This document shows, in pieces, positions 1 through 32,332 of a stretch of 32,332 nucleotides of DNA. The DNA comes from Candidatus Saccharimonadota bacterium. GTDB taxonomy: Bacteria; Patescibacteriota; Saccharimonadia; Saccharimonadales; Saccharimonadaceae. The DNA lies in NCBI GenBank assembly GCA_017433245.1, contig JAFRHO010000004.1, positions 1 through 32,332 on the forward strand. The letters are read 5' to 3'. The notes under the pieces are model-generated. The model was not told the DNA's origin. It did no database searches and saw only the letters and a program-made list of their open reading frames with translations. Every line of letters starts with the position of its first letter. The first letter of the stretch is position 1. Made by a program: the position numbers and the translations under genes.

Positions 1-1
1 C

Positions 2-574
2 CGTTGTCGTGGGTGTTATTTATCTCTACCAAAAGAAGTTATGGAAAAACAAATAGCAGAAATTTGCATAAAAATTGAAATGACCGAGCGTGGGAGAAAC
101 GCTTTCAATCATGCGCTGGACGATGTGTGAAGGAGAGAGGAGGGGGACGTCGCCGACCAGCGACGTTCCCTAGCCAAACAGTTGAGCGACGCTAAAAGGG
201 GAAAAGACGAGCTGTTAGACGCATATTTAGCAGAGGGAGACCCCGAAATTAAAAAGGACATTAAAGAAAGATTGGAAAAAGCCAAAGAAACCATCGAGAG
301 GCTTAAAGAATTAGAAGAAAATTTAGAGAAAACCACTGAAATTAAAAAGGCAGATTTCATACGATTTGCGTTGGAGTTCATTGACAATTTAGGGAACAAT
401 TTTATTCATCTTTCTCCTAGGGACGCAGAAAAGTGTAAACAAATTATATTTCCAGACGGTTTTTGGGTTGATGACGATAAAAATGTTTACACCCATGCTA
501 TTAGCCCAATTTACGGGTACAGAAATCAAAAAAATCCGACAATTATAGTCGAATTTCCCGTATGGTGCGGGTAG
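2..574 (+). pseudogene. Large serine recombinase, C-terminal part, interrupted by in-frame TGA
   Basis: The frame is open from the left edge and shows the second half of a zinc ribbon (RCRGC) and then a helix, as in the C-terminal region of large serine recombinases. A TGA at 128-130 interrupts it, but the same frame continues with a convincing coiled coil (LSDAKRGKDELLDAYLAEG, then Glu/Lys-rich helices) to a TAG at 572-574. The catalytic N-terminal domain lies outside the window. The last four codons fall inside the 3' end of tRNA-Gly on the opposite strand, which suggests an element inserted at, or bordering, that tRNA. A weak restart is possible at TTG 182, but no ribosome-binding site precedes it. 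I read it as a decayed recombinase; translational readthrough of UGA is the alternative. The family call rests on the zinc ribbon plus coiled coil only. Confidence 0.6.
147..166 (+). other. Stem-loop 17 nt downstream of the in-frame TGA
   Basis: ACGTCGC and GCGACGT form a perfect 7-bp stem around the loop CGACCA, inside the recombinase frame. A purine-rich run (AAGGAGAGAGGAGGGGG, 130-146) lies between the TGA and the stem. The arrangement could be chance in coding DNA, or a readthrough-stimulating structure. Confidence 0.4.
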
Positions 575-637
575 AGAGAATCGAACTCTCATCTCAAGTT
601 TGGAAAACTTGCATACTAACCACTGTACTATACCCGC
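563..637 (-). tRNA. tRNA-Gly (anticodon UCC)
   Basis: A full cloverleaf is visible on the minus strand. The acceptor pairs are GCGGGTA/TACCCGC, the anticodon stem is CAAGT/ACTTG with loop TTTCCAA, and the T loop is TTCGATT. The discriminator A and the CCA end are encoded. The 3' end overlaps the end of the recombinase frame by 12 bases, so it is a candidate attachment site. It is probably co-transcribed with tRNA-His, which lies immediately upstream. Confidence 0.95.
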
Positions 638-645
638 ATTGTTAA

Positions 646-723
646 TGGGGTGGGATATCGGGATCGAACCGACGACCTTCTGGACCACAATCAGACGCTC
701 TAACCATCTGAGCTAATCCCACC
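646..723 (-). tRNA. tRNA-His (anticodon GUG)
   Basis: The acceptor is GTGGGAT/ATCCCAC with discriminator C73, CCA and a G at position -1 encoded, which are the histidine identity elements. The anticodon loop is TTGTGGT. The anticodon stem TCTGA/CCAGA closes with an A31-C39 mismatch, and position 37 is G. It is the first gene of a tRNA-His/tRNA-Gly unit. Confidence 0.95.
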
Positions 724-736
724 AAATTCCTCATTA

Positions 737-765
737 ATTATATCATATCATTTCGGTAACAGCAA
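737..765 (-). promoter_or_regulatory. Promoter of the tRNA-His/tRNA-Gly unit
   Basis: On the minus strand TATAAT (737-742) follows TTGCTG (760-765) at a 17-base spacing. The expected start is near 730, just ahead of tRNA-His. The -35 box lies inside the 3' end of the upstream gene. Confidence 0.7.
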
Positions 766-1617
766 GAAAGCGATCGTCCCCGCCACAGCGCCTAAAATAA
801 TCGTCAAGATAATCGCCACCACCAAGCCCACCTTAGATTCTTTCTCTGGTTTCATAATAATCGCTACCGGACCCTTATTCACCTTCTCATCAGTGGCTAC
901 AATATTCTTCTGGTAAACATTCTTTGATAACGGTCGTTTCGCCACCTTATCTTGATTAATGAAAGTCGGCTTTGGCGCTACAAAAGTCTCTTTCTTCGCC
1001 GTAGTCCCTTTCTCGGATTTCGCTGCAGCCTTCGCTGCATTCTTCGCGGCTGATTTATTCCTAAACCTACCAATCAACTTCTTAGACTTCACCGCTGCAA
1101 TTTCATTTTTCGCATTGGTCTGAGCAGGCTTATCATTCTCCTTACGTCCAGTCCCATCCCCCAAAGGTCGCTTCGGTACATCCATTTTTACAAACTTCGG
1201 ACTTAAATCTTCAATTTCCCCTAATTTTGCATCTTCACGAATCGCAAAATTCGCCGCTGAACTCTGCGTTGCCGTTACTTTCCGTACAGCTACATTTTTC
1301 TGTGCTATAGCCCTTTGTTGAGCAACCGTCCTCTGTTGCATAGCTGCTCTCTGTTGTATAACAGCCCTTTGCTGTACCACCGGCCTCTGCTGCACGACCG
1401 CTTTTTGAGTAATTACATGTCTCGATACATCCCTTCGCACCATCCTCGTCCTTGGAGTCGCCGTCGGCTCAGGCATTACCACCTTCGGTCTCGACGTCGT
1501 CGAAACCCTAGCAGAAGCAGTCTCCGCTACCTTTGTTCTTCTCGGCGCACCCGAAGCCACCGCTGCCTTCTTGTCAGCAGTCTTCGCTGGTACAAAATCC
1601 ATGTATCTTTTACTCAT
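748..1617 (-). CDS. Tail-anchored, basic, low-complexity protein with QQR repeats
   Basis: I do not recognise this 289-residue protein. Residues 1-260 are rich in Lys, Arg, Ala, Thr and Val and look disordered. Residues 74-105 hold about five hexapeptide repeats of the type VVQQRA. The last 27 residues (from VGLVVAIILTIILG) form one transmembrane helix ending in LLLPK, so the protein should be tail-anchored with the basic part in the cytoplasm. Its ATG overlaps the tpiA stop codon (ATGA), so translation is probably coupled to tpiA. The charge suggests binding to nucleic acid or an acidic partner at the membrane, but this is inference only. Orthologue searches would be confounded by composition. 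Confidence 0.75.
   Translation of the reverse strand: MSKRYMDFVPAKTADKKAAVASGAPRRTKVAETASARVSTTSRPKVVMPEPTATPRTRMVRRDVSRHVITQKAVVQQRPVVQQRAVIQQRAAMQQRTVAQQRAIAQKNVAVRKVTATQSSAANFAIREDAKLGEIEDLSPKFVKMDVPKRPLGDGTGRKENDKPAQTNAKNEIAAVKSKKLIGRFRNKSAAKNAAKAAAKSEKGTTAKKETFVAPKPTFINQDKVAKRPLSKNVYQKNIVATDEKVNKGPVAIIMKPEKESKVGLVVAIILTIILGAVAGTIAFLLLPK
1303..1398 (-). repeat. Tandem 18-bp repeats encoding xxQQRx hexapeptides
   Basis: About five imperfect 18-base units encode VVQQRP, VVQQRA, VIQQRA, AMQQRT and VAQQRA (residues 74-105 of the tail-anchored protein). Such units can change copy number by slippage. Confidence 0.7.
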
Positions 1618-2384
1618 GCTCTCACTCTTTTAGCTATCTCGATTATATCAACAAACTCATTTAAAATCAAACTCGACGCACCCATTAATAACCCATTCAC
1701 CCCTGGTACTGTCAAATACGCACCCGCATTCGAAGCATTGACGCTTCCGCCAAATAACACAGGTACATTTTCAGAAGCCTTAGCGCCATAAGTGTCCATC
1801 AAAGTCTTGCGAATCAAGTTTACTACTTCACCCACCTCATCCGGCGTCGCCAACTTCGCCGATTTTGCTGATGAAATCGCCCAAACTGGTTCATAGGCAA
1901 TAATCACTTTCGAGAGCTCATCATCCGACACCTCTGACAATCCACCAATCAACTGATCCCGAATTACATCCTTCGTCTCCCCAAACGCTCTTTCACTCTC
2001 AATCTCGCCAATGCATAGAATCGGCGTAATGTGATTCCGAATTGCGGCTGCAACCTTCTTTGCAATCATCTTGTCATCTTCGCGCAACACATAGCGTCGC
2101 TCCGAGTGACCAATAATCGCAAAATCTACCATACCCCTAAGCTGTGCGAACGAAATCTCACCAGTATATGCACCCGTATCGCGGTAAAAAGCATTCTGCG
2201 CCGCCAGTTTGATTTTATGTCTATCGACTTGTAGGGAAAGCGGCTGCAATGCCAGGGCTGATGGCGCCACCACTACCTCCAAATCACGATAGTTTGGTAA
2301 GGTCTTTAATAGTTTATGAAGATATATGGAAGCCTCACCGACCGTAAAATTCAGCTTCCAGTTGCCCACAATATAAGTTTTCAT
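1614..2384 (-). CDS. tpiA: Triosephosphate isomerase
   Basis: This glycolytic enzyme interconverts dihydroxyacetone phosphate and glyceraldehyde 3-phosphate in the cytosol. At 256 residues it has the normal length. Visible active-site parts are N8-W-K10 (GNWKLN), TGAYTGEIS at about 70-78, the histidine of IIGHSERR (H93), the glutamate of AYEPVWAI (E165) and FGGSV at about 211-215. One part is odd: the phosphate-gripping loop 6 usually reads WAIGTGKTATP, but here it is WAISSAKSAKLATP, about three residues longer and without the glycines. A TATAAT box 6 bases before the ATG and no ribosome-binding site indicate a leaderless message. The stop overlaps the start of the tail-anchored protein by 4 bases. 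Confidence 0.95.
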   Translation of the reverse strand: MKTYIVGNWKLNFTVGEASIYLHKLLKTLPNYRDLEVVVAPSALALQPLSLQVDRHKIKLAAQNAFYRDTGAYTGEISFAQLRGMVDFAIIGHSERRYVLREDDKMIAKKVAAAIRNHITPILCIGEIESERAFGETKDVIRDQLIGGLSEVSDDELSKVIIAYEPVWAISSAKSAKLATPDEVGEVVNLIRKTLMDTYGAKASENVPVLFGGSVNASNAGAYLTVPGVNGLLMGASSLILNEFVDIIEIAKRVRA

Positions 2385-2417
2385 ACACCCATTATAGCAT
2401 GGTATAATAGAAGTATT
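2385..2417. promoter_or_regulatory. Divergent leaderless promoters of tpiA and the HAD gene
   Basis: The whole intergenic space is 33 bases and holds two back-to-back -10 boxes. TATAAT on the minus strand (2391-2396) lies 6 bases before the tpiA ATG; TATAAT on the plus strand (2403-2408) lies 9 bases before the ATG at 2418. The -35 regions must sit inside the opposite gene. Neither gene has room for a ribosome-binding site. Confidence 0.75.
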
Positions 2418-3182
2418 ATGAAAAAAGTATTAGCATTCGACATAGATCAAACATTAAATGTAGCGAAGACTCCTATCCCTGATGAAATCGCTGATTTATT
2501 AAATCAGTGCCTCGACCATTTCGAAATCTGCCCCATCTCCGGACAAAAATTCGACCAATTCCTCATCCAAATCGTCAACCGCCTCACTGAGCGCGGTACT
2601 ACTTCGAAGCAATTAGCACATCTTCACCTCTTCGTAGCCCAAGGCACTCAATACTACCGTTATGAAAACGACGACTGGAAACAAGTCTACAATTATCCAT
2701 TAACTGACGAACAAGTTAAAAAAATCAGCGAAACCATCGAGCGAGCAGCGCGCGAGCTCGGCTACTGGGAAGAAGACAAACTCACTGAAGGTGACGAAAT
2801 CATCGAAAACCGCCTCTCTCAAGTCACTTTTTCCGCTCTTGGACAAAAAGCCGGCACTGAAGCCAAATATGCCTGGGATCCCGATTGCAAAAAACGCGAA
2901 AAAATCGTCGCCCGGGCTAAAGAACTCGCTCCGGAATTTGACTATGAAATCGGTGGCACTACTTCTATCAATGCCATTACTCCTGGCATGAACAAGGTCT
3001 TTGGCATGACCCACCTCCTTGAAGAATTAAAAGTCGAAAAAGAAGACATCCTCTACTTCGGCGACATGACTCAACCTGGCGGCAATGATTATCCTGTCGT
3101 CCAGATGGGTATAGATACCATTACCGTCAGAAACCACGAAGACACCGCTTACGCCCTCCGTGGTATCCTTGGCGTCATCTAG
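2418..3182 (+). CDS. HAD-superfamily phosphatase, phosphomannomutase-like
   Basis: This 254-residue protein starts with the HAD nucleophile motif FDIDQTL (D8 and D10) and ends with FGDMTQPGGNDYP, which closely resembles the eukaryote-type phosphomannomutase motif FGDxTxPGGNDxE. Between them, SGQKF and the IGGTTSINAITPGMNKVFGM stretch fit the cap and lysine regions of HAD-IIB enzymes. Plausible roles are mannose-6-P/mannose-1-P interconversion or sugar-phosphate hydrolysis. The start at 2418 is chosen because TATAAT lies 9 bases upstream and earlier in-frame starts would precede the promoter. It is divergent from tpiA. Whether it is a mutase or a phosphatase cannot be settled from the sequence. 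Confidence 0.8.
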   Translation: MKKVLAFDIDQTLNVAKTPIPDEIADLLNQCLDHFEICPISGQKFDQFLIQIVNRLTERGTTSKQLAHLHLFVAQGTQYYRYENDDWKQVYNYPLTDEQVKKISETIERAARELGYWEEDKLTEGDEIIENRLSQVTFSALGQKAGTEAKYAWDPDCKKREKIVARAKELAPEFDYEIGGTTSINAITPGMNKVFGMTHLLEELKVEKEDILYFGDMTQPGGNDYPVVQMGIDTITVRNHEDTAYALRGILGVI

Positions 3183-3202
3183 TCAAACCAGCTAAAATAT
3201 GA

Positions 3203-3208
3203 TATAAT
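3203..3208 (+). promoter_or_regulatory. -10 box of the 3257 gene
   Basis: TATAAT would start transcription near 3215, giving a leader of about 42 bases. The leader contains a hairpin TTTCTG-CAC-CAGAAA (3232-3246) directly before the GGGGG ribosome-binding site. The -35 region is weak. Confidence 0.55.
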
Positions 3209-3256
3209 TACAGAGTAACCTGTGGTTTTGTTTTCTGCACCAGAAAGGGGGCAAAT

Positions 3257-3574
3257 ATGGTCACTGAATACAACGGCTATACGATTGAGGGCAGAGACGA
3301 TTTTATAATTCAGGAAGTCAGCGAGAGTATGACACTCTTCCTGTTTAACCCGAAACTTTTCAAAATCGACGAAAAAGACGCCCGCAAGTTCGAGGCGACT
3401 CTACCGCATGAAACCAACGAAGCCATCACATTAGGGCTTTCCGAGTTACCGAAAGGAGTGATTACTTTAATCATCAACCCCACTGTCGCACTTTTTTTCA
3501 CCAGCGAGCTGGTCAAAGATTCCGTCATCAAGTTCATCTTCGATCACCGTATTGAAGACGATGGCGACTTCTAA
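3257..3574 (+). CDS. Small orphan protein, 105 aa
   Basis: I do not recognise this protein. It is acidic, has no signal peptide or transmembrane helix, and alternates short hydrophobic strands (for example GVITLIINPTVALFF) with charged segments, so a small soluble alpha/beta fold is likely. The start is well supported by the strong site AGAAAGGGGG a few bases upstream. The gene is monocistronic, with its own promoter and terminator, and sits between the HAD gene and the convergent dnaE. Its leader shares CAGAAAGGGG with that of the gene at 13773. Confidence 0.7.
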   Translation: MVTEYNGYTIEGRDDFIIQEVSESMTLFLFNPKLFKIDEKDARKFEATLPHETNEAITLGLSELPKGVITLIINPTVALFFTSELVKDSVIKFIFDHRIEDDGDF

Positions 3575-3580
3575 TCTTTT

Positions 3581-3607
3581 AAGCCCCTATTTAAGTAGGG
3601 GCTTTTT
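3581..3607 (+). terminator. Intrinsic terminator of the 3257 gene
   Basis: AAGCCCCTA and TAGGGGCTT form a 9-bp stem with a 6-base loop followed by a T run. It overlaps the dnaE stop codon; on the minus strand the stem is not followed by a good T run, so it serves mainly the plus strand. Confidence 0.9.
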
Positions 3608-6600
3608 AACATACTTTAACTCTATCTTCTCCGACCAAATCTCTCAGTTTTGTAAGCAATTCTTCCGACGCATCCACCTTAAATGGCATTCTAAGAGGTC
3701 GCTTTCCTTCACCCTCCTTTAGTACTAATACTACCTCTTGTACCCCAAGATAAATATCCGCCAACCTTCGTATTGCTGTCAGAGTCTCCGTATCATCCGC
3801 ATTTTCAATCAAAATATAAAGTCTCTCCTTACGCGGGTCTTTCGGTGGCTCTTTCAATACTCGTGGCGCTTCTATATTCGGAACTTCGCCAGGCGCCCCC
3901 TTACTGCCTCCACCCCTGTTATAAACTCTCTCCGCTGAAGTTCTCCCTCGACTTTTTTTCGGTGCTGCAACCGGTGACGCTAGCTTAGTCCCTGTCGATT
4001 GATACGAAGCCAACATTTCGTCCGATACCACTTCCACCGTCTCTGCCAATAACTTCACATCCGAAGTTATCCGGCCATCCCTATCCGTCGCACTCACTCT
4101 CCCCTTTACGCGCACTACATTATCTACTTCCAATTTCCCACCAAATTCTGCAAACACTGTAGGAAAAACGATAAATTCTATCTCCGAAGATTTATTTTCC
4201 ATCTTAACAAATGCCATTTTGTCACCCTTTTTCGTCAAAATTGTCCTCACATTTGTAATAATTCCACCCACAACCACTTCTTTATTGTCGTTTTCTGCTG
4301 ACACTAGCGACATTGGATGAGTCTGTTCTTCGAAATATGTATCATACTTATCTAGAGGATGCGCTGACAGATATAGCCCCATCAAGTCACGTTCCCAGAG
4401 TAACTGTTCTTTTTCCGGATGCTGCACCGGAGCCGGCTTAATTTCTACCTCTGGTATTGCCCCCGCTTCACCCATCATCCCGAAGAGATCCGTTTGTCCC
4501 GAACCCACGTCCTTCTGAATCTTCGACCCATAAGCTTGTACCGCCTCAAGGTTATACAGTAAATCACTCCTAGAGTGGCCTAAACTATCAAACGTCCCCG
4601 TCTTAATCGCGCTCTCCCACGCCTTCTTATTAAACTTGGTCGAATCTACCCTCTTCGCAAAATCACATACCGACTTAAACGGCCCATTTTTATCCCGTTC
4701 TGGTATCACAATATCTTCTACTAAAGCCTTCCCCATCCCCTTAATACCAGAAAGACCGAACCGAATTGTCTTTTCACCACCCACGATACCAAAGTCACCA
4801 TATGATTGGTTAATATCCGGTCCGAGAACTTTGAGTCCCATTTTCTTACACTCCGCCATCTCGATGGCTAGTCGATCCGTCCACCTCATATCTGCAGTCA
4901 TCAGAGCCGCCATAAACGCATCTGGGAAGTGTGCTTTTAAGTACGCCGTCCAGTATGCAATCAAAGCATAGCACGCTGCGTGCGACTTATTAAAACAGTA
5001 ATTCGCAAATTCCAACAGTTGACCCCAGAAAGTTTCCGCAATCTCCTCTGTCGCACCACCAATTTCTACTGCCCCCTTGATAAACTCCGGCTTCACCTTC
5101 TTCATTAGATCAATCTTCTTCTTACCCACCGCCTTACGCAAAGTATCAGCCTGCCCACCGGTAAATCCACACCATTCCTTACTAATCTGCATGAACTGTT
5201 CCTGATAAATCATAATTCCGTAGGTGTTTTTTAGGGAGTTCTCCAGTCCAGGATGCAGATAAGTAATCTTCTCTTCCCCGTGCTTGCGTCGAATAAACGA
5301 ATCAATAAACTGCATCGGCCCCGGACGATACAAAGCCACCATAGCGATGATATCCTCAAAAGTAGACGCCTTAAGATCTCGCAAATATCGCTTCATACCC
5401 GCTGACTCCAACTGAAACACGCCAGTCGTCTCTGCCCTCTGGAGCAATGCATAAGTCTCCGGATCATCCAGAGGTAACGAAGATAAGTCAATCTCAGTAT
5501 GATACACTTTTCGTATCATCCTCAATGCATTATTAATCACCGAGAGGTTAGACAACCCCAGAAAATCCATTTTAAGGAGTCCCAATTCTTCCACTTGGCC
5601 CATCGGAAACTGCGCCGCAATCGGCCCCTTCGCCGACACCTCAAGCGGTAAAAATTTTACCAAATCATCCGGTGCGATAATCACCCCACAAGCGTGCACA
5701 CCGTGATTGCGAATCGTCCCCTCAAGCCGCGATGCAAAATCAATCACCTCCTTCGAGGTCGGGTTCGTTTCATACTCCTGTTTCAAATCCGGCACGTCAC
5801 GAATCGCATCAGACAAATGTACATGATGTCCCTGTACCGGATCTGGCACCATTTTAGCCAACCTGTCCGCTTCCGCATATGGCACCTCAAGCACTCGCGC
5901 TACATCACGCACCGCGTTTTTCGCCATCATTTTACCAAATGTTGCGATATTTGACACCCGATCGAATCCATATTTATGCGAACAATACTCAATCACCTCA
6001 TCGCGCCTAGTATCCTGAATATCTGTATCGATATCCGGCATCGAAATACGATCTGGATTCAAGAATCGCTCAAAAAGTAAGTCATATTTCAATGGATCTA
6101 ATTCCGTAATACGAAGCGCATACGCTAGAATCGACCCCGCCGCACTCCCACGTCCAGGCCCATACACGATACGTTGTGATTTACCCCAGTTGATAAAGTC
6201 CTGTACAATCAAGAAATACCCATTATAGCCCATCTTATCCACCACGGACAACTCATAATCAATCCTCGGCAAAACTTTATGTAATTCATCCCTATCCTTA
6301 TCTACCTCTTCCAGAATTTTCCGACACTCTGACACCGTCATCTCTACCGTCTCGTCCAGCTTCTTCCCACCATATCTATAAACCAACCCCTGAAACACCA
6401 ATTTATCGAGATAGGTCTTCTCATCCTCGCCATCCGGCACTGGAAACTTTGGAATCAAAATTCGCCCCAGTTGCAAATCCACATTGCATCTTTCCGCAAT
6501 CGCTCGCGTGTTTCGCACCGCATCCGGGCAAGTCTTTTCCCAATGCGAGATAATCTCTTCCGCGGGTATCACATGTAGGTCATAATCTTTCAAAGTCATT

Positions 6601-7337
6601 CGGTTCGTGTCTGACAAATTCGCCGCCGTACCAATACAAAGCAGTACCTCATGCGCATCCTGATCCTCATGTCGGAGATAATGCGCATCACAAGTCACCA
6701 CTAACGGCAACCCCAGTTCCTCCGCGTGTGCCATTAGCCAATCATTCACCTTCTTCTGCTCGGCTGAATGCGTCGAAGAATCCGGATGCCCATGGTCCTG
6801 CATTTCTAAGTAAAATCGATCCTTATAAACATTCCGATACCAATCAATAAGTTCCAACGCCCTTGCGTCATCATCCGCTCGTATTGCTTCTGAAATTTCC
6901 GAACCCATACAACCCGACAAGCAAATAATCCCTTCGTTGTACTTCTCCAACTCATCATGATCAGTTCGTGGTTTATAGTATTTACCGTTAATCTCGGCGT
7001 TACTCATAATCCGACAGAGATTCTCAAATCCCTGATTATTCATCGCAAGCAAAGTAATGTGGAACCGCTGCTTATCATGCGCCGGATCCTTATCGGTCAT
7101 TTTACGCGCCGCAACATATGCCTCTAACCCCAGTATAGGTTTAATCCCTGCATCGTTACATTCCTTATAAAGCTCCACTAACCCCGACATCGTGCCGTGG
7201 TCAGTTACCGCCACAGCCTCCATTCCGTCTTCTTTCACGAATTTCACCAATTCCGGGATCTTCGTCAACCCATCCAGAAGCGAGTAGTGCGTGTGGTTAT
7301 GCAGATGCACAAAATCACTCGGCTTCAACTTTGTCAT
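3606..7337 (-). CDS. dnaE: DNA polymerase III alpha subunit
   Basis: This is the replicative polymerase, 1243 residues from the chosen start. The N-terminal PHP domain keeps its metal ligands (HLHNHTHYS, VTDHGT, GLEAY, LSGC, CDAHY), so Mn-dependent 3'-5' proofreading is plausible. The polymerase core shows GPGRGSAAGS, the catalytic aspartates of MPDIDTD and the third in LLKMDFLGL. Helix-hairpin-helix and OB-fold (VVVGGIITNVRTILTKKGDK) regions follow, then a Gly/Pro/Lys-rich linker and a C-terminal domain. An ATG ten codons upstream (7367) is in frame, but TATAAT at 7345-7350 lies between the two, 7 bases before ATG 7337, so the downstream start is preferred and the message is leaderless. Confidence 0.97.
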   Translation of the reverse strand: MTKLKPSDFVHLHNHTHYSLLDGLTKIPELVKFVKEDGMEAVAVTDHGTMSGLVELYKECNDAGIKPILGLEAYVAARKMTDKDPAHDKQRFHITLLAMNNQGFENLCRIMSNAEINGKYYKPRTDHDELEKYNEGIICLSGCMGSEISEAIRADDDARALELIDWYRNVYKDRFYLEMQDHGHPDSSTHSAEQKKVNDWLMAHAEELGLPLVVTCDAHYLRHEDQDAHEVLLCIGTAANLSDTNRMTLKDYDLHVIPAEEIISHWEKTCPDAVRNTRAIAERCNVDLQLGRILIPKFPVPDGEDEKTYLDKLVFQGLVYRYGGKKLDETVEMTVSECRKILEEVDKDRDELHKVLPRIDYELSVVDKMGYNGYFLIVQDFINWGKSQRIVYGPGRGSAAGSILAYALRITELDPLKYDLLFERFLNPDRISMPDIDTDIQDTRRDEVIEYCSHKYGFDRVSNIATFGKMMAKNAVRDVARVLEVPYAEADRLAKMVPDPVQGHHVHLSDAIRDVPDLKQEYETNPTSKEVIDFASRLEGTIRNHGVHACGVIIAPDDLVKFLPLEVSAKGPIAAQFPMGQVEELGLLKMDFLGLSNLSVINNALRMIRKVYHTEIDLSSLPLDDPETYALLQRAETTGVFQLESAGMKRYLRDLKASTFEDIIAMVALYRPGPMQFIDSFIRRKHGEEKITYLHPGLENSLKNTYGIMIYQEQFMQISKEWCGFTGGQADTLRKAVGKKKIDLMKKVKPEFIKGAVEIGGATEEIAETFWGQLLEFANYCFNKSHAACYALIAYWTAYLKAHFPDAFMAALMTADMRWTDRLAIEMAECKKMGLKVLGPDINQSYGDFGIVGGEKTIRFGLSGIKGMGKALVEDIVIPERDKNGPFKSVCDFAKRVDSTKFNKKAWESAIKTGTFDSLGHSRSDLLYNLEAVQAYGSKIQKDVGSGQTDLFGMMGEAGAIPEVEIKPAPVQHPEKEQLLWERDLMGLYLSAHPLDKYDTYFEEQTHPMSLVSAENDNKEVVVGGIITNVRTILTKKGDKMAFVKMENKSSEIEFIVFPTVFAEFGGKLEVDNVVRVKGRVSATDRDGRITSDVKLLAETVEVVSDEMLASYQSTGTKLASPVAAPKKSRGRTSAERVYNRGGGSKGAPGEVPNIEAPRVLKEPPKDPRKERLYILIENADDTETLTAIRRLADIYLGVQEVVLVLKEGEGKRPLRMPFKVDASEELLTKLRDLVGEDRVKVC

Positions 7338-7344
7338 ATTAATG

Positions 7345-7350
7345 ATTATA
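7345..7350 (-). promoter_or_regulatory. -10 box deciding the dnaE start
   Basis: TATAAT on the minus strand, 7 bases before the ATG at 7337. It makes dnaE a leaderless message and rules out the in-frame ATG at 7367. Confidence 0.7.
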
Positions 7351-7364
7351 TCATGAACCAAGAT

Positions 7365-7391
7365 CAAAAAACCAAGCCCAATGGCTTGGTT
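7365..7391 (-). terminator. Intrinsic terminator after the YtxH-like gene
   Basis: AACCAAGCC and GGCTTGGTT form a 9-bp stem with a 4-base loop, with a T run on the minus strand. It separates the 7407-7995 pair from dnaE. T-rich sequence on both sides allows bidirectional action. Confidence 0.85.
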
Positions 7392-7406
7392 TTTATTAAA
7401 TATTCT

Positions 7407-7724
7407 TTAACGACCTTTGATAGCCTTGGCCTTCTTCTCTACCTTCTTTACTTCCTCTTTAACCGTCTTTTTTACTTCCTTAGCCTTGTCTTCAGCCTTG
7501 TCTTTGATTTCCTCAACTTTTTCCTTCGCTTCTTCCGCCATATTTTCTACCTTTTCCTCAGCATCTTCTATGTCGTCTTCAATATCTTCGAGACTTTCTT
7601 CAATCTCTTCCCCATCCTCTTCCATTTTCTTCGAAACAAACTTCCCCGCAATCGCACCCGCAATCGCACCGAGTGCTGCTCCTAAGATAAATTTTCCTGC
7701 GCCACCGTTATTTTTTTCCGCCAT
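7407..7724 (-). CDS. YtxH-like protein with N-terminal membrane helix and long charged coiled coil
   Basis: The 105 residues begin with a glycine/alanine-rich hydrophobic segment (GKFILGAALGAIAGAIAGK, about 10-28) and continue as an unbroken Glu/Lys coiled coil to the basic end KAKAIKGR. This matches the general plan of YtxH/general-stress membrane proteins, whose molecular role is not well known. The ATG lies inside the end of the upstream gene (17-base overlap), with AAGGAGAG as ribosome-binding site. The pair probably forms a small envelope operon ending at the terminator 7365-7391. Confidence 0.75.
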   Translation of the reverse strand: MAEKNNGGAGKFILGAALGAIAGAIAGKFVSKKMEEDGEEIEESLEDIEDDIEDAEEKVENMAEEAKEKVEEIKDKAEDKAKEVKKTVKEEVKKVEKKAKAIKGR

Positions 7725-7995
7725 CTTTTTTCTCTCCTTCCTTCTTTTTTTCCTTTAGTTTTGGGTTGATATATTTATCAACGAACATTTCGACAGTCCC
7801 ACCGATAGAAGTCATACCCTTAACGTTCGACACAATCCCATTTGCATTTTTAGCAATATCTTGCCCCTCGACAATCACTTCCTTTATTTCATCGCTTAGC
7901 CCGATTAGCTTCACGACCAACACAATTCCCATTATCAAGAACACCAAAAGTGTCATACTAAGAATTGCTACTAATATCCATTCTGCTACATTCAT
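7708..7995 (-). CDS. Small single-pass membrane protein, 95 aa
   Basis: A transmembrane helix occupies about residues 5-30 (WILVAILSMTLLVFLIMGIV), followed by an amphipathic helix and a lysine-rich tail (LKEKKKEGEKKDGGKK). The layout resembles DUF948-type proteins that accompany YtxH proteins; this is a similarity of plan, not a firm match. AAGGAG precedes the ATG, and a TATAAT box (8017-8022) lies inside the 3' end of the GalU-like gene, so it may be transcribed separately. It overlaps the YtxH-like gene downstream. Confidence 0.7.
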   Translation of the reverse strand: MNVAEWILVAILSMTLLVFLIMGIVLVVKLIGLSDEIKEVIVEGQDIAKNANGIVSNVKGMTSIGGTVEMFVDKYINPKLKEKKKEGEKKDGGKK

Positions 7996-7998
7996 TTG

Positions 7999-8874
7999 TT
8001 ATTTCTCCTTACCTTCATTATACACTATTTTGCGCACATCATCAGCATAATCAGTTTCGCTTAACACATATTCTAAATGCGCTAAGAAATAATTCTTCGG
8101 ATCGCCAGTCGTAATCCACTTTCCACTGCTACGCGCCACAATCACATCACCATGTTCCGCCAACTTCGTAATCGCATCCACCGTCCACAATTCGCCATCA
8201 AGACCAGTGTTAGAAGGCACCAAATAATCAAACACTTCCGGCGTCAATAAGTATCTTCCATACGAAGTCAAATTACTCGGACTAAGGTCCGGTGTTTTTG
8301 GCTTCTCCACGATATGGCTTAGGGTCCCATTATCCTTCAAAGCAATCATACCATATTTACTCCAAGTCTCTTCCGGCATTTCCTGCGACGCAATCACCGC
8401 CTTAGCTTCCGGATGCTCACGATAAGTCTCTATCAAAGTCTTCACATCACCCTGACCTAGAATCAAATCATCCGAATACAAGACTACAAAAGCTTCATCG
8501 TCTTTTACGTAATCTTTCGCCGATACAATCGGAGAACCGTTTCCATATGGTAAACTCGAATCCTGCTCGATTACTACAATCTTCGGGAAATTCAACACTT
8601 CTTCTACTGGCTTAAACCGCTCAGATTTGCCCTGTTTGTCCAATAAAGCCTTCACATTGTCTGCTTTTCCATGAAAATAATCATCGTAGATTTCCTTCGC
8701 CTTCGTATTTGGCGTCGCTACGATGATAATTTCGTCAATTCCTGCTCTCATACATTCTTCCACACAAAGTTGCATCACAGGCTTCGCTCCAATCGGAATC
8801 ATCGCCTTCGGAATCGTCTTAGTGATTGGTAAATAGCGGCTCGCAAACCCCGCATCTGTGATTATTGCTTTCAT
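7999..8874 (-). CDS. UTP-glucose-1-phosphate uridylyltransferase-like nucleotidyltransferase
   Basis: The 291-residue protein follows the GalU/RmlA fold: an N-terminal nucleotide loop, then LPITKTIPKAMIPIGAKP (compare LPATKAIPKEMLPIVDKP of GalU), VEECMRAGIDEIIIV, and SDDLILGQGD as the metal-binding aspartate region. It should make UDP-glucose or a related sugar nucleotide for surface glycans. The loop normally written AGxGTR is AGFASRY here, missing the second glycine and the threonine, so substrate or activity may differ. AAGGAG (8879-8884) supports the ATG, and TATAAT lies at 8894-8899, giving a leader of about 13 bases. Confidence 0.8.
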   Translation of the reverse strand: MKAIITDAGFASRYLPITKTIPKAMIPIGAKPVMQLCVEECMRAGIDEIIIVATPNTKAKEIYDDYFHGKADNVKALLDKQGKSERFKPVEEVLNFPKIVVIEQDSSLPYGNGSPIVSAKDYVKDDEAFVVLYSDDLILGQGDVKTLIETYREHPEAKAVIASQEMPEETWSKYGMIALKDNGTLSHIVEKPKTPDLSPSNLTSYGRYLLTPEVFDYLVPSNTGLDGELWTVDAITKLAEHGDVIVARSSGKWITTGDPKNYFLAHLEYVLSETDYADDVRKIVYNEGKEK

Positions 8875-8941
8875 AAAATCTCCTTAAAACCTAATTATAT
8901 CACAAAAACAGTACATGTATGGCCAAAAATGCTAAAGGATC

Positions 8942-9550
8942 CTAACGTTTTTTATGATTTTTACTTGTCTTCTTATAGGAAAGTTTTCTGGCAATCTTGT
9001 CTTCAATATTTTGCGAACGATTGTGTACGCCGTAAATCAAACTTGTAATACCTACAATCAACATATATGCACCAAAGAACCGCACAAAGGTCGTCACCTC
9101 AAAATCTCCAGCATTCAAAATCACTGCACCGATGATACACCCACAAATACCCGCAAGTGTACGGATAAATTTGTCAGTTGGATCTACGGTTGACACAACC
9201 CCGTGAATAATATCAATCACACCAGACACAATCGTATAAACCGAAATAATAATCACGCAATTCGTCAAATCATCCTTTGCAAAGAACAACAGGGCCATCG
9301 CAGCCACTACATCCACCAAAGCATCGACAATTGCATTCACCCAACCATGCTTTTTACTAGAACAATACAGCGCCCCCACCGAATCAATAATCCCCATAAA
9401 CAGCAAAAATACACCTAGTACCGCCACGGTATCTGATATACCTACCGAACCCCTAAATAATGCAAAACACCCAAATATCGCCGCAACCGTTCCACGCACT
9501 AAGAACACTAACCAGTGTTTATCAATATATCTTCGATTTATTTTTGCCAT
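8942..9550 (-). CDS. DUF308/HdeD-like six-helix membrane protein
   Basis: The 202 residues contain about six transmembrane helices arranged as pairs (for example LVFLVRGTVAAIFGCFALF and AVLGVFLLFMGIIDSVGAL), as in HdeD/DUF308 proteins, and end in a very basic cytoplasmic tail (SYKKTSKNHKKR). In enterobacteria HdeD is linked to acid resistance, but the biochemical function is unknown and should not be transferred. AAAGGA (9557-9562) precedes the ATG; a TATAAT box lies at 9580-9585. It stands alone between galU-like and the divergent 9633 remnant. Confidence 0.8.
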   Translation of the reverse strand: MAKINRRYIDKHWLVFLVRGTVAAIFGCFALFRGSVGISDTVAVLGVFLLFMGIIDSVGALYCSSKKHGWVNAIVDALVDVVAAMALLFFAKDDLTNCVIIISVYTIVSGVIDIIHGVVSTVDPTDKFIRTLAGICGCIIGAVILNAGDFEVTTFVRFFGAYMLIVGITSLIYGVHNRSQNIEDKIARKLSYKKTSKNHKKR

Positions 9551-9632
9551 AAAAATTCCTTTTATTATTACCTAAACCTATTATATCACTTTTTTTAAAT
9601 AAAAACCACAAGAACCATGCCATGATAATACT

Positions 9633-9794
9633 ATGAATAAAGGTCTACCTGTATTATTAACCATAACTATACTTAGCGGTATAGCCCTCTCATAGTTACA
9701 CATTTTTCCAGAGGACACTCCTGATAATGATGCTTACATTGGGCAAAAAACTATAGTAGTTTTAACCAAGATAAACCAACATTCTATGCTATAA
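9633..9794 (+). pseudogene. Remnant of a small membrane or exported protein with in-frame TAG
   Basis: ATG 9633 opens MNKGLPVLLTITILSGIALS, a signal-peptide-like or transmembrane segment, then TAG at 9693-9695. The same frame continues for 32 more sensible codons (LHIFPEDTPDNDAYIGQ...) to TAA at 9792-9794. A TGG-to-TAG change would join the halves into a 53-residue protein. A TGATAAT box lies just before the ATG. The end overlaps the promoter of the aldolase gene. A functional 20-residue peptide is the alternative. Confidence 0.4.
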
Positions 9795-9795
9795 T
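9790..9795 (+). promoter_or_regulatory. -10 box of the aldolase fusion gene
   Basis: TATAAT lies 6 bases before the ATG at 9802, with no ribosome-binding site: leaderless. Confidence 0.7.
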
Positions 9796-9801
9796 AAACT
9801 T

Positions 9802-11652
9802 ATGACTATTCTTATCGTGGGCAATATTATCAAAGACGTCTATCTCAATCTCGACACTCGCACCGAGAAGTTCGAATCCGATAAACACGACGTCAATTGG
9901 CTCGACCTTAGTTTCAACGCCAGCGAACATCATTTTTTCAACCGCAGCTCCAACCTTGGTGGCGCCACCGTTTCCTTAGAAGTCCTCACCAAACTCGGTC
10001 TCACCGCCATGATTAACAATTCCGACATCAAACTCACCGAAGACGGCTTTACTTCCAACATTCCTGCTGAAACCTATCGTTACATTATGCTAGCAGACGA
10101 TAAACCCTGTTATTTCGTCCCTACGGCATACAAAACCACTACTTTCACTCCTCCCGCCGAAGCCTTCGATTACCTCTACGTCGATCGTTCCGCCGAACTC
10201 GACCAGGCCGCCGCTAGTCGCATCGCCGCTTATCTCGACATTTCGTCCAATACCAAACTCATCCTTTATATTCGTAACGCTGATAACCAATCTTTAAATA
10301 CCCTCATCCCCCGCGCCAGCCTAGTTTTTCTTGAAAACCCCGACAAATCGGCACAAACTCAGGCGCTCCCATTAGACGATGTCGATCCCACCAAAATCAT
10401 CACTATCACCGAACATCGCTTCGCCAACCAAAATATCTCCGAGCCTATTTCTATTAGTCATGTCGATATGCTCACTCATCTCTCTGCTTATTCTATCGCC
10501 TCTGCCACAATACTCGGTAGCTTCATATTGGGCCAATCCATCGAAGATAGTCTCCGCCTCGCCCGTATCAATGTCGAAAATTCCAAACTAAACAGCTCTC
10601 TTACTTTAGAACAACTCCAATCCATGGGCGACAGTCAAACCCCCAACAATCTCGAACTCATCGCGAGCAACCTCGTCCTCTATCCCAAAGGTATTCTCGC
10701 CGCCGACGAATCTGGTGGTAGCATTCGCAAAAAATTCGACCAACTTCAAATCGCCGATACCTACGATAATCGTCGCGACTATCGCAATATCTTCTTTACT
10801 ACCCCGAATCTCGCCGACTACGTCAATGGTGTCATTCTCTTCGATGAGACCGCCCGTCAAATTGCCGATGACGGTCAGAATTTCGTTGATTATCTCACTG
10901 GCCAACGCATCATCCCTGGCATCAAAGTCGACCAAGGTCTCGAACCCTTGAACCCTAATTCTCTTGAAACCCTTACTAAAGGTCTCGACGGTCTCGACCG
11001 CCGCCTCGCCGAATACTATCAAATGGGCCTCCGCTTCGCCAAATGGCGCGCCGCCTTTGAACTCCGTATGAGTCAAAATGGCAACATCCTCACCCCTACC
11101 GACGAAGCCATTGCTAAGAACTGCGACAATCTCGCAAAATACGCTTATCTCTGCCAACAAGCCGGCATCGTCCCCATCGTCGAACCCGAAGTCGTCTACG
11201 ACGGTTATTACGATATCGACAAATCCGCCGAAATTACCGCCAAAATTCTCGATCAACTCTTTAAATCTCTTATTGATACCAGAATAAACCTACGCGCCTG
11301 CATCCTCAAAGTCAATATGATTCTTGCTGGTAAACAATACGATAAACAGTCCACTCCAGCTGAAGTCGGCCAAGCCACCGCCAAAGTCCTTAAGGAACAC
11401 GTCCCCACCGACCTCGCTGGCGTCGTCTTCCTCTCCGGCGGTCAAACCGTTGAACAAGCCACAGACAATCTCGCCGAAATCACCAAAAACGGCCCTTACC
11501 CATGGCCCGTTACTTTTAGTTTCGCCCGCGCTCTCCAAGATCCCGCTCTCTACGCCTGGCAAGGCGACAATGCTAACGCCGAAAAAGCCCGTCAAGCTTT
11601 CGCCGACAGGCTTATCGCTAATACTAAAGCTCTTATTCAGTCTCAGCAGTAG
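9802..11652 (+). CDS. Fusion of a degenerate PfkB-like domain and class I fructose-bisphosphate aldolase
   Basis: Residues 1 to about 285 resemble a PfkB-type carbohydrate kinase (VGNIIKDVYLN at the start, NLGGATVS at 51-58, SIEDSLRLA at 246-254). The kinase signature DTTGAGD is replaced by DMLTHLSA, so the catalytic base is lost. Residues from about 288 are a class I aldolase: LAADES (299-304), GIKVDQG (373-379), FAKWRA (412-417), VPIVEPEV (457-464), the Schiff-base lysine in ILKVNM (K503) and FLSGGQ (543-548). The enzyme should cleave fructose 1,6-bisphosphate in glycolysis; the N-terminal half may bind a sugar phosphate as a regulatory or assembly domain. The gene is leaderless, strongly C-ending in codon use, and its 3' end overlaps convergent rplY by 20 bases. 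Confidence 0.88.
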   Translation: MTILIVGNIIKDVYLNLDTRTEKFESDKHDVNWLDLSFNASEHHFFNRSSNLGGATVSLEVLTKLGLTAMINNSDIKLTEDGFTSNIPAETYRYIMLADDKPCYFVPTAYKTTTFTPPAEAFDYLYVDRSAELDQAAASRIAAYLDISSNTKLILYIRNADNQSLNTLIPRASLVFLENPDKSAQTQALPLDDVDPTKIITITEHRFANQNISEPISISHVDMLTHLSAYSIASATILGSFILGQSIEDSLRLARINVENSKLNSSLTLEQLQSMGDSQTPNNLELIASNLVLYPKGILAADESGGSIRKKFDQLQIADTYDNRRDYRNIFFTTPNLADYVNGVILFDETARQIADDGQNFVDYLTGQRIIPGIKVDQGLEPLNPNSLETLTKGLDGLDRRLAEYYQMGLRFAKWRAAFELRMSQNGNILTPTDEAIAKNCDNLAKYAYLCQQAGIVPIVEPEVVYDGYYDIDKSAEITAKILDQLFKSLIDTRINLRACILKVNMILAGKQYDKQSTPAEVGQATAKVLKEHVPTDLAGVVFLSGGQTVEQATDNLAEITKNGPYPWPVTFSFARALQDPALYAWQGDNANAEKARQAFADRLIANTKALIQSQQ

Positions 11653-12328
11653 TTTCTTCAGTCTTTTCTTCACCCTCAGCCGGTGCCTCAGTACCTTCAG
11701 CGCCTTCTTCTGTCGCCTCAGCCTCAGCCGCCGCTTCCTCAGCCGCACGTTTTTCTGCCTCAGCCGCTGGGTCATAAAGCGATGCTACCACTTGCTCAAG
11801 ATCAATTTCCTTATCAGCAAATACTACACCTTCAGGTAATTTAATATTACCAATTGTCAACTTATCATCAAGTTCTTTCATCTCAGCCGCATTAATCTCA
11901 AGTTCCTTTGGCAAATCTGCTGGCTTTGCTTTTACGTCCAATTCCTCAACTGCTTGCATCAAAGCAAAGTGATATAACTTCGAGGCATCCGACTCTTCAA
12001 ACCCAACAATTACTATTGGAGTTGTCGCCTCTACTGATTCCTTCGCCGAAATAGCCTGGAATTCAATATTCATAATCTTTCGTGAAACTGGATCAATCGC
12101 TACATCTTTCACAATTACCAATTTCTTCTTACCATCAATTTCTAGGTCAATCGGTGAGTGATACCCAGCCGCAAGCAATACCTTCTCAGTCGCCACATAT
12201 TCTGACGATAACAACACTGGTACCTTACCACCATAAACCACCGACGGAATCATGCCCGCCGCTCGAAGATTTTTCAACTTCTTACCAGTCACTTCGCGCT
12301 TCTCAAGCGCCAATTTGTATTCAGCCAT
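11633..12328 (-). CDS. rplY: 50S ribosomal protein bL25, CTC type with acidic tail
   Basis: This 231-residue protein binds 5S rRNA in the large subunit. The N-terminal L25 domain (LALEKREVTGKKLKNLRAAG, PSVVYG) and the following TL5/CTC beta domain (VEELDVKAKPADLPKELEIN, LPEGVVF) are both present. The last 45 residues are a low-complexity Ala/Glu/Thr tail, common in long bL25 proteins. GAAAGGA (12339-12345) is the ribosome-binding site, and TATAAT at 12359-12364 gives a private promoter overlapping the end of grpE. The 3' end runs 20 bases into the convergent aldolase gene, with no terminator between them. Confidence 0.92.
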   Translation of the reverse strand: MAEYKLALEKREVTGKKLKNLRAAGMIPSVVYGGKVPVLLSSEYVATEKVLLAAGYHSPIDLEIDGKKKLVIVKDVAIDPVSRKIMNIEFQAISAKESVEATTPIVIVGFEESDASKLYHFALMQAVEELDVKAKPADLPKELEINAAEMKELDDKLTIGNIKLPEGVVFADKEIDLEQVVASLYDPAAEAEKRAAEEAAAEAEATEEGAEGTEAPAEGEEKTEETTAETE

Positions 12329-12364
12329 TTTATTTAAATCCTTTCTCTAATTCGTTTAATTATA

Positions 12365-12853
12365 TCACATTTTCCGCACTTTGACCATAGCAGGGCGTAA
12401 TACTTCTTCCTCGTAGTAATAGCCTGGCCTGAGCACCTCATCTACCACTTCTTGCTCACCCTCTCCTTCAGCCATCACTGCTTCCGCCAATTCCGGATCG
12501 AATCCAGCTCCCTTTTCTATAGCAATTTTGCTAAGTCCCAATTCCTTCATCGTCTTTTCAAGCGACTTTTCCAAAGGTTTCAATTCTTCATATGATGCAA
12601 TCGCTCTATCAATATCATCAAGTAGTGGCAATATTTTACTCACAGTTGCAAATTTTGCTAATTTTCTTTCCGCTACCTTTTGCGTTTCTATTTGTTTCCG
12701 GTAATTCTCAAAGTCCGCCCTTGTCCTTTGCAAATCATTCGTGAGCTCGACAATCTTTTCTTTACACTTGCAACCATCACTACAAGTACACTCCGAACCT
12801 TCGTGACACTTACATCCCCCCTCACAATTACACTTTTCTTTCTCTTTTTTCAT
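12365..12853 (-). CDS. grpE: GrpE nucleotide exchange factor with N-terminal metallothionein-like cysteine cluster
   Basis: GrpE releases ADP from DnaK. The 162-residue protein shows the GrpE long helix (RADFENYRKQIETQKV), the dimer region and the C-terminal signature VLRPGYYYEEEVLRPAMVKV. The N-terminus is exceptional: residues 8-30 contain eight cysteines as four CxC pairs (CNC, CKC, CTC, CKC) spaced by Gly/Glu/Ser, like a small metallothionein or zinc cluster. Ordinary GrpE proteins have a disordered acidic N-terminus there. The start ATG overlaps the hrcA stop (ATGA), so translation is coupled and the gene is under CIRCE control. dnaK and dnaJ are not adjacent. Confidence 0.93.
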   Translation of the reverse strand: MKKEKEKCNCEGGCKCHEGSECTCSDGCKCKEKIVELTNDLQRTRADFENYRKQIETQKVAERKLAKFATVSKILPLLDDIDRAIASYEELKPLEKSLEKTMKELGLSKIAIEKGAGFDPELAEAVMAEGEGEQEVVDEVLRPGYYYEEEVLRPAMVKVRKM

Positions 12854-13578
12854 AATATTTCCTCCAACATATTACCTGTGTATCTCACTAGTGACATTAC
12901 GCGCGAATAATTCTGCCGTGTCGGCCCCAGTACTCCAATATAACTCCGATCCGAAAACGGCGACCGGAATTTCGATATAATGAGCGACACCTCTGAATTC
13001 TTCCCAATCGGGTTTTCTTGACCAATAAAAATATTCAACGGTTCACCCGGCGCCGCTTCTCGAAGCCACGGTTCTAGATTATCCAACAATTTCGCTACCG
13101 CTTGCACTCTCCGCGTATCCATAAATTCCGGCTGCGTAAATAACTGTGAAATACCCGACAAATACAACTGCCCACCAATCGTCGCAAGCCCCAGATTTCC
13201 CGTCAGTTCTACCAATGAATCTACCGCTCGCCGAATTGCCGCATCCGCTTGCGACTGCGAGGAAACCCTCACTTCTATCGCATGCGTACCACGTTCAAAA
13301 GATTTCCGTCGGTTCTCCGATTCCTCACGTTCTGAACCTCCATTTTCCAAACTATTCACGTAATACCGATACCCTGCATCCGTCGGCACTCGTCCTGCCG
13401 AAGTGTGTGGCTGCGCGATTAAACCTAAAGCCTCAAGCCGCGCCATTTCAGCCCGCACCGTCGCTGGCGATACACCAAAAAGTTTCGCCATCGTCACACT
13501 TCCTACTGGCGATGCTGTCTCCGCATATTCCTCTATAATTTGACAGAGTATATCCTTTTGTCGCACTGTAATTTCCAT
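12850..13578 (-). CDS. hrcA: Heat-inducible transcription repressor HrcA
   Basis: HrcA represses heat-shock genes by binding CIRCE. The N-terminus is the expected winged helix (VRQKDILCQIIEEYAETASPVGS, then VSPATVRAEMARLEALGLI and the wing HTSAGRVPTDAGYR). The GAF-like and C-terminal parts are present (LATIGGQLYLSGISQ, GEPLNIFIGQENP, GVLGPTRQNY). At 242 residues it is about 100 shorter than typical HrcA, consistent with a reduced insertion region. TATAAT lies 6 bases before the ATG, and a CIRCE element lies just upstream, indicating autoregulation. It overlaps grpE by 4 bases. Confidence 0.95.
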   Translation of the reverse strand: MEITVRQKDILCQIIEEYAETASPVGSVTMAKLFGVSPATVRAEMARLEALGLIAQPHTSAGRVPTDAGYRYYVNSLENGGSEREESENRRKSFERGTHAIEVRVSSQSQADAAIRRAVDSLVELTGNLGLATIGGQLYLSGISQLFTQPEFMDTRRVQAVAKLLDNLEPWLREAAPGEPLNIFIGQENPIGKNSEVSLIISKFRSPFSDRSYIGVLGPTRQNYSRVMSLVRYTGNMLEEIL

Positions 13579-13584
13579 AACCTA

Positions 13585-13622
13585 ATTATACAAAATTAGC
13601 ACTAAAAAGTAAAGAGTGCCAA
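13585..13622 (-). promoter_or_regulatory. hrcA-grpE promoter with CIRCE operator
   Basis: The sequence 13596-13622 is TTAGCACTA, nine bases, GAGTGCCAA, which matches the CIRCE consensus TTAGCACTC-N9-GAGTGCTAA except for one base in each arm. The minus-strand TATAAT (13585-13590) is adjacent, so the operator covers the -35 region (about 13608-13613). HrcA binding would block polymerase entry. Confidence 0.93.
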
Positions 13623-13662
13623 CAGCTCCCCCATCAACCCCGAGAAATGCCCCATTCTACTA

Positions 13663-13743
13663 TTTACATTTATTGTCTAATGTGTTAATATAGAAAAATG
13701 CGGTTTTAAAACCGCTAATAACCATTGTCGGGCTCTTAAGCCC
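13663..13743 (+). promoter_or_regulatory. Promoter and hairpin leader of the 13773 gene
   Basis: TTTACA (13663-13668), 17 bases, TAATAT (13686-13691) form a good housekeeping promoter with a start near 13698. The RNA would open with the palindrome GCGGTTTTAAAACCGC (13700-13715), then GGGCT-CTTA-AGCCC (13730-13743). A third hairpin CCTTT-TCAG-AAAGG (13749-13762) pairs part of the ribosome-binding site. The leader is about 75 bases, unusually long for this genome. Confidence 0.65.
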
Positions 13744-13772
13744 TAGTACCTTTTCAGAAAGGGGAGCGAAAT

Positions 13773-14030
13773 ATGAAAGGCAAAGATATTCGCAAAGAAA
13801 ACAACAAAAAGAGGCAGCCTACATCAAAAGGCAACACCAAATCAATCGTGGCATCCACCGGCGGCATTAAGTATTCCATAATGTATGATAATTACAGTGC
13901 CACTATTTACCGAGCGGATACCGACGGAGCAGTTGCTGTCTATAAAGCAGCTGAACGTAGTTGGAAAATCATGCCTGGCCTCTTATCACATAGCATTCAG
14001 GTCATGGTGGAGAATCTCTATCTGATTTGA
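13773..14030 (+). CDS. Small orphan protein, 85 aa
   Basis: I do not recognise it. The first 25 residues are very basic (GKDIRKENNKKRQPTSKG), followed by a compact segment with short strands and aromatic residues (IKYSIMYDNYSATIYRA, ERSWKIMP). No signal peptide or membrane helix is visible. The site AAAGGGGAGCG supports the start. The gene is monocistronic with a structured leader and its own terminator, lies divergent from hrcA, and ends in TGA. Its codon use is more balanced than that of the long + strand genes, which may point to a different history. Confidence 0.7.
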   Translation: MKGKDIRKENNKKRQPTSKGNTKSIVASTGGIKYSIMYDNYSATIYRADTDGAVAVYKAAERSWKIMPGLLSHSIQVMVENLYLI

Positions 14031-14054
14031 ATGTAGTAACTCCTTCCCTTCAAC

Positions 14055-14085
14055 GCCCCAGCAATTTCATTGCTGGGGCTTTTCT
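14055..14085 (+). terminator. Intrinsic terminator of the 13773 gene
   Basis: GCCCCAGCAA and TTGCTGGGGC form a perfect 10-bp stem with a 5-base loop followed by TTTT. Confidence 0.93.
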
Positions 14086-14091
14086 ATGTGC

Positions 14092-14100
14092 TATTATAAT
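14092..14100 (+). promoter_or_regulatory. -10 region deciding the adenylate kinase start
   Basis: Overlapping TATTAT (14092-14097) and TATAAT (14095-14100) lie 6 or 3 bases before ATG 14104. An in-frame ATG at 14086 precedes these boxes and would not be transcribed. Confidence 0.6.
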
Positions 14101-14103
14101 AGT

Positions 14104-14730
14104 ATGGAAGACAAGATTAATACAATCAAACAATGGCTTGGCACCGGCAGTATCAATATTTTTGGCTTACCGATGTCTGGCAAAGATACTCAAGGCATCA
14201 AACTCGCCGAAGCCTTAGATGCTAGATTTCTTTCTTCTGGCATGATTATCCGTGCCATGGAGGCTGAGACGAAACAAAACCTCACCGACAAAGGCAACCT
14301 CATCCCGACAAATGTTTTCTATGAGTGGGTTTTACCATATTTTGAACGTCGCGATTTATTCAGATTTCCACTCGTCCTCTCCTCAATTGGCCGCTGGCAA
14401 GGTGAAGAAGATCAGGTTATGTCAGTCGCCGCCGGCGCTGGCCACGAGATCAAAGCCGTCATCATTCTAAATATTAGCGAAGCCGATGTTGAAGAACGTT
14501 TCAAAGCCGCCCAAGTTTTGCAAGATCGTGGCGAACGTCAAGACGATAAAAACTTTGAAATCTTCCAAAATCGCCTTCAGGAATTCCGCAACAAAACCCT
14601 ACCCGTCATTCAACATTATCAATCTCTCGGTCTCCTAGTTAAAGTCAGAGGTGACCAATCCCGCGATGCTGTCTTTAACGAAATCATCGATAAACTCTAC
14701 CATAAAGCCACTAATCAATCTAACGTCTAA
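14104..14730 (+). CDS. Adenylate kinase-like nucleoside monophosphate kinase
   Basis: The 208-residue protein has a P-loop in an NMP-kinase setting (FGLPMSGKDTQGIKLAE, compare GPPGAGKGTQ), an NMP-binding region (FLSSGMIIRA, where kinases of this family read SxGDMLR), a further arginine in SIGRWQGE where the family has DGFPR, and a short lid (VLQDRGERQDD). It probably phosphorylates AMP with ATP, though the P-loop aspartate and altered signatures leave the substrate open. The start follows the overlapping -10 boxes, so the message should be leaderless. Its 3' end overlaps the convergent lamin-tail gene by 11 bases. Confidence 0.82.
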   Translation: MEDKINTIKQWLGTGSINIFGLPMSGKDTQGIKLAEALDARFLSSGMIIRAMEAETKQNLTDKGNLIPTNVFYEWVLPYFERRDLFRFPLVLSSIGRWQGEEDQVMSVAAGAGHEIKAVIILNISEADVEERFKAAQVLQDRGERQDDKNFEIFQNRLQEFRNKTLPVIQHYQSLGLLVKVRGDQSRDAVFNEIIDKLYHKATNQSNV

Positions 14731-16090
14731 GCACCCTTCTTAACAGTTTTGCAAATTGATGTCTAAACTCATATCCTAAATACACCATCCCCACAATTAT
14801 CACCCCAATCACTGCATAAAGTGCCACGAACGACGATTTCTCTTCAAATCTCTCCGGCTCAATACCGTAGTCAGCACTTTTATTCTCCACTATTTTACGA
14901 CATCTCCCAGTCTCCGGATTAAGGTAATAACCATCTTTGCAAGTCTTCTCAGTCGTCGTTTCAATTTTCCTACACCTACCAGTCAGTATATTTAAATAAT
15001 ATCCCTCTTTGCAAATCTTTTCCGTAATCGACGTCACTTTTACGCAGTTACCAGTTACCTCATTAATCACTTTCCCCTCCTCACAAGTTCGATACTCTTG
15101 ATAATTATTCCCTGCACCTGGCGTCGGTGCATAAGTTACTCTCCAAATTTCCCGACCATTAGCATCATACCCAATCATCGCATACGAAGTTCCTTTTCTC
15201 TGACCATTCGGATAACTCATCTTATACACCACCGTACCATCCGTATCAATTATTTCTAAAGTATTCTCATTAGTCGGGTTTTTAGTCAAACTAAACTCCG
15301 TCGGATGATACACCGAATACTCCTCTGGTTTTATAATTCCGTTCAATGCATATTCTTTATTCTTATACCTCAGCTGGCACCCATCCATCAGAATCTGTTC
15401 TGACCCACTATTATATAGTTCGATAAACTGCTCTGATTTTGCAATTTCGTAATAACTCAAAATTTCCGAAATCACCAGTTTCTTACATTGACTTAGATTA
15501 GTTTCCGCACTATATCCTTCATCTTCCTCTATGTCCACCCTATAATTCTCAGAATCATAGTGTGGTCCATATTCTGTCGCATGTTCAAACTCACCAGTCT
15601 CCACATTCCTCACCAAAGTCGTCGGATTAGCCGAAACAAAACTCTTATAACATCCCTCTTTTCCAGTCCAACACACCGAATCTATTACCTCACCATCTCG
15701 CACCAACGTCAAACCACCGCTCATCGCCAACGTCTTCATATAACGTACGTTGGCTAGCTCACTATCTAGTGAACTAGCCAAACGAAGGAGTACCAACTCG
15801 CCGGCCATATAACTGTTATCGAGGAAGTCAAACAAGTCAAAATCCTTCCCACTTGAATTAGTATAGCGCACAGTTAATCCAGCGAGCGAAATCGGTGCGT
15901 CGGAGTTTTTTCGGCCAATCTCAATCATCTCTCCGACATTGCTTTTACCATCAACCGTATATCCAGGATTAATGGCTTTAATATAAATCTCAGGTATCGT
16001 ATCATCAGTTTCAGCCCACACCGAACCACTAAACATAGCCAGATTAATGATGATTCCTACCACTACCCACAATACTCTTAGTTTTTTCAT
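14720..16090 (-). CDS. Surface protein with lamin-tail domains, cysteine repeats and C-terminal membrane anchor
   Basis: The 456-residue protein begins with a signal peptide (MKKLRVLWVVVGIIINLAMF, probable cleavage after VWA). Two lamin-tail-like beta domains follow, one early (EMIEIGRKNSDAPISLAGL) and one central (KLVISEILSYYEIAKSEQFI, PTPGAGNNYQEYRTC). Three tandem repeats of about 25 residues then occur, each C-x-x-G-x-x-x-N-x-x-T-G-x-C-x-K (CEEGKVINEVTGNC, CKEGYYLNILTGRC, CKDGYYLNPETGRC), giving one likely disulfide per unit. A transmembrane helix (VALYAVIGVIIVGMVYLGY) and a basic tail anchor it, with the domains outside. The adjacent DsbA-type gene family fits such disulfides. No clear promoter is seen. 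Confidence 0.85.
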   Translation of the reverse strand: MKKLRVLWVVVGIIINLAMFSGSVWAETDDTIPEIYIKAINPGYTVDGKSNVGEMIEIGRKNSDAPISLAGLTVRYTNSSGKDFDLFDFLDNSYMAGELVLLRLASSLDSELANVRYMKTLAMSGGLTLVRDGEVIDSVCWTGKEGCYKSFVSANPTTLVRNVETGEFEHATEYGPHYDSENYRVDIEEDEGYSAETNLSQCKKLVISEILSYYEIAKSEQFIELYNSGSEQILMDGCQLRYKNKEYALNGIIKPEEYSVYHPTEFSLTKNPTNENTLEIIDTDGTVVYKMSYPNGQRKGTSYAMIGYDANGREIWRVTYAPTPGAGNNYQEYRTCEEGKVINEVTGNCVKVTSITEKICKEGYYLNILTGRCRKIETTTEKTCKDGYYLNPETGRCRKIVENKSADYGIEPERFEEKSSFVALYAVIGVIIVGMVYLGYEFRHQFAKLLRRVLRR

Positions 16091-16137
16091 ACCGCCAAAC
16101 TAACACGGTTTTTCAGGAATTGCAACCCTTTTTATGA

Positions 16138-16143
16138 TATAAT
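16138..16143 (+). promoter_or_regulatory. -10 box of the 16150-18479 cluster
   Basis: TATAAT lies 6 bases before the ATG at 16150: a leaderless first gene of a three-gene cluster. Confidence 0.7.
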
Positions 16144-16149
16144 TTTAAC

Positions 16150-16863
16150 ATGAACGTTTTGGCCTCTATTGGGATAGTCATTTTAGCTATGGTTATCATG
16201 GCTTCTTTACAATTAATTCCTGGCGTCTTTGCATTATTTTTCCATTATGCCATTGGTAAATATTCACTAAGAAAAGCTTCCACCCTCAGTCTTTTTTTCA
16301 TCCTAGGCACCGAGATCATTTCCGCACTTCTTTTTATTTCTGCTTTCTATGTTTCTTACACTCTCTTTCTTAACGATTTAAATCCCAGAAACAACGTCTT
16401 AACCTGGATTTTTATTGGCATTTTCATAGCTCTTTCGATTGCCTGTCTCTTCTTTTATTTCCGACATCCTCATTCTAAAGAAGACACCGAGCTATTCATT
16501 CCACGCAAACTCGCCTATAGCCTCAATTCGCGCGCCAAGTCCATCAGAACCCCTTCCGATGCTTTTGTACTCGGGGCACTCAGTAACATTTGCGAATTAC
16601 CTATTACCTTACCACTATATATTATTACCGCCACCGAAATTATGTACATGCACACCGAATATTTCGCAGATGATCTCATGACTATACTATATATACTGGC
16701 CTCAACTATACCCCTGATTCATCTTTACTACAGTTTCCGTCTCGGCCGTAACCTCGCCACTATTCAACGTACACGCATTAAAGACAAAATCTTTCATCGC
16801 TTCACTATCAGTCTCAGTTTTCTCACCATCGCTATATTAATTATATGTTTTAGGATTGTTTAA
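16150..16863 (+). CDS. Polytopic membrane protein, six helices
   Basis: The 237 residues form about six transmembrane helices split by a basic central loop (RKLAYSLNSRAKSIRT). The plan of three helices, loop and three helices, with NICELP in helix four, recalls LysE/GAP or CcdA-like small transporters, but no diagnostic motif is certain. The two following genes start 2 and 3 bases downstream, so the three are probably one operon with a flavoprotein. If it is CcdA-like, it could carry electrons or reductant across the membrane; this is speculation, as no conserved cysteine pair is seen. Confidence 0.65.
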   Translation: MNVLASIGIVILAMVIMASLQLIPGVFALFFHYAIGKYSLRKASTLSLFFILGTEIISALLFISAFYVSYTLFLNDLNPRNNVLTWIFIGIFIALSIACLFFYFRHPHSKEDTELFIPRKLAYSLNSRAKSIRTPSDAFVLGALSNICELPITLPLYIITATEIMYMHTEYFADDLMTILYILASTIPLIHLYYSFRLGRNLATIQRTRIKDKIFHRFTISLSFLTIAILIICFRIV

Positions 16864-16865
16864 TT

Positions 16866-17105
16866 ATGCAAGATTTTGACCAACCCAAACTACGACGCGA
16901 ACTTCTACTAGACGCTCGCGCCATCGGCATTCCTTCTGGAGCTGCCGAAGATTTCGTCGATCGCTCTATTACTGCAGCCATGAGCACACTTTCTAGCAAA
17001 TCTCTCATCACCGACCAAGACTTAAAACGCGCCATCACCAAAGAACTCAAAAAATATCACCCCGATTTGGCTTATGTTTACCAAAATCGTGATAAAATAA
17101 TATAA
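16866..17105 (+). CDS. Small soluble protein, 79 aa, between membrane protein and flavoprotein
   Basis: I do not recognise it. It is helical and charged (KLRRELLLDARAIGIPSGAA, LKRAITKELKKYHPDLAYVY). The C-terminal half faintly recalls the last helices of ATP-cone domains, which is not enough for a call. It starts 2 bases after the preceding stop and ends 3 bases before the flavoprotein ATG, so it belongs to the same transcript and may assist one of its neighbours. Confidence 0.65.
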   Translation: MQDFDQPKLRRELLLDARAIGIPSGAAEDFVDRSITAAMSTLSSKSLITDQDLKRAITKELKKYHPDLAYVYQNRDKII

Positions 17106-17108
17106 GAT

Positions 17109-18479
17109 ATGAGTAAAAAGTTTGATTTTCAATATGTAGTAATCGGCAGCGGGCCCGCTGGCGCCACAGTTGCCACCACTTTAGCCAAAGCCAAAAAAAG
17201 CGTCGCTCTCGTCGAAGGTCGTTTCTTTGGTGGCTCTAACCTTAATACCCGCGATGTCCCATATGCTGTTGCGTTAGATTTTGCGCACACTTATGCTAAG
17301 ATCAATTCCGCTCCCGAATTCGCCAACCAAGATTTCTCAGTTAATCTTCCTTCTGTTATCTCGCGCGAATTAAAAGCCGTTATTAATGCCGGTGGCAACA
17401 ACAAGAAACTCTATGAAGACTTCTCCGTTGTTTGTCTAAACGGCTATGCCAACTTTCTGGATGCTCACACTATCGCCATCAAAGATAAGAAAATCACTTC
17501 CGCCAATTTTATCCTAGCCACCGGTGCGCATCTCAATACTGGCAATATTGCCGGCACAGATACTACCTCATTCCTCACTCCCGAAACCGCCATTAAAGTA
17601 CGTCGTTTACCTAAAGTTATCGCTGTCATCGGTGCTGGTAGTGCTGGTTGCGAAATCGCTTCCTTCTATGCCGAACTTGGTTCCAAGGTCATTTTATTTG
17701 AATCAGCTAATCGCATCCTTCCACGTGAAGATACCGAAGTTAGTACCGTTACTGCAGATTACTTCGCAAAACAGCTAGGTATTAATGTTCTCAGTAACTG
17801 CAAAGCAGTCGCTATCGGACAAGATGCCACTAGCAAATATATCGTCTTTCGTTACGGCGGGACCGAGAAAATGGTCCGAATCGAAGAAATCGCTCTCGCT
17901 ACCGGCAGTCTCCCAAACACCGATTATGGTCTCGAAAACGCTGGCGTCAAATACAAAGAAACCGGAATCCTAGTCAACAAACTATTTGAAACTACCGCCA
18001 AACATATTCATGCTATTGGTGACTGCATTGGCGGCGAATCATCCACTGAACGCGCCTATCAACAAGGTCTCACTCTTGCCACCAATATTATCAAAAAAGC
18101 CAAGAATCCCATCAACTACTGTGGCATCACTCGTTTTATTAGTACACCCCTACAAATCGCTACTGTCGATTTCAACGAGCAAGACCTCTTAAAACAAGGT
18201 CGCAAATACCGCAAAGCCATTCTATCACTTAGCGACATCACCGCTGGGCAAGTCGACGACCTCAAATACGGCTTTGTTAAACTCTTAACCAATAAGAACA
18301 ACTACATTATCGGTGCCACCATCGTTGCACCTCACGCTGGTCTTCTTGCTGAAGAAATCGCCATCGCCACTCGTCATCACCATACTGCCGTCGAACTTGC
18401 TAGTACCCCTCATCTTATTAACAGTTACAATCAAGCAATCAAACTAGCTGCCCGTCAAATCATTTCCAAGAAAAAATAG
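17109..18479 (+). CDS. FAD/NAD(P) oxidoreductase of the dihydrolipoamide/mercuric reductase family, lacking the redox cysteines
   Basis: The 456-residue protein has the full fold: an FAD-binding GSGPAGATVATTLAKAKK (13-30), an NAD(P)-binding GAGSAGCEIASFYAELGSKV with VILFESANRILP, the second FAD motif HAIGDC and a C-terminal dimer domain. The active-site motif GGTCLNVGCVP is replaced by GGSNLNTRDVP (41-51), so both cysteines are gone (N44, D49), and the C-terminal HPTxxE motif is absent. It therefore cannot be a classical disulfide reductase. NAD(P)H oxidase, quinone reductase or transhydrogenase-like activity remains possible. It is the last gene of the 16150 cluster, and its close spacing suggests a link to the membrane protein. 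Confidence 0.88.
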   Translation: MSKKFDFQYVVIGSGPAGATVATTLAKAKKSVALVEGRFFGGSNLNTRDVPYAVALDFAHTYAKINSAPEFANQDFSVNLPSVISRELKAVINAGGNNKKLYEDFSVVCLNGYANFLDAHTIAIKDKKITSANFILATGAHLNTGNIAGTDTTSFLTPETAIKVRRLPKVIAVIGAGSAGCEIASFYAELGSKVILFESANRILPREDTEVSTVTADYFAKQLGINVLSNCKAVAIGQDATSKYIVFRYGGTEKMVRIEEIALATGSLPNTDYGLENAGVKYKETGILVNKLFETTAKHIHAIGDCIGGESSTERAYQQGLTLATNIIKKAKNPINYCGITRFISTPLQIATVDFNEQDLLKQGRKYRKAILSLSDITAGQVDDLKYGFVKLLTNKNNYIIGATIVAPHAGLLAEEIAIATRHHHTAVELASTPHLINSYNQAIKLAARQIISKKK

Positions 18480-18506
18480 CCCTTTACGGGCATCTTATTC
18501 CTATAA

Positions 18507-18583
18507 TGGTTGTGGGGGTTGGATTTGAACCAACGACCTTTTGGTTATGAGCCAAACGAGCTACCAGGCTGCTCTACCCCACG
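18507..18583 (-). tRNA. Initiator tRNA-Met (CAU)
   Basis: The acceptor CGTGGGG/CCCCACA leaves the C1-A72 mismatch of bacterial initiators, and the D stem has A11-T24. The anticodon loop is CTCATAA and CCA is encoded. The anticodon stem TTTGG/CCAAA has only two of the three G-C pairs expected at 29-31/39-41. A TATAAT box at 18595-18600 precedes it. Confidence 0.93.
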
Positions 18584-18594
18584 ACATACCAACC

Positions 18595-18600
18595 ATTATA
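18595..18600 (-). promoter_or_regulatory. -10 box of the initiator tRNA
   Basis: TATAAT on the minus strand, 11 bases before the tRNA 5' end. Confidence 0.65.
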
Positions 18601-18658
18601 CTTTATTTTTAGAAAAAGTCAATACTTCTGCTAGCTTTAATAATCGCTAGCTTATCTC

Positions 18659-19999
18659 CTACAAACAACCGTTACTGTTCAGGAGAGCTTCATCATACGG
18701 TAAATTCCATTCACAAGTCACTGATAAATTCTTCTCGAGTGCCGTTCCATTTCCTTGACCAGCACCACCAGCAGCATTTTTATCACCAAAGAGCTCGAGC
18801 GGCCCCATTATTGAAAGAACACTGTCATCTTTTTCAACTAACCTTGTCTCAACTCTTCGATATAAATCATTTGCCCTACCAGTCGAATCTACACCTAATT
18901 GTACGCCCTTCAGAATTACAGGAGAGTTAGCCTCCATTTCACTTTCTTCAAAAGCGATCTCTTCAGTAGATGCGCTACACGCACTTTCATTAATACAAAA
19001 TTCCAATTTAAAATCAGTTGATTTACCATATGGAGATGCCACTATAACTGCAAAATTCTCATCACTACGCCCACCATCTTCAATCGTATCTGGTAATTGC
19101 AGAGAAGCAGTACACAAGTAATTTTCCGCATTCAAATCACAATCAATAGCATAAGGCTTATTAACCGATGTCCTATCATTTGATTTCACCCAATCACCAG
19201 CCAATATTTTCTTATCATTAGCCACTATATAATTATCTGTAACTCCTGAATCACTGCTAGCATCTCTCGGCACCAAAAACACCAAACCTCTGTTAGTTCT
19301 ATTAGCCCCTATCAAATCAAAACTAGACAAATTAAATGGTGTACCAGCTTGTAGTATCGCTACCGAAAGCACCGGAGGATTCAAGATGTCTGCGATCTTA
19401 GCAGCAGACGGAAAAACTGGATCAAAGCTTGAGAAATTAAATACTTGGTTTTCTTTTAGGCCCCAACTAAGTCTTATACTCTTTATATCCTTAGCAGAAA
19501 TACCATCATCAAATCTAGGTCGTATTACCCTCATTTGCTCATCGGCCGACAAAGATGCGCTATAGTCCCTCAATTTTGTTCTTATCTTTACGCAAGTATA
19601 AGCTTGTTGCATATTATTCCCGCTCGTTTCTTCTACCATCACGCCCACACCTTCATCTGTTCTGCCCAGAATCTCTGCAACCATTCCGCAGTCTTCATTC
19701 TCAGAATTCTCCATCATATACACAATCTCGTCACAGCCAATCGCTTCACCTTCCACAGGAGCTTTCGCTACTGCACCTTGGTTCAAGCAACTACGATAAC
19801 TATAAAAAGCCAATTTTGCGTCTTCCACGCCAGCCAAAGCCGAATCATAAGCCGACTGAGCCAAATCTGCATTCGATGATCTTGTAATCTGTGCTACAAC
19901 CAACGCCGTAAAACTCGCTGCAATAATCAAAAGTATTAAAGTCGAAAATGCAACTACATAAAACGATGCCGCACCTTTCTTGAACTTTGTTTTCTTCAT
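18659..19999 (-). CDS. PilX-like pilus assembly protein
   Basis: The 446-residue protein starts with a short basic segment and one membrane helix (GAASFYVVAFSTLILLIIAA), followed by a large extracytoplasmic domain with several cysteines, including a pair near the end (CEWNLPYDEALLNSNGC). It resembles PilX/tight-adherence accessory proteins that sit with minor pilins. The start at 19999 is chosen for the ribosome-binding site TGGAGGA just upstream; it lies 1 base after the stop of the preceding pilin, so translation is probably coupled. An in-frame ATG 48 bases further up lies inside the pilin gene. It is the last gene of the ftsB-pilin cluster. Confidence 0.78.
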   Translation of the reverse strand: MKKTKFKKGAASFYVVAFSTLILLIIAASFTALVVAQITRSSNADLAQSAYDSALAGVEDAKLAFYSYRSCLNQGAVAKAPVEGEAIGCDEIVYMMENSENEDCGMVAEILGRTDEGVGVMVEETSGNNMQQAYTCVKIRTKLRDYSASLSADEQMRVIRPRFDDGISAKDIKSIRLSWGLKENQVFNFSSFDPVFPSAAKIADILNPPVLSVAILQAGTPFNLSSFDLIGANRTNRGLVFLVPRDASSDSGVTDNYIVANDKKILAGDWVKSNDRTSVNKPYAIDCDLNAENYLCTASLQLPDTIEDGGRSDENFAVIVASPYGKSTDFKLEFCINESACSASTEEIAFEESEMEANSPVILKGVQLGVDSTGRANDLYRRVETRLVEKDDSVLSIMGPLELFGDKNAAGGAGQGNGTALEKNLSVTCEWNLPYDEALLNSNGCL

Positions 20000-20000
20000 T

Positions 20001-20972
20001 TTATCCTCCACTTGCCAAAGCGGCAAAATTAAATTTATTAATCGCACAATAATCTAAGTTCTCGACTGTCTTGTAGTTTCCCCCAGGAGTAGCACAAGTA
20101 TTTCCTGCAACATTAATATTCACACCACCTTGCACGGTTCCTAATACAAACGAACTGTAATAATAAGCATTTTTCGTAATTCCAACCTGCTCAGATACGG
20201 AAGTATTCATATCATATATAGCTAAATTGTTTTTCTCGTCTTTTAAATTACCCTCCTCATCTTTTTCGTTACTCCCCAAATACCACACCGGCTCCTCGCT
20301 CACAATAGTTAATGCCGCCATATTGAAATTTGGTTGAATCTTCCTAGTTTTGTTCTCCCCCGGTCTCTGTACCTCGTAATAATTCTTTTGTTCACCATTC
20401 TCAACCTTAATCGCCGCCACACATACTTTACGCTCTTCATCCTTAATTTTCAATAGTTTAAAGCCAGAGACCGAAATTGAGTCTTCGTCAACAGATGTCT
20501 TATAAAACAACTTAGCAGCCTCAATACCATCCGAAATTTCATATGAATCATTAAAGAAATAACCAGAATTCCAAATATACGAATAATAACCAGTACATAC
20601 CGCACCATAAACTGGCACCGATCCTACATTGATACTTCCATTCTTTACCTTCACTGTCGCAAAACGTGTTACGGAGGCAAAATTCTTGCCACCATCTGCA
20701 TCACACTTTGATTTTTGTGATTCCGCATCAACATAGTTTTCACTACATAAAGTCTTTAGGCTATCCGCTGATGCCATTTTAATCGAATCCTGCATATCTC
20801 GCACCAAACTTGCACCCACATTATTAATCTTATTCAATGTAAGACTACGATGATATGACGAAATAGCACCAGTCATCACTAGTACCACCGCAATCGAAAG
20901 AATCGCGATAAACACTAAAGATAACGACAATTCCACCAATGTAAAGCCCTGTCGGCTAATACGTTTATGCAT
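20001..20972 (-). CDS. Type IV prepilin-like protein (minor pilin), 323 aa
   Basis: The N-terminus MHKRISRQGFTLVELSLSL is a class III prepilin leader: cleavage by PilD between G9 and F10, methylated Phe and Glu at position +5, then a hydrophobic helix to about residue 30. The globular part is long for a pilin and has several cysteines (SENYVDAESQKSKCDADGG, AGNTCATPGG). The start at 20972 is fixed by TATAAT (20979-20984) 6 bases upstream; an in-frame ATG ten codons earlier would overlap the promoter. The long C-terminal domain suggests a tip or minor pilin. Confidence 0.88.
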   Translation of the reverse strand: MHKRISRQGFTLVELSLSLVFIAILSIAVVLVMTGAISSYHRSLTLNKINNVGASLVRDMQDSIKMASADSLKTLCSENYVDAESQKSKCDADGGKNFASVTRFATVKVKNGSINVGSVPVYGAVCTGYYSYIWNSGYFFNDSYEISDGIEAAKLFYKTSVDEDSISVSGFKLLKIKDEERKVCVAAIKVENGEQKNYYEVQRPGENKTRKIQPNFNMAALTIVSEEPVWYLGSNEKDEEGNLKDEKNNLAIYDMNTSVSEQVGITKNAYYYSSFVLGTVQGGVNINVAGNTCATPGGNYKTVENLDYCAINKFNFAALASGG

Positions 20973-20978
20973 ATTCTT

Positions 20979-20984
20979 ATTATA
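20979..20984 (-). promoter_or_regulatory. -10 box deciding the start of the 323-aa pilin
   Basis: TATAAT on the minus strand, 6 bases before ATG 20972. Confidence 0.7.
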
Positions 20985-21009
20985 ACACGTTTTCTTCTTC
21001 ATCGCCTTA

Positions 21010-21801
21010 CTACTCAGATTCTATTACACCGCATTTATAATTCACATCATCAAACGAAATCAACTCGATACCAGACTCATCGTGTGCACCCGCCACTATC
21101 CTAACATCCATTCTCGTATTACTTTCGTCTGAACCGTTCGGGTTCACACAGTAATCGACCGTTTCAGACTTAAACTTATTCAGGATAGACTCTCCTTCAC
21201 CATTAATATCAAATACATCAATGGTTTCTTCTTCATTTATTGCCTTCTTCACTTCAATCGTTTCCTTATCCCCATCCCAAACATAAGTTTGCACTACACC
21301 AGATTGCACATTTCTCACAATCAACAATGCCCCCTTATAATCCTCAAAACTTTCCTTTTCTTGAATCCGTGCTGCCCATCTTGGCGTGTAATCTTCAATA
21401 ATTCCTACAAGTTCACCCTCCTTATTCACTACATTTGCACTCATACCTGGATTCTTAAGCAACGTCAATGTGTTTTGATTACCCACATCCCACGAGTTTA
21501 CCGCTTTTGCAACTACATCATATGTATGAATAACTTGCTTATCTTCACCACTATCTTCTTCTCCAAAAGTCACCAACTTACCATATATCGCCTCGTCACT
21601 TCGCCCACCTTCCGCCGAATTTTGTACATTCATTACTTCAGAATATAAATCCCCCAGGAAATCCACAAAACTCTGCACAGTATCATTATATCGCTGTTGA
21701 TAAATCGAATTCTGCACCCCTATAGTCACAGCTGCAAACAACGCACCTGTCACAGCTAAGAAAATCGCTACTTCTATTAAAGTAAAACCATGTTTTTTCA
21801 T
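21010..21801 (-). CDS. Type IV prepilin-like protein, 263 aa
   Basis: The leader MKKHGFTLIEVAIFLAV carries the prepilin peptidase site after G5, with Phe +1 and Glu +5, followed by the conserved hydrophobic helix. The rest is a predicted soluble domain with two late cysteines (ETVDYCVNP, VNYKCG). The start at 21801 follows from TATAAT at 21808-21813, 6 bases upstream; a longer in-frame start exists at 21864 but lies before the promoter and inside the FtsB-like gene. It and the next pilin each have their own leaderless promoter, which allows different pilin doses. Confidence 0.88.
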   Translation of the reverse strand: MKKHGFTLIEVAIFLAVTGALFAAVTIGVQNSIYQQRYNDTVQSFVDFLGDLYSEVMNVQNSAEGGRSDEAIYGKLVTFGEEDSGEDKQVIHTYDVVAKAVNSWDVGNQNTLTLLKNPGMSANVVNKEGELVGIIEDYTPRWAARIQEKESFEDYKGALLIVRNVQSGVVQTYVWDGDKETIEVKKAINEEETIDVFDINGEGESILNKFKSETVDYCVNPNGSDESNTRMDVRIVAGAHDESGIELISFDDVNYKCGVIESE

Positions 21802-21807
21802 ATCTTC

Positions 21808-21813
21808 ATTATA
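21808..21813 (-). promoter_or_regulatory. -10 box deciding the start of the 263-aa pilin
   Basis: TATAAT on the minus strand, 6 bases before ATG 21801. Confidence 0.7.
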
Positions 21814-21833
21814 CCATAAACGTTTTGAGAATA

Positions 21834-22265
21834 TTAAAATTTTGGAAACAAAAATCTCATCCATTTTTCAAAATTCGAATAATCCTCCTTTTCCTCTATT
21901 ACTTGTTCAACTTCTTTATGTTTATTTCGTGCATTATCCGAATTTTCTGGCAATACCACCATCTTCTCTCCAGGTAGCTGCTTATCCAAATACTTCCTTG
22001 CCATCAATTCCTGATATTCATTCGATCGATAATACTCATTTTCCAACTCAGCCGCTTCCGTTTCCACCGTCAATAACTCCAACTCCTTCCTCTCCGCCGT
22101 CAGTTTCTCCGATAATTCCCAGTTTCTCGACATTGCCTTCACAGATTGATATGTCCACACTAAACATAGAATAATTGCAAACAAAAGCACTACATTTTCA
22201 ATGGTCAAATAATCATGCTTCAAATAATACCTCACTCGCCTAACCCAAGTCTTTATCTTGTTCAT
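21834..22265 (-). CDS. FtsB/DivIC-family septum protein
   Basis: The 143 residues comprise a basic cytoplasmic start, one transmembrane helix (IENVVLLFAIILCLVWTYQS), a coiled coil (about 50-90) and the family's terminal pattern ARKYLDKQLPGEKMVVLPE, where an Arg/Lys-rich helix is followed by PGE. FtsB/DivIC proteins bridge FtsL and FtsQ in the divisome. An acidic-basic tail follows and ends in FEKWMRFLFPKF. The gene is leaderless, with TATAAT at 22273-22278, 7 bases from the ATG, and sits upstream of the pilin genes on the same strand. Confidence 0.82.
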   Translation of the reverse strand: MNKIKTWVRRVRYYLKHDYLTIENVVLLFAIILCLVWTYQSVKAMSRNWELSEKLTAERKELELLTVETEAAELENEYYRSNEYQELMARKYLDKQLPGEKMVVLPENSDNARNKHKEVEQVIEEKEDYSNFEKWMRFLFPKF

Positions 22266-22290
22266 GCTTACTATTATATCATTTTTATGA

Positions 22291-22296
22291 TAAAAT
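22291..22296 (+). promoter_or_regulatory. -10 box of tRNA-Ile
   Basis: TAAAAT lies 8 bases before the tRNA 5' end, back to back with the FtsB-like promoter (22273-22278). Confidence 0.5.
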
Positions 22297-22304
22297 AAAA
22301 CGGC

Positions 22305-22380
22305 GGGGGTATAGCTCAGTGGTCAGAGCATGCGTCTTATACACGCAGTGTCCTTGGTTCAAATCCAAGTACCCCCACCA
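22305..22380 (+). tRNA. tRNA-Ile with anticodon UAU
   Basis: The acceptor is GGGGGTA/TACCCCC with discriminator A and encoded CCA; the anticodon stem is TGCGT/ACGCA around the loop CTTATAC, giving anticodon UAU, which reads AUA. Most bacteria decode AUA with a CAU tRNA modified to lysidine by TilS; a genomic UAU anticodon is uncommon. Confidence 0.93.
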
Positions 22381-22384
22381 CTTA

Positions 22385-22413
22385 TTGACAAATAAGAATA
22401 TTAATGATTTAAT
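22385..22413 (+). promoter_or_regulatory. Promoter of the 22476 gene
   Basis: Consensus TTGACA (22385-22390), 17 bases, TTTAAT (22408-22413), placed just after the tRNA-Ile CCA. The start near 22420 gives a leader of about 56 bases. Confidence 0.8.
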
Positions 22414-22475
22414 ACTAACAATAGTTTGTTTACTAACTATGCACTTTTAATACTCAAACATAAAGGAGGGGTACT

Positions 22476-22934
22476 ATGTTTTTCAAGAAAGGTAAAGAAT
22501 TACAACCACCTGAACTGAGACCAGATATGTTTAGTTCTCCACTCGGTTTAGTTTTCAGCGATGAACGAAAGGATTGTATTAGTTTCAAATTCTATGATCA
22601 GGATATCGTATACAGAGTCAAAGTTAAAGGAGATTTAATCCAAATACGCTTCAATTTATTAGGGGGAGGTAGCTTAAAGAAACATCTAGCAGCCGTACTT
22701 TGGCTCCTAACCAATGAGGATATTCGTCACAGAATCAATCCAAAGTTCGGCAACAAACCACACCTTAAGTTCACGGCAGCCCAGTACACTTCTGACGACC
22801 CTGACGGGCGTAGTTGTATTTTCTTACCAGAAGACACACTGGAAACGGCTCTTGAACGTTTCGAACGCGTCTGGTACCAACAAGCTCCAGTATCGGGCTA
22901 TATCAATAAATTAGCCAGACTAGTCAAAGACTAA
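22476..22934 (+). CDS. Orphan protein, 152 aa
   Basis: I do not recognise it. It is soluble and mixed in composition, with predicted strands (CISFKFYDQDIVYRVKVKG, LIQIRFNLLGGG) followed by a helical region (KKHLAAVLWLLTNEDIRHRI) and a Trp/Tyr-containing end. The start is firm: AAAGGAGGGG lies directly upstream. It has a consensus promoter and its own terminator, so it should be well expressed as a single gene. Codon use is more balanced than in neighbouring long + strand genes. Confidence 0.75.
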   Translation: MFFKKGKELQPPELRPDMFSSPLGLVFSDERKDCISFKFYDQDIVYRVKVKGDLIQIRFNLLGGGSLKKHLAAVLWLLTNEDIRHRINPKFGNKPHLKFTAAQYTSDDPDGRSCIFLPEDTLETALERFERVWYQQAPVSGYINKLARLVKD

Positions 22935-22936
22935 CA

Positions 22937-22962
22937 AAAATCCGCCAATCTGGCGGATTTTT
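22937..22962 (+). terminator. Intrinsic terminator of the 22476 gene
   Basis: AAAATCCGCCA and TGGCGGATTTT form an 11-bp stem with a 3-base loop and a short T run. Confidence 0.93.
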
Positions 22963-23007
22963 AAGTCTCAAATCAAAACGCTATAAATAACGTATTCAAT
23001 AAAAAAT

Positions 23008-23211
23008 CTATTTCTTCTTAAGAGTCAAGAAACCATTCCTTGGGTTCTCACAAACCATGCGATCTGCTGGTAAGTCACACGGAGTACCCTTACCACCTTT
23101 TTCATCCTTAGTGAAGAAGTAAATAGTCTGTGGTTTGCCACCGCGAAGGGTCACCTCGGACTTATGTAGATAGTACTTTACACCTTTACTGTTAGTATGT
23201 TCGTAAGCCAT
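23008..23211 (-). CDS. Small basic protein, 67 aa
   Basis: The sequence reads MAYEHTNSKGVKYYLHKSEV, then TLRGGKPQTIYFFTKDEKGG, and ends NPRNGFLTLKKK. It is basic, soluble, rich in Gly and aromatic residues, and looks like a compact beta fold. AAGGAGG lies 9 bases before the ATG. With a consensus promoter (TTGACA-17-TAAGAT) it should be strongly expressed. It reminds me of small conserved proteins in CPR genomes, but I cannot name a family or function. Confidence 0.75.
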   Translation of the reverse strand: MAYEHTNSKGVKYYLHKSEVTLRGGKPQTIYFFTKDEKGGKGTPCDLPADRMVCENPRNGFLTLKKK

Positions 23212-23243
23212 TTTAGCTTTCCTCCTTAAGTTAGTATATTCCT

Positions 23244-23272
23244 ATCTTATGACCCCGCTTATAAATTGTCAA
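23244..23272 (-). promoter_or_regulatory. Promoter of the 67-aa protein gene
   Basis: On the minus strand TTGACA (23267-23272), 17 bases, TAAGAT (23244-23249), with a start near 23237 and a leader of about 25 bases. Confidence 0.85.
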
Positions 23273-23298
23273 GGGGTTTTTAAAACTTTTTCGCAACA

Positions 23299-23973
23299 CT
23301 ACACAAATAACAGAGAAAGCCTAAGCACAATCCACACCAACATCCTAATAATTATTACAACGATAATTATAAGTGTAATCAATATCATAAACCCAGTCAA
23401 CGTCGGTGCCCACACTGGCGAAGCATACTCACGTCTATACAACTCTGTTGACGGTAAACTGGCCTTAATCGTATCATGTAGTTCATCCGCCGCCGGATAC
23501 TTCTGAATCTCTGACACCATACAGTTAATATAATTCGGGTTATCCCAAGTCCATCCATTTGCGATGGCCTGCGCCCGACAAGTCTCACTTGCTTTTGCAT
23601 AAACATTCCCATTTGGGTTACTATCATCCACTAACTTACTCTCCGCCTCCTCCAAAGCCTTATTTGCCGCTCTGATATATTGGTGCTCCAAATAAAACGG
23701 GCCAGTACCAAACGTAATCTTTTGTTCCCCGTTATCATCCACCACGTTTATTACCATATTTGATAGCACAAACCCTCTTAACTCTTCTAAGCGTTTCGTG
23801 GTTTCCTCGTCGTTCTCCGATTCATCCGCCGCAAGTACCGCATCACGCAGTTCTGTCATCTTAATATGGTCCAACCTCAGAAGCGTTGCATCCAAAAACA
23901 AAAACGGTACCAAAATCAACAACAACTGCCACGTCTTTAGCTTATGGATTTTAATCCGCCCACGCTTTTTCAT
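23299..23973 (-). CDS. Membrane protein with an external loop domain, 224 aa
   Basis: Two membrane segments flank a central domain: one near the N-terminus (WQLLLILVPFLFLDATLL) and a long C-terminal one (GFMILITLIIIVVIIIRMLVWIVL). The middle part contains a charged region, two cysteines about 20 residues apart (ASETCRAQAIANGWTWDNPN, YINCMVSEI) and LPSTELYRREYASPVW. With a basic N-terminus inside, the middle lies outside the cell and the cysteines may form a disulfide. I know no family. It is leaderless: TATAAT at 23981-23986, 7 bases from the ATG. Confidence 0.72.
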   Translation of the reverse strand: MKKRGRIKIHKLKTWQLLLILVPFLFLDATLLRLDHIKMTELRDAVLAADESENDEETTKRLEELRGFVLSNMVINVVDDNGEQKITFGTGPFYLEHQYIRAANKALEEAESKLVDDSNPNGNVYAKASETCRAQAIANGWTWDNPNYINCMVSEIQKYPAADELHDTIKASLPSTELYRREYASPVWAPTLTGFMILITLIIIVVIIIRMLVWIVLRLSLLFV

Positions 23974-23991
23974 AATATATATTATATAGCA

Positions 23992-24573
23992 TTAGTCCTT
24001 CCCAATCAAATAATCTAGTAACATCTGTATCGTAAAGCATCCCACTAATTCTCCCTTCTCATTTTTCACTAGAAAATAATAACTATTGGTCCGTTCAATC
24101 TCTTCCACGACATGTTTCAAGCTATCTTTTTCATGCAAATAGTTCACATTTTTATCCATATAACTTTCCGCGAGATCAGTTTTCTTAATCTCAAGTGCAT
24201 TCAAAGCCTCTGTATGTATAATCCCTACTACTTTATCCCGTTCATCCACCACTGGAAAATTCGTAAAACCTGATTTATATAATCTGTCTAACACTAGTGG
24301 CCCCAACACTTCTTTCCGTTTTACGAATACAATCTTGTTCTTCAGCGCCATCAAATCTTCTACTCTTCGGTCATTAAAACTCATCACTGCCGCAATCCTC
24401 TCTCGCTCTTTCGACGACAGAATACTCTTCGGCGTCCGTTGCAAAACACCAATAAACTCCTCCAAACTTTCCGGTGTATATTTTTTTACCGGCACGGAAG
24501 CTTTCTTCGGTCGAAACTTCTCCAATTTCGGATCCAGCACACTCACGATTTTTCGCATTAATCTTTCGAACAT
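23992..24573 (-). CDS. CBS-domain pair protein
   Basis: The 193-residue soluble protein has a basic N-terminal helix, then a CBS pair from about residue 60: VMSFNDRRVEDLMALKNKIV, SGFTNFPVVDERDKVVGIIH, a second unit MDKNVNYLHEKDSLKHVVEE and YYFLVKNEKGELVGCFTIQM. The sequence resembles the CBS module of CorC/CNNM transporters, but the membrane and transporter-associated domains are absent. Such modules bind adenine nucleotides and regulate a partner. It is leaderless with TATAAT at 24583-24588, 9 bases from the ATG, divergent from the DsbA-like gene. Confidence 0.85.
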   Translation of the reverse strand: MFERLMRKIVSVLDPKLEKFRPKKASVPVKKYTPESLEEFIGVLQRTPKSILSSKERERIAAVMSFNDRRVEDLMALKNKIVFVKRKEVLGPLVLDRLYKSGFTNFPVVDERDKVVGIIHTEALNALEIKKTDLAESYMDKNVNYLHEKDSLKHVVEEIERTNSYYFLVKNEKGELVGCFTIQMLLDYLIGKD

Positions 24574-24575
24574 GA

Positions 24576-24640
24576 TATAATTATTATAACATTGAAATGA
24601 TAAAAGGTGTATTTTGAGCCAAACTCAAAACCAAAAGGAG
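24576..24640 (+). promoter_or_regulatory. Promoter, leader hairpin and ribosome-binding site of the dsbA-aspS pair
   Basis: TATAAT (24576-24581) faces the CBS promoter on the other strand. The leader of about 60 bases contains TTTTGAG-CCAAA-CTCAAAA (24612-24630), then AAGGAG (24635-24640), 7 bases before the ATG. Confidence 0.55.
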
Positions 24641-24647
24641 TTATTTT

Positions 24648-25403
24648 ATGAAAAATCGCAAGGGATTCCAATTAGCCGGTGTTGTCATCGGCATCATCGT
24701 GGCCGCTCTAATAATCATAGCTGCCTATGTAGTCATCGACGGCAACAACAAAGCCACCGACTTCAATAACTATGATTTCTATTCCATCATCGAAGCCGAC
24801 TCTAGCAATGGCGAGATTGGCGATCATGTCAAAGGTGACCCCAACGCTCCTGTCCTGATTTTCGAATATGCCGACTATCAATGTCCCGGCTGTTCCTCCA
24901 TTAATCCTAAAGTTAACAAAGCCGTTGAAGAACTTGATGGCAAACTTGCCGTAGTCTATCGCAGCTTCCTCCTTTCCTATCACAAAAACGGCACCGCCGC
25001 CGCTTCCGCCGCCGAAGCCGCTGGCCTCCAAGGCTATTGGAAACCCTACGCCGATAAGCTCTTCTCCGAGCAATCCGAATGGGAATATTCCTCCGCTTCC
25101 GAACGCACTGAATTCTTCGAAAAATATTTCCTCGAAGTCACCGATGGCAAAGGCGACATCGAAAAGTTTCGTGAAGACATCGCCAGTGACCGCGTATCCA
25201 AGAAAATCAGCTTCGATATGGGTATCGCCCGCCGCATCGACGTACCTAGCACTCCAGCCTTCTATGTCGACGGTCAACAAATTAAATGGAGTGAAGCCGG
25301 CGAACTCGAGATTAACGGCGAACTTATCTCTTGGGACTCTGGCCGTTCAGGTGATGATTTTATCAAACTCTTAAAAGAAATTGTGGAGGCCAAAACTAAA
25401 TGA
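24648..25403 (+). CDS. Membrane-anchored DsbA-like thiol-disulfide oxidoreductase
   Basis: The 251-residue protein has an N-terminal signal anchor (about 9-30, LAGVVIGIIVAALIIIAAYV) and a thioredoxin-like domain outside the cell with the active site YADYQCPGC (C79, C82) and the cis-proline segment STPAFYVDG. It should form or shuffle disulfides in exported proteins such as the cysteine-rich surface proteins encoded in this window. AAGGAG supports the start, and the stop TGA overlaps the aspS ATG by 4 bases, so both genes are translated from one message. The pairing with aspS is probably transcriptional convenience. Confidence 0.9.
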   Translation: MKNRKGFQLAGVVIGIIVAALIIIAAYVVIDGNNKATDFNNYDFYSIIEADSSNGEIGDHVKGDPNAPVLIFEYADYQCPGCSSINPKVNKAVEELDGKLAVVYRSFLLSYHKNGTAAASAAEAAGLQGYWKPYADKLFSEQSEWEYSSASERTEFFEKYFLEVTDGKGDIEKFREDIASDRVSKKISFDMGIARRIDVPSTPAFYVDGQQIKWSEAGELEINGELISWDSGRSGDDFIKLLKEIVEAKTK

Positions 25404-27199
25404 GAACTCTAGCAAATCAATCCACTGATTGCATCGGCAAAACTATCACCGTCTCCGGTTGGGTTAATTCCCGCCGTGATCACGGTGGCTTAATCTTTAT
25501 TGATCTTCGTGACTACACCGGTATTGTCCAGCTCGTTGTCACACCCGAAACCATCGATGCCTTCAAATTAGCTGAATCCGTCCGTGACGAATTTGTTCTC
25601 ACTGCTACCGGTAAGGTCAGAAAGCGCGCTTCCGAATTAATCAACCCTAACATCGCCACCGGCACCATCGAACTCGTCGTCGATGAGCTCGACCTACTCA
25701 ACAAATCTCTCACTCCACCAGTCAATACCCACGACGATGGTGAGAAATCCAGCGAAGAATTACGCCTCAAATACCGCTATCTCGATCTCCGTCGCCCTTC
25801 TATGCAAACTATCTTAGAACGCCGCTCCGAATTCTATCGCTTCATCCGCAATTACATGTATGACCACGACTTTACCGAGATTACCACTCCAATTCTTGCT
25901 AACTCTTCCCCTGAAGGTGCCCGTGATTTCCTCGTACCATCTCGTCTCCATCCTGGTACCTTCTATGCCTTACCTCAAGCTCCTCAGCAATTCAAACAGC
26001 TTCTCATGGTCGGCGGCGTCAACAAATATTTCCAAATCGCCCCTTGTTTCCGCGATGAGGATCCTCGTGCCGATCGTCTCTATGGTGACTTCTATCAGCT
26101 AGACTGCGAAATGTCCTTCATCGATGACGGTGAAGTCGTCCGTCAAGAAATCGAGCCTCTCTTCATCAACCTCGCCACTGATTTTGGCGGCAAGAAACTC
26201 GTTCTAAACTCCGAACCTGCTAAGCAGTACCTTATCAAAGGTTCGCCAGTTCCTCGTTTACCTTACGAATTCGCTATGAATACTTACGGTGTCGACAAGC
26301 CCGACCTTCGCTATGGCATGGAGCTTATCGACCTCACTGAGGTCTTCAAAGATACCGATTTTAAAGTCTTTAAAACACCTTGCGTCAAAGCGCTTTGCGT
26401 TAAAGGTGCCGCTTCCCTCACCCGTCGTGAAATCGACGACTTTACCGACCAAGCCCGCAAACTTGGTGCTGGCGGCCTAGCCTATATCTTATATACTGCC
26501 GAAGGTGCCAAATCACCCATCTTGAAGTTCATGACCGAATCCGAAATCGCCAATGTCGCCAAATTAACTGACGCTAAGGAAGGTGACGCTGTCTTCTTCG
26601 GTGCTGACGAACAAAATAAAGTCAATAAAGTCCTTGGCCAGCTCCGCATCGCCTTTGCTGATCATTTCAACCTCAAAAATCCCAACGAAGTCTCCTATGC
26701 TTGGGTCATAGACTTCCCATTCTACGAATGGGACGAAAAAGCCAAGAAGCTCGATTTTGGTCACAACCCCTTCAGTATGCCTAAAGGCGGTTTGCAAGCT
26801 CTCGAAGAAGCCAAGACCGACACTGACAAACTCGCCATTGTTGCCGATCAATACGACATGGTCATGAACGGCTACGAAGTCTGTTCTGGTGCTGTTCGCA
26901 ATCACAATCCTGACATTATGTACAAAGTCTTCAATATCCTCGGGTACAATAATGAATATGTCGAATCTCGTTTTGGTGGCATGTTGAACGCTTTCAAATA
27001 TGGCGCTCCCCCACACGCCGGTTGTGCTCCAGGGCTCGATCGCATCTTTATGGTTTTGGAGTCCGTCGATAACATTCGCGACATCGTCGCCTTTCCCAAG
27101 AACGGTTCTGGTGTCGACCTCATGATGAATTCCCCTTCCCCAATCGACTCTATCCAGCTGGAAGAGTCCCATCTCGCTATTGTTAATGACGAAGAATAA
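25400..27199 (+). CDS. aspS: Aspartyl-tRNA synthetase
   Basis: This class II synthetase charges tRNA-Asp. At 599 residues it is the bacterial type with the GAD insertion. Visible are the anticodon-binding OB fold (GWVNSRRDHGGLIFIDLRD, 20-38), the flipping loop around SSPEGARDFLVP, motif 2 FRDEDPRADRLYGDFYQLD (217-235) and motif 3 GLDRIF near the C-terminus. Motif 2 departs from the common RADRQPEFTQ form. Histidine in DHGG (H28) is typical of non-discriminating AspRS that also charge tRNA-Asn. It is translated from the dsbA-like transcript, with GTGGAGG as ribosome-binding site. Confidence 0.96.
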   Translation: MRTLANQSTDCIGKTITVSGWVNSRRDHGGLIFIDLRDYTGIVQLVVTPETIDAFKLAESVRDEFVLTATGKVRKRASELINPNIATGTIELVVDELDLLNKSLTPPVNTHDDGEKSSEELRLKYRYLDLRRPSMQTILERRSEFYRFIRNYMYDHDFTEITTPILANSSPEGARDFLVPSRLHPGTFYALPQAPQQFKQLLMVGGVNKYFQIAPCFRDEDPRADRLYGDFYQLDCEMSFIDDGEVVRQEIEPLFINLATDFGGKKLVLNSEPAKQYLIKGSPVPRLPYEFAMNTYGVDKPDLRYGMELIDLTEVFKDTDFKVFKTPCVKALCVKGAASLTRREIDDFTDQARKLGAGGLAYILYTAEGAKSPILKFMTESEIANVAKLTDAKEGDAVFFGADEQNKVNKVLGQLRIAFADHFNLKNPNEVSYAWVIDFPFYEWDEKAKKLDFGHNPFSMPKGGLQALEEAKTDTDKLAIVADQYDMVMNGYEVCSGAVRNHNPDIMYKVFNILGYNNEYVESRFGGMLNAFKYGAPPHAGCAPGLDRIFMVLESVDNIRDIVAFPKNGSGVDLMMNSPSPIDSIQLEESHLAIVNDEE

Positions 27200-27204
27200 T
27201 ATGG

Positions 27205-27210
27205 TATAAT
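27205..27210 (+). promoter_or_regulatory. -10 box of the methyltransferase gene
   Basis: TATAAT, 6 bases before ATG 27217 and a few bases after the aspS stop: leaderless, separate from aspS. Confidence 0.7.
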
Positions 27211-27216
27211 AATACT

Positions 27217-27966
27217 ATGAGTGATAAAGTTATTTCTGACTATAATGGTTATGATTACAAAAAAGAATTCTGGGAAAACGTCGATCGTGAATACGAAGAC
27301 CAAGCCGACCGTATGGCCATTCGTAAGCTCCTCCCGAAACGCATGGACAAATTCGCTGACATCGGTGGCGGTTATGGTCGTCTCGCTAATGAATATTTAA
27401 AACGCGCCCATACTATTATTATTTTCGACTATTCTAAATCCGAACTAAAGCAAGCAAAGGAAATTTACGGTGACCGAATTGAAACTCGCTCTGGCGATAT
27501 CTACAAACTTCCCTTCAAAGATAATGAGCTCGATGGCCTTATGATGGTCCGCGTTACTCATCACCTCGAACACATGGACAAAGCATTGAGCGAGTTATAT
27601 CGTGTCCTAAAACCCGGCGGCGTTGCCGTCATCGAAGTTGCTAACAAGCGCACCCTTCCCAAGATGGCTCGCTACGTTACTGGTCGTTCCAAAGTTAACC
27701 CTTTTGACCAGAAAGTCGCCAATTACAAGAACATTTCTGCCGATGGCTTCTACAACTACCACCCGAAATACGTCGAAAAGATTTTCGACAAGACCGGCTT
27801 CAAGACCGAACGCGTCCTCTCTGTCTCCAATTTCCGCAGCAAAAGCCTCAAGAAAGTCTTCGGCACCAAGAATCTCGTCAAAATGGAAAACAGCGCTCAG
27901 AAGCTCCTCGCCCCCATCCGCTTCGCCCCCTCCATCTATTACAAGTTGCGCAAACCCACCGAATAA
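27217..27966 (+). CDS. Class I SAM-dependent methyltransferase
   Basis: The 249-residue protein has motif I FADIGGGYGRLANEYLK, the acidic motif II IIIFDYSKSELKQAKE, the GDIYKLPFKDNELDGL segment and ELYRVLKPGGVAVIEV, the standard Methyltransf_11 pattern. The C-terminal part is strongly basic (SNFRSKSLKKVFG, YYKLRKPTE), which could aid binding to a polyanion or membrane lipid. The substrate is unknown; quinone, lipid or small-molecule methylation are all possible. It has its own leaderless promoter. Confidence 0.85.
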   Translation: MSDKVISDYNGYDYKKEFWENVDREYEDQADRMAIRKLLPKRMDKFADIGGGYGRLANEYLKRAHTIIIFDYSKSELKQAKEIYGDRIETRSGDIYKLPFKDNELDGLMMVRVTHHLEHMDKALSELYRVLKPGGVAVIEVANKRTLPKMARYVTGRSKVNPFDQKVANYKNISADGFYNYHPKYVEKIFDKTGFKTERVLSVSNFRSKSLKKVFGTKNLVKMENSAQKLLAPIRFAPSIYYKLRKPTE

Positions 27967-27968
27967 GT

Positions 27969-27974
27969 TATAAT
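27969..27974 (+). promoter_or_regulatory. -10 box of tRNA-Arg
   Basis: TATAAT, 12 bases before the tRNA 5' end and just after the methyltransferase stop. Confidence 0.65.
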
Positions 27975-27986
27975 ATACTTTACGGC

Positions 27987-28061
27987 GGGCTCGTCGTTCA
28001 ACGGATAGGACATATCCCCTCTAAGGATACAATGCTGGTTCGATTCCAGCCGGGCCTACCA
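27987..28061 (+). tRNA. tRNA-Arg (anticodon UCU)
   Basis: The acceptor GGGCTCG pairs with CGGGCCT through G-U at positions 1-72 and 5-68; D stem GTTC/GGAC; anticodon stem TATCC/GGATA around loop CCTCTAA; T arm GCTGG-TTCGATT-CCAGC; CCA encoded. The anticodon is UCU (AGA codons). Position 33 is C instead of the near-universal U. Confidence 0.85.
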
Positions 28062-28082
28062 TACGCTGGTTCGACCGTCGTA

Positions 28083-28178
28083 GGAGCCGAATAAAAAGAA
28101 ATCGCCAGATTTCTTTTTTTGAGGCGACGCCCGACGGACGATTCCCCGCAGGGGAATCGATTCCTGTCGGCTCTACCA
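28083..28178 (+). ncRNA. tRNA-like or decayed tRNA element ending in ACCA
   Basis: GGAGCCG (28083-28089) can pair with CGGCTCT (28168-28174) as a 7-bp acceptor-like stem with a G1-U72 pair, followed by A and CCA, then a T run, exactly like the preceding tRNA-Arg. The 3' half (TCGATTCC...CGG.CTACCAT) resembles the T arm and acceptor of that tRNA. The interior has no D or anticodon arm; instead it has an A/T hairpin (28093-28120) and a strong GC hairpin (28131-28170, core CGATTCCCC-GCA-GGGGAATCG). The acceptor-like pairing and the GC hairpin are partly exclusive. It could be a tRNA remnant, an integration scar or a small structured RNA. Confidence 0.45.
28093..28120 (+). terminator. A/T-rich hairpin with T run after tRNA-Arg
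   Basis: AAAAAGAAATC and GATTTCTTTTT form an 11-bp stem with loop GCCA and two further T residues. It can end the tRNA-Arg transcript, and it lies inside the tRNA-like element. Confidence 0.6.
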
Positions 28179-28218
28179 TTTTTTATAATATATAATTCTC
28201 ACACTTAATAAACCGTAT

Positions 28219-30845
28219 CTACGAACCAACTAGACAACGTACACTCACACCTCGATATTTCGAGGTTATATAGTTTATACCAAAACTCGTATTACCAAAC
28301 TCTAAACTATACGTAGATTGAGGACCGCTATTACTCGCCGATCTACTCCAATAAGAACCAGAACTTCCTCGCCTCATTATAGAAGAACCTGGAATATCAC
28401 CAGCATAAATAAAGTTGTTCGGAAAAGCCATAAGACGCTTTTCGGTATCATTAGTTGCACCACCATAACCTTGAGCAAGAACTCCATATTCCTTAGACCA
28501 ACTACCACTAGAAGGCAAATGCCAATTAGTTGGACATATGGATGTATTGGCATTTTCAGAAACACTCGAATTATAATCGTTAGTATTTGCCATGGCAGCA
28601 GACCAAGTATAATAATTTCCATAAGAATAGATACTCGCATCACCATAGGTTCCAGATTTATTAAGGCGCGGGGAACTATTGTAGGCATAGTCCTCGGAAT
28701 AAGTAGGACTATCTATTATATCATGAGTATTAGTATTATTATAACGTGGGAAACGATAACCTGGGCCCGAATATCCGCCAGTACCAATATCCTCTAAAAC
28801 ATTATTAATTGGATCATATGTATCCACTGGTGGATCAACAGACGACTTATAAACAGTATTTGAAGTAGTCGAACTACTCAAATTATCCTCCGATTCCGCT
28901 AAACCAACAAAAGTACCATAAACACCAGCAGTACCACCATAACCTTGCGAAAGACTCTCATTTGTCACACTACTATCATTTATATTATTCCCCATTGTGC
29001 CATCATGTTCCAATCTTAAGTTTTCTATCATCCAACATTTACCATCTACCAATCTAGCCACAGCGTATAACTCATTATCACGCTTATCGGTTAATACCAC
29101 TATACTGTTTTTATTGACAATTGTCGCACCACTAGTCGAATCAAAAACTGCACTAGTAAGATTATTACACTCCGAAACTCCAAAATCCTGAAGATAAACC
29201 GGCTCATTATTACCATCTTTTTTAGCAGGTACCCATACGGCATACATAGTCATAATGCCATTAGCCGGATAAGCTGGGGTAACAATAGTCTCCTCTGGTC
29301 CATATATCACAGGATCGTTCGTGCTATCATTATCAGTAAAATGACTCCAGGCATCCGAATCCGTAGACCAACCCACAAACCCATAACCAGCACGCTTAAA
29401 ATTACTGGGAAGAAGCATAACATCAATTCCTTCAGTTATGCCACGTTGTTTCACGCTTTTCTTACCCTTTATATCTACAACAATGCCCATGCCATTAGGA
29501 TTATCTGCACCGTTACCATCATATTGTATGGTATATTCATAATCAACAATACAACGAATACTAAAGCCATAATACATTTTGCTCGTGCTAGATGGATTAA
29601 GCCTCGTAGAACCAAGCATCAAAGTCTGTGCGGAATCATATTGCCAATTATTATTCGCCGATCTACTCCAATAATAACCATACGAGCCACGACTGTTCAC
29701 AGATGAGCCACTGATATACCCAGAATATATATAATTATTCGGGAAAGACCGGAATCGACTACTTAAAACATCACCCGCTCCCACGCCACTTTGGTCGGAG
29801 CCACTTCCCCCATATTGCTGTGATAACTTTCCAAATTCCTTTGTCGTAACACTGGAAGGTAAATGCCAACCAGACGGACAAATGGAGGTTTCTGCAGCCT
29901 CTGAAGGAGATTTACCAGTGTTCGCTATAGCGGCCGACCAAGTATAGTAATTACCATACGACGACACCGTAGAAGTCTTATAGATGCCAGTAGCAGATGG
30001 GTTTAAAGCATTTAAATAATTCTCAGTAAATGAAGGCGCAGATAAAGCACTGGAGTTATTAGAATTATTATATCGTGGAAAACGACGAGCTGGCTCATCA
30101 GACGAACCAATATCTTCTAATACACCATTAGCCGGATCGTAAGTGTTAATTGGCGGATTAGCAGATGCTTCATAGACAGTATTAGAGGAAGCCGTAGCGC
30201 TGAAACCCGTAGACTCTGAATCCGCCAAGCCAACAAAGCTACCATAAGTACCAGCAACACCACCATAACCTTGAGACAATAATTCATTAGCAGTACCAAG
30301 CGTTCCGGCCGCATCTACTCTTAAGTTTTCTATCATCCAACATTTACCATCAGCTAGTTTGGCAATAGTATATACTTCATTATCACGTTTATCAGTCAAA
30401 GCCATCACACTACCAGCCGTTATTTTATCCAATGCAGAATTATAAACCGCACTCGTAAGGTTATCACACTGATCTTTTCCAAAATCTTGGAGATAGACTG
30501 GGTTATTGCTACCATCTTTCTCAACTGGAACCCAAACAGCATACATAGTAATAATACTAGTACCATTATTTGGATAAGCAGGAGCACTTATAGTTTCCAT
30601 AGGACCATAGATAACTGGGTCGTTGGTGTTATCGTTATCCGTAAAGTGGAGCCAAGCATCTGGGTCGGTACTCCAGCCAGCGAAGCCGTAGCCAGCACGC
30701 TTGAAGTTAGAGGCAAGGAGGGTTACTGGATCGCCTTCACCCACATTAGTTTGTTTGACACTCTTGACGCCCGTACTTGCGTTTGTGGTGCCCATACCAT
30801 TAGGATTATCGGCACCGTTACCATCATATTGGATGGAGTAAACTG
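28219..30845 (-). repeat. Tandem duplication of a repeat-FISUMP module of about 1.3 kb
   Basis: Two modules, about 29545-30845 and 28219-29545, share protein landmarks in the same order (YDGNGADNPNGMG, FKRAGYGF, TNDPVIYGP, LTDKRDNE, GKCWMIENLR, SYGNYYTWSAA). DNA identity persists in patches, for example an exact 33-base stretch around 29014-29047 and 30319-30351 coding for GKCWMIENLR. Confidence 0.85.
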
Positions 30846-32331
30846 GCACCCAGTGAGCATAAAGAGTAATACTCGCACCCGCTCCTTGTCCAGTAACGGA
30901 ATAAGTACTACTAACTGGATATTCTGCGTTTGCACCAGAAGAGTTATCTGCTACCGTGGACCACCCTTTAATCTTCCAGCCGGTTAATGTCCACGAGTTA
31001 TAATTATATGCTGGTAAAGTAATAGAACCATCACCTGAAGAATTAAGATTTATACTTTGTGATCCAGTATTATTTGAAACTGATTGAGTACAAGATGCAT
31101 TAGCACTAACATAAGTCATACAGTTATCAACATAAGTAATATGATATATCGGGTTCCAAACAGCATACAGAGTCTTGGTGTCACCATTACCACCTGGGAG
31201 ATTGTTTAGAATATCGTCCGCTGAAGTATAATCGGGTGTTGTAGCAGAACTATTTTCACTCCAACCCTGGAATAAACGATCATCATCTGGAGCTGGCTCC
31301 TTGTATTCACCGTAAACAAAAGAACGATCACATACTTCTACAGTAGATGTATAGCTTTCAGGTTCTTCATCATAATAACCAACTACAGCTGCATGATAAC
31401 CCCAGTATTGCCCGGAGCTATCCGAATAAAACGCAAAGGTAGCAGTATCACCAGGAATATCTATTTCTACAGTGGTCGTAGTGTTGTTGCCGCCCATGTA
31501 TGTGGCTAGCTGGCCAGCATTCATATTGCGTGTAACGGAACCGGTATATTCACCTTGGAACACATAGAGCATATCCCAGTTATCTTCGGTACCGTATTTA
31601 ATAGTGACATGTAGCGAATCTGCATTTGGAATTGTAACAACTTCTTTGGTGGCTAGACTATTAGCGTATGTAGTTGAACCAATTTGGGTGCCATCGTCAT
31701 TGATATTGGCAGTATGAGAATAGCTTGGTTGAGATACATATTTATCTACACAGCCATGATAATAACCAAGAGTGTTGCTAGTAGTTCCATCCTCAAACTC
31801 CATACCATTAGTATTGAAGTTGACAACCATAGCGGAGAGAGCTTCCCATTGGGCATATAAAGTAATGGTGCTGCCAATACCGGCTAAATCTTCTACTTCT
31901 TCTTCATTGTCGTAGGGTGTACCAGTACCATCAATGGCAGTATTCCAACCATTGAAGCGCCAGTATGTATTAGCAGTACCTGCAATAGTATCACCATTAG
32001 CATCTTCATAAGATGAACCAAAGGCTGGGGCAGTGAAGGTGTTAGCGGAGAGATTGGTGGGTTCTCCGGCTTCAATTCCCTGGTTGTCCATAGTGCCAGT
32101 ACCACCGTTTGGATTGAAGGCGACGGTATACTGAGTACAAGTAGTATCCATAGTTAAGTAATAGACGATTGCTCCATTATTGGCCATTTGATAAGTACCA
32201 GCGTCTACAGTATTATCTACTTTGGCACCATAATTGATGTTAAAGGTATCATTAATGTCTGCTGATGGGGAGGCAGTTTGTGATGGGGTTTTTAAGACTG
32301 CAGCAGTAGATGAGAGTGGAGAGAAGACAGT
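28219..32331 (-). CDS. Giant surface protein with B-repeats, CUB-like domain and two FISUMP modules (N-terminus outside the window)
   Basis: The frame is open from the right edge to TAG at 28219-28221, giving at least 1370 residues; the first Met inside (32187) is not the start. In protein order there are Listeria-Bacteroides-type repeats (FNPNGGTGTM..WRFNGWN..ITLYAQW), a CUB-like domain (DMLYVFQGEYTG..FAFYSDSSGQYWGYHAAVVGYY) inserted in the second repeat region, further repeats ending YAVW or YAHW, then twice a unit of one repeat plus a FISUMP domain (LTDKRDNEVY, GKCWMIENLR, CPSGWHLPS, YYWSRS, FSIRCIV). The protein should be extracellular and adhesive. No C-terminal anchor is seen, so attachment must be N-terminal. 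Composition is Asn/Ser/Thr/Gly/Tyr-rich, unlike its neighbours. Confidence 0.88.
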   Translation of the reverse strand, partial: TVFSPLSSTAAVLKTPSQTASPSADINDTFNINYGAKVDNTVDAGTYQMANNGAIVYYLTMDTTCTQYTVAFNPNGGTGTMDNQGIEAGEPTNLSANTFTAPAFGSSYEDANGDTIAGTANTYWRFNGWNTAIDGTGTPYDNEEEVEDLAGIGSTITLYAQWEALSAMVVNFNTNGMEFEDGTTSNTLGYYHGCVDKYVSQPSYSHTANINDDGTQIGSTTYANSLATKEVVTIPNADSLHVTIKYGTEDNWDMLYVFQGEYTGSVTRNMNAGQLATYMGGNNTTTTVEIDIPGDTATFAFYSDSSGQYWGYHAAVVGYYDEEPESYTSTVEVCDRSFVYGEYKEPAPDDDRLFQGWSENSSATTPDYTSADDILNNLPGGNGDTKTLYAVWNPIYHITYVDNCMTYVSANASCTQSVSNNTGSQSINLNSSGDGSITLPAYNYNSWTLTGWKIKGWSTVADNSSGANAEYPVSSTYSVTGQGAGASITLYAHWVPVYSIQYDGNGADNPNGMGTTNASTGVKSVKQTNVGEGDPVTLLASNFKRAGYGFAGWSTDPDAWLHFTDNDNTNDPVIYGPMETISAPAYPNNGTSIITMYAVWVPVEKDGSNNPVYLQDFGKDQCDNLTSAVYNSALDKITAGSVMALTDKRDNEVYTIAKLADGKCWMIENLRVDAAGTLGTANELLSQGYGGVAGTYGSFVGLADSESTGFSATASSNTVYEASANPPINTYDPANGVLEDIGSSDEPARRFPRYNNSNNSSALSAPSFTENYLNALNPSATGIYKTSTVSSYGNYYTWSAAIANTGKSPSEAAETSICPSGWHLPSSVTTKEFGKLSQQYGGSGSDQSGVGAGDVLSSRFRSFPNNYIYSGYISGSSVNSRGSYGYYWSRSANNNWQYDSAQTLMLGSTRLNPSSTSKMYYGFSIRCIVDYEYTIQYDGNGADNPNGMGIVVDIKGKKSVKQRGITEGIDVMLLPSNFKRAGYGFVGWSTDSDAWSHFTDNDSTNDPVIYGPEETIVTPAYPANGIMTMYAVWVPAKKDGNNEPVYLQDFGVSECNNLTSAVFDSTSGATIVNKNSIVVLTDKRDNELYAVARLVDGKCWMIENLRLEHDGTMGNNINDSSVTNESLSQGYGGTAGVYGTFVGLAESEDNLSSSTTSNTVYKSSVDPPVDTYDPINNVLEDIGTGGYSGPGYRFPRYNNTNTHDIIDSPTYSEDYAYNSSPRLNKSGTYGDASIYSYGNYYTWSAAMANTNDYNSSVSENANTSICPTNWHLPSSGSWSKEYGVLAQGYGGATNDTEKRLMAFPNNFIYAGDIPGSSIMRRGSSGSYWSRSASNSGPQSTYSLEFGNTSFGINYITSKYRGVSVRCLVGS

Positions 32332-32332
32332 A

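Follow-up and report, generated by a model that had tools for sequence, protein, structure and literature searches.

Directly behind the tRNA-Arg gene of the window (the whole 32,332-nt stretch of Candidatus Saccharimonadota DNA analysed here) lies a stretch, 28062–28184, in which parts of that tRNA recur around strong hairpins. What is it, and how did it come to lie there? A sequence-only reading had offered three answers: the scar of an integration at the tRNA, a degenerate tRNA whose CCA end is still processed, or a small regulatory RNA with two alternative folds. The first was right in essence. We consider it likely that 28062–28184 holds a single copy of a small, mobile DNA palindrome that interrupted an ancestral tRNA-Arg(TCT) at its T loop, the displaced tRNA 3′ end being retained (Table 1); we further propose that such elements would spread by a folded-DNA route.

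Table 1. Features of the tRNA-Arg(TCT) locus in the window.
Feature	Position	Strand	Basis
Functional tRNA-Arg (TCT); acceptor GGGCTCG/CGGGCCT, T stem GCTGG/CCAGC	27987–28061	+	ARAGORN; Rfam RF00005, 53.5 bits
Repeat of the tRNA T-arm 5′ half, GCTGGTTCGA; left side of the interrupted T loop	28065–28074	+	Sequence
TCGA, left copy of the 4-bp direct repeat	28071–28074	+	Comparison with empty sites in four relatives
Element core hairpin P3	28074–28138	+	66-position covariance model R1: 68.5 bits, E 1.3e-18
P3 outer stem	28075–28080 with 28132–28137	+	R1 match
GTAG tag	28080–28083	+	GTAG in 114/128 copies (the pattern used to pick the first 75 fixed TAG)
GA, XYZ = GCC and GA, following GTAG	28084–28085, 28086–28088, 28089–28090	+	XYZ covaries with 28123–28125 across copies
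A/T-rich inner hairpin, AAAAAGAAATC-GCCA-GATTTCTTTTT, then a T run	28093–28118	+	Sequence; arms consistent in the family
Conserved 3′ half of the core, GA-GGC-GA-CG-CC	28121–28131	+	GACGCC in 110/128 copies
Hairpin P4, CGATTCCCC-GCA-GGGGAATCG; C-GNA-G loop, a type stable in DNA	28139–28159	+	Sequence; P4 loop tally
TCGA, right copy of the 4-bp direct repeat	28157–28160	+	Comparison with empty sites in four relatives
Fossil 3′ end of the ancestral tRNA-Arg(TCT)	28157–28184	+	28/28 identity to the intact tRNA-Arg(TCT) 3′ end of relative G026

The repeats noticed earlier are real. GCTGGTTCGA occurs twice in the window, in the T arm of the tRNA-Arg gene (28034–28043) and again behind it, as claimed, and the third T-arm/acceptor-like copy with its terminal ACCA is present at 28160–28178. 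It belongs to a fossil tRNA tail made up of T loop, T-stem 3′ strand, acceptor 3′ strand CGGCTCT, ACCA and a T-run. The two strong hairpins reported for the middle of the stretch are likewise there (28093–28118 and 28139–28159). Neither ARAGORN nor Rfam called anything tRNA-like in 28062–28184, with no RF00005 match even at E ≤ 5; Rfam assigned the stretch to no known RNA family and found the tRNA-Arg at 27987–28061 alone. A degenerate tRNA with a processed CCA end is not supported: all that remains of a tRNA is its 3′ strand, without a cloverleaf, and the acceptor strand mismatches the neighbouring tRNA. Further along, the minus strand carries a 1,322-aa open reading frame (28219–32187) that encodes Fib_succ_major and List_Bact_rpt domains and terminates at a distance of 35 bp from the fossil tail; domains of these types are often targeted by diversity-generating retroelements.

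Comparison of this junction, which the sequence-only reading had proposed to check in strains, revealed the empty site when made among relatives. The orthologous tRNA-Arg(TCT) of G004, G007, G025 and G026, with the same methyltransferase gene upstream, lacks the insert and reads GGT-TCGA-TTCC, whereas the filled site of the window reads GGT-TCGA-(28075–28156)-TCGA-TTCCTGTCGGCTCTACCATTTTTT. This contrast identifies TCGA as a 4-bp direct repeat and 28157–28184 as a displaced 3′ end. GGAGCCG, still present in G026 and G033, fits the fossil acceptor strand CGGCTCT, but the acceptor of the window's own tRNA does not; the functional tRNA was either altered after the insertion or swapped by recombination. 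Displaced ends of this kind are fossils of tRNA evolution, and here the old tail and the present tRNA differ in both acceptor and T stem. A second site also differs between genomes: tRNA-Ile(TAT) is empty in the window, whereas in G007 and G113 a copy of the element directly adjoins the CCA of this tRNA.

The insert belongs to a family. A DNA search divided the stretch in two, query positions 96–123 matching intact tRNA 3′ ends in relatives and positions 7–77 matching a dispersed repeat. The pattern TAGGAG-N-CGA..GAGGCGACG occurred in 44 of 147 genomes of the genus (reversed-pattern control, 0 matches). R1, a covariance model of the core, detected it in 49 of 60 genus genomes at 1–18 copies per genome, counts that do not equal independent events because copies share ancestry; many were probably inherited rather than newly inserted. 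The genomes sampled were mostly metagenome assemblies. Three copies were found in the window's genome, and the only match within the window was at 28074–28138. When R1 was run across the order, the element appeared outside the genus only within the same family, and the other families of the order yielded none. Named records with the same form, among the matches listed, were Candidatus Saccharibacteria, several of them from sheep, goat or cattle gut. We found no literature on such repeats in Saccharibacteria.

Pattern matches from other phyla, among those listed, were mostly due to chance and lay in GC-rich coding DNA; L095 (Uhrbacteria) and L104 and L177 (Fibrobacter) look structurally genuine. 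At L095 (Candidatus Uhrbacteria, 3821–3865), a structurally good core directly adjoins an opposite-strand tRNA-Ile gene at the 5′ end of that gene. Viral carriage was considered and rejected, the 27 pattern matches on viral contigs having no element-like outer stem plus inner hairpin.

Across the family, P3 follows the layout GTAG-GA-XYZ-GA-(A/T hairpin)-GA-Z′Y′X′-GACG-CC enclosed by a 6-bp outer stem, and is followed by the second hairpin, P4, with short loops. The first 75 copies were picked with a pattern that fixes TAGGAG and GAGGCGACG and leaves the stems free. The outer stem covaried freely, with 65 cells in which both sides had changed versus 15 in shuffles and flat sliding controls, and XYZ and its partner appeared as GCC/GGC, GGT/ACC, ACC/GGT, GCT/AGC, AGC/GCT, GAT/ATC and GTC/GAC. 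TAG sits in an internal loop, but the G before it forms a pair of the covarying outer stem. In the inner hairpin the 5′ arm is A-rich and the 3′ arm T-rich throughout the family. An early idea, that the P3 stems are copied from the target, did not hold generally; the stems fall into recurring subtypes.

The 7-bp acceptor-like helix that had been proposed to close the structure is not conserved across the copies. GGAGCCG (28083–28089) and CGGCTCT (28168–28174) can indeed pair, counting one G·T, but this is no special feature of the family: in 31 of 128 copies these core positions had a complement of at least 7 within the next 90 nt. The helix competes with the covarying fold, and forming it would break the conserved P3 core.

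The copies are concentrated behind tRNA genes. Directly 3′ of a same-strand tRNA gene lay 87 of the 128 distinct copies, covering 16 isotypes, whereas about 0.5% would be expected there by chance (our own estimate). Eighty of these had a spacer, mostly of 69–83 nt (class A), and seven sat at the CCA itself; the remainder comprised 1 copy near an opposite-strand tRNA and 40 with no tRNA nearby. TTCG or TTCA, the start of the T loop, preceded 70 of the 80 class-A copies. The 3′ end of the same tRNA was repeated downstream (at least 13 of 16 bases) in 59 of 79 testable class-A copies, compared with an average of ~7% of other tRNA tails that matched equally well. Copies without a tRNA often occupied the tips of long intergenic hairpins; a location inside RNase P, tmRNA or other known non-coding RNAs was ruled out. 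L278 and L298 are exact or truncated tandem repeats of whole units.

These positions also bear on another route to a displaced tRNA end, in which a tyrosine-integrase island at the tRNA-Arg was deleted and left its attL and attR copies of the tRNA 3′ end as a scar. A T-loop crossover with a displaced tRNA 3′ end is the usual mark of such integration, and at L062, L063 and L296 tRNA tails are duplicated together with terminators, but the same 66-nt core recurs between the repeats at 16 tRNA isotypes and at 40 sites without a tRNA. Furthermore, the repeats enclose only the element core, and no integrase gene or island was noted in the open reading frames between close copy pairs. We regard an island scar as improbable.

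The element behaves as a DNA palindrome. Its P2, P3 outer, P3 inner and P4 stems contained 3,765 Watson–Crick pairs, 44 G·T and 52 A·C, as against 1,108, 84 and 3 in the acceptor and T stems of the tRNAs at the same loci (G·T/A·C, element versus tRNA stems, Fisher P = 3e-15). A constraint acting on RNA tolerates G·U and rejects A·C, whereas the stems of the element treat the two alike. C-GNA-G loops closed P2 in 56 copies and P4 in 32, with C-TTTA-G in P4 of a further 20; triloops of the d(GNA) kind with a C-G closing pair are known to form stable hairpins in DNA (PMC5815330). Because the stems show no excess of G·T over A·C and the loops are of DNA mini-hairpin types, we conclude that DNA is the level at which the palindrome is maintained or generated. 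The count of G·T versus A·C offers a simple way to separate DNA palindromes from RNA structures in any repeat family.

The regulatory RNA of the sequence-only reading, a structured or tRNA-like transcript read through from tRNA-Arg with two alternative folds, is by the same evidence highly improbable. The stems of the 128 copies lack the G·U excess present in the tRNA control, the triloops are of DNA type, the alternative helix is not conserved and Rfam gives no match; in addition, most class-A loci have a palindromic, terminator-like hairpin between tRNA and element. The features that would suit such an RNA are the strong fold (z −4.5 against shuffles as RNA; z −4.8 as DNA), the covarying outer stem, the same-strand place behind tRNAs and the A/T hairpin with its T run. 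The arm asymmetry of the inner hairpin does leave room for a terminator role: it could reflect an RNA-level constraint, and the element may secondarily serve to terminate the tRNA transcript. A simple terminator scan did not call the inner hairpin.

Searches for a partner enzyme gave little. Y1 transposase (PF01797) was present in only 5 of 147 genomes, mostly as fragments, and the REP transposase model NF047646 scored above its cut-off in 0 of 100 genomes and below it in 1 of 100; IS200/605 or RAYT partners are essentially absent from carriers. Reverse transcriptase, found in 87 of 147 genomes, is not required because several carriers lack one. An autonomous element between close copy pairs was also considered, and only ordinary-looking genes were noted there.

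The element resembles GTAG-tagged REPs but differs in its tRNA target, its low copy number and the near absence of RAYT. Its bulged stem recalls that of E. coli REPs, for whose transposase GTAG and the bulge are required (PMC3733652, PMC8266576). As in the GTAG-1/-2 REPs of E. coli and Pseudomonas, described in Di Nocera 2013 (PMC3733652), there is a 5′-foot GTAG with an extra GA before the stem and a mismatch-bulged palindrome that is intergenic and non-coding; like some REP families there, it can sit within larger palindromes. Unlike GTAG REPs, which are 20–40 bp units at high copy number, it has a 66-nt core with an outer stem and second hairpin at 1–18 copies per genome, no RAYT and no G·T excess, and about two thirds of its copies follow tRNA genes and are accompanied by a repeat of the tRNA 3′ end.

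Could it nonetheless be a true GTAG REP, moved by a RAYT since lost or very divergent? The GTAG tag, extra GA, bulged stem and insertion within larger palindromes are all REP traits (PMC3733652, PMC8266576). Set against these are the near absence of RAYT/Y1_Tnp from carriers, the small copy number and the outer stem that pairs the first G of GTAG, and we think this origin rather unlikely. As the REP transposase is essentially absent, we call the element REP-like, not REP.

Other small elements offer partial parallels. Mitochondrial hairpin elements of fungi and sponges (Allomyces DHE, yeast GC clusters; PMC2800124, PMC4478555) share adjacent hairpins, the lack of coding capacity, a scattered presence and no known dedicated enzyme; their sequence, host and target are different, and we do not claim homology. 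Rickettsia palindromic elements and CGTC REPs are likewise palindromic without a dedicated transposase, and the bottom strand of our core has CGTC ahead of the stem, as in CGTC REPs; theirs, however, are shorter stems, and tRNA targeting was not found in the passages of PMC3733652 consulted.

We propose that the mobile unit comprises P3 and P4, about 82 bp (28075–28156), and that its insertion left the TCGA direct repeat, the duplicated T-arm stretch and the severed old tRNA 3′ end, with an intact tRNA-Arg kept or rebuilt immediately upstream. It may spread as a folded single strand or cruciform, be recognised through GTAG and the tandem GA mismatches by analogy with REPs, and insert preferentially at the tips of DNA hairpins such as the T arm; the mobilising enzyme would work in trans or be host-encoded. 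The intact tRNA 3′ end ahead of the insert could have arisen by duplication during insertion, via tandem duplication or template switching. To our knowledge, duplication of the host tRNA's 3′ end fits no standard transposition.

The broader proposal, that this is a RAYT-independent, REP-like DNA element of Saccharibacteria which preferentially targets the T arm of tRNA genes in its DNA-hairpin form and, on insertion, copies the 3′ end of the tRNA so that the host tRNA survives, is one that we advance tentatively, though it could well be right. If true, an element lacking a transposase would here have a new, tRNA-safe way of choosing its targets. Although the genomes of Saccharibacteria are very small, the palindrome is present in most sampled species of the genus, where it mainly follows essential tRNA genes and no transposase is obvious.

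Several further arrangements were observed around these loci. A second repeat family, made of long hairpins, occupies the interval from tRNA gene to element, GCCGGC-ATCTCGGC-TTTTTTC.TGCTCGCT ... GCRCTTCGCA.GAAGAAAA.ACC-AATCTG-GCCGGC (L015, L029, L044, L250, L293 and L303; 12 of 60 genus genomes). At L322 (G010, tRNA-Trp), L008, L014 and L017, tRNA 3′ ends are repeated behind the tRNA; the P3 core is absent there, and nothing but a small hairpin separates the tail from an inverted copy of the T arm; the tRNA-Trp 3′ ends of L322 form a tandem array that includes the terminator.

Some copies adjoin coding or promoter sequence. In genome G064, several (L286, L289, L290, L291) lie at the 3′ end of similar reading-frame ends (..CGCTGCCTTAGTACTGTATTAGGTATG) and appear to provide the TAG stop codon; the Fibrobacter copies L104 and L177 provide one too. 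At L297, L254, L004, L054 and L275 the copies are promoter-associated, the 3′ arm of P4 ending in a −35-like box, TTGAC(A), and most of them have TTGAC on the left flank too.
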